From an uncultured Gammaproteobacteria bacterium (GTDB lineage Bacteria > Pseudomonadota > Gammaproteobacteria > Eutrophobiales > Eutrophobiaceae): 64,000 nt of DNA. The notes beneath the pieces were generated by a model, which saw only the letters and a list, made by a program, of their open reading frames with translations, searched no databases and had not been told where the DNA came from. Numbering within the stretch: the first letter of the stretch is position 1; each line of letters begins with the position of its first letter. Shown here piece by piece: positions 1 to 64,000 of this stretch. Location of the stretch: positions 496,001 through 560,000 of the forward strand of contig OY282354.1 of assembly GCA_958295485.1 (NCBI GenBank). The letters are read 5' to 3'. The translations under genes and the position numbers were made by a program.

Positions 1-141
1 CAGATCAAAGCCCAGGGACTTCATTCGGCCGAGTAATTCTCCCTGTCGATAGCGCAATGCCGACAGTTTGGAGGATAGCGCTTCACTGTCCCAGGTGAAG
101 TTTGGCCAGTCCGGGTTTTGATGTATATAGGTCGTATTCAC
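1..141 (-). CDS. Fic family protein, DUF4172 N-terminus (partial)
   Basis: Only the first 47 codons lie in the window; the gene runs off the left edge. From a GTG at 141 the peptide reads V-N-T-T-Y-I-H-Q-N-P-D-W-P-N-F-T-W-D and later LLGRMKSLGFDL. This is the characteristic opening of Fic proteins with an N-terminal DUF4172 domain. Such proteins usually have a central Fic AMP-transferase domain and a C-terminal winged helix, none of which can be seen here. An AGGAG lies a few bases before the GTG. The promoter region is rich in inverted repeats, which fits an autoregulated Fic gene. Family assignment is from recalled sequence pattern; activity cannot be judged. Confidence 0.75.
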   Translation of the reverse strand, partial: MNTTYIHQNPDWPNFTWDSEALSSKLSALRYRQGELLGRMKSLGFDL

Positions 142-210
142 CGCATCTCCTGCGGTAAATGTAACGCATAATCACCGCAAAGGCAATATCCGCCGTATAT
201 TTTGCGGTGA
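138..210 (-). promoter_or_regulatory. Inverted repeats in the fic promoter region
   Basis: TCACCGCAA at 172-180 is matched by its exact reverse complement TTGCGGTGA at 202-210. A smaller ACCGCA/TGCGGT pair lies at 140-156, directly over the GTG start. On the minus strand TTGCCT and TACATT, 17 bases apart, form a possible promoter overlapping these repeats. They are likely operators for the Fic protein's own control, but this is inferred from position only. Confidence 0.45.
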
Positions 211-230
211 ATAAGGGGATGACTCAATAG

Positions 231-429
231 AGAGGTGGCCCCGAAAAACTGGACACTGACTTAAGTGGGTAAGCAACTTACAATCAACGCCGGCCACACT
301 CAACACTTGACCGGCAAACACCGGATCAGGTTTACTTTAACTCGCTGCCTTCACAGGAGGCGGCATAACAGGGGCTGTGGATCCACTTAAGAAATGAAAA
401 ATGTTGTTCAGATAAATGGGGCTACCTCT
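231..429. mobile_element. Internally deleted insertion sequence remnant (199 bp)
   Basis: The segment begins AGAGGTGGCCCC and ends GGGGCTACCTCT, so its two ends are inverted repeats of each other with few mismatches. The left end continues as GAAAAACTGGACAC, which resembles IS3-type termini. No transposase remains inside. The right-hand ~145 bp recurs almost identically at 54313-54458. Here the right end abuts, and truncates, the duplicated ppx tail that begins at 430. The element is non-autonomous; movement would need a transposase supplied elsewhere. The family assignment is tentative. Confidence 0.65.
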
Positions 430-642
430 GTTGACTGCCTCCAGGTACCCGGCTTCGGTTTGTAAGTCCGCGCGGGTCAGGGGGTGGCCGTCCAACCAGG
501 CCCCGGTGAATTTCAGTGACAGGCTGTTCGTATCGGCCGTGACCTTGATTTCAGGGGGCATCGTGTAAGAGCGGCTCTGGTTCATGACGCAGGACAACCT
601 GAGCAGGATGGCAAGACGTAGTGTTTTCTCCCGGTCTTCGGG
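430..642 (-). pseudogene. Duplicated 3' end of ppx
   Basis: These 213 bp match 2426-2638, the 3' end of the intact ppx gene, with about seven differences by eye. In the ppx reading frame they encode the stretch from SCVMN through TMPPEIKV to YLEAVN. The last six codons of ppx are missing because the IS remnant begins exactly there. At 642 the similarity stops abruptly and unrelated sequence leads into the AbiEii gene. The copy and the real ppx tail therefore form direct repeats flanking the AbiEi/AbiEii module. It is not a functional gene. Confidence 0.9.
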
Positions 643-688
643 GAGGGCTTCCGCGGCCTGCCGGTGGCCGGCGTCGTTCCAGTGGGGG

Positions 689-1588
689 TCATGGTTTCAC
701 CTCATCCAAGCGGGTAAGCGAATCGCCCAGGGTCCGGGTGATTTTATCCTGGGTAAAAGTGATGAATTCCGGGCGTTTAACGGTGCGGTCGGCTTGGGAT
801 GAGCCCAGGAAACGTAGCATTTCATGTTGGAATTTTCCTGTTTCAAACCACCCGGGCAGTTCGTTGATTTTATTCTCCGCCTTCTCTTTGTAATCGATTA
901 TCCGGTGGTCAGTCAGTTTCAGTCTGAGCATTTCCGGGTTGATTTCCTCGCCCTGTTGCAGTAACCAGATGATGTCCCAGATATCGCGGGCCATGATGTT
1001 GCGCCGGGCCGCCAGGGCAACCAACTTGTCCGCCAGGATCTCCGATTTTGAGGAACTCAGGAACAGCATGGAGTCATAACCCCCAGGCAACGTGTCATAA
1101 TGGGTATGGAGCAACCGGGGCGAAGCATCATGGGTTGGAAGACTGGCAATATCGATATGGACTCGCTGGGCCGGCATATCACGGCGCTGCGGCGCGACCG
1201 GGATAATAATTTTCCAGGTGTTCACCTGTCCGCTGTATTGGCTGCTGTCCTGCCGGCGCCGACTTGGCGGTCTGACCTCAACAGGCAAACGGTAACGGTC
1301 ATGCAGGTAACGTTCTATCTCCAGCCGGATGGCGTCAAACTGCGGGGCCTTGAATGCCGGGCCGGCGTGGAAATCCAGGTCCTCGCTGTACCGATTGGAA
1401 CCATGACACAATCTCAGGCAAGTGCCGCCGATAAAGGCCATGCCAGGGAGGGTGAGTTCCTTTTGTTGCAACAGAAAAAAAATGTCATAGTGGATCAATT
1501 CTTTTTCTATGGCCGTTTTCATCATCGCCAATTCGGGATTGGACTTTATGATGATGCCGGCGCGTTCAGACAGCGAGGCTTTGTTCAT
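689..1588 (-). CDS. AbiEii-type nucleotidyltransferase toxin
   Basis: This 299-residue protein has the signature of AbiEii/DUF1814 nucleotidyltransferase-like toxins. GGTCLRL (residues 54-60) is followed by R66, S68 and D70-x-D72-F, the catalytic nucleotidyltransferase motif. A further acidic VHIDIASL lies near residue 146, EILADKLVALAAR at 183-195, and RDIWDI at 201-206. In characterised AbiE systems the toxin transfers nucleotides to RNA (tRNA in related toxins) and arrests growth, including on phage infection. Its start overlaps the end of the antitoxin gene by 23 bases, the usual coupled arrangement. The gene pair lies between direct repeats of the ppx 3' end, so it is probably acquired. 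Confidence 0.88.
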   Translation of the reverse strand: MNKASLSERAGIIIKSNPELAMMKTAIEKELIHYDIFFLLQQKELTLPGMAFIGGTCLRLCHGSNRYSEDLDFHAGPAFKAPQFDAIRLEIERYLHDRYRLPVEVRPPSRRRQDSSQYSGQVNTWKIIIPVAPQRRDMPAQRVHIDIASLPTHDASPRLLHTHYDTLPGGYDSMLFLSSSKSEILADKLVALAARRNIMARDIWDIIWLLQQGEEINPEMLRLKLTDHRIIDYKEKAENKINELPGWFETGKFQHEMLRFLGSSQADRTVKRPEFITFTQDKITRTLGDSLTRLDEVKP

Positions 1589-2129
1589 GGATGATCTCCT
1601 CGTAGACTTCCATGTTGATCAGGTCCAGGTTCCGTCTGACCCGCCTCAGGTCGGCCAGGGCCAACCCGGGGCGGGCCAGCCTGAGGGGACGTTCGGCCGG
1701 CGTGACCGTATTTGCCAGGATCTCTTTCTCCTGACGACTGGTGTGGGTAAACTCGATGACGCCATAGGGGGTCGAATAGGTCTGGCTGCGCCCGGTAGTC
1801 ATCACTGTCAGGTAATCCAGCGTCACCTGGCTGATGATGCTGTACTCCGACAGGGCGGTTTCCAGGCTGATATAGGAGAATTGGCCGGGGCGCAACAGCA
1901 CGGCAATCTCCTCTGACTTATGGGGACGGCGGGCAAATTCATGCGGATAAATGTAGATGCCGCGACACACGCGACGCAAAAGTCCGTTGTCAATGGCGCG
2001 CGTCAGTGTTTTCCTCAGGGTAATATCCGTTTCCGCGGGGAAATAGCTTTTCAACATCTTGATATTGAACGCCGTAATGCCATAACCGGCGAGGAGGTTC
2101 AGTTGCTTTATCAGGTTACTATACTTCAT
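1566..2129 (-). CDS. AbiEi-type antitoxin and transcriptional regulator
   Basis: The 187-residue protein begins MKYSNLIKQL at 2129; the frame is open further upstream, but that extension lacks family resemblance. The N-terminal part (TAFNIKMLKSYF through LRRVCRGIYIYP) is the winged-helix DNA-binding domain typical of AbiEi. The C-terminal part, with ISLETALSEYSII and TVMTTGRSQTYSTPYG, is the antitoxin domain. AbiEi proteins both neutralise AbiEii and repress their own operon by binding inverted repeats upstream. A palindrome of that kind lies about 40 bases upstream of the start. Gene order antitoxin then toxin, with overlap, matches the family. Confidence 0.87.
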   Translation of the reverse strand: MKYSNLIKQLNLLAGYGITAFNIKMLKSYFPAETDITLRKTLTRAIDNGLLRRVCRGIYIYPHEFARRPHKSEEIAVLLRPGQFSYISLETALSEYSIISQVTLDYLTVMTTGRSQTYSTPYGVIEFTHTSRQEKEILANTVTPAERPLRLARPGLALADLRRVRRNLDLINMEVYEEIIHEQSLAV

Positions 2130-2166
2130 GTTTGGCTTGTTTGCCGCATATAAATCTACAGAAACT

Positions 2167-2180
2167 ATAACTAAAGTTAT
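2167..2180. promoter_or_regulatory. Palindromic operator candidate upstream of abiEi
   Basis: ATAACTAAAGTTAT is a palindrome of two 6-base arms around AA, 38-51 bases upstream of the abiEi start. AbiEi antitoxins are known to bind inverted repeats in their promoters, so this is the best operator candidate. The rest of 2181-2404, up to the ppx stop codon, holds no gene or motif I recognise. Confidence 0.45.
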
Positions 2181-2404
2181 CATAAATGTAAAGAATTTCG
2201 CAGGGAACCGGAAAATCCCGAAAATGGAAGGAAGATCAATGACTATCATAGCCGAGGTCAAACTATGGAGAAATACCATTGGCGCGGCATCACTGACAGG
2301 GGACGATGATATAGCTCCATTTCAACATGCCCCGGCATTTTCCGAGAGTGGAATTGAAGTACCGCCCTGTTGTTGCTTGCAATCGTTGTCAGGGGGCGGG
2401 CGCT

Positions 2405-3898
2405 TCAGTTGAATGTCAGTTGGAAGTTGACTGCCTCCAGGTACTCGGCTTCGGTTTGTAAATCCGCGCGGGTCAGGGGGTGGTCGTCCAACCAGGTCCC
2501 GGTGAATGTCAGTGACAGGCTGTTTGTATCGGCCGTGACCTTGATTTCAGGGGGCATCGTGTAAGAGCGGCTCCGGTTCATGACGCAGGACAACCTGAGC
2601 AGGATGGCAAGACGTAGTGTTTTCTCCCGGTCTTCGGGCGCGACCTGGCTGAATTCCAGGATGGGAAACTTCCGCCTGTGGGCGCGTACCAGCATGGACA
2701 GGTTAAATTGTTCTTGCCGGGAGAAGCCCGGCAGGTCGGAGCTTGAGAGCAGGTAAGCGCCGTGGCGATGATATTGGGCGTGGGCGATGGCGAGTCCGAT
2801 CTCGTGTAGTTGCGCCGACCACAGCAGCGTGTCCCCGTCAGCCCGGTCGAAACGCCATTGGCTTTTTACCTGGGTGTAAAATTCTTCAGCCGTCTTCGCG
2901 ACTTTATCGGCTTGTTTCCGATCAACCCCGTAACGGGTCGCAACATCGGCTACGGTCGCCTTGCGTATGTCCTTGTCCTGGCGTCTGCCGACAAGTTCAT
3001 GGATAAGGCCTTCGCGCAGGGCGCCAGCGGAAATTTGAATGTATTCCAGTTCAAGGGCCTCGATGATAGCGATGAGGATTGCGAGACCACCGGCAAAGAC
3101 GGGTTTCCTGCGCTCTGACAAGCCTTCCAGCAACAACTTTTCACAATGGCCGGCGGCGCTGAGCTGTTTGCGCAGGACCTCCACGGCAGTCCGGTTGATC
3201 CCCGCCTCACTCCAGCCCTGGGCCACGGCGACCTCACAGATCGACCGGATCGTGCCGGAGGACCCAAGCACGGTATCCCAGCCGATACGCCGGTACCGGG
3301 CCTCGATGGTTTCGAGTTCCATGCGGGCGAACAGCGCCGCATCCCGCATGCGCCGGTCATTGATGACGCCATCGGGGAAAAAACGCCGGCTGACGTTGAC
3401 ACAACCCATATACAGGCTTTCAGTCGCCCTTGGTTCAAATCCCCTGCCGATGATGAGTTCGGTGCTGCCGCCGCCAATATCGATCACCAACCTGGTCTCA
3501 GTATCGTTATAAAACGCTTGAGTCACGCCCAGGAAGACCAGCCGGGCTTCTTCCTGGCCGGATATGATGTCGATGTTATGCCCCAGCGCTTCACGGGCCC
3601 GCCGGATGAAATCATTGCTGTTGCGCGCCTGTCGCAGGGTATTGGTGCCCACCGCTTTCACGTTGGCCCCGGGTATTTCCTTAATGCGCTGCCCAAACCG
3701 TTGCAGGCATTGAATAGCTCTTTCCATCGCCGCTTCATCCAGGTTATTGTCAGCATCCAGCCCGGACGCAATGCGCACCATATCCTTGATGCGGTCGATG
3801 ATCCGGATCCGCTCATCTTCGAATTTTGCAACAACCATATGAAAGCTGTTGGAACCCAGGTCAATCGCAGCAAAAGTTTCGCCTGCCGGAAAGTTCAT
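2405..3898 (-). CDS. ppx: Exopolyphosphatase
   Basis: A 497-residue Ppx/GppA family phosphatase that removes phosphate from the ends of polyphosphate chains (and may act on pppGpp). The N-terminal actin-like ATPase fold is clear: AAIDLGSNSFHMVV near residues 8-21 and LVIDIGGGSTELIIG near 143-157. The C-terminal half is the helical HD-like domain (WSAQLHEIGLAIAHAQYHRHGAYLL). The start chosen is MNFPAGETF at 3898, just before the first motif; upstream in-frame sequence lacks family similarity. Length matches bacterial Ppx proteins (about 500). It is divergent from sixA. Its 3' end is duplicated at 430-642. Confidence 0.95.
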   Translation of the reverse strand: MNFPAGETFAAIDLGSNSFHMVVAKFEDERIRIIDRIKDMVRIASGLDADNNLDEAAMERAIQCLQRFGQRIKEIPGANVKAVGTNTLRQARNSNDFIRRAREALGHNIDIISGQEEARLVFLGVTQAFYNDTETRLVIDIGGGSTELIIGRGFEPRATESLYMGCVNVSRRFFPDGVINDRRMRDAALFARMELETIEARYRRIGWDTVLGSSGTIRSICEVAVAQGWSEAGINRTAVEVLRKQLSAAGHCEKLLLEGLSERRKPVFAGGLAILIAIIEALELEYIQISAGALREGLIHELVGRRQDKDIRKATVADVATRYGVDRKQADKVAKTAEEFYTQVKSQWRFDRADGDTLLWSAQLHEIGLAIAHAQYHRHGAYLLSSSDLPGFSRQEQFNLSMLVRAHRRKFPILEFSQVAPEDREKTLRLAILLRLSCVMNRSRSYTMPPEIKVTADTNSLSLTFTGTWLDDHPLTRADLQTEAEYLEAVNFQLTFN

Positions 3899-3981
3899 GC
3901 TGTATGATCCGATAATATTGATCCCGCCGCCGCCTGCCCTGGGCCATGCTGGCGCATACTGGTACAGGGCAACCACGAGAG

Positions 3982-4034
3982 CTTGCCCCTGCACGTCGCA
4001 GGCAAGGGGGGTTGCCCCGGTTCACGCCCGGGGC
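3982..4034. repeat. Two GC-rich hairpins between ppx and sixA
   Basis: CTTGCCCCTG (3982-3991) pairs with CAGGCAAG (3999-4006) with one bulge. GCCCCGG (4014-4020) pairs exactly with CCGGGGC (4028-4034). They lie in the 207-bp divergent ppx-sixA spacer and look like a REP-type repeat. No promoter is convincing here. Confidence 0.5.
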
Positions 4035-4105
4035 CGGTTCTACGGGCCAGCGCTGGTGGCGGCGCCGGGGTTTTTGCGACACCCCCTTGCAATGAAGGAC
4101 TTGTG

Positions 4106-4630
4106 ATGAAGAAAGCCGGTTTAATTTTACTGCGACATGCAAAGTCTGATTGGGGCAGTGGCGCCCGCAACGACTTTGACAGGCCGTTGGCGGCGCGGGG
4201 CCGTAAAGATGCCCCCCGCATGGGTAAATGGATAAGAAAAAACGGGTTCATCCCCGACCTCATCCTGTGCTCCCCCGCCCTGAGAGCCAGGGAAACCCTG
4301 GCGGCTGTAAATAACGAACTCAAAGTAAGGGATAAAGCCATTATTTATGAAGATGGTATCTATGGGGCGTCGCTTGATGTCTTGCTCGGTTTAATCAGGA
4401 AATATAACCAGCGTTACGGGAATATCATGATTACGGGACATAATCCTGGCATTGATGAATTATTATGTTTTTTATGTAAAACGCCGCCGCCGGTGACAGA
4501 AAACAAGAAATTAATGACAACTGCGGCTGTTGCGATCCTGGAGTTTGAAGTCGGCGGGTGCATGAGCGCCGCCGCATCAGGCGAACTGTTGCGCTTGATT
4601 CGACCGGCAGAACTGCCGGGCATTATTTAG
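4106..4630 (+). CDS. sixA: Phosphohistidine phosphatase SixA
   Basis: A 174-residue histidine phosphatase superfamily protein. The catalytic LILLRHAKSDWG (H11) is at the extreme N-terminus, and ITGHNPGIDEL supplies the second active-site histidine. SixA removes phosphate from histidine phosphotransfer domains such as that of ArcB, and from PtsN-pathway NPr. The start at 4106 is chosen because AAGGAC lies eight bases upstream and the RHG motif must be close to the N-terminus; a GTG at 4103 is possible. The length slightly exceeds the E. coli protein (161). It is divergent from ppx. Confidence 0.92.
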   Translation: MKKAGLILLRHAKSDWGSGARNDFDRPLAARGRKDAPRMGKWIRKNGFIPDLILCSPALRARETLAAVNNELKVRDKAIIYEDGIYGASLDVLLGLIRKYNQRYGNIMITGHNPGIDELLCFLCKTPPPVTENKKLMTTAAVAILEFEVGGCMSAAASGELLRLIRPAELPGII

Positions 4631-4832
4631 GCGCGACAATGTAAGCGATCCAGCCGGCATCGGGGTCTCCCGTATCACTGGGTTCAAACTGATTCTCGTC
4701 ATCATTATCCGCCTTGTCCCAGTAAACCGTCGGTTTGAACCCTTCTTCTGTCAGCATTTCAATCAGTTCAGGGATTGTCCATAAGCGCCATTCATAAGTG
4801 AAGGCATTTTTCATCAGACCGGCGCGAACCAA
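4623..4832 (-). pseudogene. C-terminal remnant of a SAM-dependent methyltransferase
   Basis: The 69-codon frame encodes TYEWRLWTIPELIEMLTEEGF, then a short acidic linker and AGWIAYIVAPK. I recognise this as the extreme C-terminus of a family of class I SAM-dependent methyltransferases of about 250 residues. The SAM-binding Rossmann core is absent, and the upstream sequence (towards 4900) is AT-rich and non-coding. It overlaps the sixA stop codon on the opposite strand. It is most likely a leftover 3' end rather than a functional small gene. The family call rests on recalled sequence similarity. Confidence 0.6.
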
Positions 4833-4881
4833 CCTCCTGAATCCCCCTTCCCAGGGGGCTTGCGCTCAGAGTTTTTTTAAC

Positions 4882-4909
4882 TTGACCATTATACTGTTTA
4901 TAATATTAA
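4882..4909 (+). promoter_or_regulatory. Putative promoter for djlA
   Basis: TTGACC (4882-4887) and TATTAA (4904-4909) are separated by 16 bases in a conspicuously AT-rich patch, about 95 bases before djlA. An overlapping TATAAT (4899-4904) could serve with a weaker -35. Predicted by eye only. Confidence 0.4.
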
Positions 4910-5003
4910 ACCAATATGCAGAAAGTGAACAAACAGACGCTCTCGCCAGTTTCGTCAACAGCCCCCAAATCCGCTGTCAGCGGGAACTGCTGGTGAACAA
5001 ATA

Positions 5004-5792
5004 ATGTCCTGGTGGGGAACAGTTGCAGGCGGGGCATTCGGCTTTATGCTGGCCGGCCCGCTCGGCGCGGTATTTGGCGCCGCGATAGGTCGTAATTTTG
5101 ATAGGGGACTCAGGGGCAGTTCCGCCCCTTCTGAAGACCTTCCGCGGGGACACCAGTTTCGGGTACAAGCCGCATTTTTTACGGCAACGTTTTCCGTGAT
5201 GGGTCATGTCTGTAAAGCAGACGGACGAGTCACGAAAGATGAGCTCCAGATAGCGACGCGGGTGATGGTGGATATGGATCTTTCCCCCAGGCAGCAGGAG
5301 GCGGCAAAAGCCCTGTTTAATGAAGGCCGGCAGGACAGCTTCAATTTATCCGCCGTTCTCGCGCAGCTTAAACGGGAAATCGGCCGGCGCACAACCTTAC
5401 AACGGATGTTCATTGAAATACTTTGTTTCGCCGCATACGCTGATGGGGTCCTGCATCCCGCTGAAAGCCAGCTGTTGTACCGGGTTTGTGACGAGATCGG
5501 CTTTTCCAGGTATGAAATGGAATCGATCTTGTCGTCGGTATCCGCCGAGTTGCATCACCGCCACCAGGCTAGCGGCCAATTTTCATTAAAAGACGCGTAT
5601 TCAGTTTTGGGCATAGAAGAAAATGCCAATGATGCGGCAGTAAAAAAGGCCTACCGGCGGTTACTCAGCCAGCATCACCCGGACAAATTGGTTGCAAAAG
5701 GATTGCCTGAGGAGATGATGAAAATGGCAACCCAGAGGACCCATGAAATCCGGCAGGCATATGAGCGCATCAAACAACACAGGGGATTTTAA
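5004..5792 (+). CDS. djlA: DnaJ-like membrane co-chaperone DjlA
   Basis: A 262-residue protein with the DjlA layout. An N-terminal hydrophobic, glycine-rich membrane segment (GGAFGFMLAGPLGAVFGAAIG, roughly 9-29) is followed by a TerB-like helical domain containing CKADGRVTKDEL and CFAAYADGVLHPAE. A C-terminal J domain carries YRRLLSQHHPDKL with the HPD motif that stimulates DnaK. DjlA is a type III inner-membrane co-chaperone influencing envelope stress and capsule signalling. No strong ribosome binding site is seen before the ATG. The stop overlaps the end of the convergent fxsA gene by four bases. Confidence 0.93.
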   Translation: MSWWGTVAGGAFGFMLAGPLGAVFGAAIGRNFDRGLRGSSAPSEDLPRGHQFRVQAAFFTATFSVMGHVCKADGRVTKDELQIATRVMVDMDLSPRQQEAAKALFNEGRQDSFNLSAVLAQLKREIGRRTTLQRMFIEILCFAAYADGVLHPAESQLLYRVCDEIGFSRYEMESILSSVSAELHHRHQASGQFSLKDAYSVLGIEENANDAAVKKAYRRLLSQHHPDKLVAKGLPEEMMKMATQRTHEIRQAYERIKQHRGF

Positions 5793-6220
5793 TGAATTCT
5801 CTTATTATGATCGTCTGCCCAATATTCGCCTTCGATGATGGCGCTCCTTGAGCGGACCTTGATGCTGGCGTTGCGCAGCAAGCGCAGGATCAGCAGGGAT
5901 CGCAACGCCGGGACGAGACACAGAAATCCGATTGCGTCGGTAATAAATCCCGGAGTAAGCAGCAGTACCCCGGCGATGAGCAAGATCAGTCCGCCCAGTA
6001 AATCGTCTGCCGGCATCTCCCCCTGCCGTAACTTTTGCCGGGCGCTGAACAGTGTTTGAATACCCTGTATCCTCAATAATATGGCGCCGGTGGCAGCGGT
6101 CAGGATACACAGCAATATCGTGGGCAGCGCGCCGATGTAGCTTCCTGTTTGAATGAGAAAATAAATTTCAACGAGCGGCGTGGCAAGAAACAATAAAAAA
6201 AGAATTTTAAACATCGGCAT
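5789..6220 (-). CDS. fxsA: FxsA family cytoplasmic membrane protein
   Basis: This 143-residue protein matches FxsA: FLLFLATPLVEIYFLIQTG at the N-terminus, TILLCILTAATGAILLRIQG, then LIAGVLLLTPGFITDAIGFLCLVP. These are hydrophobic membrane segments with the conserved PGF-x-TD motif. FxsA was named for suppression of F-plasmid exclusion of phage T7 when overproduced; its normal role is unknown. Translation could start at M1 or M3. The gene converges with djlA. The 187-bp space to dsbD holds no recognisable gene. Confidence 0.92.
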   Translation of the reverse strand: MPMFKILFLLFLATPLVEIYFLIQTGSYIGALPTILLCILTAATGAILLRIQGIQTLFSARQKLRQGEMPADDLLGGLILLIAGVLLLTPGFITDAIGFLCLVPALRSLLILRLLRNASIKVRSRSAIIEGEYWADDHNKRIH

Positions 6221-6407
6221 AAACCCCGACTATCAATGCAAGATTGGCTTATTTACCAGTGTATTGGCAAAATAGTAATTTTCAAGATGAAACAACCATG
6301 GCAAGTCCGGCGAAACATTTATTGATGTTGAACACCTGTTCCGACTCCGATACGGCCAGGAAAAGGGACGTTACTGTTTCCCACAAGTTGAAGTTTGCGT
6401 ACGGTTT

Positions 6408-8375
6408 ATGATTGCACTGATGATTACCATGATTAACTTCCGGCGAATTGCTGTTGGCCTTCTCTGTCTGGTGGCGGTTTCCGCGCCTGCCGAATCGGTT
6501 AGTGAGCGTTTACAAGGCCTGATTAATCCGTTGGACAACGGCTTCAGTCAGGATGATTTCCTCGACCCGGATACGGCCTTCCGGTTATCTGCGACGCCTC
6601 TCAGTCCCCATGGGGCGCGTTTTGAATGGCTGATAGCCGAGGGTTATTACCTCTACCGGGACAAGTTCCGTTTCATCTCCCTGTCGGAAAACCTGGCGAT
6701 CGACACAGCGGCGATCCAGATTCCCCGGGGCAAGATAAAACAGGATGAGTCCTTTGGCCAGGTTGAGGTCAATACCCGGTTTGTCTCTATTGACGTGCCG
6801 TTGATTGATGCGCGCGCAGATGACCAACCCGTCCTGGTGCAAGTAGGTTATCAGGGTTGCAAGGAAAACTCGATCTGTTATCCGCCGATAAAAAAAGCAA
6901 TCGAAATCGATTTGACGCGAACTCCGGATTCCCCAATACAAACCGGCAGCCAGGCAGTACTTTCAGCGCAAGATAAAATCAAGGAAAAACTGAAGCAAGG
7001 CGGTTTCATGCTGAATATTCTCGCGTTTTTTACGTTTGGTTTATTTTTATCACTTACCCCGTGCGTTTTTCCGATGATTCCCATCCTGTCCGGCATCATC
7101 GTCGGACAATCCGAAACCGTGACGGGGAGACGGGGATTTTTATTATCCGTCGCTTATGTTTTGGCAATGGCGGCGACTTATGCGCTGTTAGGCGTGCTTG
7201 CCGGCTCTTTCCACTTGAACCTTCAGGCCGCTTCCCAAAATGTCTGGGCGATCAGCGCGTTCAGCCTGGTGTTTATTCTCCTGGCGTTATCCATGTTCGG
7301 CTTTTATGAATTGCGTCTGCCGGCAGTTTTGCAAACCCGGCTATTCGCCCTGTCCCAACCACAACAACGTGGTGGTTGGCGCGGCGCCGCGGTCATGGGC
7401 GCCGTGTCCGCCGTAATCGTCGGCCCTTGTGTTGCCCCGCCCCTGGCCGGCGCCCTGCTTTATATCAGTCAAACAGGCAATGCCTTATTGGGTGGAACCG
7501 CATTGTTTTTCATGGGATTGGGTTTTGGCGTGCCTTTATTGGTTATCGGCGCGTCTGCCGGGTCATTATTGCCCCGGGCCGGCCCCTGGATGGAGAAAGT
7601 GAAGCAGGTATTCGGCGTTATCATGGCAGGGGTTGCCATCTGGTTTCTGGAACGCGTCATCCCCGGTTCCATAGCCATGTCGTTGTGGGCGTTGCTGTTT
7701 ATTGTCGCCGCGCTATTCATGGGCGCCCTGGACAAGTGGGAGCGCGCCGGCAACTGGTCAAGATTATTGAAAGGAATCGGCATCGTCGTTTTAGTCTATG
7801 GCGTTACGTTGCTCACAGGCGCCGTATCAGGCTCGGATAATATCTTCAAGCCGCTCGAATACCTGACCGGCAAACCCGCCGCGACCGCATCGACCGGCCT
7901 GAATTTTCAGCGTATCAAAACCACGGTGGATTTAGAGGAGAGGTTAGTCAACGCGAGCGCGGAAGGGGAGCAGGTGATGCTGGATTTTTATGCAGACTGG
8001 TGTATTACCTGTATCGAGATGGAAGAAGACACATTTGCCGATCCAAGAGTAAAGCAGGTTTTGTCAAATGTTGTTTTACTACAGGCGGATGTAACGGCTA
8101 ATGATGATGACGATCAGCAGTTGCTTAAACAATTTCAGATCTTCGGGCCGCCGGCCATATTGTTTTTCGGCGCAGACAAACAGGAGATGAAAGAGCGCCG
8201 GCTTGTCGGCTATGTAAAGCCCGAACAATTTCTGCAACACCTGACAAAAGTGATAAGTGATGTTCCTCTCCCCTCGAGGGAGATGGCCGGCGCGAGGGGG
8301 GCGGAACCGGGGACAGGCATGATCCCGCGCCTTTCTCCCCACCCTGACCCCCTGCCTCGAGGTGGGAAGGGATGA
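6408..8375 (+). CDS. dsbD: Thiol:disulfide interchange protein DsbD
   Basis: A 655-residue membrane reductase that carries electrons from cytoplasmic thioredoxin to periplasmic partners. After a signal peptide (VGLLCLVAVSAPAES), the periplasmic alpha domain has YQGCKENSICYPP (near 149-160). The membrane beta domain carries the two active cysteines in LTPCVFPM (about 217) and VGPCVAPP (about 340). The C-terminal thioredoxin-like domain has DWCITC (about 530). The start at 6408 is the longest; 6429 is an alternative. The last ~37 residues are read from an intergenic-type GC-rich repeat and are unlikely to be part of the ancestral protein. The stop overlaps the next gene start. Confidence 0.95.
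   Translation: MIALMITMINFRRIAVGLLCLVAVSAPAESVSERLQGLINPLDNGFSQDDFLDPDTAFRLSATPLSPHGARFEWLIAEGYYLYRDKFRFISLSENLAIDTAAIQIPRGKIKQDESFGQVEVNTRFVSIDVPLIDARADDQPVLVQVGYQGCKENSICYPPIKKAIEIDLTRTPDSPIQTGSQAVLSAQDKIKEKLKQGGFMLNILAFFTFGLFLSLTPCVFPMIPILSGIIVGQSETVTGRRGFLLSVAYVLAMAATYALLGVLAGSFHLNLQAASQNVWAISAFSLVFILLALSMFGFYELRLPAVLQTRLFALSQPQQRGGWRGAAVMGAVSAVIVGPCVAPPLAGALLYISQTGNALLGGTALFFMGLGFGVPLLVIGASAGSLLPRAGPWMEKVKQVFGVIMAGVAIWFLERVIPGSIAMSLWALLFIVAALFMGALDKWERAGNWSRLLKGIGIVVLVYGVTLLTGAVSGSDNIFKPLEYLTGKPAATASTGLNFQRIKTTVDLEERLVNASAEGEQVMLDFYADWCITCIEMEEDTFADPRVKQVLSNVVLLQADVTANDDDDQQLLKQFQIFGPPAILFFGADKQEMKERRLVGYVKPEQFLQHLTKVISDVPLPSREMAGARGAEPGTGMIPRLSPHPDPLPRGGKG
8267..8371. repeat. GC-rich intergenic-type repeat read into dsbD
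   Basis: The segment contains CTCCCCTCGAGGGAG (short inverted repeat), a G-rich stretch, then the pyrimidine-rich complement ending CTCGAGGTGGGAAGG. It resembles dispersed, unstructured proline/arginine-encoding repeats found between bacterial genes. Here it replaces the end of the dsbD frame and supplies the Shine-Dalgarno-like GGGAAGGG before the next gene. Confidence 0.5.
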
Positions 8376-8980
8376 TTCCTTACAAGGACATGAGCAAGCG
8401 CGTATTGTTGCCGGCGGTCCTTGGATTGATCATCGCTTCCGCTTACGCAGGCTTTCGCTTTTACCACTATCAGCAAGCAGAAAAGACTACCCCGACGCCG
8501 GTAGTAGAAACCGATAACAACAAAACAAAAGGGAACCGGTTGATCGAAGCCGCCCGGATCACAGGCGTCCCAAGACCGGAATTCAGCCTGCCGGATATCA
8601 ATGGACGACTACGTTCAATCAACGAGTGGGACGGGAAAGTGATTGCGTTGAATTTCTGGGCAACCTGGTGTCCCCCCTGCCTGGAGGAAATCCCGGAGTT
8701 TGTTTTATTGCAGGCCAAGTACCAGGCGGACGGACTGCAATTCATCGGCATCGCCTTGCAACAGCCGGCCCCGGTGCGGCAATTCGTCAAAGAGCATGGG
8801 ATGAACTACCCGGCGCTGGTCGGTGAGACTGAGGTCATCAAGCTGGCGGAAGCCTACGGCAACCACATCGGCGCGCTGCCCTATACCGTGATTATCGATA
8901 GAAACGGGCTGGTGGCCTACGTCAAGCCCGGCCCGCTGTCGCGGGAGCAAGCGGAAAGCGTCATCACCTCGTTGTTATAA
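8372..8980 (+). CDS. TlpA-like thioredoxin-fold protein
   Basis: A 202-residue membrane-anchored thiol-disulfide oxidoreductase. The N-terminal hydrophobic segment (VLLPAVLGLIIASAYAGFRF) should anchor it or act as an uncleaved signal. The AhpC/TSA-Redoxin type domain begins VPRPEFSLPDINGR and includes LNFWATWCPPCLEEIPEF with a WCPPC active site near residue 100. The cis-proline region reads GALPYTVIIDRNG. Its start overlaps the dsbD stop (ATGA); the reductase next door is the obvious electron donor, so it probably works in periplasmic disulfide reduction or cytochrome c maturation. The start could also be the methionine at codon 7. Confidence 0.88.
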   Translation: MIPYKDMSKRVLLPAVLGLIIASAYAGFRFYHYQQAEKTTPTPVVETDNNKTKGNRLIEAARITGVPRPEFSLPDINGRLRSINEWDGKVIALNFWATWCPPCLEEIPEFVLLQAKYQADGLQFIGIALQQPAPVRQFVKEHGMNYPALVGETEVIKLAEAYGNHIGALPYTVIIDRNGLVAYVKPGPLSREQAESVITSLL

Positions 8981-9170
8981 GACATTCCCTGAATAAGGGG
9001 GTGCGGCATGTTCGGGTTTTTCTTTTGGGGCATGATGGCCAAGGGTGACCCCCTGAACAGGGGAATTCATCAAAAACAGCCAATTTTCCCTCGTAATTTC
9101 GCCCATTGTCTGCTAACATGCCAAGAAAAGCATCAAATTTCTTGAAATCAGCAAGTAATAAACGATAACA

Positions 9171-9611
9171 ATGGCAAAAATACTGGTACTGCACGGGCCA
9201 AACCTGAACCTGTTGGGGGAGCGGGAGCCTGAAGTCTATGGAACGACTACCCTGGAGGAAATCAACCAGGGTCTCATCGATACCGCGACACAGCTCGGTC
9301 ACAGCCTGACGCATTTTCAATCCAATGCCGAGCACGGCTTGATCGACAGAATCCACCGGGCAAAGAGAGAACAGGTCGAATTCATCATAATCAACCCCGG
9401 CGCGTTTACCCATACGAGTATCGCCTTACGCGACGCTTTTTCAGGCGTCGGGGTTCCGTTTATCGAGGTCCATCTGTCAAACGTGTTTGCCCGGGAAGAA
9501 TTCAGGCGGCAGTCCTACCTGTCAGACATCGCGGTCGCGGTAATCAGTGGCGCCGGCGCCGGCGGGTATCGTCTGGCCTTACAGGCCGCATTGGAAAAAC
9601 TGAAAGGTTGA
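9171..9611 (+). CDS. aroQ: 3-dehydroquinate dehydratase, type II
   Basis: A 146-residue type II dehydroquinase, third step of the shikimate pathway. [20 protein letters not shown] at the N-terminus includes the catalytic tyrosine loop. The family motifs [31 protein letters not shown] (catalytic His) and PFIEVHLSN are all present. Length is normal. It starts the aroQ-accB-accC-fis cluster. The 190-bp gap before it contains CCCC/GGGG-type short repeats (for example CCCCTGAACAGGGG near 9050) but no gene. Confidence 0.97.
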
Positions 9612-9617
9612 GAGGCG

Positions 9618-10094
9618 ATGGATATCCGCAAAGTCAAAAAACTGATCGAGATGCTGGAAGAATCCAGGATTGATGAAATTGAAATCCATGAAGGTGAAGA
9701 ATCGGTCAGGCTCAGTCGCAACAGCGCCTCGATTACCCAGACTCCCGCCGTTATTCAGGCCCCGGAAACACAATCGGTCAAGGGTTATGGCGAGACCGGC
9801 GCCGGTATGGAAGCTACCCCGGCGGCCGAATCCACGGAAACAGCAGAGCCCGAGGAGAATATAGTCAGGGCGCCCATGGTTGGCATTTTTTATGAAGCCC
9901 AGGCGCCCGGCAAACCGTCTTTTGTCGAGTTAGGCCAGGTCGTAAAAGAAGGAGACGTGCTCTGTATTATCGAAGCGATGAAGATCATGAACCAGGTCGA
10001 GGCCGAGCGAGGTGGCGTCATCAGCAAGATCATGGTCGAAACCGGCGAACCGGTGGAGTATGGCCAGCCCCTGTTTGTCATTCGCGAGGCATAA
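9618..10094 (+). CDS. accB: Biotin carboxyl carrier protein of acetyl-CoA carboxylase
   Basis: A 158-residue BCCP. The N-terminal half binds the carboxylase complex (DIRKVKKLIEMLEES..EIEIHEGEESVRL). An Ala/Pro/Thr-rich linker follows (about residues 38-75). The C-terminal biotinyl domain has CIIEAMKIMNQVEAE, with the biotinylated lysine near residue 120. It supplies carboxybiotin for malonyl-CoA synthesis in fatty acid production. It begins six bases after aroQ and is followed 56 bases later by accC, the classical operon. Confidence 0.97.
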   Translation: MDIRKVKKLIEMLEESRIDEIEIHEGEESVRLSRNSASITQTPAVIQAPETQSVKGYGETGAGMEATPAAESTETAEPEENIVRAPMVGIFYEAQAPGKPSFVELGQVVKEGDVLCIIEAMKIMNQVEAERGGVISKIMVETGEPVEYGQPLFVIREA

Positions 10095-10150
10095 CCCTGT
10101 GCCAGCCCGCATTTTCACCGGGGGCATGGTAATCGAAGAAATAAATCACC

Positions 10151-11494
10151 ATGCTTGAAAAGATAGTCATTGCCAATCGTGGTGAAATTGCTCTGCGCAT
10201 CCTGCGCGCCTGTCGTGAACTTGGCATAAAAACCGTTGCGGTTTTCTCTGAGGTAGACCGCAAGCAAAAGCACGTGCGGTTGGCCGATGAGTCGGTTTGT
10301 ATCGGCCCCGCTGTTTCTTCCGAAAGTTACTTGAATATTCCGGCTGTAATCAGCGCCGCGGAAATTACCGATGCCGTGGCCATTCATCCCGGTTACGGGT
10401 TTTTGGCCGAAAATGCCGATTTTGCCGAACGGGTGGAAGAGAGTGGTTTTATTTTCATAGGGCCGCGGGCGGATACCCTTCGCTTGATGGGAAGTAAAAC
10501 CTCAGCGCGGGAAGAAATGCGGAAGTTCGGGGTTCCCTGTGTACCGGGTTCCGCCGGCACTATCGGTGATAACCTCGATGAACTCGGCAGGTTGGCCAGG
10601 CGCATCGGTTATCCGGTCATTATTAAAGCGGCGGCCGGCGGGGGGGGGCGGGGGATGCGAGTAGTCCGCAGCGAGGCAACCCTGCGCAACGCCATGGCAG
10701 TGACCCGCGCCGAGGCGGCTACCGCTTTTGGTGATGACACGCTGTATATGGAAAAATTTTTAGACCACCCTCGCCACATCGAAATTCAGGTGCTGGCGGA
10801 TGAGAAAGGCAACGTCATCCACTTGGGTGAAAGAGACTGCTCGATGCAACGCCGCCATCAAAAAGTGATTGAAGAAGCGCCGGCCATCGGCATTGCAGAT
10901 GAAATGAGGGCTGAAATTGGGAACAGTTGCGTCAATGCCTGTCGCGCTATGGGTTATCGCGGCGCCGGCACGATTGAATTTTTATATGAAGACGGAGAAT
11001 TTTATTTCATCGAAATGAATACCAGGATCCAGGTTGAGCACCCAGTCACCGAGATGGTGACCGGCGTTGATATCGTCAAGGAACAGTTACGCATCGCGCA
11101 TGGCGATGAACTCAGCTATAAACAGGATGACATTCGTTTTAACGGCCATGCGATTGAATGCCGAATCAATGCCGAGGACCCGGATACGTTCATGCCATCG
11201 CCGGGAAAGATACAGCATCTCCACCAGCCGGGAGGACCGGGAATTCGTATAGACACCCATATTTATGATGGATACAGCATACCTCCTCACTATGATTCAA
11301 TGATCGCTAAATTAATTGCCCACGCAGAGACCCGGGAGTTGGCTTTGGCGAGGATGTCTACGGCCTTGTCCGAATTAGTCATAGATGGCATTAAAACCAA
11401 TATTCCGGTACATCAAAAATTACTGGATGACGCCGCGTTTATCTCAGGCGGCACGGATATCCATTACCTGGAAAACAAGCTCGGTCTTAAATAA
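10151..11494 (+). CDS. accC: Biotin carboxylase subunit of acetyl-CoA carboxylase
   Basis: A 447-residue ATP-grasp enzyme that carboxylates the biotin on AccB. Landmarks: [22 protein letters not shown] at the start, [15 protein letters not shown], the glycine-rich ATP loop [32 protein letters not shown], and [20 protein letters not shown]. Length is typical. The glycine loop is encoded through a run of nine G (10640-10648). The gene ends 100 bases before fis; prmA and dusB, often found between accC and fis in gammaproteobacteria, are absent. Confidence 0.98.
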
Positions 11495-11529
11495 AGGAAT
11501 CCCTGAATCCGCATCAATTATTCCTTGTC

Positions 11530-11543
11530 GATTATTAATAATC
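11530..11543. promoter_or_regulatory. Perfect palindrome upstream of fis
   Basis: GATTATTAATAATC is a perfect 14-base palindrome in an AT-rich stretch about 50 bases before the fis start. Its position suggests a regulator binding site or a stem at the accC end. No partner protein can be named. Confidence 0.35.
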
Positions 11544-11594
11544 GGGTATTATTATGAAACCATGACGCTTACAAGAATCGCGGCATAATAATAG

Positions 11595-11885
11595 ATGAAA
11601 TCAACCGAACAGGATTTAACAGAGCTGACATCGACTGCCCGTGGTTTGAGTGAGTGCGTCGAAGAAGCCATGGATAATTATTTCAAGGACCTGGATGGGC
11701 ATGAAGCGTCGGAATTATACGAATTGATTATCTCCCAGGTTGAAAAACCCTTATTTGAAACGACATTAAAAAATTATAAAGGCAATATCAGCCGCGCGGC
11801 GCAGGCGCTTGGCTTGAACAGGGGTACGGTACTCAGCCGGTTAAAGAAATACGGGTTGAATAACAAAACCCTTCAACCGGAATAG
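11595..11885 (+). CDS. fis: Nucleoid protein Fis
   Basis: A 96-residue Fis protein. The N-terminal part has the dimer helices (LSECVEEAMDNYFKDLDGHEASELYELII). The C-terminal helix-turn-helix is nearly canonical: KPLFETTLKNYKGNISRAAQALGLNRGTVLSRLKKYGL. Fis bends DNA, organises the nucleoid and activates rRNA promoters. Its usual context, downstream of a tRNA-dihydrouridine synthase gene (dusB), has been replaced by direct adjacency to accC. The ATG lies about 50 bases before an AT-rich leader end; no strong ribosome binding site is seen. Confidence 0.95.
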   Translation: MKSTEQDLTELTSTARGLSECVEEAMDNYFKDLDGHEASELYELIISQVEKPLFETTLKNYKGNISRAAQALGLNRGTVLSRLKKYGLNNKTLQPE

Positions 11886-11936
11886 AAATCTCTCCGGCCT
11901 CCTTGCTTTCCGGCGCTTCTTTATGAATATCGAATT

Positions 11937-13499
11937 ATGGCGATTATAAGACGCGCGCTCGTCAGTGTTTCGGATAAATCCGGCATCATGGAATTCTGTC
12001 AGGCGCTCAACCAATTGGGCGTCGATATCCTTTCTACCGGCGGTACATTCAGGCTGCTGCAATCCAATGATGTTCAGGTGACGGATGTGTCCGCTTATAC
12101 CGGTTTTCCGGAAATCATGGACGGGAGGGTAAAAACCTTGCACCCAAAAATACATGGAGGCTTGCTGGGTCGACGGGGCAGGGATGATAAGATCATGGAA
12201 GAACTTGGCATCGCGCCCATCGACCTACTCGTTGTCAACCTGTATCCGTTTGAAGCCACTGTCAGCCAGGTTGATTGTCCCCTGGCCGAAGCACTGGAAA
12301 ATATTGATGTCGGGGGGCCGGCAATGCTCAGGGCGGCGGCTAAAAATCACGAATTTACCGGTGTGGTCGTCGATACGGCGGATTATGAAGGCGTATTGGA
12401 TGAATTAAAGAAAAATGAAAATCGGCTGAGTCATGCAACCTGTTTCAGGTTGGCGCAAAAAGTATTTGCCCATACGGCGAATTACGATGCCACCGTCTCC
12501 AATTATTTGGGCGCATTGGACCATCAAGGCGAAAGTAAAAATTACCCGGACACTTACACGATGCAGTTCAAAATTTCTCAAGAGTTGAGATACGGTGAGA
12601 ATCCTCACCAGACTGCCGCTTTTTACATGAGGCCAAAACCGGGCGACGGCACGTTGGCCGCCGCCCGGCAACTACAGGGAAAGGCGCTTTCATATAACAA
12701 CATTGTCGATTCTGATGCCGCGTTGGAATGTGTAACGGGTTTTTCCAATCCTGCCTGTGTCATAGTGAAACACGCCAATCCCTGTGGCGTTGCGGAAGGC
12801 GAGTCCCTGCTCGAGGCTTATGGCAGGGCTTACGCCACCGACCCGACCTCGGCATTCGGCGGCATCATTGCCTTTAACAGAACCCTGGACGGGGAAACTG
12901 CGAGAAAAATAATCGATCAACAGTTCGTGGAAGTCATATTGGCGCCGGACGCAGAGGAGGGCGTCCTGTCGATAACGGGAGAGAAAGCCGGCGTGCGCGT
13001 GTTGATTACGGGCGAACGTCAGCGCCAGTTGGAACAGCTCGAGTTAAAACGAGTCAGCGGCGGCTTGCTGGTCCAGGATGGCGATACGGAGCTGATCAAG
13101 TCAGGGGAATTAAACGTTGTCACCAGGCGTAAACCGTACAAAACGGAACTCGATGATATGTTATTTGCCTGGCAGGTGGCGAAGTATGTCAAATCCAACG
13201 CCATCGTCTATGCAAAAAATCGGCAGACCATCGGTATCGGCGCAGGACAAATGAGCCGGGTGTATAGCGCCCGGATTGCCGCGCTCAAAGCGGCCGATGA
13301 AGGTTTGCAGGTGGCCGGCGCGGCGCTGGCATCAGATGCCTTTTTCCCATTCCGGGATGGGATAGACTCCGCCGCGGAGGCCGGCATTGCGGCCGTCATA
13401 CAGCCGGGGGGCTCAATGCGTGATGAGGAAGTTATCGACGCGGCGGACGAGCACGGGATGGCAATGGTGTTTACCTCGATGCGTCATTTCCGCCACTAA
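11937..13499 (+). CDS. purH: Bifunctional AICAR transformylase / IMP cyclohydrolase
   Basis: A 520-residue enzyme for the last two steps of IMP synthesis. The N-terminal cyclohydrolase domain begins [15 protein letters not shown] and has [34 protein letters not shown]. The C-terminal transformylase domain shows [39 protein letters not shown] and [24 protein letters not shown]. Length is typical. It is followed 30 bases later by purD, the usual purHD pair. fis lies 51 bases upstream on the same strand. Confidence 0.98.
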
Positions 13500-13529
13500 C
13501 CCGCCTTCCCGCCAAGTTACGTATCCTTA

Positions 13530-14834
13530 ATGAAGATATTAATCGTTGGTGGCGGCGGGCGTGAACATGCCATTGCCTGGAAGGCGGCTCAATCGCCTGA
13601 CGTGGATAAGGTCTATGTCGCGCCGGGCAATGCCGGGACAGCGGAAGAAAACAAAGTTGAAAATATCCCCATAATCCCGGCCAGGATTCCCGAGTTGATC
13701 GCATTTGCCCGACAAAACTCCGTCGCGCTGACTATAGTGGGACCTGAGGCTCCACTGGTTTCAGGTATTGTCGATGATTTTACCAATGCGGGTTTGCGTT
13801 GTTTCGGCCCGTCGAAAAATGCGGCCGCGCTGGAAGGCTCGAAGAGTTTCAGCAAGGCTTTTCTCAGGCGACACGACATTCCGACGGCTGAATATGATAC
13901 CTTCACCGAACTTGGCGCGGCCATTGATTATATCGAGTCAAAAGACGCGCCGCTCGTTGTCAAGGCCGATGGTTTGGCCGCAGGTAAAGGCGTCACCGTC
14001 GCTGTCACCCCCGGGCAAGCCAAACAGGCGGCGACCGATATGTTGAGCGCCGATAAATTTGGTGAAGCGGGACATCGTATAGTGATAGAGGAATTTCTTG
14101 CCGGGGAAGAAATCAGCTTCATTGTTATCAGCGACGGTGAAAATGTCCTGCCACTGGCCAGTTCCCAAGACCACAAGGCCAGGGACGATGGAGATTCAGG
14201 CCCGAATACCGGTGGCATGGGGGCATATTCACCGGCCTTGATTGTGAACGAGGCATTGAATGACAAAATCATGCGGCAGATCATAGAGCCGACGATCAGG
14301 GGCATGCGGGCGGAAGGCAGGCCCTACAGGGGGGTTCTGTATGCCGGACTTATCATTGATGACAGCGGTGAGCCCAAAGCGCTCGAATTCAATTGCCGCC
14401 TCGGAGACCCGGAGACACAACCCATAATGATGCGCCTTGAAAGCGACTTGCCGGAATTGTGTGATATGGCCTTGGCGCAACGCCTGCGCAATGCCCCGGT
14501 CGAATGGGATAATCGTGCGGCGGTCGGCGTTGTCATGGCCTCGTCAGGCTATCCTGAAAGCGCTACCAGGGATCGGGTTATTTTCGGTCTGGATGCTGAA
14601 TTTGGCGAGGATGTAAAGGTCTTTCATGCCGGCACGAAAAGAGTCGGCGATGACGTGCTCACCAATGGCGGACGGGTGTTATGCGTCACGGCGCTCGCCG
14701 ATGATATCGCGGGAGCTAAAAACAAGGCTTACGAGGCGGTTGCAGCCATACAATGTGACGCCCTGTTTTACCGCGCCGATATCGCCTGGCGGGCGGTAGC
14801 GCGTGAAACAATGACTATACATAATGGTTTTTAG
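13530..14834 (+). CDS. purD: Phosphoribosylamine-glycine ligase
   Basis: A 434-residue GAR synthetase (ATP-grasp) catalysing the second step of purine synthesis. It begins MKILIVGGGGREHAIAWKAA and includes VGPEAPLVSGI, FGPSKNAAALEGSKSFSKAF, VVKADGLAAGKGVTVA, GPNTGGMGAYSPA and LEFNCRLGDPETQPIMMRLESDL. All are hallmark PurD motifs. It lies 30 bases after purH and is probably co-transcribed. Confidence 0.98.
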   Translation: MKILIVGGGGREHAIAWKAAQSPDVDKVYVAPGNAGTAEENKVENIPIIPARIPELIAFARQNSVALTIVGPEAPLVSGIVDDFTNAGLRCFGPSKNAAALEGSKSFSKAFLRRHDIPTAEYDTFTELGAAIDYIESKDAPLVVKADGLAAGKGVTVAVTPGQAKQAATDMLSADKFGEAGHRIVIEEFLAGEEISFIVISDGENVLPLASSQDHKARDDGDSGPNTGGMGAYSPALIVNEALNDKIMRQIIEPTIRGMRAEGRPYRGVLYAGLIIDDSGEPKALEFNCRLGDPETQPIMMRLESDLPELCDMALAQRLRNAPVEWDNRAAVGVVMASSGYPESATRDRVIFGLDAEFGEDVKVFHAGTKRVGDDVLTNGGRVLCVTALADDIAGAKNKAYEAVAAIQCDALFYRADIAWRAVARETMTIHNGF

Positions 14835-14933
14835 TTATCAGGACAGGGGGCAAGCCGGCATCAACCTGAAACTGAAAGCAGATAATGCCTGACAGACAGA
14901 ATTGAAAAGGTATGCTAAAAAGAAACCGAAATT

Positions 14934-15173
14934 CAAAATCCGGTTGATCCCTTTTTTTCAATGGTGGATAGAAGGAAAAAATTGCATCGTGAGCTTGTGC
15001 TTGATTTTCATAAGGATAATTCGGAGATAATGCGCGCTTTTGCGGGTTATCATAGCGAAGTTGAGAGAATGGGTTCCTGTCGTGCGCCGGTGCAGGTATT
15101 CGCCAAAGGCTCCGGCGCCAGTCGTGGATTCAATTTGCTCTGGGATGAAATAAGCGGGAAATTGCTTTCATAA
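14934..15173 (+). pseudogene. C-terminal remnant of a ParA/MinD-like ATPase
   Basis: From about 14934 the frame encodes PVDPFFSMVDRRKKLHRELV and later HSEVERMGSCRAPVQVFAKGSGASRGFNLLWDEI. I recognise these as the C-terminal part of ParA-family partition ATPases (the family usually has PFFSMVDRRKKLHRE and an S-x-A-x-x-Y-x-x-LW-x-EI ending). The Walker A and B motifs are missing, and the preceding bases are not coding. An ATG at 14961 could still produce a 70-residue peptide. It is treated as a truncated gene. The 125 bases between purD and this fragment are otherwise featureless. Confidence 0.6.
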
Positions 15174-15394
15174 CGCAGGTTATCGGGGTAAAAGATGCCT
15201 GTTTAATAGAAAAAGCTGTATATTTGTTTTTTGTTTTCGTAAAACCCTGTAATATTCGGGGTAAGTTTACGGAGGAATCGCTCCAGAGCAACAGGATTTT
15301 ATCCGTGATGTCGGTTGTCGTTCAGGACACGAGGACATAGCGGATAACGTTGACCAGTAAACATTAATCGTATTTTTTTATAGTGAGGGGAAAA

Positions 15395-15727
15395 ATGACT
15401 AACAGATCTGCAACGATGACTACAAAGCAAACCAAAGCTCAAATCCTGGGTGATATTGCCGAAGATACCGGCCTGACAAGAAAACAAGTCGCTGCCGTAC
15501 TTGATTCAATGGCTGACTTGGCTACGCGTCATTTGAAAGGGGGGGGGTCCAGCGAATTTACCGTACCGTCACTCGGGGTGAAATTACAAAGGGTGATAAA
15601 ACCCGCTCGTCAGGCGCGTCCTGGTGTAAACCCGGCTACCGGTGAAAAAATAACCATAAAGGCAAAACCGGCGTCGGTTGCAGTTCGTGCGACACCATTA
15701 AAAGCCCTGAAAGATTCTGTATCTTAA
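15395..15727 (+). CDS. HU family DNA-binding protein
   Basis: A 110-residue HU/IHF-like protein. TKAQILGDIAEDTGLTRKQVAAVLDSMADLATRHLK forms the helical dimer body. GSSEFTVPSLGVKL, RPGVNPATGEKITIKAKPASVAVRATPLKALK forms the DNA-binding arm and C-terminus with the conserved R-x-G-x-NP-x-TGE. The start at 15395 has GAGGGG upstream; a GTG at 15383 is less likely. The N-terminus carries a short extra Thr/Ser/Lys-rich stretch. Codons 49-51 sit in a run of nine G (15539-15547), a possible slippage site. The 220 bases upstream are AT-rich and likely promoter, without a clear consensus. Confidence 0.88.
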   Translation: MTNRSATMTTKQTKAQILGDIAEDTGLTRKQVAAVLDSMADLATRHLKGGGSSEFTVPSLGVKLQRVIKPARQARPGVNPATGEKITIKAKPASVAVRATPLKALKDSVS

Positions 15728-15761
15728 GCCTGGCTCAAGAATACCCTGAACAAGCCCATTT

Positions 15762-15792
15762 CCGCATCAAGCCTGTTCCGGGCTTGATGCGG
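15762..15792. repeat. Perfect 12-bp inverted repeat after the HU gene
   Basis: CCGCATCAAGCC (15762-15773) and GGCTTGATGCGG (15781-15792) pair perfectly across a 7-base loop. It lies between the convergent HU and hisH genes. The sequence resembles common dispersed hairpin repeats of Proteobacteria; it lacks a T-run and so is not a classical terminator on the plus strand. Confidence 0.6.
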
Positions 15793-15885
15793 GACAGGTT
15801 CCAGACTTGCCGGAATGCGGAAAATAACAATGTGAATTTTATTTTCCCGGCAAATTTCCGACAGGACCCCGGCCAAAATAAGCGG

Positions 15886-16530
15886 TCAGGGGCGCCAATC
15901 CAAAAAATTTCTTAATAAGGTCAGTCCGGCACGCTGGCTTTTTTCCGGATGGAATTGCGTTGCAAACAGGTTGTCGCAGGCCGTGGCGGAAGCAAAGTCG
16001 ATTAAATAATTCGTGATGCCGGCGCAATCGTCCCGGCGGTCTGGTTGCGCGTAATAACTGTGGACGAAATAAAACCGCTCACCCGGTTTAATGCCTTTCC
16101 ATAGCGGGTGCGGTGTTATTTGTCTGACATTATTCCAACCCATGTGGGGAATTTTGTACACGGCGCCGTTTTCGGTTTGAGCGGCTGCGGGGAATTTGAG
16201 GACTTTCCCCGGGATCACGCCCAGACCCTTGACGCCGCCGTCCTCCTCGCTGAAATCCATCAGGGTTTGCAAGCCCATACAGATCCCCAGGAAGGGCTTG
16301 GTTCGAATACACTCCTTGAGTAACCCTGAAAAGCCCTTGCTGATCAGGGTCTGCATACATTGACCCATGGCGCCCTGTCCCGGAAAGACGATACGGTCGG
16401 CAGCCATGATCTCGGCATTATCATCACTGACCGTGACGCGATACTCAGCGTCGGCAACGTATTCGAGCGCCTTCGCCACGGAATGCAAGTTCCCGGAACC
16501 ATAGTCCAATATAACAACGGATTCCATCAT
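15886..16530 (-). CDS. hisH: Imidazole glycerol phosphate synthase glutaminase subunit
   Basis: A 214-residue class I glutamine amidotransferase supplying ammonia to HisF in histidine synthesis. Start: VVILDYGSGNLHSVAKALE. The nucleophile C84 sits in LGICMGLQTLMD; the His-Glu pair is in ATQFHPEKSQ near residue 193. PHMGWNNV and YFVHSYYA are also conserved. It follows hisB on the same strand with an 82-base gap. hisA and hisF, which often follow, are not here; downstream is the convergent HU gene. Confidence 0.96.
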   Translation of the reverse strand: MMESVVILDYGSGNLHSVAKALEYVADAEYRVTVSDDNAEIMAADRIVFPGQGAMGQCMQTLISKGFSGLLKECIRTKPFLGICMGLQTLMDFSEEDGGVKGLGVIPGKVLKFPAAAQTENGAVYKIPHMGWNNVRQITPHPLWKGIKPGERFYFVHSYYAQPDRRDDCAGITNYLIDFASATACDNLFATQFHPEKSQRAGLTLLRNFLDWRP

Positions 16531-16612
16531 GTTTTGCCCGTGCGGTTACAAGGTAGCCGGATTATGAGAAGTACAATGTCGTATTGCGCTTTGCTCGTGC
16601 GATTACAGGGGG

Positions 16613-17209
16613 TTAAAGACTGCCCTTGGTCGACGGCAGAATCCCAGCCATGCGCGGGTCCAATTCCACGGCGGCGCGCAAGGCCTGCCCGAATGCCTTG
16701 AAAATCGTCTCCGCGATATGGTGCGAGTTTTTCCCGCGGATATTATCAATGTGCAAAGTAACCATGGCGTGATTGACAAACCCCTGGAAAAACTCCCGCA
16801 GCAAATCAACGTCGAATTCACCCACCCTGGCCCGGGGATATTCAACAAAATATACCAGGCCGGGTCTACCCGATAAATCCAGGACAACCCGGGAGAGCGC
16901 CTCATCCAACGGCACGTAAGCCTGCCCATAACGCCGAATCCCCTGCTTGTCGCCAACCGCCTGCTTGAACGCCTGCCCCAATGTTATACCGACGTCTTCA
17001 ACGGTATGATGCGCATCGATAGCCAGGTCCCCCTGCGCCCTGATGCCCAAATCAAACATGCCATGCCGGGCAACCTGGTCGAGCATGTGTTCAAGAAAGG
17101 GTACGCCAACCTGCAAATCGGCGACCCCCTTGCCATCCAGGTCCAAATTCACTGATATTTCCGTTTCTTTTGTTGACCTGTCAACCGAGACCTTTCTTTC
17201 ATTACCCAT
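16613..17209 (-). CDS. hisB: Imidazoleglycerol-phosphate dehydratase
   Basis: A 198-residue monofunctional IGP dehydratase. It shows the two metal-binding histidine motifs ([20 protein letters not shown] and [16 protein letters not shown] in the first half; [15 protein letters not shown] in the second) and [26 protein letters not shown]. The start is placed at [18 protein letters not shown] (17209), which gives the usual length; the open frame upstream is not conserved. No phosphatase domain is fused, unlike enterobacterial HisB. It is upstream of hisH. Confidence 0.95.
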
Positions 17210-17298
17210 CTGACTTTCCCATAGATTTCTTGACCATTTCCCCCTAATATACAAGATAAACGCGCAGCATACATGGTAAAAATACTCAGAAAAACAAA

Positions 17299-17664
17299 TT
17301 GTCCAGGCAATTCGGGAGCTTGACGAATCGCTTTGATCTGCGGTTCCAGCACACCGCTTACGACCTCGATCGCGACTCGGGAGACGGCCTGACGCTCAGC
17401 TCACCCAGGATCCATCACGAGTTCGACATTGAGTCCGGGTTAGCATCGCTGGCGAAGGAAATCCGGTCGCGCGACATCCGTTCGATCGCTATCCCGGCGC
17501 TCGGTAGCGGTCTTGGTGGCTTGGACTGGCCGGAGGTGCGAACCCTCATGCAAGCAACTCTGGAAAAATTAGATGACGTGAAGGTCGTCATATTCGAGCC
17601 GGGCGGCGGGATGGGACCGTTGTGCGGAGCACTGGAGAAGGAGACACAGAGAGCTACCGGATGA
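17299..17664 (+). pseudogene. Truncated DarG-like macro domain
   Basis: The recognisable portion (about 17415-17640) encodes FDIESGLASLAKEIRSRDIRSIAIPALGSGLGGLDWPEVR followed by VKVVIFEPGGGMGP. This is the C-terminal half of a macro domain close to that of DarG antitoxins, with the ligand-binding loop GSGLGGLDW. The N-terminal half, which carries the other binding loops, is missing. The 40 codons upstream are unrelated, and the frame opens only at a TTG. It is probably a broken gene left by the arrival of the island that follows. It ends 19 bases before the DUF262 gene. Confidence 0.65.
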
Positions 17665-17683
17665 GATTGGGGGAGGTAGGCCA

Positions 17684-19546
17684 ATGAAAGAGATCCGCGG
17701 GGACGCAAAGAGTATCCGAAAATTACTCGGCGACTCCAAGTTCGCCATCGATTACTATCAGCGGGAATACCGCTGGGAAACAAAGCAGGTGATCGAACTC
17801 CTTAACGATCTTTGCAACGAATTTCTGGAGCACCACAAACCCGACAACGAGCGTAGCGCGGTTGAAGGCTATGGTCATTACTTCCTTGGTTCCATCATCA
17901 TCAGCGACAAGGACGGCCGGAAGTTCATCATTGACGGTCAGCAGCGCCTGACTTCTCTGACACTTCTGTTTATCTACATATACCGTCAACTCAAGAATGA
18001 TGGGCAGAAGGGTCAACTGACCCGCCTCATTTTCTCACAGAAGTACGGCAAGCATTCATTTAACCTCGAAGTGGACGAGCGTACCGCCTGCATGGAAGCG
18101 CTTTTCAACGGGCAGCCTTTTGAGGAGGGCGCCTTGCCGGAATCAGTCGTCAATATCCTGGGGCGCTATCAAGACATTGAGGAACACTTACCGGGCGCGC
18201 TTGCCTACAACGATGGTACTGATGATTTCGAAAAAGCATTGCTCTACTTTTCCGATTGGCTTATTGATAACGTCTATCTGGTCGAGATTACCGCTTATTC
18301 AGACGCTGACGCCTACACCATTTTCGAGACAATGAACGACCGCGGGCTCTCACTGACGCCCACAGATATGCTCAAGGGCTACCTGCTTGCCAATATCACC
18401 GACACTGACCGCCGCAATTCCGCCAGCCGTGCTTGGCGCGACCGCGTTACCGCGCTTCGGAACGTTGGTAAGGACGAAGATGCAGACGCTATCAAAGGTT
18501 GGCTGCGTGGCCAGTACGCAGAGACCATTCGCGAGCGTAAGAGCGGCGCCAAGCCCGGTGATTTCGACCTGATCGGCACCGAATTCCACCGCTGGGTCCG
18601 TGATCACGAGAAGGAACCACTAGGCCTTAATGACAGTACCGCTTTCAGCCGCTTCATTGAAGAAGACTTCGTCTTCTACGGGAGCTGGTATGAGCGTATC
18701 CGCCAAGCAGCGGAGAAACTTACCGAAGGGCTCGAAGCGATTTATTACAATGCTCGGAACAACTTCACACTCCAATATCCAGTGTTGCTGGCTCCGTTGG
18801 TTCGGACCGACAGAGAGGACAAAATTATCAGCAAGTTGCGCATCGTCGCCGCTTTTCTCGACATCTTGATTGCACGCCGCATCTGGAACTGGAAGTCAAC
18901 CAGTTATTCGACAATGCAGTACAATATGTTTCGGTTGGTAATTCTAGATATCCGAGGTAAATCGCCTGACGAACTGATCGATACTCTTACAAGACGCCTC
19001 GAAGCCGAGGAGGAAACCTTCGCTTCCAACGAGCATTTCTGCTTGCATGGTCAGAACGGCCCCCAGGTTCACCGCTTGTTGGCACGAATGACCGACTTCG
19101 TGGAGACTAACTCTGGCAGCCAGTCACGCTACCCCGAGTACATCCAGCGCAGTGGCTCAAGGAGCTACGAGATAGAGCACATCTGGGCCGACCACTTCGA
19201 ACGTCACGAGGACGAGTTTAATCACCAGGCGGATTTTGCCGAGTATCGCAACCGAATAGGCGGGCTACTGCTTCTGCCCAAGAGCTTTAACGCCAGCTAC
19301 GGTGATAAGCCATACAAAGATAAGCGCGAGCACTACTTCGGTCACAACCTGCTCGCTCAGAGCTTGTATGAGAGGGCTTACGAGAGCAACCCCGGCTTCA
19401 AGCGTTTCAGGGAGGAGACCGGGCTGGTTTTCCAACCGCACGTCGAGTTCAAAAAGGCTGACATGGACGCCAGACAGGGTCTCTACCAAAAACTCGCCGA
19501 GCAAATTTGGAACCCGGATATTCTACGGCGCGAAGCAGAAGCATGA
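17684..19546 (+). CDS. DUF262/DUF1524 protein, GmrSD type IV restriction-like
   Basis: A 620-residue protein with an N-terminal DUF262 (ParB/GmrS-like) domain: IDYYQREYRWETKQVIELLNDL (residues 22-43) and FIIDGQQRLTSLTLL with the DGQQR nucleotide-binding motif (84-88). The C-terminal DUF1524 part is an HNH-like (GmrD) domain: SYEIEHIWADHFERH near 494-508 and RNRIGGLLLLPKSFNASYGDKPYKDKREHYF. Fused GmrSD enzymes cut modified phage DNA in an NTP-dependent way. Here the usual EH-x-x-P motif reads EHIWAD. GGAGG precedes the ATG. The gene is upstream of the Ubl operon on the same strand and likely part of one defence island. Confidence 0.85.
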   Translation: MKEIRGDAKSIRKLLGDSKFAIDYYQREYRWETKQVIELLNDLCNEFLEHHKPDNERSAVEGYGHYFLGSIIISDKDGRKFIIDGQQRLTSLTLLFIYIYRQLKNDGQKGQLTRLIFSQKYGKHSFNLEVDERTACMEALFNGQPFEEGALPESVVNILGRYQDIEEHLPGALAYNDGTDDFEKALLYFSDWLIDNVYLVEITAYSDADAYTIFETMNDRGLSLTPTDMLKGYLLANITDTDRRNSASRAWRDRVTALRNVGKDEDADAIKGWLRGQYAETIRERKSGAKPGDFDLIGTEFHRWVRDHEKEPLGLNDSTAFSRFIEEDFVFYGSWYERIRQAAEKLTEGLEAIYYNARNNFTLQYPVLLAPLVRTDREDKIISKLRIVAAFLDILIARRIWNWKSTSYSTMQYNMFRLVILDIRGKSPDELIDTLTRRLEAEEETFASNEHFCLHGQNGPQVHRLLARMTDFVETNSGSQSRYPEYIQRSGSRSYEIEHIWADHFERHEDEFNHQADFAEYRNRIGGLLLLPKSFNASYGDKPYKDKREHYFGHNLLAQSLYERAYESNPGFKRFREETGLVFQPHVEFKKADMDARQGLYQKLAEQIWNPDILRREAEA

Positions 19547-19593
19547 TCCTTGTCGATAGCGCTGGCTTGGCCGCTTCCGCGGCATTCTTGTCC

Positions 19594-19622
19594 TTGACAC
19601 ACTGAATCGCACTCACTAAAGT
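19594..19622 (+). promoter_or_regulatory. Putative promoter for the Ubl operon
   Basis: A consensus TTGACA (19594-19599) is followed after 17 bases by TAAAGT (19617-19622), about 70 bases before the Ubl start. A perfect AGGAGG (19679-19684) lies six bases before that ATG. Together they suggest the Ubl-E2-E1 operon has its own promoter, separate from the DUF262 gene. Confidence 0.55.
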
Positions 19623-19690
19623 TACCCATCAAAGTATATTGATGTGAATTATTTCTGTGTCTTGGCATAGTTGACATCAGGAGGCATAAA

Positions 19691-19999
19691 ATGGCCGAAA
19701 AGGATGAAAAAGCAGAAAAAACCGAAGCAGGCGGAAAAAACCATCCGGACGACAACAACAAGGATGAGAATCATTCTTTCAAGTTCAAAGTAAACGGCGT
19801 CGAAATCAGCACCCCTCACCAGAAACTTGTTTCACATGATGTTTTGGAACTTGCCGAGAAGAAGGGAGCTATTCCTCGCAAGCCGGAGGATTATGTTCTG
19901 CAGGGCGACAAGGGCCAGTATGGGTGGGATGATGGGGTCGACCTGGAGGAAGATAATTTATTCATTACGATTCCCACGGGTTCTACGCCAGTGGCATAA
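19691..19999 (+). CDS. Ubiquitin-like (multiubiquitin-type) protein
   Basis: A 102-residue protein. The first ~30 residues are extremely charged (runs of Lys, Glu, Asp), then comes one beta-grasp domain: FKFKVNGVEISTPHQKLVSHDVLELAEKKG, EDYVLQGDKGQYGWDDGVDLEEDNLFITIP. This pattern (a V-N-G-x-x strand, an ELA helix, an acidic turn and a final FITIP strand) matches the prokaryotic multiubiquitin domain family. There is one copy only. The C-terminus is GSTPVA, not Gly-Gly, so activation would need trimming or a different chemistry. It begins the operon with E2-like and JAB-E1 genes, 11 bases before the E2-like gene. Confidence 0.8.
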   Translation: MAEKDEKAEKTEAGGKNHPDDNNKDENHSFKFKVNGVEISTPHQKLVSHDVLELAEKKGAIPRKPEDYVLQGDKGQYGWDDGVDLEEDNLFITIPTGSTPVA

Positions 20000-20010
20000 T
20001 CATTCCTGAA

Positions 20011-20388
20011 ATGTTCGACAATGCCGACCGGATAAAAGCTGAGTTGGAATCCTTGGGTTATGGAACATTGGTGTTTGATAGCTCACACGGAAAAGTGGTT
20101 TCTTTTCTCTACACAGTCGAGTCCGGTTCCTACAAAAACCAACGAATCAGGCTGGGTCTTAGCTTCCAGGGAAGCGAGCAATATCCTGAGTACCCCCCTC
20201 ATTGGATTCATTTGACGCCTCCGATTAACGACGGGAAAGGTGGCGCGGTTGAAAGATATGTCGATGCGAAGGGGCAAGAATGGGTTACAATAAGCAGACC
20301 TCCGGGAGATATGTGGGATCAATTGCCGACAAAACACATGTACGCCTACCTGAACGAACACCTGCGACGCTTCTGGAATAATATATGA
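20011..20388 (+). CDS. E2-like protein lacking cysteine
   Basis: A 125-residue protein with the order expected of a prokaryotic E2/UBC fold: an N-terminal helix (ADRIKAELESLGYG), strands (VSFLYTVESGSYKNQRIRLGLSFQ), the YPEYPPHWIHLTPP turn that resembles the E2 Y-P-x-x-PP segment, and a C-terminal helix (MYAYLNEHLRRFW). The whole predicted protein contains no cysteine, so it cannot form the classical thioester. A conserved-looking His is in PPHWIHL. It may be a structural or scaffold E2, or use another nucleophile. It overlaps the JAB-E1 gene by four bases (ATGA). The fold call is by pattern and by neighbours. Confidence 0.72.
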   Translation: MFDNADRIKAELESLGYGTLVFDSSHGKVVSFLYTVESGSYKNQRIRLGLSFQGSEQYPEYPPHWIHLTPPINDGKGGAVERYVDAKGQEWVTISRPPGDMWDQLPTKHMYAYLNEHLRRFWNNI

Positions 20389-21857
20389 GTTTTGAGGTCG
20401 TTTTTACCGCGCAAGCAGATTCGACCTCCAGCAAGCATTTGTTGCAACATTATCGGCACGACAAACTTCAGGAAGATCTTTGTTTCGCCTTGTGGCGTCC
20501 GTCCACAGGGCAGTTACGCCGCGCCGCGTTGATAGACGAAATCATTCTGCCAAAAAATGGCGAACGAACCCTGCACGGTAACGCCGGTTTTGAGCCTGGC
20601 TACCTTGCGCGGGCAATAAAAACAGCACGTGAAAAGGAAGCAGGCTTGGCTTTTATGCACAGCCATCCAAGTCCTGGTTGGCAAGGAATGAGCGTTGCTG
20701 ACGTCGAAGCAGAACGGGATGTTTTAGCGTATCCTGCCGGCGCCACGGGCTTGCCGCTAGTAGGCTTGACAATCGGTACAGATGGCTATTGGAGCGCACG
20801 CTTTTGGGAAAGAGACGACGGAGAAATGCGTCGCCACTGGTGTGAGAAAGTCCGTGTTATCGGACCGCAGTCCTGTAAGATTTACTTTAACGACAATATC
20901 GTGCCACCACCATTGCGGAAAAATGTGCTCAGGCGCACTTTTGACACGTGGGGACATGAATCGCAAAGTACAATCTCGCGTTTGAAAGTCGGTATTGTCG
21001 GACTTGGCAGTGTGGGCTGTATCGTCGCTGAGGCCGTGGCTCGAATTGGAACGGCACGAGTTACCTTGATCGACCCTGATAAAGTCGAAGAGCACAATCT
21101 CGACCGTTTACTTTACGGTACGGTAAAAGACATCGGAAAATTAAAGGTCGATCTGGCAGCGCAAGCGATACGACGCAATGCCACCGCTGAAAAAATCCAA
21201 TTAACTGTTTTGCCAGTCTCGATTCACGAGGAAGCGGCTTATAAAGCCGCGCTGGATTGCGACATGCTTTTCAGTTGCGTTGACCGACCGGTTCCCCGCG
21301 ATGTCTTAAATTATATCGCACAAGCGCATTTGATTCCGGTTATCGACGGCGGAATTGCGGTAGAAACAGACAGTCGCCAAGACAACCTGTTTTCAGCGCA
21401 CTGGCGTGCGCACATCGTCACGCCTTATCATCAATGCCTGCGTTGCAGCAAACAATACAATTCGAGCATGGTGGTAATGGAATTGGACGGGTCGCTCGAC
21501 GACCCGTCTTATATCAGTAATTTGCCTCCTGAACAACGAAGAGGTAATCAGAATGTATTTCCGTTTAGTTTAAGCGTTGCCGGGATGGAGGTGAATTTGA
21601 TGCTCCGTTACCTGCTCGCCGCTGATTGGTGGCCGTTGGTGCGGCAACAAGATTACCAATTTGTGACTGCTGAAACTTACATCATCAATAACGAATGTCA
21701 CCCCAACTGCTCTTTTCGACAGCGCCGCGCGCAAGGTGATACAGAAAACCCATCCTATTTGATAGAAGAAAAATACACGGAACCACCAGAATCCGGATGG
21801 CGCAGGGCTTGGCAGTCCTTTATCAAGATTTTCGATAAGGTATTTTGGAAAACCTGA
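20385..21857 (+). CDS. JAB protease-E1 (ThiF) fusion
   Basis: A 490-residue fusion. The N-terminal JAB/JAMM metalloprotease domain has the complete signature: E near residue 51 (LIDEIIL) and H92-S-H94 followed by seven residues and S-x-x-D (HSHPSPGWQGMSVAD). The C-terminal E1-like adenylating domain has KVGIVGLGSVGC (GxGxxG near 206), VTLIDPDKVEEHNLDRLLYG and IPVIDGG. Zinc-type cysteine pairs occur as CLRC and CHPNC. Such proteins both process a ubiquitin-like precursor and adenylate it. Gene order Ubl-E2-E1 supports this. The end overlaps the convergent DUF2971 gene by 35 bases. Confidence 0.88.
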   Translation: MSFEVVFTAQADSTSSKHLLQHYRHDKLQEDLCFALWRPSTGQLRRAALIDEIILPKNGERTLHGNAGFEPGYLARAIKTAREKEAGLAFMHSHPSPGWQGMSVADVEAERDVLAYPAGATGLPLVGLTIGTDGYWSARFWERDDGEMRRHWCEKVRVIGPQSCKIYFNDNIVPPPLRKNVLRRTFDTWGHESQSTISRLKVGIVGLGSVGCIVAEAVARIGTARVTLIDPDKVEEHNLDRLLYGTVKDIGKLKVDLAAQAIRRNATAEKIQLTVLPVSIHEEAAYKAALDCDMLFSCVDRPVPRDVLNYIAQAHLIPVIDGGIAVETDSRQDNLFSAHWRAHIVTPYHQCLRCSKQYNSSMVVMELDGSLDDPSYISNLPPEQRRGNQNVFPFSLSVAGMEVNLMLRYLLAADWWPLVRQQDYQFVTAETYIINNECHPNCSFRQRRAQGDTENPSYLIEEKYTEPPESGWRRAWQSFIKIFDKVFWKT

Positions 21858-22815
21858 TTTCAGGACCGGACAATCCTGCTTTTCGCATCAGGGATTCGAG
21901 GTAATAGCGTATATTGTAGGGATAGGGTACACACGGACCAAGCGTGATTGAGCTGCCGGTGATCAATATATTATTAGTCTTGAGGGCATCGTCCTCATAA
22001 TAGTGTCTTATACGCGCAGGAGAATTGTTTTGCCCCTGATCTTCAAAACAGATTTTGTCTTTATCGGCATCTGATTCGGGAATAACAAAACGACATTCTT
22101 TTTCATACTCGTACGCTTCGCTCTTATATAAATAGCGAATTCCTTCCAGAGATTTCCAAACGACCTCTGCCAGTTTTTCCTGGACATCTTTTCCAAGTGG
22201 ATGTTTGGAAATTTGCACCAACGGATCTAGAGAATCCAATACAGGCGACAGAAGTCCCGCAGTGTGTTTCACCTTATCAGAACCGTAAAGGACTTTTTTT
22301 AATTGATCCCTTGGGATAGGTAGTGATAATGAGCAACCTTCGCCTTCTTTCCCGTAGGTACGCCAAAACACGAGATTGTCACTCATATCTTTCTCATTTT
22401 TAGCATCGGGAATGATGAAAGAGGTGATATAAGCGTGAGGTAGATTCTTTTTGTTTAGCCAATCATATTTTTTCAACAGGATCAGATGGCGAACAAAATA
22501 ATTGCCCTCGTCCGGATCATTGAAATGTATAGAGTCGTATAGTCGCAACGTAGAAGTTGGAGCATTTTGGAGCATGGACACAAGAGCGGCAATACTCGTG
22601 TAGTGGATGACAAAATGCCCTTTCTCGTTTTCAGCCTCATCAAGCCTATGACGTTTTTCGATTTGGAGACACAGGCCTTCCAGCACATCCTTCAATGCCG
22701 GAACCACAATACCTGTTACGTACTCTAAAGGTAAATCGTGGTCCCGATCAAAGCGTTCCCGTCCTCCTTCTACAAACACTTTTAATTTTTCTACCTTCTC
22801 CTCTGTTTTTTCCAT
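21823..22815 (-). CDS. DUF2971 family protein
   Basis: A 330-residue protein. After a helical N-terminal region (about 60 residues, charged) comes the DUF2971 pattern: FVIHYTSIAALVSMLQ, LRLYDSIHFNDPDEGNYFVRHL (N-D-P), NLVFWRTYGKEGEGCSLSLPI and later YEKECRFVIPE. The function of the family is not established; members are frequent in defence islands. The gene is AT-richer than its neighbours, which suggests acquisition. It converges on and overlaps the JAB-E1 gene, and is divergent from hemF across a 159-bp spacer where both promoters must lie. Confidence 0.75.
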   Translation of the reverse strand: MEKTEEKVEKLKVFVEGGRERFDRDHDLPLEYVTGIVVPALKDVLEGLCLQIEKRHRLDEAENEKGHFVIHYTSIAALVSMLQNAPTSTLRLYDSIHFNDPDEGNYFVRHLILLKKYDWLNKKNLPHAYITSFIIPDAKNEKDMSDNLVFWRTYGKEGEGCSLSLPIPRDQLKKVLYGSDKVKHTAGLLSPVLDSLDPLVQISKHPLGKDVQEKLAEVVWKSLEGIRYLYKSEAYEYEKECRFVIPESDADKDKICFEDQGQNNSPARIRHYYEDDALKTNNILITGSSITLGPCVPYPYNIRYYLESLMRKAGLSGPEIRFSKIPYRKS

Positions 22816-22953
22816 TCCGTTACTCCTTTCGGTGCTTCAATTTACAATTTGTCCTGCCCATACTCTTATGTGATACCGTAAGATTAGGTATTACAATAAA
22901 AATCCGTGCCGATGAACCTTGGTATCATATCGCAACTGGAAGGTAAATGGTAA

Positions 22954-23892
<939 letters not shown>

Positions 23893-23931
23893 CAGGAGTC
23901 AAAATTTCATAAGGATAATTTTTCTACCTCC

Positions 23932-23953
23932 CACCCTCCCCTCAAGGAGGGTG
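23932..23953. repeat. Hairpin repeat after hemF
   Basis: CACCCTCC (23932-23939) pairs with GGAGGGTG (23946-23953) across six bases. It lies in the hemF-dtd convergent spacer (149 bp) and is followed by a TCATTCTGAG-type dispersed repeat near 23980. It could help terminate either gene but has no clean T-run. Confidence 0.5.
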
Positions 23954-24041
23954 TCGCCAAAGGGGTACGCGCGCTCTCGTCATTCTGAGCCGCCGGCGAA
24001 GCACCCATATCGAACAAGGGCATAGATTCTTCAATTCCCGG

Positions 24042-24479
24042 TTACACCTGTAGCCAGAAAGTGACCGGCCCGTCGTTCGTCAGGACTACCTGCATGTTGG
24101 CGCCGAAAGCGCCGGTATGTACATTCGTATAAGTCTTCGAGGCAAAGTCGACGAGTTGCTGGAATAATCGCCGTCCCATGTCAGGGGAGGCGGCTGAACT
24201 GAAACCCGGACGGGCGCCTTTGCGGGTATCCGCCGGCAACGTAAATTGTGGAACCAGCAATAGTCCCCCGTTGACATCAAGCAGGCTCAGGTTCATCTTT
24301 CCTTCGGCATCGGGAAAGATCCGATAATGGATTATTTTTTGTAACAGCCGTTCAGCGGCCTGCGGGTCATCCCGTTTTTCAATGCCTATGAGCGCGAGAA
24401 TGCCCCGTTCAATTTGCGCGATGATTTGCCCGTCGACCTCCACGCGGGCCTGGCTTACCCGTTGTATCAAACCGATCAT
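24042..24479 (-). CDS. dtd: D-aminoacyl-tRNA deacylase
   Basis: A 145-residue DTD. It begins [18 protein letters not shown] and contains the substrate-binding SQFT-type motif as [23 protein letters not shown] and the C-terminal GP-motif strand [26 protein letters not shown]. It hydrolyses D-amino acids from mischarged tRNA. The start overlaps the rpiA stop by four bases (ATGA), so the two are translationally coupled. Confidence 0.97.
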
Positions 24480-25132
24480 GCCGTGAGCTTGATAACCTGA
24501 TTGTCATCGGCAATCAGCAACGCGTCGGCGCGGCGTTTGGCGAATAATCCATTGGTTACCACCCCGGTTATTTCATTGATTTTCTGCTCCAATTCAACCG
24601 GATTGATGATTGACAGGTTGTGGACATCAAGAATGACGTTGCCATTATCAGTGGTGAACCCTTGCCTTAAAACCGGTTGACCGCCTGACTTCAGCATTTC
24701 CCGGGCCACGTAACTTTGGGCCATGGGAATGACTTCAACCGGTAAAGGAAACGCGCCCAAAACGTCCACCATCTTCGTATCATCGACGATGCAGATAAAT
24801 CGGTCGCTGGCGGCAGCCGCGATTTTCTCACGGGTCAAAGCCCCGCCGCCGCCTTTTATAAGCTGCAAATGTCGAGTGGCTTCATCGGCGCCATCGATAT
24901 AAACGGGAAGTCCGTTCACGCTGTTCAAACTGAGCAGGGGTACGTTGCGCTGTTTTAATCGTTCTGCCGTTGCAACCGAACTGGCCACAGCCCCTTCAAT
25001 GCGGTGTTTGATTGCAGCCAGCTCATCTATGAAGCAGTTGACGGTGCTGCCGGTACCAACGCCGACGACCATATCGTCTTCCACGAACTCCATGGCGGCC
25101 TGTGCGACACGTTGTTTTTTGTCCTGGTTCAT
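24476..25132 (-). CDS. rpiA: Ribose-5-phosphate isomerase A
   Basis: A 218-residue RpiA interconverting ribose-5-phosphate and ribulose-5-phosphate. Motifs: [84 protein letters not shown] and [20 protein letters not shown]. Length is normal. It is divergent from ilvA across 43 bp and coupled to dtd downstream. Confidence 0.97.
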
Positions 25133-25175
25133 TTGTAGAATCGCCCTTTAGCAGAAAGGATACAAGTGTTATCTT

Positions 25176-26702
25176 ATGCGCATGTTTGCGGAATACCAAC
25201 CATTAATCAGCGAAGCGCTAGCCAGGGTATACGACGTCGCCCGCCGGTCCAACCTCGATTATGCGGCTCAATCCTCTCGCCAGTTGCAAAACCGCATATG
25301 GCTCAAACGGGAAGATCAACAATCGGTATTTTCTTATAAATTACGCGGGGCCTATAACCTGATTGCGACCTTGAGCGATGAACAGAAAAAAAACGGCGTA
25401 GTTGCCGCCTCCGCCGGAAATCACGCCCAAGGGGTGGCTTTGGCGGCCAGCAAAATGGACATGGTGGCGACTATCGTGATGCCGAAAACGGCGCCGGAAA
25501 TAAAAGTCAATGCAGTCAGGAGATTGAATGCCAGGGTTGTCCTGCACGGCAATACCTACGATGAAGCGCAGGTTTTTGCAAAAAAACTGGCCTCTTCCGA
25601 AAGAATGGAATTCATCCCGCCATACGACAACCCGTTGATTATCGCAGGACAGGCGACTGTCGCAGTAGAGTTGCTGGAACAATGTGAACGGCAACCCGAT
25701 TGTATTTTTGTCCCGGTCGGCGGCGGCGGCTTAATCGCCGGCATCGCCTTGCACGTTAAATCAATGAACCCGGCAATAAAAATCATCGGCGTAGAACACG
25801 ACGAGGCTGCCTGCATGTATCGGGCGCTGGAAAGCGGGGAGCGGATTGTCCTGGATCATATTGATATATTCGCCGATGGCGCTGCGGTGAGACAGGCAGG
25901 GGAAGAAACGTTCCGCATTTGCCGGGCGCTCGTCGATGAAGTATTGCTTGTCAACGTCGATGAGATCTGCGCGGCGGTCAAGGATATATTCGAGGATACG
26001 CGCGCCATCCCCGAGCCGGCGGGGGCCCTGGCCCTGACGGGATTAAAACAGTATGTTCAACGGGAAGGGGTGAAAGATAAGAACCTGGTTGCCATAGTCA
26101 GCGGCGCGAATGTGAATTTTGACCGTTTACGTCATATTGCTGAATTATCGGCCCTGGGCGAGCAGAGTGAAGCATTGGTTTGCATCACCATTCCTGAACG
26201 GCCGGGCAGTTTCCGCACCCTGTGCCACGATCTTGGCGCCAGGCAAATCACGGAATTTAATTATCGATATAGTAGCGTCGGGGCCGCCCATGTATTTGCG
26301 GGAGTGCAGTTGCGCCATGGCGTCGGGGAAAAGAACCAGCTGATTGAAAACCTGACGAATAAGGGTTATCAGGTCGTCGATTTAAGCAATGATACAGTGG
26401 CGAAGATGCACCTCCGCTACATGGTGGGCGGTCACGCCGCCAACGTCACGGACGAAGTACTATATCGATTTGAATTCCCTGAACGTTCCGGGGCCTTGCT
26501 GCATTTTCTTACTCAGATGGGTGAACGCTGGAATATCAGTTTGTTTCATTACCGTAATCATGGCGCCGCCTACGGCCGGGTGCTGATGGGGATACAGGTT
26601 CCACCGGCGCAAGCCGGCGAGTTTCAGATATTTTTAGATAAACTGGGAATAAAATACTCAGAAGAGACAACCAATCCCGTGTACAAGATGTTCCTGAGCT
26701 GA
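25176..26702 (+). CDS. ilvA: Threonine ammonia-lyase, biosynthetic
   Basis: A 508-residue PLP enzyme making 2-oxobutanoate from threonine for isoleucine synthesis. The PLP lysine is K55 in VFSYKLRGAYN. AASAGNHAQGVALAA and PVGGGGLIAGIALHVK bind the cofactor. Two C-terminal ACT-like regulatory domains follow (EALVCITIPERPGSFRTLCHDL and DEVLYRFEFPERSGALLHFLTQMG), as in the isoleucine-inhibited biosynthetic form. Length is typical. The start could also be the methionine at codon 3. It converges with the 6S RNA gene. Confidence 0.97.
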   Translation: MRMFAEYQPLISEALARVYDVARRSNLDYAAQSSRQLQNRIWLKREDQQSVFSYKLRGAYNLIATLSDEQKKNGVVAASAGNHAQGVALAASKMDMVATIVMPKTAPEIKVNAVRRLNARVVLHGNTYDEAQVFAKKLASSERMEFIPPYDNPLIIAGQATVAVELLEQCERQPDCIFVPVGGGGLIAGIALHVKSMNPAIKIIGVEHDEAACMYRALESGERIVLDHIDIFADGAAVRQAGEETFRICRALVDEVLLVNVDEICAAVKDIFEDTRAIPEPAGALALTGLKQYVQREGVKDKNLVAIVSGANVNFDRLRHIAELSALGEQSEALVCITIPERPGSFRTLCHDLGARQITEFNYRYSSVGAAHVFAGVQLRHGVGEKNQLIENLTNKGYQVVDLSNDTVAKMHLRYMVGGHAANVTDEVLYRFEFPERSGALLHFLTQMGERWNISLFHYRNHGAAYGRVLMGIQVPPAQAGEFQIFLDKLGIKYSEETTNPVYKMFLS

Positions 26703-26725
26703 GAAAACCCTGCTTCAAAACAGGC

Positions 26726-26914
26726 GGGTATCAACCATCGTGCCGTTACAGACCTTGAACTTGAACCAAGGGTTCAAGTGGGAACAGCGGACGATATATC
26801 AGGCTTCCCACTCAATGGCAGGCTTGCACAACAATATCGCGGTTAGTTCCCTTGATAGCAAGAAATAAGCTCAAGTCTCTACCAGGCTGACCACGAACAC
26901 GACAGAAGATACCC
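26726..26914 (-). ncRNA. ssrS: 6S RNA
   Basis: The 189-nt span lies immediately downstream of zapA, the usual site of ssrS in gammaproteobacteria. On the minus strand the ends pair: GGGTATC at the 5' end with GATACCC at the 3' end, and TCGTG with CACGA further in. Inside are 6S-like landmarks: a TTGAGC..ATTTC segment near the 5' side of the bubble, GGGAAGCCTGATA, and near the 3' end TTGAACC...GGTTCAAG followed by GTCTGTAACGG, as in E. coli 6S. Length (E. coli 184 nt) and closing stem fit. 6S RNA sequesters sigma-70 RNA polymerase in stationary phase. The usual downstream fau (ygfA) gene is absent. Confidence 0.82.
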
Positions 26915-26932
26915 AAACAAAACCTTCACTAT

Positions 26933-27253
26933 TCAACGCCCTGACGTTTTTGTCTGATTTTCCTGTATCACGGCGTCGTTGATTTTTGTGTAAAGACGTT
27001 TCACCGTCGTATCTACCGATGAAGTATAGTCTTTCTTTTCTTGTTTGTATGCAAGTAGTTCACTGGCGATATTCAAGGCGGCCATCACCGCTATTCGTTC
27101 TGTCCCAATGATCTTGCCGCTGTTTTTTAAATCCAGCATTTTGTCGTTGATATATTCCACAGTAGCATATAATCGCTCACGTTCATGCTCTCCGCACGAA
27201 ACGAGGTATTCTTTATCAAGAATTGTGACAGCAACCGGGTCTGATTGGGTCAT
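26933..27253 (-). CDS. zapA: Cell division protein ZapA
   Basis: A 106-residue ZapA: VTILDKEYLVSCGEHERERLYATVEYINDKMLDLK is the FtsZ-binding globular head, followed by ERIAVMAALNIASELL and a C-terminal coiled coil. It bundles FtsZ protofilaments at midcell. The start overlaps the stop of the zapB-like gene (TAATG), and 6S RNA follows downstream. Confidence 0.94.
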   Translation of the reverse strand: MTQSDPVAVTILDKEYLVSCGEHERERLYATVEYINDKMLDLKNSGKIIGTERIAVMAALNIASELLAYKQEKKDYTSSVDTTVKRLYTKINDAVIQENQTKTSGR

Positions 27254-27474
27254 TAACGTGTTTCCATAGCCCGCAGGCGAGCAATCATGGATTCAATGCG
27301 GATTTTGGCCTGTTCTGTTTTTTCTATCAATACGGCGCGCTCACTGACGAGGTGTTTTTGTTGGCTACGCAAGGCAGAATTTTCAGTTTTTAACTCTTCG
27401 ACTGTTCCAATGAGTTCATCAACCCGGGTTTCGAGGGCGCCCAAATCTATATTTTCTGGTTTATTCTCTGTCAT
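27253..27474 (-). CDS. ZapB-like coiled-coil protein
   Basis: A 73-residue, almost entirely coiled-coil protein: LETRVDELIGTVEELKTENSALRSQQKHLVSERAVLIEKTEQAKIRIESMIARLRAME. Short coiled-coil genes directly upstream of zapA are standard in gammaproteobacteria and belong to the TIGR02449/ZapB-like family thought to help division ring assembly. It is translationally coupled to zapA. It is divergent from pepP across about 165 bp, which must contain both promoters. Confidence 0.85.
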   Translation of the reverse strand: MTENKPENIDLGALETRVDELIGTVEELKTENSALRSQQKHLVSERAVLIEKTEQAKIRIESMIARLRAMETR

Positions 27475-27640
27475 AAGCCTGTATTCCGCTATTATGAAAC
27501 GACTATCGGCATTGTATCAATATAGAACGGCCCTGAAAGGGGGTCAACATGATAAACCAATGAATTTAACTAATGACTTGAATCACACCCATATTGCCCT
27601 GCAAAATACCCCTCTCAGACAAAGATAAAAGGTTCCGGTG

Positions 27641-28948
27641 ATGAAAACCAGCGAATTCAAGAAGCGTCGAAAGAAACTGATGGATATGATGGGAGATAAT
27701 TGCGTTGCAATCTCACCTGCGGCGCCCGTAAAAACCCGTAACCGGGATGTGGAATTTCCATATCGTCCTGACAGTGATTTTTATTATCTAACAGGGTTTG
27801 CCGAACCGGAAGCTGTCGCGGCGCTGGTTCCCGGACGGGCGGCTGGCGAGTTCGTGATGTTCTGTCGTGAACGCGACCGGGAGAAGGAAATCTGGGATGG
27901 CCCCAGGGCAGGTCTGGAAGGCGCCTGTGACGATTATGGCGCGAATGACGCGTTTCCTGTCACGGATATTGACGATATTTTACCCGGACTGCTGGAAGAC
28001 CGGGAACGGATTTATTACACCATGGGGAATGATGCCGCGTTCGACCAGCGCGTGATCAGCTGGGTCAAGCAAGTGCGCGGCAAGGCCCGTAACGGTGTTC
28101 ACGCGCCGGATGAGTTTGTTTCCCTGAACCACCTGCTGCATGACATGCGCCTGTATAAAAGCCGCGATGAGATCAGGATGCTGCGCAAAGCCGCTAAAAT
28201 TTCTGCAAACGCACACATCCGCGCCATGCAATCATGCCACCCGGGGATGATGGAATACCAGGTGGAAGCCGAATTAGTCCATGAGTTCATTCGCCAGGGC
28301 GCGCGCAACCCGGCTTATCCCCCCATCGTAGGCAGTGGCGCAAATAGTTGCATACTGCACTATATTGGAAATTCCAAACAGCTTGAAGATGGAGATATTT
28401 TATTAATCGATGCCGGCGCTGAATATAACGGTTACGCAGGTGATGTTACCCGGACGTTTCCCGTTAATGGCCGCTTTACCCAAGAACAGAAAGACGTCTA
28501 CGAAGTGGTGCTTGCCGCGCAACTTGCCGCGATTGATGAGGTCAAGCCGGGGAATCACTGGAATCAGCCCCATAATGCGGCGGTCAAAGTAATCACCGAA
28601 GGCCTGGTTTCCCTGGGTCTTCTTCGGGGAAAGTTGCGAACGCTGATAAAAGAAGAGAAGTACAAGAAATATTATATGCACAAAACCGGGCACTGGCTGG
28701 GCATGGACGTGCACGACGTAGGTGATTATAAATTGGAAGGAGAATGGCGAATGCTGGAACCGGGCATGGCCTTGACCATTGAGCCGGGGCTGTATTTCGC
28801 GCCACGCCGGGGACTCGCCAGGAAATGGTGGAACATCGGCGTGCGCATTGAAGATGACGTCTTGGTCACCCGGGATGGCAATGAAGTATTAAGTCGCCAC
28901 GTGCCCAAAAGCATCGATGAAATCGAGGCGTTGATGGCTGCGGGCTGA
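27641..28948 (+). CDS. pepP: Xaa-Pro aminopeptidase
   Basis: A 435-residue metallopeptidase (M24B) that removes N-terminal residues preceding proline. The N-terminal domain has SPAAPVKTRNRDVEFPYRPDSDFYYLTGF. The pita-bread domain has metal ligands in ILLIDAGAEYNGYAGDVTRTFP, HKTGHWLGMDVHDVG and MALTIEPGLYF, and IRIEDDVLVT-like GVRIEDDVLV. A GTG three bases upstream is an alternative start. It heads the pepP-ubiH-ubiI cluster found in many gammaproteobacteria; the ygfB gene that usually precedes it is absent. Confidence 0.96.
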   Translation: MKTSEFKKRRKKLMDMMGDNCVAISPAAPVKTRNRDVEFPYRPDSDFYYLTGFAEPEAVAALVPGRAAGEFVMFCRERDREKEIWDGPRAGLEGACDDYGANDAFPVTDIDDILPGLLEDRERIYYTMGNDAAFDQRVISWVKQVRGKARNGVHAPDEFVSLNHLLHDMRLYKSRDEIRMLRKAAKISANAHIRAMQSCHPGMMEYQVEAELVHEFIRQGARNPAYPPIVGSGANSCILHYIGNSKQLEDGDILLIDAGAEYNGYAGDVTRTFPVNGRFTQEQKDVYEVVLAAQLAAIDEVKPGNHWNQPHNAAVKVITEGLVSLGLLRGKLRTLIKEEKYKKYYMHKTGHWLGMDVHDVGDYKLEGEWRMLEPGMALTIEPGLYFAPRRGLARKWWNIGVRIEDDVLVTRDGNEVLSRHVPKSIDEIEALMAAG

Positions 28949-29054
28949 GCCGCGGATTACGCAGGGGAACACGGGCTGAAGTTGTTATTGTCTTGGCGCT
29001 TTTTACTTGCGCCACCTGCGGATAACCCATTCTTAGGTACTGGATTATTATCCC

Positions 29055-30269
29055 ATGAAGGTTGAGTATGATATTGCCATTATCGGCGGCGGCATGGTGG
29101 GGGCAAGCCTTGCCTGTGGCCTGGCAAAGGAAAATATCAATATTGCCCTGATAGAGAAGACGCCGCTTAAATCAGCCGGGCAACCAAGTTATGATGACCG
29201 GGGCATTGCCTTGTCGATTTCTTCGCAACGGATATTCGATGCAATGGGGTTGTGGTCAAAACTGGGTCGCCATGCTTGCCCCATTAAACAGGTCCACGTC
29301 AGCGAACAGGGTCGTTATGGGGCCGTCAGGATGGCGGCCGATGCGCTTGGCCTCGAGGCCTTGGGATTTGTCGTTATTGCGCGTGAATTGGGCCGGGCGC
29401 TGCTAAATGAGGTTTCACGTCACGATAATATCGATGTCATCTGTCCGGCGTCGGCGGCGGGAATCCGGCAGAAAAGCGCTTCGGTTGAAGTAGATCTGAA
29501 GCAGAAAAACGGCGGCGTTGCCTCCCTCACCTGCAAATTATTGGTTATTGCAGACGGCGGGCTGTCAAGCTCAAGGGAATTAATCGGGATAAAAATCAAG
29601 CGCCATGATTACCGGCAGACCGCTATCGTCAGTAACGTCACGGTCTCCGGGGATCATTCCGGCACGGCATATGAAAGATTTGTGCCCGGTGGTTTGATTG
29701 CCCTTCTACCGCTAACCGGCAACCGCTGCGTGGCGGTCATGGTAGCGCCAAGTGATACGGCCGATGCTTATTTACAGGGCAGCGATGATGAATATATCAA
29801 CCACCTGCAACAAAAATTCGGCAAACGTCTGGGGACATTTTGCAAGCCGGGCGCCAGGAAGTCTTACCCCTTGTTTTTACTTGAACCGGAGCGACAGGCA
29901 AGCGATCGCAGTGTGCTGCTTGGCAATGCGGCGCATACTATCCACCCTAACGGCGCCCAGGGATTTAACCTTGCCTTGCGGGACGTGGCCGGATTGGTTG
30001 AGCATATCGTCACGGTTTTACGCGCCGGAGGGGATGTGGGCGGCAGGGACTTGCTTGATTCTTATATTTCGTCCAGGGAAACGGATCAACAGCGGGTGAT
30101 CAGGTTTACCCACGCGCTACATAAGACTTTTAACAACGCAAATCCATTGAAATCAATATCGCGCAATACCTTGATGTTCGTCCTGGACGCCCTGCCGGCC
30201 TTGAAAAAGGAGTTCATTATACGGGGAGCGGGTCTGCACGTGAACCAGCCGGTCAGTACCTCAGGTTGA
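29055..30269 (+). CDS. ubiH: 2-octaprenyl-6-methoxyphenol hydroxylase
   Basis: A 404-residue FAD-dependent aromatic hydroxylase of ubiquinone synthesis. The N-terminal dinucleotide fold is YDIAIIGGGMVGASLACGLAKENINIALIEK. The middle has LVIADGGLSSSRELIGIK (DG motif), and the second FAD motif is VLLGNAAHTIHPNGAQGFNLALRDVAGL. The protein is about 34% alike by eye to the next gene, the usual UbiH/UbiI paralog pair; assignment between the two rests on order and the NGAQGFNLALRD motif of UbiH. It follows pepP by 106 bp. Confidence 0.9.
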   Translation: MKVEYDIAIIGGGMVGASLACGLAKENINIALIEKTPLKSAGQPSYDDRGIALSISSQRIFDAMGLWSKLGRHACPIKQVHVSEQGRYGAVRMAADALGLEALGFVVIARELGRALLNEVSRHDNIDVICPASAAGIRQKSASVEVDLKQKNGGVASLTCKLLVIADGGLSSSRELIGIKIKRHDYRQTAIVSNVTVSGDHSGTAYERFVPGGLIALLPLTGNRCVAVMVAPSDTADAYLQGSDDEYINHLQQKFGKRLGTFCKPGARKSYPLFLLEPERQASDRSVLLGNAAHTIHPNGAQGFNLALRDVAGLVEHIVTVLRAGGDVGGRDLLDSYISSRETDQQRVIRFTHALHKTFNNANPLKSISRNTLMFVLDALPALKKEFIIRGAGLHVNQPVSTSG

Positions 30270-30272
30270 CGG

Positions 30273-31487
30273 ATGGACAGGCTGAAGACGGACATCCTGA
30301 TAGTCGGCGGCGGCGTCGTCGGCAGCAGTATGGCGCTGCTGGCGGCCTCGAATGGGTTTGAATGTGGACTGGTTGAACAGGATACAGCGGCTGGCGGCGG
30401 TCCGCCGGCGGCTGACCCGCGGGTTTTGGCGTTGACATTGGCATCGCAAAAGATCCTGCAATTTATCAACGCGTGGCAACAACTTGCGCCGGCGGACCTG
30501 GGCCGGTTCGAACGCATGCACGTGTGGGATGAAAACGGCAAGGCCCAAGTCAGGTTTGACAGCGCCGATGTCAACCGGTCAACCCTGGGCTACATCGTCC
30601 AACAGGATGCGCTGGTAAAAGCCCTGGAAAAGGCCCGGAAGTTTCAGCCCGCCGTTACCGGGTTCACGGGTGTCAGTCCGACCAGCCTCAGCCCCGACCG
30701 GAAAGAGGTTACGCTGGGGTTGAGTGACGGGAGGCAGGTATCGGCGAAACTGATCATTGCCGCCGACGGCGCAAGATCGAAGCTGAGGCAACTTGCCGGG
30801 ATAGATTACGACAGCCGTAAATATGGGCAAACGGCGGTGGCAAGCGTGGTTCAGACCGAATTGCCCCATGAACGCGTAGCCCGCCAGCGATTTCTGGCCA
30901 AGGGGCCAATTGCCTTCCTGCCCATGGCTGAGCAGGATCAGTGTGGAGTGGTCTGGTCGACAACGCCGGAGCAGGCGGCTGAATTGCTTGATATGGACGA
31001 GACCGGATTTCATGCGCTTCTCCAACACGTATTTGACAGCCGTTTGGGTATGATCAAGCATTCAGGCGTCAGGCAAAGTTTCCCCCTGCAACGGGCACAG
31101 GCGCGCCATTATTGCGCCGACAGGCTGGCATTGGTCGGTGACGCGGCCCATTGTGTCCATCCGCTGGCGGGCCTGGGCGCCAACCTGGGGTTGTTGGATG
31201 CGGCCAGTTTATTGGAAGTTTTATGCAACGCCAGGGCGGGGCGGCGGGACATCGGCGGCATGACGGTCTTGAGGAAGTACGAAAGATGGCGCAAGGGCGA
31301 GAATTTCATGGTTATGATGGTCTTGGAGGGCTTGAAATACCTGTTTGAAAATCAGACCTCGCCCTTGCCGGAGTTCAGGAATGCCGGCATGGGTGTCTTT
31401 AATTCCTTTCACGCGCTTAAAAATTTTATAATACGCCGGGCGACGGGCATGGAAGGTGATTTGCCCGCTATCGTCAAAAATGATTGA
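30273..31487 (+). CDS. ubiI: UbiI/VisC-like FAD-dependent ubiquinone hydroxylase
   Basis: A 404-residue paralog of UbiH, starting three bases after it. It has [39 protein letters not shown] and the motif [33 protein letters not shown]; the [10 protein letters not shown] form is typical of UbiI/UbiF relatives. It hydroxylates the ubiquinone ring in an oxygen-dependent step. In this lineage it could alternatively act as UbiF or UbiM, which sequence alone cannot settle. It overlaps or abuts glnS. Confidence 0.85.
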
Positions 31488-31488
31488 A

Positions 31489-33192
31489 ATGCAAAATTCA
31501 GCGCCGCCAAACTTCATCCGTAAAATCATCGATGATGACCTGGACCAGGGTCGTTGCCGAGAGGGTATCCACACGCGCTTTCCACCGGAACCCAACGGCT
31601 ATTTGCATATAGGCCATGCCAAGGCAATCTGTCTGAATTTCGGGATAGCCGCCGAGTATGAAGGCAAATGCAACCTGCGATTTGATGATACCAACCCCGA
31701 AAAAGAAGAGATGAAGTACGTTGAATCCATCCGGGAAGACATTCGCTGGCTGGGGTTTGATTGGGAAGACAGGTTGTTTTACGCATCGGATTATTTCGAC
31801 CGGTTGTTTCAATACGCCGTCGATTTGATTAATCAGGGCAAGGCTTACGTGGACAGCCTGAGCGCCGAGCAAATCAGGCAATATCGCGGCGCCCTGACGG
31901 AACCGGGAAAAGACAGCCCGTATCGAAACAGGTCAATCGAGGCAAACCTCGACCTGTTCCACAAGATGAAGGCTGGCGAGTTTGACGAAGGCGCGCACGT
32001 GCTCAGGGCAAAAATAGACATGGGCGCGGCCAACCTGAATATGCGCGACCCCGTCATCTATCGTATTCGCCGGGCCGCGCACTACCGCACCGGCGCCAAG
32101 TGGTGTATTTATCCCATGTACGATTTCACCCAGTGCCTGTCCGATGCGGTAGAGCACGTCACCCACTCGTTGTGCAGCCTGGAATTTGAAGATCACCGTC
32201 CCCTGTACGACTGGTTTATCGACAACCTGGACACGCCTTCACGACCGCGCCAGTACGAGTTCGCCCGGCTTAACCTCGAATATACGGTGTTAAGCAAACG
32301 CAAGTTAATCGAGCTGGTTGAAGACAAACGCGTGGATGGTTGGGATGACCCGCGCATGCCGACCATTTCAGGCCTGAGACGCCGCGGTTTTACCCCGGAA
32401 TCGATAAGGGATTTTTGTGAGCGAATTGGTTTGACCAAAAGCGATACCTATATAGACATGGGGGTGCTGGAGCACGTTATCAGGGATGAATTAGGCGCCG
32501 TCGCGCCGCGCCGCATGGCGGTATTACGCCCCTTGAAAGTGGTTATCGATAATTACCCCGATGCTGAAGAGGAACTCCTGGATGCGGCCAACCATCCGCA
32601 GGACCCCACCATGGGCACGCGGCAAATCCCCTTCAGCAAAGTGATTTATATCGAAAAAGATGATTTCATGGAAGATGCCCCGAAAAAGTTCTTTCGGTTA
32701 TCTCCGGGCCGGGAGGTGCGCTTGCGTTATGCCTATTTTATAACCTGTAACGAGGTCATCAAGGACGAGAAAACCGGCGAGGCGCTGGAGTTGCGCTGTA
32801 GCTATGACCCGGCAACCCGCGGCGGCAAGGCCCCCGACGGGCGGAAGGTCAAGGGGACAATCCACTGGGTATCGGCGCGGCACGCCGTCCCGGCAGCGGT
32901 GAGGTTATACGACAGGTTGTTTTCCGTTGCCAATCCTGAACGCGCCGACGCTGACTGGAAGAGCTATATCAATCCTGATTCCATGGAAATATTGACGCGC
33001 TGTTTCGTTGAACCCGGCTTGGCTAAGGCATCACCCGGCGCTCGTTTTCAATTCGAACGCTTGGGGTACTTTTGCGCCGATGAAAAAGACTGGCGCCCCG
33101 ACAAGCCGGTCTTCAACCGGATTGTAACCTTGCGCGACACATGGGAGAAGATCCGCAAAAAACAGCCGGCTAAAAGCGGGGAGCAAACATGA
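31489..33192 (+). CDS. glnS: Glutaminyl-tRNA synthetase
   Basis: A class I aminoacyl-tRNA synthetase of about 567 residues. The HIGH motif is in [21 protein letters not shown] and the KMSKS-type motif is [37 protein letters not shown] and [16 protein letters not shown] are characteristic of GlnRS. The C-terminal anticodon-binding barrels are complete ([19 protein letters not shown]). The start is placed at [14 protein letters not shown] (31489), two bases after the ubiI stop; an ATG at 31480 overlapping ubiI is possible. GlnS implies direct tRNA-Gln charging. Confidence 0.97.
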
Positions 33193-33219
33193 TAATATGG
33201 TGACGGGGAATTGAATAAT

Positions 33220-34182
33220 ATGACATTGAAACAAAGGGCGCCAAGAAACCAGACACTGGCTTGCAGTCAGGCAGAAGTTGACCGTCTGTCAGCCGGTATT
33301 TGTCATGTCGATAATCACGTTGACGTCCGGGATATTAGTGGAAAAATAATTTCCGGCGACACGTTTGAGGTATTGGGAAAACTGCCCAAGGGCTTTGTTG
33401 ATCTCCTGATCTTGGACCCCCCCTACAATCTATCCAAAAACTATAACGGCCACCTGTTCAAAGAAAAAGAAAAAACTGAGTACCGGCAATGGTTTCAGCG
33501 CGTTGTTGAAGCCTTGCTGCCGACCCTCAAGCCAACTGCAACGGTTTACGTCTGCGCCGATTGGAAAACCTCCGTTCTTATTGCGCCGATTTTAGAAACG
33601 TATTTCCATGTTCGCAACCGGATTGCCTGGGAAAGGGAAAAAGGCCGCGGCGCCAAATCAAATTGGAAAAATAACACCGAGGATATTTGGTTCTGTACTG
33701 TTTCTGATGACTACTACTTTGATGTGGATTCCGTGAAATTGAAGCGAAGGGTAATGGCGCCTTACCGGGTTGATGGGAAGCCGAAGGACTGGGATGAGGA
33801 AGATAATGGCAACTATCGCCTGACTTGCCCCTCCAATATCTGGACGGATATCACCATTCCGTTTTGGTCTATGCCGGAAAATACCGACCACCCCACTCAA
33901 AAGCCTGAAAAGCTGATAGCAAAACTTGTTTTAGCCAGTTCAAGGCAAGGCGACTTTGTGTTTGACCCCTTCCTGGGCAGCGGTACCACAGCCGTAGTCG
34001 CAAGCAAGCTGGACAGGGCCTTTTGCGGGATAGAGCTTAATAAGGAATATTGTTGCTGGGCACTTAAACGCCTGGAGATGGCGTTTTCCGATTCAATTAT
34101 CCAGGGCTATACAGGTGGTGTTTTCTGGGAGAGAAACTCCCTTAATAGCCAGACTACAAGCAAGGAGACCTTATCCCTATGA
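33220..34182 (+). CDS. DNA adenine/cytosine-N4 methyltransferase, apparently orphan
   Basis: A 320-residue N6/N4 methyltransferase. The catalytic motif is [16 protein letters not shown] (DPPY near residue 66) and the SAM-binding motif [16 protein letters not shown] comes near residue 248, the order typical of beta-class enzymes. [18 protein letters not shown] is also conserved. No restriction gene is adjacent. The start at 33220 has GGGGAA upstream; a TTG at 33211 is possible. Its last four bases overlap the purC start (ATGA), so it is translationally coupled to purine synthesis, an unusual partner. Confidence 0.9.
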
Positions 34183-35081
34183 CAAACCTGAACGATGCGC
34201 TTTATCAATCGGAAATTGACGACTTGTCCCTTATCAATCGGGGCAAGGTTCGGGACATCTATGAGGTCGATGCTGAGCGCCTGCTGATTGTTACCAGCGA
34301 TCGGCTCTCCGCATTCGACGTGGTATTGCCCGACCCGATCCCCGGAAAAGGCGCGGTGCTGACGACAGTTTCCAATTTCTGGTTTAACCGGACCGAAAAA
34401 CTGATCAATAACCACCTGACCGGCAGGCAACTGGATTCTATCGGACTCAAAGATGATGAAATCAAGCAGTTGGAAGGCCGGGCCATCGTGGTTAAAAGGC
34501 TGACGCCCCTGCCCGTCGAAGCCATTGTTCGCGGCTATATCATCGGCTCAGGCTGGAAAGACTATCAAAACACCGGCGCGGTATGCGGAATAAAATTGCC
34601 GGCGGGCTTGCAACAGGCCCAGCAATTACCGGAACCGATATTTACCCCATCCACCAAGGCCGACGCCGGGGAGCATGATGAAAACATCAGTTTTGCAAAA
34701 ACCATCGACTTGTTGGGTGATGCGCTGGCGCAAAAAGTCCGTGAACTGAGTCTGACGATCTACCGGCAGGCGGCAGAATATGCCCGGCAGCGGGGAATCA
34801 TCATTGCCGATACCAAACTGGAATTCGGTCTTGACGGCAACGGCGAGTTGTTCCTCATAGACGAAGTCCTGACGCCGGACTCCTCCCGCTTCTGGCCGGC
34901 GGCTGCTTACCAAACGGGCATCAGCCCCCCCAGCTTCGACAAGCAATACGTCAGGGACTACCTCGAGACCCTGGACTGGAACAAACAAGCGCCCGCCCCG
35001 GCATTGCCCACCGAGGTCATCGCCAACACCGCCGCCAAATACAAAGAAGCGCAGAACCGGCTGCTGGATGAACAGGAATGA
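34179..35081 (+). CDS. purC: SAICAR synthase
   Basis: A 300-residue phosphoribosylaminoimidazole-succinocarboxamide synthase of purine synthesis. Motifs: [91 protein letters not shown] and [15 protein letters not shown]. It is the longer (~300 residue) form. Its ATG overlaps the methyltransferase stop. About 175 bp of noncoding sequence with a hairpin repeat follows. Confidence 0.97.
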
Positions 35082-35160
35082 AAGAGGGCGGAGTAACTGA
35101 TTTAATTACTTCCCTATCTGGTAGTTCACCAATATTAATTTGATTGATAAGTTACGCGTC

Positions 35161-35180
35161 ATTCCGGTGAAAGCCGGAAT
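35161..35180. repeat. Dispersed hairpin repeat
   Basis: ATTCCGG (35161-35167) and CCGGAAT (35174-35180) pair across TGAAAG, within the common proteobacterial CATTCC...GGAATCCAG type of dispersed repeat. It separates purC from the convergent ATPase gene and may terminate either. Confidence 0.6.
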
Positions 35181-35255
35181 CCAGTCAAACAACCTTCCTT
35201 ATCAATTGATATAAAGTTGTCGGAGCGCTAATCGCTTTTTCTTTATTGGAGACTT

Positions 35256-36335
35256 TCAGATAATGCCATCCAGGATCTTATCTGCTATTTCGGGGGAGAT
35301 TTCATCCCCGGGTTGCAGGTTCTCGTACCGTGCCGCTCTCTCCCAAACCCTGCGCAGGTGCATTAGAATCCGTCTCGGCACCAACGCTGTTTCACGGTCG
35401 AAAATAGTATCAATAGCTTGTTCTGAGAACGGGTAAAACGGTTGAGGTGGAGAAAATCCGTTCTTCGGACGAACAAATTCAAGGTAATCTTTCACAAATA
35501 CCTTAGCCCCGTTTGCCGTAAGCTGTTCACACTGGATATAAGGGCGCGTCATTCTCTCTTGCAAGGCGCTTGGAACTGCCGCTTCCAGAATAGTGGTAGG
35601 CAGGTTGAACGACAATACCAAAGCGAAGCGCTCTGTTACTTCATCAACGAGGCTCCGCAACGCACCGAAGAACGCAATTTGTTGAGGGGCTCTTGATTCG
35701 ACGGCGTTCTCTACTTCGTCCAGAAAAAGGTAAACCGCGCCAAACGGCGGCGGGTTATCTCCGATACGGGCTGTCATTACCCGAAAGAGCGAGGCCATGG
35801 ATTTTACCGCGGAATAGTCATCCGTTGTTGACACGACGTCAATTTGCCCTCGATTATTTAAAGATTTGACCAAAGCCTGGTCTTGCCGGGAAACATGGTT
35901 TTCTATCGCCTTATCAGCTGATACGTTGTGACCATCTGTTTTTTGCATTCGCTCCATGCAATTACGGATGGAATTTTTAACGGTATCGACGAGGCGAGCT
36001 TGTTTATCATCTTGCAGCTGCTCAAGAATTCCCGCGTAGAGGGCGGAAAAACTCAACCCCGCGCCAGTCACGATTTCATTTAGATAGATCGCGTGCCCGA
36101 ATCCTTCCCTGTTTATCTCACGGGTGAAGTAGCGCAAGGCATGCGATTTCCCCGCGCCATAGGCGCCGCTTAGGACAACAAACTCACTGGCGCCAACATC
36201 GTCCGGCCGTACGCTCGCAATAACATCGGCCAGGGCTTTTCTCGTGTCGGGCAACCCCGCCCAACACTTGATTTTACCATTTAGCCCGATGCTGAACGGG
36301 TTTTCTTTCAATCCGAAATTAGCAGGGTTCAACAT
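35256..36335 (-). CDS. AAA-type P-loop ATPase, partner of PLD-like protein
   Basis: A 359-residue ATPase. The N-terminus GLKENPFSIG resembles ExeA/TniB-type AAA proteins. Walker A is LSGAYGAGKSHALRYF (K63) and Walker B is VYLFLDEVENAVE near residue 200. LALVLSFNLPTTI and ERMTRPYIQCEQLTANGAKVFVKDYL resemble sensor and lid regions. The start at 36335 follows a strong AGGAG; the open frame upstream overlaps the preceding gene and is ignored. It begins two bases after the stop of the PLD-like gene, so the pair forms one operon. Function unknown; the pairing suggests an ATP-driven nuclease or DNA-sensing defence module. Confidence 0.75.
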   Translation of the reverse strand: MLNPANFGLKENPFSIGLNGKIKCWAGLPDTRKALADVIASVRPDDVGASEFVVLSGAYGAGKSHALRYFTREINREGFGHAIYLNEIVTGAGLSFSALYAGILEQLQDDKQARLVDTVKNSIRNCMERMQKTDGHNVSADKAIENHVSRQDQALVKSLNNRGQIDVVSTTDDYSAVKSMASLFRVMTARIGDNPPPFGAVYLFLDEVENAVESRAPQQIAFFGALRSLVDEVTERFALVLSFNLPTTILEAAVPSALQERMTRPYIQCEQLTANGAKVFVKDYLEFVRPKNGFSPPQPFYPFSEQAIDTIFDRETALVPRRILMHLRRVWERAARYENLQPGDEISPEIADKILDGII

Positions 36336-36336
36336 G

Positions 36337-36843
36337 TTATATCTCCTGTAAATTGATTTGTCCGATAACTTTCCACTGGGTAAATTCCACCGCGCCAGGC
36401 CCGGAGAGACGATCAAGTTCGACAGCAACAGCAGCAGTATCTGCTTTTTCGCTGAAGAATGCGATTGTCTCATCGTTGCGTTTAAGCCCTCCAACTGTCA
36501 AGTTCGCCGAACCGACAAAAGCGGCCCTGTCGCCTTCGGAAAAGGTAAATTGATAAACTTTGGAGTGCAGCTTGCCCCGAAGAATTAAATCAACGCCCAA
36601 GTTGACAATCAAATCAGCCTCATCCAAATTGATGGTCCCGGATTCCAAGTTTGGGGGGCGTGTGATTAGTTGCAAGCGCTCACATCCTCCGGAAAGCAAA
36701 AAACGACTCAGTTCCACGATTGAACCGAACGACGGGATTTTGCCGATATAGGGCGCCGCCATTCGCAAAGAAAGAGGTCGGCGAGACAGGCATTCCATAA
36801 CCCGTTCCCTGAAGAGCCTTGTATGCAGAATTTCCGGTTTCAT
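36337..36843 (-). CDS. PLD-like (HKD) nuclease domain protein
   Basis: A 168-residue protein with one phospholipase-D-type half-site: GKLHSKVYQF (H93, K95) followed by AAFVGSANLTVGGLKRNDE (GSANLT near 111-116). The Asp normally found four residues after the Lys is absent, as in some nuclease-type PLD proteins. One copy means it would act as a dimer, like BfiI or Nuc nucleases. The start at 36843 is preceded by AAGGAT; an ATG at 36891 is an alternative. The ATPase gene begins two bases downstream. The spacer to the divergent rhomboid gene (203 bp) is AT-rich. Confidence 0.75.
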   Translation of the reverse strand: MKPEILHTRLFRERVMECLSRRPLSLRMAAPYIGKIPSFGSIVELSRFLLSGGCERLQLITRPPNLESGTINLDEADLIVNLGVDLILRGKLHSKVYQFTFSEGDRAAFVGSANLTVGGLKRNDETIAFFSEKADTAAVAVELDRLSGPGAVEFTQWKVIGQINLQEI

Positions 36844-37046
36844 ACTTATTTTAATCCTTATATATCCTGGAACTTGGCGATTCAGCGCCATTTCTTCCCC
36901 AAGGTCGGATTTTAGCGCATCTTTGGTAAAATTTAGAACTAAAAGATTGAAATTAAGTACACTATCTCTGGGACTGCCCCACAGTTTTTGTGGAGAATCT
37001 AAAAAGATTGGCTTTCAACTATCCAAACTGACACCTTCATATTTCG

Positions 37047-37769
37047 ATGATCCCCCTTCACGACGATAACCCCACGCATATTTTTCCCCTGCTGACCGTC
37101 ATTTTCATCGCGGCCTGTATCCTCGTCTTTTTTTGGCAGGCCTCCTTGGGTGACGCCGGTTATCAGGCATCCGTCTATGCTTTGGGCGTTATTCCCGTGG
37201 TCCTGCTGGACAAGGCGGCATTGCCCGCGGAGTTGGCCGTTGTCCCGGCCGGCATGACTGTTTTTACCTCCATGTTCTTACACGGCGGCTTTATGCACTT
37301 GGCCGGGAACATGCTCTATCTATGGATTTTCGGCAACAACGTGGAAGATGCGATGGGTCACGTTCGGTTCATCGTGTTTTACCTGTTGTGTGGGGTGGCG
37401 GCGGTGTTCGGGCAGGTATTGCAAAATCCCAACTCCGAGATACCCATGATAGGCGCAAGCGGCGCCATCTCAGGCGTATTGGGCGCCTACCTGATACTGT
37501 ACCCCCAGGCGCGGGTACTCGTCCTTATCCCCCTGGGATTTTTCATGCAACTCATACGCCTGCCGGCATTATGGGTGTTAGGCTTCTGGTTCATCCTGCA
37601 ACTGGTCAGTTCTGCGCTCACCTCTTCCGAGGGCGGCGGAGTCGCCTGGTTTGCCCACATAGGCGGCTTCATCGCCGGCATGTTATTGATCCCCATCTTC
37701 AAGGCCCGGGACGTCAGCCTGTTTCATAAAGGCCACGGTTCAACGCGCTGGGCAAAACGAGTCCGGTGA
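37047..37769 (+). CDS. Rhomboid family intramembrane serine protease
   Basis: A 240-residue rhomboid with about six membrane segments. Catalytic motifs: GASGAISGVLGAYLIL (Ser near residue 138) and VAWFAHIGGFIAGML (His near 203). TVFTSMFLHGGFMHLAGNMLYLWIFGNNVEDAMG is the conserved L1 loop-to-TM2 region. It cuts transmembrane substrates; the substrate is unknown. It is divergent from the ATPase-PLD pair. Confidence 0.93.
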   Translation: MIPLHDDNPTHIFPLLTVIFIAACILVFFWQASLGDAGYQASVYALGVIPVVLLDKAALPAELAVVPAGMTVFTSMFLHGGFMHLAGNMLYLWIFGNNVEDAMGHVRFIVFYLLCGVAAVFGQVLQNPNSEIPMIGASGAISGVLGAYLILYPQARVLVLIPLGFFMQLIRLPALWVLGFWFILQLVSSALTSSEGGGVAWFAHIGGFIAGMLLIPIFKARDVSLFHKGHGSTRWAKRVR

Positions 37770-37796
37770 AATCCCCGGGAAATATTCTGCGACGCT

Positions 37797-38009
37797 TCAG
37801 AATTGGGACGCAAATATCGAGTTCAACGTCCAACGGCAGCGTTTCCGGCTCAGAGAGTCTCTTTCTGCTCCAGGTGATGCTCCAGCCGGCAAAATACTCA
37901 AAGCGCCGGCACAGTCTTCCCCGATAGCCAACAGGAGTCCGGTATCATCTTCGGGAGTTATTCCGACCTGCCGCTCGCCGTACCATACGCCGCCGCGCCT
38001 GTTGCTCAC
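37797..38009 (-). pseudogene. hipA remnant with internal deletion
   Basis: The frame reads VWYGERQVG, then jumps to ITPEDDTGLLLAIGEDCAGALSILPAG. In HipA kinases the first piece belongs near residue 10 and the second near residue 90-110, so about 80 codons are deleted and the kinase domain is missing altogether. Its start overlaps the hipB remnant stop by four bases (ATGA), preserving the original operon layout. The rest of the reading frame is not HipA-like. Confidence 0.7.
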
Positions 38010-38290
38010 TCGAGTTCCTCGCCGGAGAGATTGCGACCGGCCCTGAGTCGCTGCTTGACAGCCAGTAGCCGCGCTGCCTCGCCCCGGGGCAATACCAGCA
38101 ATTCCAGCCCCAGCGCCTGCAACGCATCCATAACCCGGCCTAAGGAGGCATTGGGCTTCCCCCGTTCAAACTCGGAGAGAAAACGAGTGGTCAAACCTGA
38201 GGCCGAATAGACTTCGTCCAGCGTCAGGCCCTGTCGTTTACGTTCCTATCTGACCAACTGTCCTATTGCCTGTGGAGAACGAACCCGCCC
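38006..38290 (-). pseudogene. hipB remnant with premature amber stop
   Basis: Read on the minus strand, the frame gives VRSPQAIGQLVR, an amber TAG (38246-38248), then ERKRQGLTLDEVYSASGLTTRFLSEFERGKPNASLGRVMDALQALGLELLVLPR. This is a complete HipB-type XRE helix-turn-helix interrupted by one stop; a single T-to-C change would restore CAG (Gln), the residue expected there. No start codon is evident upstream. Together with the deleted hipA it is a dead HipBA module. Confidence 0.75.
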
Positions 38291-38481
38291 GTAGGGTGGT
38301 TGAAATGATTTTTTCTGCTCTTCAATTGCTGGGGCCATATCAGCTTCCCCGGTTAAATTTTTACCGTTTCGTAATATATCTTTGTCCGGGCATCATATCT
38401 GTTTTGCCGGCAGCTATTGTGGGTTGTGACAGCGTACTCACAACTTCGGAAAGGAACGTCCGGCAAACATGACAATGGAAT

Positions 38482-38781
38482 TCAATGCCTGCCCTTATTG
38501 CCTGCTGCCGATTTCAATAATTCCAACAGTTGTTGTTTTGCTTCGGGGTTAGTCACGGCTGCCATTGCCTGGGTGAACCGTTTTACCTTTTGATCATGTT
38601 CGCCAAGTAATTGTTCGAGCTTCAGGTTCTCGGCGATACTGGGGCTGCCGCTGTTTTTGTATTTTTCATCCAGCGCCTGTAGCAACGAGAAGTAATTGTC
38701 CTTGCTTACGTTCATGGCTTGCCATGCCTGCCAAGCCGCCGTCGTTTCGGGGCCAAGGGTTTCAACGACAGGTTTTGACAT
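38482..38781 (-). CDS. Hypothetical helical protein, 99 aa
   Basis: I do not recognise this protein. It is predicted to be soluble and mainly helical (WQAWQAMNVSKDNYFSLLQALDEKYKN; LKLEQLLGEHDQKVKRFTQAMAAVTNPEAKQQLLELLKSA), with no cysteine, signal peptide or known motif. Codon usage looks coding. It lies between the dead hipBA and fba on the same strand as fba. A pair of near-identical 35-bp direct repeats sits just upstream of its start. It may be a leftover cargo gene. Confidence 0.5.
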   Translation of the reverse strand: MSKPVVETLGPETTAAWQAWQAMNVSKDNYFSLLQALDEKYKNSGSPSIAENLKLEQLLGEHDQKVKRFTQAMAAVTNPEAKQQLLELLKSAAGNKGRH

Positions 38782-38788
38782 GATTATC

Positions 38789-38897
38789 GTGAAATTAGGC
38801 TATTCCGCTGCTGACAACATGCGAGTTCAACCCCGGCACCCTTTCCGGATTAGGCCGTTTGAGTGAAATTAGACTATTCCGTTGTTGACAACATGCG
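38789..38897. repeat. Pair of 35-bp direct repeats
   Basis: Two copies of a 35-bp sequence beginning GTGAAATTAG and ending GACAACATGCG lie at 38789-38823 and 38863-38897, with three transitions between them. They are spaced 74 bp apart between the 99-aa gene and the fba stop codon. Their role is unknown; they could be a local duplication around the 99-aa gene's promoter. Confidence 0.7.
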
Positions 38898-38983
38898 GGG
38901 GAAGACCCTGTACACCTTGCGGCTATATCAAAGCTCAATCTTTGCCTCGTCCCACCGTTTTGCCGGTCCCGCGGCCATATTTA

Positions 38984-40012
38984 TCAGGCGGCTTGTTCCA
39001 GCATCTCGGAGTATCGGCCCAGGGAGGCGAGGCTGTTGCACTTTTCCCGGTGCAGGAGCGTCGTTTGGGCAGGCCGGACGTTGTCTGATTTACCCGACCA
39101 GATTTTCAGGCAGGGCTCTTGCAGCGCGCGCCCGTAAGAAAAACTCAAGGGCCAGGGCAGGTTATCATGGCTTTGGTTCATGGCGTTCAGGTGAGCGGTA
39201 GCCAGTTGGGCGCTTTGCCCGCCGGACAGGAACACGATGCCCGGCAGCGCCGCCGGTACGGTATTCAGCAGGCAGCGCACCGTCTTGTCCGCCACTTCCT
39301 GAACGCCCGCCTGTTGCGGACATTGTTTGCCCGATATGACCATGTTCGTTTTAAGGATGGTGTATTCCACTGCCACGGATTGACTGTACAAGGCCTGGAA
39401 GACCGTCTTTAACGTCTTCTCCGTTATCCCGTAACAGGTATCGATGTCGTTGTCCGCATCCATCAGGACTTCCGGTTCGACCATGGGGACAATGCCGGCC
39501 TCCTGGCATAATCCCGCATAGCGGGCAAGGGCGTGGGCATTGGCATCGATGCAGGCGTCAGTCGGTATATGATCGCCGATGGTAATCACGGCGCGCCACT
39601 TGGCGAACCTGGCGCCTAATTCGCGGTACTCGGCAAGCCTCTCCCGCAAGCCATCCAGACCCTCGGTGACTTTTTCACCCGGATGTCCGGCCAGGTCCTT
39701 GGCGCCGGTATCTACCTTGATGCCGGGCATGATCCCCTTCTCGATCATGACCGCCGGGAAGGGGGTTCCATCCCCGGTTTTTTGCCGGATGGTCTCATCA
39801 AACAAAATCATGCCGCTGATAAATTCTTCGCTGCCAGGAGCCGTGATCAACAGTTCGCGGTAGGCCCGCCGGTTTTCTTCGGTTGAGTCGAGGCCGATGG
39901 TATCGAACCGTTTTTTTATGGTGCCAAGACTTTCATCTATGGCCAAAATGCCTTTGCCGCCAGCGACCATCGCCGAGGCTGTTTGCGCCATCCGTTCAGT
40001 AATATCACTCAT
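38984..40012 (-). CDS. fba: Fructose-bisphosphate aldolase, class I
   Basis: A 342-residue class I (Schiff-base) aldolase. Motifs: GGKGILAIDESLGTIKKRF, PFPAVMIEKGIMPGIKVDTG, FAKWRAVITIGDHIPTD, IVPMVEPEVLMDAD, LKTNMVISGKQC and GIVFLSGGQSAQLATAHLNAMN (catalytic Lys in the LKTNMV strand). It splits fructose-1,6-bisphosphate in glycolysis or the Calvin cycle. It is on the same strand as tkt-gap-pgk-pyk, 4.5 kb downstream of pyk, and was probably adjacent before the insertion at 40.6-44.4 kb. About 230 bp of noncoding sequence precedes it. Confidence 0.95.
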   Translation of the reverse strand: MSDITERMAQTASAMVAGGKGILAIDESLGTIKKRFDTIGLDSTEENRRAYRELLITAPGSEEFISGMILFDETIRQKTGDGTPFPAVMIEKGIMPGIKVDTGAKDLAGHPGEKVTEGLDGLRERLAEYRELGARFAKWRAVITIGDHIPTDACIDANAHALARYAGLCQEAGIVPMVEPEVLMDADNDIDTCYGITEKTLKTVFQALYSQSVAVEYTILKTNMVISGKQCPQQAGVQEVADKTVRCLLNTVPAALPGIVFLSGGQSAQLATAHLNAMNQSHDNLPWPLSFSYGRALQEPCLKIWSGKSDNVRPAQTTLLHREKCNSLASLGRYSEMLEQAA

Positions 40013-40243
40013 TAAAATAACTCCCGTGATCGAAAATTGTTGGAATACAGGGCGTCACAATGCTGTAAGCATTGATCGTAAATACGCAAGTTACATATCT
40101 TTGCTGGACTGATATCTCACCAAGAGGTTGAACAAGGCCGCGTCCTGTGTGCAACTACGTTTTTGATGAATGGGTTAACACAATCCACAATCAGGACCAC
40201 GTTTTCATAAAGACGGAGTGTATCACAGGGCAATTAAATTTTC

Positions 40244-40522
40244 ATGCTCCTGATTGATAAGGGCGAGAGCGGATTTCTTGCTGAATGTCTGATGCAGATT
40301 ACGGAAAAGGTGGAAGGATACGTCGATGAACACGGAAGGGTTTACTTGTATAAGGATCTCCAAGAACAAAATCCGAACATGCGCGCTCGTATGCGTAACT
40401 TTCGGACCAGTGGCATTGTACTGTGTATGGAAAAGGACTGGTTCAAAAAAGGACCGCTCAAGCGGGTATTTGTCGACAGACCACGTGAAGTGTTTATCCG
40501 AGAGTACAGCGTCGCTTATTGA
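40244..40522 (+). CDS. Hypothetical protein, 92 aa
   Basis: A 92-residue basic protein (MLLIDKGESGFLAECLMQITEKVEGY, NMRARMRNFRTSGIVLCMEKDWFKKGPLKR) with no motif I recognise. It lies divergent to fba, inside the region between fba and the pyk remnant. The 80 bases after its stop can be read in another frame as a further polar peptide ending EEPPDS, so a frameshift could have truncated a longer gene. Function unknown; it may be part of the inserted segment. Confidence 0.4.
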   Translation: MLLIDKGESGFLAECLMQITEKVEGYVDEHGRVYLYKDLQEQNPNMRARMRNFRTSGIVLCMEKDWFKKGPLKRVFVDRPREVFIREYSVAY

Positions 40523-40637
40523 ACCGTCTGCTGATGCAGACGCTTGGGACTTTGCATGGTGGAGCCGGGAGATGGGTGATTATGAGGAACCACCAGACAG
40601 CTAAACACTACCAAAAATAATGTTCTTGAAAACGGTT

Positions 40638-40748
40638 ATATATGCCGTTCGCTCATTTTTCCCATCTGTATGATTTTCATGTTGCTCGTGCTGCCGAGAT
40701 AACCTTGGCATTGATGTGGTTCGCCGCATACATGGTGGACATGGCATA
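40638..40748 (-). pseudogene. Remnant of the pyk 3' end
   Basis: Two pieces of pyk occur here in order. Bases 40654-40696 match 44565-44607 (the last codons of pyk) and 40710-40746 match 44879-44915 (internal pyk), with about 270 bp deleted between them. In protein terms they correspond to the NNMKIVQ end and the MSTMYAANHI stretch of pyruvate kinase. Identity is clearly lower than between the ppx copies, so this duplication is older. With the intact pyk 3' end it flanks the ParB-nuclease-methyltransferase operon. Bases 40749-40920 hold nothing I recognise. Confidence 0.75.
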
Positions 40749-40920
40749 ATTGAGAATACCCATAATTTTCCAGTGCATAGGTGTCCCGGATTACACTTTT
40801 GCTAATTCCATAAGGTAACTTCTCATATTTTATACGGTTTGGAAACTTAGCGAATCAGCGCACAAGCAGGTTGCAGTTTTATATTCGACTTGTGTATAAG
40901 GGGGGACGGCCGTTAAAACT

Positions 40921-41124
40921 TCAAATCATCTCGAAGTGTCTGAACGCCTCGAAGATCGGTTCGCGCTTCTCACGCGGACAGGGGTGCTTTCTTTCACTGT
41001 CTCGGTTCCAGGCAGTGCCGGGTTCGAGTCCGGCCAGGTCCTTGCAATGAGCAATCCAGCACGTTTTCGGTTTCCAGCCGTATGTTTGCTGAACCCAATC
41101 CTGGATATCCGAATATGTCGCCAC
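40921..41124 (-). CDS. Small conserved-looking protein of the ParB-nuclease-methyltransferase operon
   Basis: A 67-residue protein starting at a GTG (41124) with AAGGAG seven bases upstream. It reads ATYSDIQDWVQQTYGWKPKTCWIAHCKDLAGL, then a polar RDSERKHPCPREKREPIFEAFRHFEMI. I recall small proteins with this Y-x-DIQ-x-WV..K-x-CWIAH...K-x-PCP-x-EKR...A-x-RHF pattern beside DNA modification genes, but no function is known to me. It begins 22 bases after the methyltransferase stop and ends the operon. Two cysteines (in KTCWIAHC) and one in PCP may bind a metal. Confidence 0.7.
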   Translation of the reverse strand: MATYSDIQDWVQQTYGWKPKTCWIAHCKDLAGLEPGTAWNRDSERKHPCPREKREPIFEAFRHFEMI

Positions 41125-41146
41125 CGTAATCTCCTTCGAAATTGAT

Positions 41147-42235
41147 TTACACGGCAAAACAAAAATCGTGCTCTGTAAATGGCGTTCCTTTTGTGCCTCG
41201 GAAAGAGTTTGCTTGTGTATTCGCTATGTCCGATGTAACACCAGGGTCCGCAAGACGGACTTCTCGTCCCAAACCTGATAACAATGATCGGAGCAGTTCG
41301 TTTTTAATTTCCGCTTTTCCAAGCCGGCGGCTTCCGATGCGCACGACAAGTCGCGCTTGATCAGCCAGTAACGGACCAATACCTTCCCAGCATTCCTGAA
41401 GAAATTTCCAGTAATTAATCTTGCTGGTATGACGATCATCATGGCCGGAGTACTGAACAATGGGGGCGCCTCCGAGAAACCACAAACGGAGCCATTGATC
41501 TTCATGATAGTTCGTCGTGTCCAGATACGGCGGTGATGTAATAACGTCCGTGACACAGCCCTTAAGTTCAGGAAAAGCAGTCGTTGCATCTCGCGCATCT
41601 GCTTCTGCTACACATCCGGTTTTTTCAGGGGGATGCGTCTGAAACCGATAAGCGAGCATTCGTTCAAGGATTTCAAACACGTTGCGCCGAGGAGCTACGC
41701 AGTCTTCGCGCCACCACCATTGGACCGAATATTCGGGTTTTGTACTGATCGTCCTCGGCATACGATTGCTGAAGTAATTTGGAGATTTATGTGATTCCCC
41801 ATGCAGGGAACCGAGACACAGTGCAGCGATGAATCGATCATCCTTTCGATGCTTATGGTCCAGGACACATCGCAGGTACCGCACTTGCAGCAATGTTTCA
41901 GGATGAAAGCAGTGTTCGAAAAATTCGCCTAGTGCGCCACCCCAGTCACCATCGTCCGGTTCCGTAAACGCTTTCTGTAATTCGGTAAGACGCACCCTTA
42001 TATCGTGAAGTCCCGGTGGGTCGCACTTGGCGCCGGAAATGCAGGCCGCAACAGGATTTACGTCACAACCCGCGGCTTTCCGGGATTGTAGCAAGGCCTG
42101 AAACACAGTTGTGCCCCGACCACAAAATGGATCAAAAACAAAGCCCTTATGAGAAGTCACTGACAGATGTTTCTCTACGAACGCTTCCGGGAACATCGCA
42201 AAATACGGACAGATCGAGTGAAAACGATGTCTCAC
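41147..42235 (-). CDS. DNA methyltransferase of the four-gene operon
   Basis: A 362-residue DNA methyltransferase. The SAM site VFDPFCGRGTTVFQALLQSRKAAGCDVNP (near 33-61) precedes the catalytic motif VITSPPYLDTTNYHEDQWLRLWF (SPPY near 236). The S-P-P-Y form suggests N4-cytosine or N6-adenine methylation. The start is taken as GTG 42235, whose GTGA overlaps the stop of the preceding gene and gives the conserved RHRFHSICPYFAMFPEAF opening; a longer start at 42295 would overlap more. It sits between the putative nuclease and the small protein. Confidence 0.85.
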   Translation of the reverse strand: MRHRFHSICPYFAMFPEAFVEKHLSVTSHKGFVFDPFCGRGTTVFQALLQSRKAAGCDVNPVAACISGAKCDPPGLHDIRVRLTELQKAFTEPDDGDWGGALGEFFEHCFHPETLLQVRYLRCVLDHKHRKDDRFIAALCLGSLHGESHKSPNYFSNRMPRTISTKPEYSVQWWWREDCVAPRRNVFEILERMLAYRFQTHPPEKTGCVAEADARDATTAFPELKGCVTDVITSPPYLDTTNYHEDQWLRLWFLGGAPIVQYSGHDDRHTSKINYWKFLQECWEGIGPLLADQARLVVRIGSRRLGKAEIKNELLRSLLSGLGREVRLADPGVTSDIANTQANSFRGTKGTPFTEHDFCFAV

Positions 42236-43233
42236 GCCGGTACTGCCTTTAATCGGTAATCCGCGATCCACTGAACAGCCTCGTCTAATCGGCAATAGAC
42301 ATCAATCCTGGTGGTTGCCGACTCGAATTTGGAGGCTTCCTGCACTCTACGGGGAACACGCAGCCGGTGCAGCATATTGCCCATACCTCGCACATCGTTC
42401 CTGAGTTCATCGTCTGAAAGGGCAAACGGAACGATCATATAGGGTATGAAGTCCGTCGCAGGTTGAGATCCAAACCACCTTTTCCGAAAAGCATCAAGAT
42501 GCCCCTTGAGGGATTTATCTCGCCAACCCTGACCTGTTGCCACTTGGGCGGCCGCCAGCAAAAACCCTGGCAGTCGATCAAGGTGGGGACGTGCGGCAAA
42601 AACATCTATTTTATCGTCCTTTGGTTGTAGGGGCGCCCCCGGCTGCGCTTCAACACGTCCATCCCGGATTTCCGTCCATATTTCTTTCAGTTTATCCAGG
42701 AATCCTGAGCGATCCGGTCTCGGAAATCCAAACGACCAGGACCGACCACCGATTTCCGCAGCCATAGCTGCGGTTGCAAAGTATTGGAAATACGTTCGCA
42801 GTTTGTTGATTTCAGCGTCTTTTGGATATACGGAAGAACCTGTCAGTACCGGGGTCATTGCTGTTAGATTCGATAGTATGAGACACAGGATATAGGCCGT
42901 CTGTCCAAACGAATAATTACTATCCCAGGCATACTCCAGAATATTGCCTGTATCATCTAATTTATAAGGATAGACCTTTTCCAGCGCCCGCCCGCGAGAC
43001 TCGATAAGATTGACTGTTCCTGATACAACCTCCTCACTACCCATAAGGTTTTCGTCATTCATGTCCACGTGGTCTTCCGATGCGCCTATATCAATTGTAT
43101 TCTTGATTTCCAATACAGGCGCGGACTTTGTTTCAGCAAAGAAAGCTGACAATTCCAGGAAGTCCGCCGCCAAGTTGAAATCGATTGCACCGCCGGTTAT
43201 CGAATCAGGGGGAAGATAGAGGGCAACCGTCAT
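42232..43233 (-). CDS. Putative PD-(D/E)xK-like nuclease
   Basis: A 333-residue protein I cannot assign to a named family. Residues 207-241 show DKIDVFA...PGFLLAAAQVATGQGWRDKS. This has the spacing of a PD-(D/E)xK nuclease active site with Gln in place of the second acid (D210, Q230, K240), a variant known in restriction enzymes. The N-terminal half has LEIKNTIDIG and a helical middle. It starts within the ParB-like stop (four-base overlap) and ends in the GTGA overlap with the methyltransferase. Position between a ParB-like protein and a methyltransferase supports a restriction role. The catalytic call is inference. Confidence 0.55.
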   Translation of the reverse strand: MTVALYLPPDSITGGAIDFNLAADFLELSAFFAETKSAPVLEIKNTIDIGASEDHVDMNDENLMGSEEVVSGTVNLIESRGRALEKVYPYKLDDTGNILEYAWDSNYSFGQTAYILCLILSNLTAMTPVLTGSSVYPKDAEINKLRTYFQYFATAAMAAEIGGRSWSFGFPRPDRSGFLDKLKEIWTEIRDGRVEAQPGAPLQPKDDKIDVFAARPHLDRLPGFLLAAAQVATGQGWRDKSLKGHLDAFRKRWFGSQPATDFIPYMIVPFALSDDELRNDVRGMGNMLHRLRVPRRVQEASKFESATTRIDVYCRLDEAVQWIADYRLKAVPA

Positions 43234-44390
43234 TTTTCACCACCTGCTTCACGGTACTTTCTCTCCATCCTCTGATAAATAGTCGCTGCGGTTTCCTTGA
43301 TGTCCTCCGCAATATTCAGCAGCGCTTTGTCCTTCCCATCATATGCTCTCAGCGAGGCTGAAGCGTTTCGGGCTTCGTCCCGCGCACGGACCAGCGAGGT
43401 TGTGAAGCGTTGGTCTGCGAGTTGAGTGCTTTCATGGGCTTTGTCGAGATCGCTTGTCGTTTCAAGAACATGAAGCGCCTCCGTGTTGGCGAGCACCTCT
43501 CCGAGGCGTTTGATATCAGGGTTTTGCGACCGAACCATCGGTTTTGAAGCTTCCATTTTGGAACCGTAAATCCACTCAAGAACCTGCTTAAGCCGGTCCA
43601 GCTGATCGTGCGGCACCGGGTCGGGCTTTGGGTCGTAACTAACCCAGGAAGCATCAATGCCCAGATAACTCATGTACTGCGAGCGGGAAAGCGCGGTATA
43701 GAGATGAGAGAAATTGAACTTTTTCGTGGCCCGGTCATCAAGGTCAAACTTGCCCTTATTTTCGGCTTGTTCAAGAACATAGAGCGCTGACACCATTCGC
43801 TTTACGGTGTCATGCCGGTCACCAATGGCTCTTGCGATGTCTTCCAGTGTGACCCCTTTATCTCGTTCCCTCTTGTACCAATCCGCCGCGAATCTCGCCT
43901 TGGCATACGAGTCCCATTTTGCCGCACCGTTGATGTGCTTGAAACCAATGAACGAACGTGCCTCTTCGCGGGTGGCGACACTGTAGACGGAAACTTCGTT
44001 AAAGGACGATCGCCGGGCATCATTCACCTGCGGAACCTGGATTCGCAATTTTTCCGCTTGCTCGATCCGATGGCTCAAGGCCTTTTCACGCAACAGCCGG
44101 AGGGCAGCGAGTCGTCGGTTCCCTTCCAGCACGATCAAGCTGGCGCTGTCTTCTTGGGAGGGCATGACAATAAGCGGCTCAATGTCGAGATACCCATTCG
44201 TCGAAATTGACTGCAGCAATTCGTCCAGTTCAGCGGAGCGGTAAAGTTGCGCAATAATAGCCTCATCGGACGTCTTGGCATCCTGCCCGAGCAACCGTGG
44301 ATTATGCTGATCAAACCGAAGTTCTTCAACCGACGCCTTTGTGGTCGAGTGAGATGTTCTAGGTGAAGCTCTTTTATTTTGTGCGGTCAT
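43230..44390 (-). CDS. ParB/Srx-like domain protein
   Basis: A 386-residue protein. VEELRFDQHNPRLLGQ, IAQLYRSAELDELLQSISTNGYLDIEPLIVMP and LIVLEGNRRLAALRLL (EGNRR at 89-93) are the ParB/sulfiredoxin nucleotide-binding domain. A helix-turn-helix-like segment follows (VTLEDIARAIGDRHDTVKRMVSAL, about 175-198) and a long coiled-coil C-terminus (about 310-385). It is first in the four-gene operon. In DNA-modification systems such domains act as NTPase or DNA-binding regulators. The 165 bp between it and the pyk stop must contain the promoter; it is AT-rich. Confidence 0.85.
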   Translation of the reverse strand: MTAQNKRASPRTSHSTTKASVEELRFDQHNPRLLGQDAKTSDEAIIAQLYRSAELDELLQSISTNGYLDIEPLIVMPSQEDSASLIVLEGNRRLAALRLLREKALSHRIEQAEKLRIQVPQVNDARRSSFNEVSVYSVATREEARSFIGFKHINGAAKWDSYAKARFAADWYKRERDKGVTLEDIARAIGDRHDTVKRMVSALYVLEQAENKGKFDLDDRATKKFNFSHLYTALSRSQYMSYLGIDASWVSYDPKPDPVPHDQLDRLKQVLEWIYGSKMEASKPMVRSQNPDIKRLGEVLANTEALHVLETTSDLDKAHESTQLADQRFTTSLVRARDEARNASASLRAYDGKDKALLNIAEDIKETAATIYQRMERKYREAGGEK

Positions 44391-44555
44391 TACCTTGTCC
44401 CATAACAGATTATACGCTATTCACACCCGGAAAATTTTCGCTAACTCATAGCTAAGGTGACTGATTGCTTTGACTGCAATTTTACCTGATGAGATACCCA
44501 AAGTCCGCCTTGGCGTACAGTGGAAGTATTTATTCCAATCAGACTACTTTATATA

Positions 44556-45989
44556 CTACTCAGTTGTTTTCCCTACCTGTACGATTTTCATGTTGTTCGT
44601 GCCGCCGCGGCGTCCCCTGAGATCGCCTTTTGTGATCAGGACGATATCGCCCTCGGTGACCAGTTTCAACCTGACTAAATTGGCGACGATTTCCTGGTTG
44701 ACTTTCATCGGGTCCGTGTGGGTTACGTCGAAATGAATGGGATATACATCCCGGTATAACCGCACTTTACGCATGGTTGAAGCGTGACGGGTGAATGCCA
44801 TGATGGGAATGCCGGAACTGATCCGCGACATCCACAGGCAGGTTGAGCCGGTTTCCGTCAAGGCGGCGATGGCCCTGGCCTCGATGTGGTTGGCCGCATA
44901 CATGGTGGACATGGCGATAGCCTCATCAATGCGTTTGAATTCCTGGTTGATACGATGGTCTGAGCGCCTGGTTTCTTCTTGTTTTTCAGTCTCCTCACAG
45001 ATTCGGGCCATGGCCCGGACAACCTGGTCCGGGAATAAACCGATACTTGTCTCCCCGGACAGCATGACGGCGTCCGAGCCATCCAGAACGGCATTGGCCA
45101 CGTCGAATACTTCCGCCCGGGTGGGTATTTGACTATCAATCATGGACTCCATCATCTGGGTGGCGGTGATCACCGCGCGGTCCAGGGCCATAGCTTGTTT
45201 GATCAGTTTTTTCTGTACCGGCGGCAGGGATGCATCGCCGATCTCAACGCCCAAGTCACCGCGGGCGATCATGATGGCGTCGGACGCCTCGATGATGGCC
45301 CCGGCGTTTTCCAATGCCTCTACCCGCTCGAGTTTCGCTATGATCCCGGCATTTGAACCTGCTTTATCCAATAATGAACGGGCCTGGTGAATGTCGGCGG
45401 CCGCGCTGACAAAAGAAACAGCAAAATAATCAGCGCCGATTTCAACGCCGTGCAGCAGGTCTTTGCGATCCTTTTTTGTCAATGTCCCCGCAGAAAGGCC
45501 GCCGCCTTTCAGGTTGATGCCTTTATTGTTGGATAGTTTTCCGCCGACTAATACCTTGCATCGTACCTTTGTCTTTACTACGCCGGTGACTTCGAGGGCG
45601 ATGCGTCCGTCGTCCACAAGGAGTGTATTCCCCGGTTTAACGTCCTTGCTCAGTTCCCGGTAGGTGACGCCGACTTCCCGCTCGTTGCCGGCATCATCAG
45701 GCAAAGCGGGATCGAGGGTGAAATCGGCCCCCTCCCGCAGGAGAATTTTGCCATTCTCAAAACGTTGGAGCCTGATCTTGGGACCCTGTAAATCTGCGAT
45801 AATGCCGACTTCAGTCCCCCTTTTTTTAGTGATAGCCAATATAGCCTGAACCCGTTCCTTATGTTCGAGATGGGTCTGGTGGGAATAATTTATTCGGAAC
45901 AAATCCACGCCGGCTTCAACCAGTTTTTCCATCATCCCCGGTTTATCGGTGGCGGGGCCTAATGTTGCAATAATTTTTGTTCTACGCAT
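44556..45989 (-). CDS. pyk: Pyruvate kinase
   Basis: A 477-residue pyruvate kinase. [37 protein letters not shown] opens the barrel; IIADLQGPKIRL, VSAAADIHQARSLL, IIAKLERVEALENAGAIIEASDAIMIARGDLGVEIGDASLPPVQKKLI (catalytic region) and AVMLSGETSIGLFPDQVV follow. The C-terminal effector domain ends in a GRRGGTNNMKIVQ tail. It overlaps pgk by eight bases. Part of its 3' end is duplicated at 40638-40748, on the far side of the ParB operon. Confidence 0.97.
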   Translation of the reverse strand: MRRTKIIATLGPATDKPGMMEKLVEAGVDLFRINYSHQTHLEHKERVQAILAITKKRGTEVGIIADLQGPKIRLQRFENGKILLREGADFTLDPALPDDAGNEREVGVTYRELSKDVKPGNTLLVDDGRIALEVTGVVKTKVRCKVLVGGKLSNNKGINLKGGGLSAGTLTKKDRKDLLHGVEIGADYFAVSFVSAAADIHQARSLLDKAGSNAGIIAKLERVEALENAGAIIEASDAIMIARGDLGVEIGDASLPPVQKKLIKQAMALDRAVITATQMMESMIDSQIPTRAEVFDVANAVLDGSDAVMLSGETSIGLFPDQVVRAMARICEETEKQEETRRSDHRINQEFKRIDEAIAMSTMYAANHIEARAIAALTETGSTCLWMSRISSGIPIMAFTRHASTMRKVRLYRDVYPIHFDVTHTDPMKVNQEIVANLVRLKLVTEGDIVLITKGDLRGRRGGTNNMKIVQVGKTTE

Positions 45990-47295
45990 GTATTTTCGGA
46001 ATCATGATTTCAGAATTGGCGCCGGGGGCTTTTGAGACAGGGGGAGAGGGAGACAAGTTGCCCCGGGCGGCTTCCTGTAAAATTGCGACGGCTGGCAGTG
46101 TTTTTCCTTCCAATAATTCCAGGAAGGCCCCACCGCCGGTTGAGATATAAGAAATGTCTTCCCCTACGCCAAACCGGGCAATGGCTGATAAAGTGTCGCC
46201 GCCGCCGGCAATGGAAAATCCCCGGTTTGCGGCAATTGCCCGGGCCAGGGCGGCAGTGCCGCCGGCGAATTGTTCAATCTCGAATACACCGACGGGGCCG
46301 TTCCACAAAACAGTCCCGGCAGAGGCGATGATCCGGTTATTGATCTCGATTGTTCGCGGCCCTATGTCCAAAATCAAATCATCGGCAGCGACGTTTTCAA
46401 TGGATTTGGTTTGCGCATCGGCCTCTTTCGAGAGAGATTTTGCACAGACCACGTCTATCGGCAAGGGGATTTCCTTAGCGTGGTTTTCAGCATATTCAAG
46501 AATCTTTCCCGCGTTGGCAACCAAGTCCGCTTCGTAAAGCGAATTGCCGGCGCTCAAACCGGCCGCTTCTAAAAACGTGTTGGCTATACCACCGCCGACG
46601 AGTAACCGGTCAACCTTTTTGATCAGGTTTTCCAGCGCCATCAGCTTTGTCGAAACCTTGGCGCCGCCTACGATAGCGACCAGCGGGCGCTGCGGGTCCT
46701 TGAGGGCCTTGGTGATCATCTCTATTTCGGCAAGCAACGTGGGGCCGGCGCAGGCCACCGGGGCATACCTGGCTACGCCGTGAGTCGAGGCCTGGGCGCG
46801 ATGGGCCGTGGCAAAGGCATCATTGACGTAAATATCGCACAGGTTCGCCAGGCGGCGGGCGAGACCGTCGGCATTTGCCGCCTCTCCCTGCATGAAGCGG
46901 ATGTTCTCCAACATGACTGCCTCACCGGGTTTTAGCGTCAGTCCGGCCTGCCAATCCGTAACCAGCGGCACTTTTTTATTCAACAAAGTCGAAAGGCGCG
47001 CGGCCACCGGCGCCAGGGAATAAGCGCGGTCGTAGCGCCCTTCCTGCGGTCGGCCCAAGTGGGAAACTAAAATGACCGCGGCGCCATCGGCAGTCAGGCG
47101 TTGCAGAACAGGCAAGCATGCTCGAATGCGCGTGTCGTCTTGAATGACGCCGGCGCTGAGCGGCACGTTGAAATCGACCCTGATCAGGAGCTTCTTACGC
47201 GTCAGCGCCAAATCATCCAGGGTGATGAAGCCGGGAGTATCCCCGGAAATATCTTCAGGGGCAAGCAATACACTATCCGGCGGATTATTCGGCAT
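45982..47295 (-). CDS. pgk: Phosphoglycerate kinase
   Basis: A 437-residue [100 protein letters not shown] and [16 protein letters not shown] are diagnostic. An N-terminal extension of about 25 residues precedes the usual start, and the C-terminal 25 residues are a low-complexity tail that overlaps pyk. The start overlaps the gap stop by 11 bases, so gap-pgk-pyk are tightly coupled. Confidence 0.96.
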
Positions 47296-48298
47296 TCATC
47301 AGCGCAACCGTTGTATCGAGCATCCTGTTGGAAAAGCCCCATTCGTTGTCGTACCAGGCGACAACCTTCACCGTTTTTCCTTCAATGACTTTGGTCAATG
47401 AGGCGTCATAGGTCGCCGATGCCGGATCATGGTTGAAGTCAATGGAAACCAGCGGCGCGTCATTATAAGCCAGGACCCCGTTCAAGGGTCCGGCGGCGGC
47501 TTCGCGCATGATGGCGTTGATTTCTTCATGGGACGTGTCGCGGGCCGCCAGAAAACTCAAGTCCACCACCGAGACATTGATGGTGGGCACGCGCACCGCA
47601 TAGCCGTCCAACTTGCCGTTCAGTTCCGGCAACACCAGGCCGACGGCGGCCGCGGCGCCGGTTTTCGTGGGTATCATGGACAGGGTGGCGGAACGGGCGC
47701 GGCGCAAGTCGGAATGATAGACGTCGGTCAACACCTGGTCATTGGTATAGGCATGTATGGTTGTCATGGTACCGTTCACTAAACCGATATGTTCGTGCAG
47801 TACCTTGGCGACCGGGGCCAGGCAATTCGTTGTGCATGACGCGTTGGAAATAACGGTGTCTGTTCGTTTGAGGACTTGATGGTTGACGCCGTAAACGATG
47901 GTCGCGTCCACGTCGCTGCCGCCGGGCGCGGAAATAATGACTTTTTTCGCGCCCCCCTGAAGGTGCGCGCCGGCTTTTTCCTTGCTGGCGAAAAACCCGG
48001 TGGATTCATGCACGACGTCTACGCCGAGTTCACTCCAGGGCAGTTTCGCCGGATCCCGTTCGGACAAAACCTGTATCTTGTCGCCGTTGACCAACATGAA
48101 ATCGCCATCTACGGAAACCGTTCCGGGGAATTTGCCATGGGCCGTATCATAGCGGGTCAAATGGGCATTGGTATCGGCATTCCCCAGGTCATTGACTGCG
48201 ACGATCCGGATCTCGTCAGTGCGACCGCTTTCATACAGGGCGCGTAAAATGTTCCTGCCGATTCTGCCGTATCCGTTAATTCCAACTCTTATGGTCAT
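47285..48298 (-). CDS. gap: Glyceraldehyde-3-phosphate dehydrogenase, type I
   Basis: A 337-residue [28 protein letters not shown] is the NAD fold; [20 protein letters not shown], the catalytic [53 protein letters not shown] and [17 protein letters not shown] complete it. The start [11 protein letters not shown] (48298) is chosen; the long open frame upstream runs into the tkt end and is not coding. It lies 40 bases after the tkt stop. Confidence 0.97.
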
Positions 48299-48338
48299 TG
48301 TGTATAGCTCCAGGTAGTGATCAATATCTGTGAAGACT

Positions 48339-50333
48339 TTACAGGTACGCTTCGAGCAGCCCAAGCAATCCGTCCACGGTGATGCCGAAATGTTCAAATA
48401 CGTCACTTCCGGGGGCTGACTCGCCAAAAGTCGGGACGCCTGATATCTTACCATCAAGGCCGACATATTTTCGCCAGTAATCGGGAATGCCGGCTTCAAC
48501 GGCAATGCGCTTGCGGCAGGCAGACGGTAAAACTTCCTCGCGGTAATCCTCCGGTTGCATGTCGAACACGTCCGTTGAAGGCATGGAAACGACGCGAATG
48601 CGCCGGTTGGCATCGTTTAATTGCCTTGCCGCCTCAATTGCAATAGCGACTTCAGAGCCGGTGGCCAGAATGATCGCTTCCGGTTCGTCCCCGGGTTCCA
48701 CCAGGACGTAGGCCCCTCGTTCGATATTATCGATCTGCTGTTCGGATCGCTTTATGAAGGGCAACGTTTGACGGGACAACAACAAAGCGGTGGGCTTTTC
48801 CAGGTTTTCCACTGCGAATTTCCAGGCGACTGCGGTCTCGACCGAATCGCTTGGCCGCCAAACCGACATGTTGGGGACCAGGCGTAACGTGGCGGCCTGT
48901 TCCACCGCCTGGTGGGTAGGGCCGTCTTCACCGAGGCCGATCGAATCGTGGGTCAGGACAAAAATACTTCGCAACTTCATCAACGCGGCCAGGCGCAGCG
49001 CATTTCTGGCGTATTCCGTAAAAATGAGAAACGTGCCGCCGTAGGGAATAAAACCCTTGTGCAAGGCGATGCCGTTGTTGATGGCGGCCATGGCGAATTC
49101 CCTGACGCCGTAATAGAGATAATTCCCGGCGGCGGATGCCTTATCGATGACTGTAGAGCCGTCCCAAAGGGTAAGGTTGGAGCCGGTCAGGTCAGCCGAG
49201 CCGCCGATTAATTCCGGCAAGACAGGCCCATAAGCGTTCAGTGTATTCAGCGAGGCCTTGCGACTGGCGATACTCTCCGCTTTCTTGTCCGTAGCTCTTA
49301 GGTAATCGGCGCATAACTCCCGCCAATTCGCCGGCAGTTCCCGGCGGGTCCGGCGTAAAAACTCTTTCGCTGCACCCGGATAACGCTTCTGGTAGGCGGC
49401 GAATTTCTCCTTCCAGGCTGTTTCAAGCTCCTCGCCCCGCTGCCGGGCGTTCCAACCGCGATAGATGTCCTCGGGAATTTCAAATGCGGGATGGGGCCAA
49501 TCAATGGTTTCCCTTACCAGGGCCACCTCATCTTTCCCCAGGGCCGCGCCGTGGGAAGAGGCCTTGCCCTGTTTGTTGGGCGAACCCCAACCGATGATCG
49601 TATTACAGCAGATGATACTCGGTTTATCGGTGACGGCCCGGGCAGCTGAAATGGCCTGCTTGATCGCCTCGGCGTCATGGCCGTCAACGCCGTCAATCAC
49701 GTGCCACTGGTAGGCATTGAACCGCTGTGGAATGTTTTCGGTAAACCAGCCTGCCACCTCGCCGTCAATGGAAATGCCGTTACTGTCGTAGATGGCGATG
49801 AGCTTGCCCAGGCCCAGGGTACCCGCCAGTGAACAGGCTTCGTGGGAAATCCCTTCCATCAGGCAGCCGTCACCCACCGACACGTAGGTATGATGGTTGA
49901 CGATATCCAGGTCATCCCGGTTGAATTGCGCGGCCAAGGCGCGTTCCGCAATGGCCATGCCTACAGCATTGGCGAGGCCTTGACCTAAGGGCCCCGTAGT
50001 GGTTTCTATGCCGGGGGTAAGACCGTATTCAGGATGACCGGGTGTTTTCGAGTGGAGTTGTCGAAAATTTTCAAGCTCTTCCAGGGGCAAGTCATAACCG
50101 GTCAGGTGCAGGATGGAATACAGCAACATGGAACCATGCCCGTTGGACATGACAAACCTGTCCCGGTCAACCCATTCGGGATTATCGGGATTATGCCTGA
50201 GAAAATCATTCCACAGCGCCTCGGCAATGTCCGCCATGCCCATAGGGGCGCCGGGGTGTCCCGAATTGGCGCGTTGTACCGCATCCATGCTTAATGCCCG
50301 GATTGCATTGGCAAGTTGACGCCTGGAAGGCAT
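48339..50333 (-). CDS. tkt: Transketolase
   Basis: A 664-residue transketolase of the pentose phosphate and Calvin pathways. [38 protein letters not shown] opens the TPP-binding half. [41 protein letters not shown] is the GDG..N TPP motif. [37 protein letters not shown] and [15 protein letters not shown] mark the pyrimidine and C-terminal domains. It is first in tkt-gap-pgk-pyk. It is divergent from metK. Confidence 0.97.
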
Positions 50334-50404
50334 GGCTTGTCCCCTTTGGTCTTAATCGAATAAGTTGCTGATGCGTTTGGCTGTGGATCTTGTTTGTTCG
50401 AGGA

Positions 50405-50520
50405 CGGGTCACGCGAAGAAGCCATCACCCTGAACAAAGCCAAGAAGCCGTCACTCCGAGCGGCGCGAAGGGGCTGTCATTCCGAGTCCTTCGCTTTGCT
50501 CAAGGGCAGGCCACGCGACT
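50405..50520. repeat. Block of dispersed short repeats between tkt and metK
   Basis: Three related units (ACGCGAAGAAGCCATCACC, GAAGCCGTCACTCCGAGCG and GGGGCTGTCATTCCGAGTCC) follow one another. They are of the TCATTCCGAG type found elsewhere in the window near 23980. They have the look of intergenic dispersed repeats. No riboswitch-like structure is evident in this 255-bp spacer. Confidence 0.5.
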
Positions 50521-50530
50521 ACCTGCACTA

Positions 50531-50558
50531 TTGAAATCTTATCATAACCGGTTAGAAT
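50531..50558 (+). promoter_or_regulatory. Putative metK promoter
   Basis: TTGAAA (50531-50536) and TAGAAT (50553-50558) with a 16-base spacer lie 30 bases upstream of the metK ATG, a near-consensus sigma-70 promoter giving a very short leader. Confidence 0.6.
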
Positions 50559-50588
50559 AAGCACCCCGATCAGTCAAGAATCTTGTTT

Positions 50589-51746
<1,158 letters not shown>

Positions 51747-51956
51747 GGCCGCAACCGCGCGCGAGCCTGAGCAGCGCCGCTTGAAGCGCCCGGCATTATT
51801 GCAGGTTACACTTTTATCAGGATCCCGCCATCCCCCCTTCAACTTCGCAGCGAGCCATATAAAGCCGCCGCCTATTTTTCACCCAACTGACAATCAGACT
51901 TGACTTTTCGTCAGTTCCATGAAAAATGCCAAGCAAAATCAACCGGGCTTTTTCCC

Positions 51957-52054
51957 ATGGAAAGATACTTGAACAAAGCGCTTTCGGAAGAATTGGGCAA
52001 GAAAATCCTGTTGCTGACGGGTCCCCGCCAGTGCGGCAAAACCACCCTGTCCAA
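51957..52054 (+). pseudogene. 5' fragment of an AAA/DUF4143-type ATPase gene
   Basis: The first 33 codons read MERYLNKALSEELGKKI-LLLTGPRQCGKTTLSK, the N-terminus and Walker A (GPRQCGKT) of the DUF4143-associated AAA ATPase family (proteins of about 380-400 residues). Immediately after the Walker A lysine-threonine region the sequence switches, in frame, to the 3' end of dprE1. The rest of the ATPase is missing. The upstream 150 bp, including TTGACT near 51900, may be this gene's original promoter. Confidence 0.75.
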
Positions 52055-52501
52055 GTGGAATCGCCTCTACGGGCGAAAAGGGTTTGTCCAGTACCAGTGC
52101 GTACTGCCCAAGGACGAGAGCGCCACCGGCATCGCCGCCCTGCTGGAGCGTATCGCCGCAGCCGGGCAGGGCTCCTTCCTCGCGGTGCTGAAGCTGTTTG
52201 GCTCCGCCGGAGACGGATTGATGTCGTTCCCCATGGAAGGCTATACTTTGGCCCTCGACTTTCCGTTACGCAAGGGCACGCTGGCGCTGCTCGACACGCT
52301 CGACGAGATGACCCATCGGCACGGCGGGCGCGTCTATCTCGCCAAGGACGCTTGCTGTGCACCGCAACGGCTGCGCGAAGGCTATCCCCGGCTCGGCGCC
52401 TTCGAGGCGATCCGTGCCGAGACGGCCGGCGCTCCCCCCCCCCCCCCCCCCCCCCCCCCCCCAGGTTTGCCTCTGCGCTCTCGCGCCGGCTCGCGCTGTG
52501 A
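52055..52501 (+). pseudogene. Duplicated 3' end of dprE1 (copy 1)
   Basis: This stretch is nearly identical to 58974-59397, the last ~140 codons of the DprE1-like oxidase (GTGGAATCGCCTCTACGG onward; WNRLYGRKGFVQYQC to GAPP..RLAL). It is fused in frame to the ATPase fragment upstream. Near its end the sequence that reads G-CCC-C in the intact gene has become a run of 29 C. If the run were 27 or 30 bases the frame would end at the TGA at 52499-52501 as in dprE1. At 29 it reads through towards the GMC oxidoreductase gene. Confidence 0.88.
52434..52462. repeat. Homopolymer tract of 29 cytosines
   Basis: Twenty-nine consecutive C occur inside the dprE1-tail copy. At this length the upstream frame continues without a stop into the downstream oxidoreductase frame, giving one open frame of 662 codons from 51900 to 53888. 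Loss or gain of one or two bases would change this. Such tracts are classic slipped-strand (phase-variation) sites, and are also hard to sequence, so the exact length is uncertain. Confidence 0.85.
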
Positions 52502-52535
52502 GACGCTGAATCTTCGGTCGAGAGGAAGACTGCAC

Positions 52536-53888
52536 GTGGAAGTCGGCATCGATAGCCTGAGACAACCATATGACTTGATCGTCATCGGATCGGGCCCCGC
52601 CGGATTGACTCTGGCGCGCCGATATGACGACCTCACGACCAGCCGAACGCTGATCATAGAAAGCGGTTCCCGATCGAACATGAAAGGCAAGGCCCAGCAG
52701 CTTTCCCTGGTAGACGCGAGCGGTGACTACCCTTCTTACCGTTACTCCAAACATAGTCAGCGTATCTTCGGAGGCACATCCTCCATATGGAGCGGCTGGT
52801 GTGCCGTGCTGGAGAGGCGCGCCTTCTCGAACGGCGAATGGCCGTTCGCGTATGACGAGCTCCAGGTGTATTACCCCGAAGCCGCTGACATCCTCAGCCT
52901 GCCCAGAGAGGTCCACACGCATCCGGAGACACCCTTCCCCGGCAGTACGAATCTTGTCTACAAGCCGTACTATATCAGCTCGCCAAGACGGTTTAACGCT
53001 CTGTTTCGAGATTGGTTGACACAAAGCACGAGCGTCGACGTATTGTTCAATCACACGGTGACGAATATAGGCATGAACAACGGGGTCGCCTCAAGCGTTT
53101 CCGTCCGGGAATCATCCAGGAATCGAGCAGCTCCCGCAGAAATATTCGGGAACAGGATCGCAGTCGCCGCCGGTGGTATTCAGAATGCCCGCCTGCTTCA
53201 ACTCTCTCTCCCTCGGGAGAGTGCGCTCCCCGTCGGATCGTACTTCTGTCAGCATCCTCACATATACGATTACGCCCCCATCATTCTGGATGAACAGACG
53301 TTTCAGCATGTCAAAGGCAAGCGTATATCCGGAACCGGGATTCGTCACGCCATTGCCCTGTCCTCCGATTTCTCCAATGCGAATCACTTGCTCTCGGCGA
53401 CGTTCGAGATATTTGCCCCGACACCGTCGGCGACAAACATCCTTGGCCGCAACAGACGGTCTGTCATGGCAGTCATGAACGTTCGTGCGGAAATGTCGTC
53501 GCTCGAAACAAATAAAATTGCTCTTTCGAATACCCGGCGGGACTTCCTGGGCCAGCCCATTGCCCACGCTACTATCAGGTTCAGCTTCCAGGAAAACATA
53601 TACGATTACGTCAATGCCGAGTTGATACGTTCCGGTCTCGGCCGCCTGGGTGTTCCGAGGAACGTGCAAAACATCGACGATGGGGGCGGCCATATGATAG
53701 GCTCGACACGGATGGGAAATGACCCTACCGTTTCCGTGACCGACGCTCATGCCCAGGTTCATGGCGTGCGGAATTTGTACGTTGCCGGATCTTCTTTGTT
53801 CCCGGCCGCAGGGGCAGCCAGTCCAACCTTGACCATTCTCGCGCTCTCGCTTCGGTTGGCGGACCATTTGGCAGGAAGACCGAAATGA
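52536..53888 (+). CDS. GMC-family FAD oxidoreductase
   Basis: A 450-residue flavoprotein from a GTG at 52536, with GAGGAAG upstream. YDLIVIGSGPAGLTLARRYDD binds FAD; FGGTSSIWSGWCAVLERRAF, RIAVAAGGIQNARLLQLS and the C-terminal GGGHMIGSTRMGNDPTVSVTDAHAQVHGVRNLYVAGSSLFPAAGAASPTLTILALSLRLADHL are typical of GMC/gluconate dehydrogenase-like oxidoreductases (the H-x-x-GS/T-x-RMG motif). It oxidises an unknown alcohol or sugar. It overlaps the next gene by four bases. It is cargo between a dprE1 tail and a dprE2 head. It can also be reached by read-through from upstream via the C tract. Confidence 0.88.
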   Translation: MEVGIDSLRQPYDLIVIGSGPAGLTLARRYDDLTTSRTLIIESGSRSNMKGKAQQLSLVDASGDYPSYRYSKHSQRIFGGTSSIWSGWCAVLERRAFSNGEWPFAYDELQVYYPEAADILSLPREVHTHPETPFPGSTNLVYKPYYISSPRRFNALFRDWLTQSTSVDVLFNHTVTNIGMNNGVASSVSVRESSRNRAAPAEIFGNRIAVAAGGIQNARLLQLSLPRESALPVGSYFCQHPHIYDYAPIILDEQTFQHVKGKRISGTGIRHAIALSSDFSNANHLLSATFEIFAPTPSATNILGRNRRSVMAVMNVRAEMSSLETNKIALSNTRRDFLGQPIAHATIRFSFQENIYDYVNAELIRSGLGRLGVPRNVQNIDDGGGHMIGSTRMGNDPTVSVTDAHAQVHGVRNLYVAGSSLFPAAGAASPTLTILALSLRLADHLAGRPK

Positions 53889-54247
53889 ACCGGCGCTCTT
53901 TCCTTTTGCGCCTCTCGGCCCTCTGCCTGCTATTGTTTGGCGGTAACACCCTGCCTTTTACCCGTCGTTCCTATGGCGGCAGGATTGATTCGTATTCCGA
54001 TCTTCCGGCCGATCTTCAAGCGCTGCATTCCCGGGATTTCATCCATGCCTTTCCCGATTTGACGCTGGACGACCTGTTTTCAGGTTTGCACGATCGTCGT
54101 GTCTGTACGCGGGCAGGATTCGACATTGCCCAGATTCGCGCCAACGCCGTTGATGATCCTCTGGTGGAATTCGGTAACTTCTTCTGGACGGAGTCCGAGT
54201 TGATGTTATATATGCTGGTTGCTCGTTTACATGCAAGAGGGAAATAA
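53885..54247 (+). CDS. Tat-type secreted partner of the GMC oxidoreductase
   Basis: A 120-residue protein. The N-terminus MNRRSFLLRLSALCLLLFGG has the twin-arginine (RR-x-F-L) signal followed by a hydrophobic core. The mature part (LQALHSRDFIHAFPDLTLDDLFSGLHDR, DPLVEFGNFFWTESELMLYMLVA) has no motif I can name. Small Tat-exported subunits encoded beside GMC dehydrogenases serve as accessory (gamma-like) subunits that carry the flavoprotein to the periplasm; the ATGA overlap supports that here by analogy. The stop is directly followed by the dprE2-head fragment. Confidence 0.75.
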   Translation: MNRRSFLLRLSALCLLLFGGNTLPFTRRSYGGRIDSYSDLPADLQALHSRDFIHAFPDLTLDDLFSGLHDRRVCTRAGFDIAQIRANAVDDPLVEFGNFFWTESELMLYMLVARLHARGK

Positions 54248-54312
54248 AATCAGAACCGCGCTGGTGATCGGAGCCACATCCGATGTCGGTCGGGCGATTG
54301 CTTACTGTCTGG
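54245..54312 (+). pseudogene. 5' fragment of dprE2 (SDR)
   Basis: About 68 bp match 62512-62579, the start of the DprE2-like reductase: K-I-R-T-ALVIGATSDVGRAIAYCLA against K-I-K-T-ALVIGATSDIGRAIARKLA. The fragment is cut off by the IS remnant that begins at about 54313. It shows that the sequence at 52.0-54.3 kb was once dprE1 - GMC - partner - dprE2. Confidence 0.85.
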
Positions 54313-54458
54313 CCGGCGACGGCCACACTCAACACTTGACCGGCAAACACCGGATCAGGTTTACTTTAACTTGCTGCCTTCACAGGAGGCGGCATAACAG
54401 GGGCTGCGGATCCACTTAAGAAATGAAAAATGTTGTTCAGATAAATGGGGCCACCTCT
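54313..54458. mobile_element. Second copy of the IS right-end remnant
   Basis: The 146 bp match 284-429 almost base for base (GGCCACACTCAACACTTGACC to GGGGCCACCTCT). Only the right end is present; the left terminus is missing. It truncates the dprE2 head, just as the copy at 231-429 truncates the ppx tail. Confidence 0.8.
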
Positions 54459-54540
54459 GAGTTAAAACCGGAGATTGACGCACGTTTCTCAAAATTCAAA
54501 TAGGCAGAAAACAAACCCGGCACCGGGAGCGAGTCGATTA

Positions 54541-55782
54541 TTACATTGCCTGTTTTTGCAGGTCGATGAGGTAATCGATGTCCGCTTCGGTATTGAAGAA
54601 ATGTGCGCTGATACGTAAATTGCCGATGCCGCCCAGGGTGCGCATGGATATTTTTACCGGTTTCCTGCACCGTCCCGGCGCGGCGCAACGTTGGAAAAAA
54701 GCTGTGTCTTTGTCGTAATCCCCGGTCGTGTAGGTGATCAGTCCGTGGCGTTTTTTCGGGTCCGTGGGGCAGGTAACCCGGCAACCGATTTCCTGGAGTC
54801 TTTCAATAGTGTAAGCGCCCAGCCGGCGTACCCGTTCTTCCACGTTTTTAATTCCGATTTTTTCATAAAATTTCAGGGTGGCCACCCAGCCGAACAGGGA
54901 CGGGCCGATGGTGACATCCTGGGAAAACCGGTTTGCGTTATTCACCGGCGGGTAGGTCCAGCTGTCCAGGGTGTCATGATCCTTGTTCGCGAAGGGGATA
55001 GGGCCGGGAATATCCGCCCAGATGTAATTACGGAAACGGGCGTCAATTTGCTCCATGACGGCGCGCTTGATGTAAAAAATGCCGGCGCCTTCCGGGCCGC
55101 ATTGCCACTTATAGGCCCCTGACACCAAAAAATCGACGTCATCCTCTTTTACGTCTATATCCACCGCGCCCAGGGTTTGCATGGCGTCATCAAGCACCAG
55201 GGCGCCGCGGGCATGGGCAATGCGGGATACCTCCTTCATGTCGAAGGTAAAACCACAAAAAGCCGTGGTGCGATCGACAATTACCATTTTAGTTTTGTCA
55301 TCCACCAGTTTTTCCATGTCCTCCATGAGGATCTCACCCTCGACGTTGCGAACGACCCTGATCTCAATGCCGTAACGACGTTTCAGGTCTTGCAGGATAT
55401 AGGGAATGGAAGGATAGGACAGGTCGGTAATCACCACATTGTCCCCTGCCGACCATTCAAGCATGTTATAGAGAATGAGGTTTGCGGTAATGGCCGGTCG
55501 ATAGGTATTCGTGACCTCATCCTTGTCGGCATTGATGAATTGGGCGCCGCGGCGGATACTTTCATCCCATTTGGCCAGCAGAAAAGGATGGGTCGCTATG
55601 TCCGCGGCGGGAATATCTTCCATGCGGCCATACTCGACGAAATTATAGAAATCACGAACCGCGGTCAGCCAGTAATTACCCGGTACCATTTGGTCCGCGG
55701 CATTCAGGTAAACCCAATGATCCAGCAATTTGAATTCACCACGAATTTCATCTAAATGTTCATCGATGTAATTACCGCTCAT
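54541..55782 (-). CDS. Class V aminotransferase family PLP enzyme
   Basis: A 413-residue PLP-dependent enzyme. VVITDLSYPSIPYILQDLKRRYGIEIRVV, TKMVIVDRTTAFCGFTFDMKEVSRIAHARGALVLDDAMQTLGAVDIDVKEDDVDFLVSGAYKWQCGPEGAGIFYI carries the PLP lysine in SGAYKW. The fold matches cysteine-desulfurase/isopenicillin-N-epimerase relatives; the substrate cannot be told. The DDAMQTLG stretch replaces the more usual D-x-AQ-x-xG. It overlaps the upstream 133-aa gene by four bases. Intergenic sequence 54459-54540 holds nothing recognisable. Confidence 0.8.
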   Translation of the reverse strand: MSGNYIDEHLDEIRGEFKLLDHWVYLNAADQMVPGNYWLTAVRDFYNFVEYGRMEDIPAADIATHPFLLAKWDESIRRGAQFINADKDEVTNTYRPAITANLILYNMLEWSAGDNVVITDLSYPSIPYILQDLKRRYGIEIRVVRNVEGEILMEDMEKLVDDKTKMVIVDRTTAFCGFTFDMKEVSRIAHARGALVLDDAMQTLGAVDIDVKEDDVDFLVSGAYKWQCGPEGAGIFYIKRAVMEQIDARFRNYIWADIPGPIPFANKDHDTLDSWTYPPVNNANRFSQDVTIGPSLFGWVATLKFYEKIGIKNVEERVRRLGAYTIERLQEIGCRVTCPTDPKKRHGLITYTTGDYDKDTAFFQRCAAPGRCRKPVKISMRTLGGIGNLRISAHFFNTEADIDYLIDLQKQAM

Positions 55783-56180
55783 GGGCTTTCCTTAAGAATA
55801 CCGGCGGTACCGGCGATAACGATCCATAACAACCGATTAATGGCGCCAAGTCTGGTTTCGACAAGCACGAGATGCTTGTCAATGTTTTTCAGGCGTTCAG
55901 TCTGACTGCTTTCCTGCACTGACCGAGCGGCTTCTGTGGCCCTTTCTTTACTGGTATCGCCCTCAATCAAGGCGTCATATAATTCTTTATTGCTCGAACT
56001 CATTGTATGCTCGCATGCACATTTTTCTTCAAACCGGGCGATCGCCGGGCGCTCACTTTCAACCGGGCCACCCAGCAACTTCATAGATTGTTGAAAATAC
56101 TTCGTCGAGGCGGATAAGTCAATATCGGGAACTGCTATGGAGGAGACATTTGTCTTGGTTCTACTGTAACTCTCTGGCAT
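55779..56180 (-). CDS. Hypothetical protein with C-terminal membrane segment
   Basis: A 133-residue protein of unknown family. The polar N-terminal half contains CACEH; a helical middle (KELYDALIEGDTSKERATEAARSVQESSQTERLKNIDKHLVLVE) precedes a C-terminal hydrophobic segment (INRLLWIVIAGTAGIL). This suggests a tail-anchored membrane protein. Internal starts at MKLLGG or MSSSNKE are possible. It overlaps the PLP-enzyme gene and is divergent from the HAD-UbiA gene. Confidence 0.55.
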   Translation of the reverse strand: MPESYSRTKTNVSSIAVPDIDLSASTKYFQQSMKLLGGPVESERPAIARFEEKCACEHTMSSSNKELYDALIEGDTSKERATEAARSVQESSQTERLKNIDKHLVLVETRLGAINRLLWIVIAGTAGILKESP

Positions 56181-56213
56181 ACTTGGCTTTAATTTTCATG
56201 CACTTGTTTTGCC

Positions 56214-57647
56214 ATGCCGACTTCCCCTGAAACTGAGACCGCGGTAACGTTAGTTGTCGATGTGGATGGTTCGCTGGTCAACGGCGACCTGTTAATCGAG
56301 GGCCTCATCCGGCTGATTGCTGTCTCCCCGCTCAGCCTGTTCGCCCTGCCTTTCTGGTTCGCCAAGGGTCGCGCCGCACTGAAACGCAAGGTCGCGCAGG
56401 CGGTTCCGTTGCCGGTGGCGACGCTGGCGCTGAACCCGGCCGTGTTGGACGAAATCGCCGCGGCCAAGGCGGCGGGACGCGAGGTGTGGCTGGCTTCAGC
56501 CGCCGATGAGCTCGTGGTCGCTCCCCTCGCCGAAACCGTGGGAGCGGCGGGCTGTCTTGCCTCGGACGGACGCGCCAACCTGGTCGGCCAGGTTAAGGCA
56601 AACGCCCTGGTCAATCGATTCGGCGAGGGCGGATTCGATTACGTCGGCAATGAGCGGCGTGACCTGGCCGTCTGGACAAGGGCGCGGCGGGCAATCGGAG
56701 TCAACCTCCCGGCGGGCCTTGCGCGGCAAGTGCAGGCGCTGGATGAGCAGGCCCGGTTTCTTCCGGGGCCTGGCGGCCATCCGCTTGACTGTTTGCGGGC
56801 CTTGCGCCCGCACCAGTGGGTCAAGAACCTGTTAGTATTCGCTCCCCTCATTGCGGCGCACGAGACCCAGGCCGGGCTTTACCTGGTGGCGGTCGGGATG
56901 TTCGCGGCGCTGTCGGCCTGCGCTTCGGGCGCTTACCTGTTGAACGACCTGCTCGATCTCCCGCACGACCGCCGACACGAGAACAAGCGCCGGCGTCCGC
57001 TGGCGGCAGGAAAAGCGCCGTTGTTGCCGATGATGGCCTTAAGCGCGGCGCTGGCGGTAGCCGGACTTGCCATGGCCTTCGGGTTATCCGTCATGGCGGG
57101 ACTTTACGTCTTGCTCTACCTGGTTGTGACGCTTGCCTACTCGCTGTTGCTCAAACGCAAGACCTTCGTCGATGTCATCGCACTTGCCATGCTCTATACC
57201 CTTCGCGTACTCGCCGGCGCGGCGGCGGTCTCGGTCCCGTTGTCACCCTGGTTCCTGGCTTTTTTCATTTTCGTCTTTTTAGCTTTGGCCATCGTCAAGC
57301 GCCAAAGCGAGCTTTACGCGCTGCGCGAGTCCAACCAGTTCGCGGCCAGTGGTCGCGCCTATTTTGTTGAAGACCTCCCCGTGATGGCGGCATTAGGCGC
57401 GGCCAGCAGCTTTGCCTCGGTAGTGGTTCTCACTCTTTACATCAGTAGCCCGGAAGTGAGCGAGCGCTATGCCCGGCCGGAACTCCTGTGGCTAATCTGC
57501 CCCTTGCTGATCTATTGGCTGGGACGCATAACGTTGCTCGCTAATCGCGGAGTCGTCGATGATGACCCGGTAGCATTCGCGCTAAACGACAAGACAAGTT
57601 GGCTGACCGCCTTCGGTATTTTGGCCATATTCGCAGCGACGCTGTGA
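56214..57647 (+). CDS. HAD-UbiA fusion, decaprenyl-phosphate phosphoribosyltransferase type
   Basis: A 477-residue fusion. The N-terminal HAD phosphatase domain has LVVDVDGSLVNGDLL (D-x-D motif, residues 14-28) and continues to about 190. The C-terminal UbiA prenyltransferase domain has RPHQWVKNLLVFAPLI, YLLNDLLDLPHDRRHENKRRRPLAAGKA (N-D-x-x-D) and about eight membrane helices. Such fusions make decaprenylphosphoryl-5-phosphoribose and probably remove its phosphate, supplying the arabinofuranose donor route with DprE1/DprE2. It is GC-richer than the housekeeping genes. The stop overlaps the GtrA start. Confidence 0.85.
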   Translation: MPTSPETETAVTLVVDVDGSLVNGDLLIEGLIRLIAVSPLSLFALPFWFAKGRAALKRKVAQAVPLPVATLALNPAVLDEIAAAKAAGREVWLASAADELVVAPLAETVGAAGCLASDGRANLVGQVKANALVNRFGEGGFDYVGNERRDLAVWTRARRAIGVNLPAGLARQVQALDEQARFLPGPGGHPLDCLRALRPHQWVKNLLVFAPLIAAHETQAGLYLVAVGMFAALSACASGAYLLNDLLDLPHDRRHENKRRRPLAAGKAPLLPMMALSAALAVAGLAMAFGLSVMAGLYVLLYLVVTLAYSLLLKRKTFVDVIALAMLYTLRVLAGAAAVSVPLSPWFLAFFIFVFLALAIVKRQSELYALRESNQFAASGRAYFVEDLPVMAALGAASSFASVVVLTLYISSPEVSERYARPELLWLICPLLIYWLGRITLLANRGVVDDDPVAFALNDKTSWLTAFGILAIFAATL

Positions 57648-58069
57648 TGACCGCCCGCTTGTCATCTTTGACTCTTGCCCTGCGTTACGCCGCCTTTGCC
57701 GCGGCCGCGACGACAGTCAACGTCTCAACTCAATATGCCGGCAGTATGCTGTACACCGGCCGCTACGAACTGTACGCGGCCATGGCAGCGGGTACCCTCA
57801 CCGGGCTGGTCACCAAGTACCACCTCGACCAGCGTTGGATATTCCAGGACCGGTCGACCTCGCTACGCGATCACTCGGTCAAGTTCACCGGCTATTCACT
57901 GACGGGTGTGTTGACGACCTTTATTTTCTGGGGAACCGAGCTGGCATTCGATAGGTTCGGGGATGCGCCTTACATGCGCTACATCGGAGCCGTCCTCGGC
58001 CTCGCCGTCGGATACGTTGCCAAGTACCACCTCGACCGGCGCTTCGTCTTCCGGGAGGCAGCGCCGTGA
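57647..58069 (+). CDS. GtrA-like membrane protein
   Basis: A 140-residue protein with four predicted membrane segments and internal symmetry: TGLVTKYHLDQRWIFQD and VGYVAKYHLDRRFVFRE are the repeated K-Y-x-LD-x-R-x-x-F motif. This is typical of GtrA/DPMS_3 flippase-type proteins that move polyprenyl-phosphate sugars. The start (57647) overlaps the UbiA stop (TGATG), and the stop overlaps the dprE1 GTG. It probably flips the decaprenyl-linked pentose made by its neighbours. Confidence 0.85.
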   Translation: MTARLSSLTLALRYAAFAAAATTVNVSTQYAGSMLYTGRYELYAAMAAGTLTGLVTKYHLDQRWIFQDRSTSLRDHSVKFTGYSLTGVLTTFIFWGTELAFDRFGDAPYMRYIGAVLGLAVGYVAKYHLDRRFVFREAAP

Positions 58070-59397
58070 AGCTCTCCGGCTGGGGGCGGTACCCGGCGCT
58101 CGATTGCCGGTTGGAAAGCCTGCGCAAGTGGGAAGATGCGTCCGGCATGCTTCGGCGCGGCGATACTTTGATCGCCCGCGGCAATGGGCGGTCCTACGGC
58201 GACGCCGCGCTCAACCCGGACTTGACGCTCTCGATGCTGGCGATGAACCGGATGCAGGCGTTCAACGCCGAGACCGGTCTCCTGACCTGCGAGGCTGGCG
58301 TGCTGTTAGTGGATATCCTGGAGACGTTCGTACCGCGGGGCTGGTTCCCGCCGGTGGTTCCGGGCACCAGGTTCGTCACCGTCGGCGGCATGATCGCCGC
58401 GGATGTGCACGGCAAGAACCATCACCGCGACGGGACCTTCGGCGCGCACGTGGAAGCGTTGACGTTGGCGACCGCGGACGGCGAGATACGGGAGTGCAGC
58501 CGCGCGCAACGCGCCGACCTCTTTCGCGCGACCCTCGGTGGCATGGGACTGACCGGCGTGATCCTCTCCGCGAGCTTCCGGCTATGGCCGATCGAGACCG
58601 CCTTCGTGATGGAGGAAACCTTGGCTACGGGTGACTTGGACGAGACCATGTCCTTGTTTGAGGCGTCCCGGGATTGGCCCTACAGCGTAGCCTGGATAGA
58701 CTGCCTGGCGCGAGGCGCGAAGTTGGGCCGCGCGCTGGTGATGCGCGGAAAATTCATGGACCGCGACGCGCTGCCGGCGCGGTTTGCTCCTGTGCCCTTG
58801 CGCCCGGCGCCCGCGGGCAAACTTGCGGTTCCGATAGATACGCCGTCCGTTCTGCTCAACCGCTTCTCGGTCGGCCTCTTCAACGAACTGTACTACCGAC
58901 GGGGGCGTACACGCGCCGGGCCGCGACCAGTCCATTTCGATCCGTTCTTCTTTCCCCTCGATCGGATCGAGGCGTGGAATCGCCTCTACGGGCGAAAAGG
59001 GTTTGTCCAGTACCAGTGCGTACTGCCCAGGGACGAGAGCGCCACCGGCATCGCCGCCCTGCTGGAGCGTATCGCCGCAGCCAGGCAGGGTTCCTTTCTC
59101 GCGGTGTTGAAGCTGTTCGGCCCCGCCGGAGACGGATTGATGTCGTTCCCCATGGAAGGCTATACCTTGGCCCTCGACTTTCCGTTACGCAAGGGCACGC
59201 TGGCACTGCTCGACACGCTCGACGAGGTGACCCATCGGCACGGCGGGCGCGTCTATCTCGCCAAGGACGCCCGTTGCGCGCCGGAACGGGTGCGTGAAGG
59301 CTATCCCCAATACGGCGCCTTCGAGACGGCCCGCGCTGCGGCAGCCGGGGCCCCGCCCAGGTTCGCCTCCGAACTGTCGCGGAGGCTCGCGTTGTGA
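58066..59397 (+). CDS. DprE1-like decaprenylphosphoryl-ribose oxidase
   Basis: A 443-residue FAD-binding (VAO-fold) oxidase starting with GTG (GTGA overlap with gtrA). IARGNGRSYGDAALNPD, PPVVPGTRFVTVGGMIAADVHGKNHHRDGTFGAHV and LFRATLGGMGLTGVILSASF bind FAD. WNRLYGRKGFVQYQCVLP and the SFPMEGYTLALDFPLRKG segment mark the C-terminal substrate domain. It oxidises decaprenylphosphoryl ribose before reduction by the SDR (62505). Its 3' end is copied at 52055-52501 and 63453-63523. Confidence 0.88.
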   Translation: MKLSGWGRYPALDCRLESLRKWEDASGMLRRGDTLIARGNGRSYGDAALNPDLTLSMLAMNRMQAFNAETGLLTCEAGVLLVDILETFVPRGWFPPVVPGTRFVTVGGMIAADVHGKNHHRDGTFGAHVEALTLATADGEIRECSRAQRADLFRATLGGMGLTGVILSASFRLWPIETAFVMEETLATGDLDETMSLFEASRDWPYSVAWIDCLARGAKLGRALVMRGKFMDRDALPARFAPVPLRPAPAGKLAVPIDTPSVLLNRFSVGLFNELYYRRGRTRAGPRPVHFDPFFFPLDRIEAWNRLYGRKGFVQYQCVLPRDESATGIAALLERIAAARQGSFLAVLKLFGPAGDGLMSFPMEGYTLALDFPLRKGTLALLDTLDEVTHRHGGRVYLAKDARCAPERVREGYPQYGAFETARAAAAGAPPRFASELSRRLAL

Positions 59398-59505
59398 TCT
59401 CCCCTTCAAGAGAGAGGAAGGATATGTCCCACGGCGTCGAATGATAGCCGGGGCGCCCTTGCCGCTAGTTGTCCGGGTATGAGATGCGGGGCGGGGGCGA
59501 CCATT
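59398..59505. repeat. Leader segment shared with 63524-63636
   Basis: The ~108 bp after the dprE1 stop (GATCTCCCC, then CGTCGAATGATAGC, CCGCTAGTTGTCCGGGTATGAGATGCGGGG) recur after the third dprE1 tail. Both end with GGGTATGAGATG followed by a G-rich run. They look like the leader and start of a glycosyltransferase gene. Here the frame that would follow is interrupted by the IS630 remnant. Confidence 0.7.
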
Positions 59506-59539
59506 TCGAGTACCGTCCGCTTGACTTCTACTGGCCGCT

Positions 59540-59975
59540 GCTCTACTATTGACATCTGCATAAACAAAGTCCTGTTTGAGACGCAAAGAAAGCGGACTAT
59601 GACGAACGAAGGATTTGAGCAGGTCGGAGCGATGCTGCAGCGATCGGGCATGGGAACGAACCACGTCGGCGAGTTCGTCGATGTCGGGTATCGCAAGATT
59701 CGCAAGAGAGTTCGCCTTGAGGCATCCCCACAGGTATTCGATCGGGTTCAATTCCGGTGCGTAGGGTGGAAGGAAGACCTGGGCTAATCGGACTTGATCC
59801 AGGTGGCAATCGCCGTCTCGTCGCGCTCCAGGGCGCACCGCGTGGGTTTCTGCGGACTCCAGCCCAAGGCACGCATCAAGCGCCCGATGTGATAGCGCAC
59901 GTCCAGATGTCCTGGCAAGGTACGACCAAGGGGAGACATCTCAGGAGCGTTGTTCGGGAGTGTCTTCGGCATCAT
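59540..59975 (-). pseudogene. IS630-family transposase remnant
   Basis: The minus strand encodes two pieces of an IS630 transposase in different frames: the N-terminal region ending LMRALGWSPQKPTRCALERDETAIATWIK, and the C-terminal DDE end VFLPPYAPELNPIEYLWGCLKANSLANLAIPDIDELADVVRSHARSLQHRSDLLKSF. The catalytic middle (first two Asp) is deleted. The N-terminal piece overlaps the start of the glycosyltransferase gene, so that gene's beginning may have been altered by the insertion. Confidence 0.8.
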
Positions 59976-62386
59976 TCAGGCTGTCAAAATTTGGGGGATA
60001 CTTGAGGGTTCGAGCGCTATCGGGGGCGTTTTGCTTCCGCGTATCCCAAGCTCCGCATCCGGTTTGGGCACTCGCCGTATGCGCGGTCTTCACCGCGGTA
60101 GGAGTCGCTGTCGTCGACGACTACGGCGTATCGTGGGACGAGTTCTATCAGCGCGACATTGCCCTGGAGACGATCAGCTACGTTCTCGGCCAGGACGACG
60201 AACTTCTGAGCAATCACGATAAGTTTTACGGCACGACCTTCGAGATGCCGCTCTTGATTGTCGAGCGCGTCCTGGGACTGCAAGACGACACCCGCGCCAT
60301 CTTACTTAGCCGCCACATCCTGAGCCACCTGTTCTTCATAGCGGGTGGCTTCTTCTGCTATTTGCTGACACGCCGGCTGTTCGGCAGTACGGTCATCGCG
60401 CTGTTCGCTATGCTGCTGTTCCTGCTGCAACCTCGACTGTACGCTGAATCCTTCGTCAACACCAAAGACCTACCCTTGGCCGCTATGTTTATGGTCGCCC
60501 TGTTCCTGACGCACCGGGCCTTCAGCAAAGATACGGTGGGGGCGTTTCTGCTGTGCGGCCTGGCCGTCGGCATTCTCATCAACATTCGCATTTTGGGCGT
60601 GGTCTTGTTCGCCGCCGTGCTTGCCGTACGCGCCCTGGACTTGCTCTTTGACGCGGGGGGGGGGAGGGGCAGAAAACACGCGTTAATCACCGGCGGCGCG
60701 TTCACCCTGGCCGCAATGTTCGTCCTTTACGCTACCCTTCCCTACCTCTGGGCTAACCCTATCGAGCGTACCGTCGAGATGTTTGCCACGCTGGCCCATC
60801 ACCCGACCATGTTCCCCCAACTGTTCCAGGGCGAGTTGATAATCGGAAACGATCTGCCGGCCCATTACATCCCAACCTGGATCGCCATTACGACCCCGCC
60901 GGTCGCGCTCCTGCTGGGCGTTGCCGGAATAATCGCCGTCCTCCGGCGCGGCTGGGCCAATCCCCGGGACATCCTGGGCCACGCCGACCTGAAATTCGGC
61001 TTCCTGCTAATCGGCATCCTGCTTATGACTTGGGTCGCCGTTGTCGTGGTTACTCCCTCAATGTACAACGGCTGGCGACAGACCTACTTCCTCTACGCGC
61101 CGTTTTGCGCCCTGGCCGCGTTCGGGCTGCATTGGCTGGCCTCGGTCTCGGGGCGTACAGTCGTCCGCGCGACGGCGTACACCCTCGTGGGAGCGGGTAT
61201 TTTCCTCGTTGTCCTGCAGATGGTTCGGATTCATCCCTATCAGCAAGCATATTTCAATTTCCTGGTGGACCGGGAAACGCCGGGGCGCCTCGGCGACCAG
61301 TATCCGGTGGAATACTGGGGGACTGCTTACCTGGACGGCCTGCGCTGGCTGATGGAAACGTATCCGGACGTCCTGATACAAGTGAGGGCGATTAACAACC
61401 ATGACTATCGGAATCGCGCGTTCCTTCCAGAGTCGGACCGGCAGCGGATAGCGCTTACCGGCGAAGGAGAGGCCATCGCCGATTTCTACGTCACCAACCA
61501 CTTTAACAACGACTTTCACAGAAGGAAAGTAGCGGTATTTGCTCCGATCGTCTACCGTCGCGAGGTATATAACAACCCCGTCCTGAGCGTTGCGGCCCTC
61601 AACCTGTCGGCAGTGGACGATACCACCGCCGACGCCTACCGCCAAATCTACCGGGATGCGGTGGCCGGTTCTCCGGTCGTCAGCGGCAGTGGCTTTGACC
61701 TGTACCACAACGAATCGGAAAAAACGCTGACTTACGTCAACGAATCTTGTGAACCCGAGGACGTATCTAACCGTTTCGTGCTTTCCCTGGCTCCAGTTGA
61801 CGCGAACAATTTACCGGTATATGTCAAGCAGCAGGGACGGAATCGGCGCACTGTGTATTTCGACTTTGGCGAGAAGGGCGTAAAGTTTGACGGGAAGTGC
61901 TTGATGGTCTTTCAGCTCCCCGAGTACCCCACCGACCAGATTAGTGTGGGTCATCAGATCGGCGGCCGGAACCATTTTTGGGGAAACCTCACCGAATTGA
62001 GAGCGGTGGAAAGAATGGTCGAAGATGCCGGTGATCCGGTCATCCGCTCCGACTGGGACGTGTATCTCGTTGAAGACAGCCTCATCTACGTCAGGGACCC
62101 ATGCAGCCCGGAGGACGTTGAACCCGAATTCTTCCTTCACGTGGATCCGGTTGACGTGAACGACCTCCCCAGCCACCGCAAGCAGCGCGGCTTCGACGGC
62201 TTCAACTTTGTCTTCAGGAACCACCTTCTCATTGAGGGAGGAGTCTGCGTAGCGCGGCGGGAGCTGACTGATTTCGCCTACGCCATCGCCGCAGTCCGCA
62301 CCGGCCAGTTCAACGGCGACGGCCAGATCTGGAACGGCGGCTTCGACCTCGCCGGGCCGTCAGGTGACGGGCAGGCTGCGCCTTGA
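59960..62386 (+). CDS. Large membrane glycosyltransferase with duplicated C-terminal domain
   Basis: An 808-residue PMT/ArnT-like (GT-C) glycosyltransferase. The N-terminal ~440 residues have about ten membrane helices; WDEFYQRDI and ESFVNTKDLPLAAMFM match the GT-C first and second loops. The C-terminal ~230 residues are soluble and contain two related domains (about 577-670 and 696-785) sharing L-x-YV-x-x-x-C-x-PEDV...PVD-x-N-x-LP. It probably transfers a polyprenyl-linked sugar in the periplasm. The start is uncertain; a TTG near 60002 after GGGGGA is an alternative. A run of ten G (60655-60664) lies in a coding loop. Confidence 0.78.
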   Translation: MSSASFRLSKFGGYLRVRALSGAFCFRVSQAPHPVWALAVCAVFTAVGVAVVDDYGVSWDEFYQRDIALETISYVLGQDDELLSNHDKFYGTTFEMPLLIVERVLGLQDDTRAILLSRHILSHLFFIAGGFFCYLLTRRLFGSTVIALFAMLLFLLQPRLYAESFVNTKDLPLAAMFMVALFLTHRAFSKDTVGAFLLCGLAVGILINIRILGVVLFAAVLAVRALDLLFDAGGGRGRKHALITGGAFTLAAMFVLYATLPYLWANPIERTVEMFATLAHHPTMFPQLFQGELIIGNDLPAHYIPTWIAITTPPVALLLGVAGIIAVLRRGWANPRDILGHADLKFGFLLIGILLMTWVAVVVVTPSMYNGWRQTYFLYAPFCALAAFGLHWLASVSGRTVVRATAYTLVGAGIFLVVLQMVRIHPYQQAYFNFLVDRETPGRLGDQYPVEYWGTAYLDGLRWLMETYPDVLIQVRAINNHDYRNRAFLPESDRQRIALTGEGEAIADFYVTNHFNNDFHRRKVAVFAPIVYRREVYNNPVLSVAALNLSAVDDTTADAYRQIYRDAVAGSPVVSGSGFDLYHNESEKTLTYVNESCEPEDVSNRFVLSLAPVDANNLPVYVKQQGRNRRTVYFDFGEKGVKFDGKCLMVFQLPEYPTDQISVGHQIGGRNHFWGNLTELRAVERMVEDAGDPVIRSDWDVYLVEDSLIYVRDPCSPEDVEPEFFLHVDPVDVNDLPSHRKQRGFDGFNFVFRNHLLIEGGVCVARRELTDFAYAIAAVRTGQFNGDGQIWNGGFDLAGPSGDGQAAP

Positions 62387-62504
62387 ACCGCATGAACAGG
62401 AAGATGACCGGTCCGCACTGGTCAGTACACGCCGGGGTCGAAGGCGATATCCATCGCCCCTGGGAGGGGGAATCCGCCTGAATGATACGCTTAGGTGATT
62501 ACGC

Positions 62505-63248
62505 GTGAATGAAAAAATCAAGACAGCGTTGGTGATCGGGGCCACATCGGACATCGGTCGCGCCATTGCGCGCAAGCTGGCGGACGCTGGCTATGCGTTG
62601 CAGCTCGCGGCGCGTGACCCGGCGCGGCTGGAGAGAGAGATGCGGGACATCCGGGTGCGCACAGGGGTCGCCGTGACCGGGCGCCGGTGCGATGCGCTCG
62701 ATGAAGACGGTGGCGTCTCGTTGCTCGACATGCTCGATTCCCTGCCCGACGTGGCTGTGTGCGTCGTCGGGTTGCTCGGCAATCAAGCGGAAAGCCAGCG
62801 GGACAGTGTCGCCGCGGAGCGGGTGATGCGAACCAACTACGTGGGTCCCGCGCTCCTGATGGGCGCGCTGGCCGAGCGGTTCGAGCGGCGCGGCAGCGGC
62901 ATCCTGGTCGGCGTCAGCTCGGTGGCGGGCGAGCGGGGCCGCGCCGAGAACTATATCTATGGTTCGGCGAAAGCGGGGTTCACCGCGTTCCTGTCCGGCC
63001 TGCGCAACCGGCTGGCTGCGTCTGGCGTCCATGTCGTGACGGTCAAGCCCGGTTTTGTACGCACGCGCATGACTGACGGGATGGCCCTGCCGCCGCGGCT
63101 GACCGCGACGCCCGAGGCAGTCGCCGTTGCGGTTCTCACGGCGGTTCACCGGCGCCGCGACGTCGTTTACGTACGCCGCGTCTGGCGCCTGATCATGCTG
63201 TTCATCCGCGCCGTTCCCGAACGGGTATTCAAACGGCTGAAGCTGTAG
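62505..63248 (+). CDS. DprE2-like short-chain reductase
   Basis: A 247-residue SDR starting at GTG 62505. KTALVIGATSDIGRAIARKLADAGYAL binds NAD(P)H (G-x-x-x-G-x-G variant), VCVVGLLGNQAESQ and MRTNYVGPALLMGAL follow, and the catalytic S..Y-x-x-x-K is in VSSVAGERGRAENYIYGSAKAGF. VKPGFVRTRMT is also typical. It reduces the keto intermediate made by DprE1 to the arabinose epimer. The glycosyltransferase gene separates it from dprE1; a 5' fragment of it recurs at 54245-54312. Confidence 0.88.
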   Translation: MNEKIKTALVIGATSDIGRAIARKLADAGYALQLAARDPARLEREMRDIRVRTGVAVTGRRCDALDEDGGVSLLDMLDSLPDVAVCVVGLLGNQAESQRDSVAAERVMRTNYVGPALLMGALAERFERRGSGILVGVSSVAGERGRAENYIYGSAKAGFTAFLSGLRNRLAASGVHVVTVKPGFVRTRMTDGMALPPRLTATPEAVAVAVLTAVHRRRDVVYVRRVWRLIMLFIRAVPERVFKRLKL

Positions 63249-63352
63249 GCGAGTCCTATAACCGAGGCTTCGTGACACCTGGCCAAGGCAACCCCATACT
63301 TGGCGCTATCCCCTTAATATTTTTATCTGACCGGTTTACAATAGTTGTCCTT

Positions 63353-63441
63353 ATGGGTATCCCTGCACAAGAATACGACGTGATTATCGTTGGTGGGGGT
63401 CATGCCGGCACGGAGGCCGTCCTGGCTGCCTTGGCCGCCAG
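63353..63441 (+). pseudogene. 5' fragment of mnmG (gidA)
   Basis: About 30 codons read MGIPAQEYDVIIVGGGHAGTEAVLAALAARR, the N-terminal FAD-binding start of the tRNA modification enzyme MnmG (usual length about 630). After this the sequence changes in frame to a dprE1 tail. The preceding 80 bp contain TTAATA and TACAAT 17 bases apart, possibly the original mnmG promoter. This fragment cannot supply MnmG function; a full copy should exist elsewhere. Confidence 0.82.
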
Positions 63442-63452
63442 GCGGGTCCGAC

Positions 63453-63523
63453 CGGCCCGCGCTACGGCAGCTGGGGCGCCGCCCAGCTTCGCCTTCGAAC
63501 TGTCGCGGAGGCTCGCGCTGTGA
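63453..63523 (+). pseudogene. Third copy of the dprE1 3' end
   Basis: The last ~23 codons of dprE1 are repeated (RPARATAAGAPPSFAFELSRRLAL then TGA), fused in frame to the mnmG fragment. The match with 59325-59397 is close, with about seven differences by eye. The similarity continues past the stop into the leader repeat. Confidence 0.85.
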
Positions 63524-63636
63524 TCTCCCCATGAGAGAACAGGAAAGAAACAACAGGATCATGCCGAACGACACCACGTCGAATGATAGCTGGCGCACTT
63601 TCGTCGCTAGTTGTCTGGGTATGAGATGTGGGGGGG
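63524..63636. repeat. Leader segment shared with 59398-59505
   Basis: After the dprE1 tail the sequence GATCTCCCC..CGTCGAATGATAGC..GCTAGTTGTCTGGGTATGAGATG matches the leader after the intact dprE1 with small gaps. It ends in a run of seven G (63630-63636) directly after the ATG of the next gene. Confidence 0.7.
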
Positions 63637-64000
63637 TAACATTGTCCTCTCGGCTGCACAACGCGCTGTTCATCCTGTTCATCGGGGGGACCCTGGCCTA
63701 CGGGGCCGGGTTCGCCTGGTACATGCTTGCCCGCTTCGATCTCATCAACCTCATCCGCGACGTAAGCACCGACGACTCCTTCTATTATTTCCAGATAGCC
63801 TATAACCTCGCCGAGGGCAGGTTCTCCACCTTCGACGACGGCATCACCCGGACCAACGGCTACCATCCTCTATGGCTGTTGCTCATCACGCCGTTCTACT
63901 GGGTATTCGACAAGGAAACTGCGCTGTTCGGCATCAAGGCATTCGAGATCATGCTCGTCGCCGGCAGCGTGGCGCTCGTTGCCATGGCCACCCGGTTGGC
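63621..64000 (+). CDS. GT39/PMT-like glycosyltransferase (partial)
   Basis: Only the first 126 codons are present. After an N-terminal membrane segment (LFILFIGGTLAYGAGFAWYML), the loop STDDSFYYFQIAYNLAEGRFSTFDDGITRTNGYHPLWLLLITPFYW is the conserved first periplasmic loop of a family of PMT-like glycosyltransferases, with the D-D catalytic acids. The start is the ATG at 63621 in the shared leader; a TTG at 63651, after the G tract, is possible and would be independent of the tract length. It differs from the cargo of the other copies. Confidence 0.8.
   Translation, partial: MRCGGVTLSSRLHNALFILFIGGTLAYGAGFAWYMLARFDLINLIRDVSTDDSFYYFQIAYNLAEGRFSTFDDGITRTNGYHPLWLLLITPFYWVFDKETALFGIKAFEIMLVAGSVALVAMATRL

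Follow-up and report, generated by a model that had tools for sequence, protein, structure and literature searches.

The window, that is the whole 64,000-nucleotide stretch of DNA that was analysed, carries a compact gene cluster inserted among genes of central metabolism. On re-reading the sequence, we recovered four open reading frames, all on the minus strand, with the positions, overlaps and gap that the first-pass annotation had given them. The cluster, its motifs and its flanks are arranged as follows:

44556-45989, minus strand: pyk, intact upstream flank
43230-44390, minus strand: ParB-like gene, 386 aa
44103-44126, minus strand: P-motif of the ParB-like protein, EGNRRLAA (residues 89-96)
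43758-43847, minus strand: HTH region of the ParB-like protein (residues 182-211), modelled by AF2 as two helices
42232-43233, minus strand: nuclease-like gene, 333 aa
42514-42606, minus strand: putative catalytic segment D210-x19-Q230-x9-K240, from the alignment of 107 members
41147-42235, minus strand: methyltransferase gene, 362 aa, GTG start
42107-42136, minus strand: FDPFCGRGTT motif of the methyltransferase, read in the sequence
41525-41539, minus strand: TSPPY motif of the methyltransferase, read in the sequence
40921-41124, minus strand: small ORF, 67 aa, GTG start
40657-40745, minus strand: two decayed pyk fragments on the fba side of the cassette, by sequence match to pyk
38984-40012, minus strand: class I fructose-bisphosphate aldolase gene (fba), intact downstream flank

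The ParB-like and nuclease-like genes overlap by 4 bases (ATGA), as do the nuclease-like and methyltransferase genes (GTGA), and a 22-base gap separates the methyltransferase gene from the small ORF, whose GTG is preceded by AAGGAG. Promoter and terminator scans returned numbers at chance level, and an Rfam search gave no match. Further upstream of pyk lie pgk, gap and tkt. In five relatives pyk and fba are 51-555 bp apart and the cassette is absent, which bears out the earlier proposal of a cassette inserted in a set of central metabolic genes. Of the two decayed pyk fragments, 40703-40745 corresponds to pyk nucleotides 1075-1117 (91% over 43 nt, E 3e-12) and 40657-40696 to nucleotides 1383-1423 (88% over 41 nt, E 2e-8). 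The GC content at the locus shows only a weak dip, with no clear island border.

The 67-residue protein, initially counted among the parts of the system, belongs to phrog_27283. Its gene is present in no other related locus, and its homologues occur on plasmids, in unrelated surroundings that include clusters of resistance genes. We thus rejected it as a fourth component and regard it as separate mobile cargo.

The ParB-like protein comprises an N-terminal ParB/Srx domain, an HTH and a long helical C-terminus. The best Foldseek matches of its AF2 model (pLDDT 91.9) are solved structures of ParB, KorB and Noc (E 5e-6), including ParB-nucleotide structures. Its sequence matches phrog_3694 (1e-86) and, with scores under the cut-offs, TIGR00180 (3e-5, score 23.9 versus 58.45) and PF02195 (ParB_N; E 0.02, score 15.3 versus 26.3). 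Because of these scores and of an operon devoid of parA, a canonical partition ParB was rejected; the sole PF02195 match of the genome at E 0.001 belongs to a different gene that lies beyond the window, at a distance of about 18 kb. E89, G90, N91, R92 and R93 of the P-motif are invariant in 78 ParB-like sequences, and residues 182-211 resemble the ParB HTH in sequence. The GxxR motif serves NTP binding in ParB proteins (PMC12704722). Model and motif together argue for a ParB/Srx NTPase fold bearing a GxxR P-motif.

The D-x(19)-Q-x(9)-K motif that had suggested a nuclease is present as D210, Q230 and K240. D210 and Q230 are invariant in the 107 aligned nuclease members, and all of them have the candidate catalytic lysine, at position 240 in 91, at position 232 in 15 and at both in 1. 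In the AF2 model (pLDDT 93.8, pTM 0.93) D210 is next to strand 211-215 and Q230 is part of strand 225-231, consistent with a D...(E/Q)...K active site on the core β-sheet, as in the PD-(D/E)XK superfamily. The fold matches are individually weak and are led by restriction-type proteins, namely MspJI, Can2, AspBHI, Ecl18kI and Mrr-like proteins; the best one, MspJI, has E 2.6e-3, probability 0.97 and TM 0.25, and none reaches E 0.001. With its conserved D/Q/K residues, its confident model and these weak matches, the protein stands as a candidate nuclease. Large conserved regions extend beyond the catalytic core, and D24, E27, R80, Y114 and R290 are also invariant. The protein matches phrog_14650 (E 9e-25), whose function is listed as unknown in PHROG. 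Its family has no match in Pfam, NCBIfam or PADLOC, and none of 93 members was assigned to a Pfam family. Neither the proteins one by one nor the profile of the nuclease gave a hit in sequence searches of the PDB, and tblastn of the nuclease against phages at 1e-5 gave no match, though distant phage homologues exist.

The third protein matches PF01555 (8.8e-13) and PADLOC MTase_II (5.5e-26); by sequence it is a DNA amino-methyltransferase of the PF01555 type (N4-C or N6-A).

Relatives of the locus were gathered with the ParB alignment; single-sequence degenerate-pattern scans with the nuclease gave none. In every one of the 155 related loci for which both were read, the ParB-like and nuclease-like genes are adjacent and on one strand, with a median overlap of 4 bp, and a methyltransferase gene lies at most 2.5 kb from the pair in 147 of these loci (median gap -3 bp). 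Sampling that started from the nuclease led to 8 independently found loci, every one of which holds a ParB-like gene and a methyltransferase (4 D12, 2 PF01555-type, 2 C5). This tabulation of co-occurrence, which the first-pass annotation had called for, reveals an arrangement of three genes of the four that is far from chance. The proposed restriction-modification-like unit is retained, with three components in place of four. The ParB-like protein had been regarded as an unusual part of such a unit; it is the invariant partner of the nuclease, and it is the methyltransferase that is exchangeable.

Pfam searches assigned the partner methyltransferases to three unrelated classes, the SPPY type (PF01555), D12 adenine (PF02086) and C5-cytosine (PF00145) methyltransferases, found respectively in 32, 48 and 28 of 108 non-redundant loci. 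The ParB tree requires at least 8 switches of class. Across a change of class (L017/L011 and L016/L012) the ParB-like proteins are still 67-70% and the nucleases 61-65% identical. Where the methyltransferase is of the D12 or C5 class, its gene frequently lies upstream or in convergent orientation, while the ParB-like and nuclease genes always adjoin. In three loci (L015, L018 and L034) both of these genes are intact and the PF01555-type methyltransferase is truncated. The retention of the ParB-nuclease core through methyltransferase exchange suggests that the core is the restriction half of the module and the methyltransferase an exchangeable, self-marking half.

The module is spread over at least 12 bacterial phyla, phages and plasmids, and 139 of 5,426 complete E. 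coli genomes carry it. It is common in P2-like phages and prophages, including Wphi, where it consists of gp98-gp96-Mth; several copies, including that of the window, are chromosomal with no phage genes nearby. Since prophage Wphi resides in E. coli W, this strain, published as 'restriction minus' (PMC3032704), contains a complete copy and makes the module directly testable.

We propose, with moderate confidence, that the locus is a mobile ParB-assisted restriction-modification module, undescribed as a system and sister to PD-λ-5. The methyltransferase would mark a recognition site in the host chromosome, the ParB-like protein, through its HTH and NTP-binding fold, would find or load onto unmarked DNA, and it would then recruit or license the PD-(D/E)XK nuclease, which would cut. 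The module is thus predicted to cleave DNA, to use NTP, to protect by methylation and to act against phages; the recruitment step is suggested by the folds predicted for the two proteins and by their invariant association. Carriage by P2-like phages and a D12 methyltransferase shared with the validated PD-λ-5 speak for restriction. Against it count the truncated methyltransferases, which would be incompatible with an unconditionally lethal nuclease unless the host is protected by a second methyltransferase or the contigs are chimeric. The association of one core with three kinds of mark also counts against it, as it leaves site recognition unaccounted for. More tentatively, and with appreciable doubt, we suggest an undescribed class of restriction: neither a helicase nor a self-contained endonuclease would survey the DNA, but a ParB clamp that depends on NTP and works for its own nuclease, and this core would have been re-coupled in the course of evolution to C5-C, N6-A and probably N4-C methyltransferases. 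Such a module would join the field of ParB CTPase clamps to restriction biology, and it raises the question of how one restriction core recognises self after a swap to an unrelated methyltransferase.

The intact ParB-nuclease pairs beside truncated methyltransferases would fit a guard or abortive infection system, silent in healthy cells even when the methyltransferase is missing and set off to kill the infected cell when a phage signal arrives or when methylation is lost or inhibited. The large conserved nuclease regions outside the catalytic core, with D24, E27, R80, Y114 and R290, are in line with this explanation, as are the D12 methyltransferase common to the module and PD-Lambda-5_A and the published reading of PD-λ-5 as 'RM+Abi' (PMC9519451). 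However, nearly all loci keep a methyltransferase, and it has been exchanged again and again instead of being discarded, which would be expected of a nuclease that senses methylation directly; we consider the guard explanation unlikely, if still a serious contender.

It is distinctly improbable that the locus is an ordinary Type II system in which the ParB-like protein merely controls transcription, like a C protein or KorB. The HTH, the presence of the repressor KorB among the closest solved folds and the first position of the gene in the operon agree with such a role, but the ParB-like gene pairs with the nuclease and not with the methyltransferase, and an auxiliary regulator would be expected to be lost at times, whereas this one never is. 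A modification-dependent, Type IV-like nuclease that attacks foreign methylated DNA beside a functionally unrelated methyltransferase is suggested by MspJI, the top structural neighbour, which is modification-dependent and has Q in its catalytic site. We give this very little credence: a nuclease that depends on methylation would kill its own host if the obligatory self-methyltransferase beside it acted at the same sites, and three methyltransferase classes are in use. Slighter still is the chance of a prophage maintenance or anti-restriction unit, with a methyltransferase that protects phage DNA and a ParB-nuclease pair that serves addiction or inter-phage competition; the frequency of the module in P2-like prophages fits this role, but the chromosomal copies devoid of surrounding phage genes do not.

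We compared the proposed restriction-modification module with described systems. Like Type II systems, it has a methyltransferase adjoining a putative PD-(D/E)XK nuclease, but its ParB-fold partner is invariably linked and a single core works with three unrelated methyltransferase classes. Type I, III and ISP systems were rejected, since none of the four proteins gave a match to an SF2 helicase or translocase domain in Pfam, PADLOC or NCBIfam. ParB-superfamily domains occur in the modification-linked defence proteins GmrSD, ParB/HNH Type IV enzymes, DndB and DpdB (PMC12373910, PMC12839542, PMC10853773); these differ by their ParB subfamilies and HNH nucleases. In the window operon, Pfam gave no match to DUF262 or HNH/DUF1524, and no dnd or dpd genes were recognised. 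Wphi gp98-gp96-Mth and the other P2-like trios (AY135739, NC_049457, BK061475) have the same ParB-nuclease pair beside a cytosine methyltransferase; unlike that of the window, it is of the C5 class and convergent, and GenBank labels these genes as unknown or ParB-domain proteins and a methylase. The PADLOC phage-defence candidate PDC-M38, whose composition was not found in the literature searched, is related through PDC-M38A (E 2.7e-21, alignment over residues 52-361 of the window ParB), but the rest of this 715-position profile matches nothing in the module.

The first-pass annotation had recognised no named system. PADLOC, Pfam and NCBIfam name none either, and neither do the open papers covered, which exclude most subscription articles and all bioRxiv preprints and do not describe the trio; the module is widespread and contains a nuclease family new to these three databases. 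A relative does exist: the combination has two modules in common with PD-λ-5, whose defence activity was validated experimentally (Vassallo et al. 2022, PMC9519451). The N-terminal ParB module of PD-Lambda-5_A aligns to about residues 14-190 of the window ParB (E 3.5e-25), and the D12 methyltransferases of the module match PD-Lambda-5_B (E 7e-95); both systems have a methyltransferase partner and are carried by prophages. Moreover, in 11 loci, six of them profile-confirmed, a PD-Lambda-5_A homologue and the module effectors surround one D12 methyltransferase. The PD-Lambda-5_A profile nevertheless stops near residue 190 of the window ParB, whereas in true members the match continues deep into the C-terminal region, and several are matched end to end. 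This region is distinct and unmatched by the nuclease profile, so that PD-Lambda-5_A was rejected as a ParB-nuclease fusion, and PD-λ-5 has no separate nuclease gene. The window operon lacks both this region and a D12 methyltransferase, its own being of the PF01555 type, and is therefore not PD-λ-5 itself. In PD-λ-5, the proposed sister of the module, the ParB domain is fused to another C-terminal region, and the module is a likely evolutionary neighbour of this validated but mechanistically unexplained system.

Four minus-strand genes, which the first-pass annotation had read as one operon, are all open where it had placed them:

44390-43230, minus strand: ParB-like protein, 386 aa, first in the operon
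43233-42232, minus strand: second protein, nuclease-like, 333 aa, with ATGA and GTGA overlaps with its neighbours
42235-41147, minus strand: DNA methyltransferase, 362 aa
41124-40921, minus strand: small ORF, 67 aa, after a 22-bp gap

This cassette separates pyk from fba, the class I aldolase gene, inside a glycolytic/Calvin-type gene cluster. The pyk-fba spacing is 51-555 bp in five cassette-free relatives at genus or family level versus 4.5 kb in the window, the simplest reading of the cassette being a lineage-specific insertion. Between the cassette and fba lie two decayed pieces of the pyk 3′ end (40657-40745, minus strand), with about 265 nt of pyk absent between them, which suggests that the cassette came with, or beside, an extra copy of that end of pyk. 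It is absent from the pyk-fba junction of all three same-genus relatives (loci L187-L189). This junction is variable within the genus, two of the three relatives harbouring a small SnoaL/NTF2-like gene (fold named by eye). In the window, a 92-aa ORF without Pfam match lies opposite to the operon between the cassette and fba (40244-40522, plus strand). A second defence-like pair is found past the aldolase gene (35256-36891, minus strand), composed of an NgoFVII-type PLD restriction endonuclease domain protein (PF09565 3.5e-7) together with an AAA ATPase weakly similar to BrxC/D; as the frames share about 150 bp, one start is uncertain.

The co-occurrence of these gene families, whose tabulation the first-pass annotation had called for, was analysed in bacterial and viral loci, 80 of each, selected with a four-sequence ParB alignment from 337 and 102 confirmed relatives, respectively. 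Profiles of the second protein, run over all ORFs of these loci, located its gene directly after the ParB gene. The two genes are on one strand in all 155 loci where both were read (median overlap 4 bp), and a DNA methyltransferase gene lies within 2.5 kb of the pair in 147 of them (median gap -3 bp); most of the remaining 8 loci reach a contig end. Since these loci had been picked through ParB, we repeated the search starting from the nuclease profile against some 780 genomes, drawn from the window's phylum and from another class. The nuclease was found in 8 genomes besides the window's own, each time immediately preceded by ParB and accompanied by a methyltransferase (4 D12, 2 PF01555-type and 2 C5). 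The prevalence of the module in these samples is roughly 1%. The module is constituted of three genes, encoding the ParB-like protein, the nuclease-like protein and the methyltransferase.

The 67-aa gene, initially proposed as part of a four-component system, occurs in none of the other module loci and in no other genome among 274 of the class. Homologues are present on 105 plasmids, and the six plasmid loci examined (L192-L197) have unrelated surroundings, such as Enterococcus resistance genes. Its absence from the other loci and these unrelated contexts rule out a fourth component: the gene is a hitchhiker. Its family, phrog_27283 (40921-41124 in the window), is a small conserved protein with a TCWIAH motif, which recurs, often without annotation, in unrelated plasmid regions of both Gram-positive and Gram-negative bacteria.

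The ParB-like protein adopts a ParB fold (Foldseek E 5e-6) and carries an HTH as well as an invariant P-motif, EGNRR; ParB-fold proteins need the equivalent arginine to bind NTP (PMC12704722). A canonical ParB was rejected, scores being under the cut-offs and parA being absent from the operon.

The second protein has no family match in Pfam, NCBIfam or PADLOC, and none of its 93 relatives matches Pfam; its sole match is the function-unknown phage cluster phrog_14650. AlphaFold models it with confidence (pLDDT 93.8, pTM 0.93). Each fold match taken alone is weak (MspJI, the best, has E 0.0026), but restriction-type nucleases stand at the top. D210 and Q230 do not vary across 107 sequences, and a lysine is found at position 240 in 91, at 232, the classical Q-x-K spacing, in 15, at both in 1 and at neither in 0. 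As few as two changes between positions suffice on the tree, so the Fisher value for this pattern does not give a probability for independent events. Still, a lysine that is always present beside D and Q is the pattern expected of a catalytic lysine that has migrated. Residues D24, E27, R80, Y114 and R290, outside this motif, are also invariant (window 42232-43233). They suggest another conserved role, perhaps a ParB interface or a sensing site.

The METHYLTRANSFERASE of the module is its swapped part, and three unrelated classes occur:

PF01555-type, SPPY motif, the window's own class: always downstream, same strand
D12 adenine type (PF02086): upstream, or downstream either convergent or on the same strand
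C5-cytosine type (PF00145): convergent in most cases

The term 'beta' for the PF01555-type class is a mere label, as motif I precedes motif IV in the window methyltransferase. The 108 non-redundant loci comprise 48 D12, 32 PF01555-type and 28 C5 enzymes. On a quick ParB tree built without bootstrap, a single branch (SH-aLRT 97) sets the C5 loci apart on one side, and D12 and PF01555-type loci alternate; the tree requires at least 8 class changes in all, and at least 5 for D12 are forced by well-supported branches. Exchange is directly displayed by close pairs such as L017 (D12) and L011 (PF01555-type), which are 70% identical in ParB and 65% identical in the nuclease but carry unrelated methyltransferases. 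The D12 enzyme of L016 and L017 is located 1.5 kb past the nuclease, adjoining a PD-λ-5_A gene.

The restriction-modification reading of the first-pass annotation is supported, and sharpened to a predicted ParB-nuclease core plus methyltransferase. The methyltransferase would probably mark self, the ParB-nuclease pair acting as the restriction half: ParB would find or clamp DNA in an NTP-dependent manner and license the nuclease. In this scheme we infer that DNA is cleaved, that NTP is used, that a clamp forms and that methylation protects. The main rival, a guard or abortive system whose ParB-nuclease pair is inactive before infection, appears less likely; in its favour, three loci (L015, L018 and L034), all on metagenome-assembled contigs, show an intact pair beside a truncated PF01555-type methyltransferase. 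Such an arrangement is hard to square with an unconditionally lethal nuclease.

The module is a widespread ParB-nuclease core, predicted to act in restriction, with an exchangeable methyltransferase. It is apparently undescribed within PADLOC of 2023 and a literature of mostly open journal papers, a scope in which a recent description could be missed. Phage Wphi carries a C5 version, annotated gp98-gp96-Mth, and a complete copy of it is present in E. coli W, described as restriction-minus (PMC3032704). Wphi-like or 12474III-like copies occur in 139 of 5,426 complete E. coli genomes.

The closest described system is PD-λ-5, which protects E. coli from a wide set of phages and which its authors interpreted as compact RM+Abi (PMC9519451). 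PADLOC calls the window ParB PD-Lambda-5_A, with a match confined to the ParB domain. A true PD-λ-5 pair, that of Marinobacter phage AS1, combines an A protein of 486 aa with a D12 methyltransferase; the C-terminus of this A protein has no match to the window-family nuclease profile. The window module lacks both defining features and is therefore not filed under PD-λ-5. In 11 loci (L016, L017, L054, L064, L069, L071, L072, L073, L082, L084 and L085), a PD-Lambda-5_A-like gene, confirmed as PD-Lambda-5_A in all six checked by profile, and a ParB-nuclease pair surround a single D12 methyltransferase; the pair and PD-λ-5_A thus look like sister effectors on one mark.
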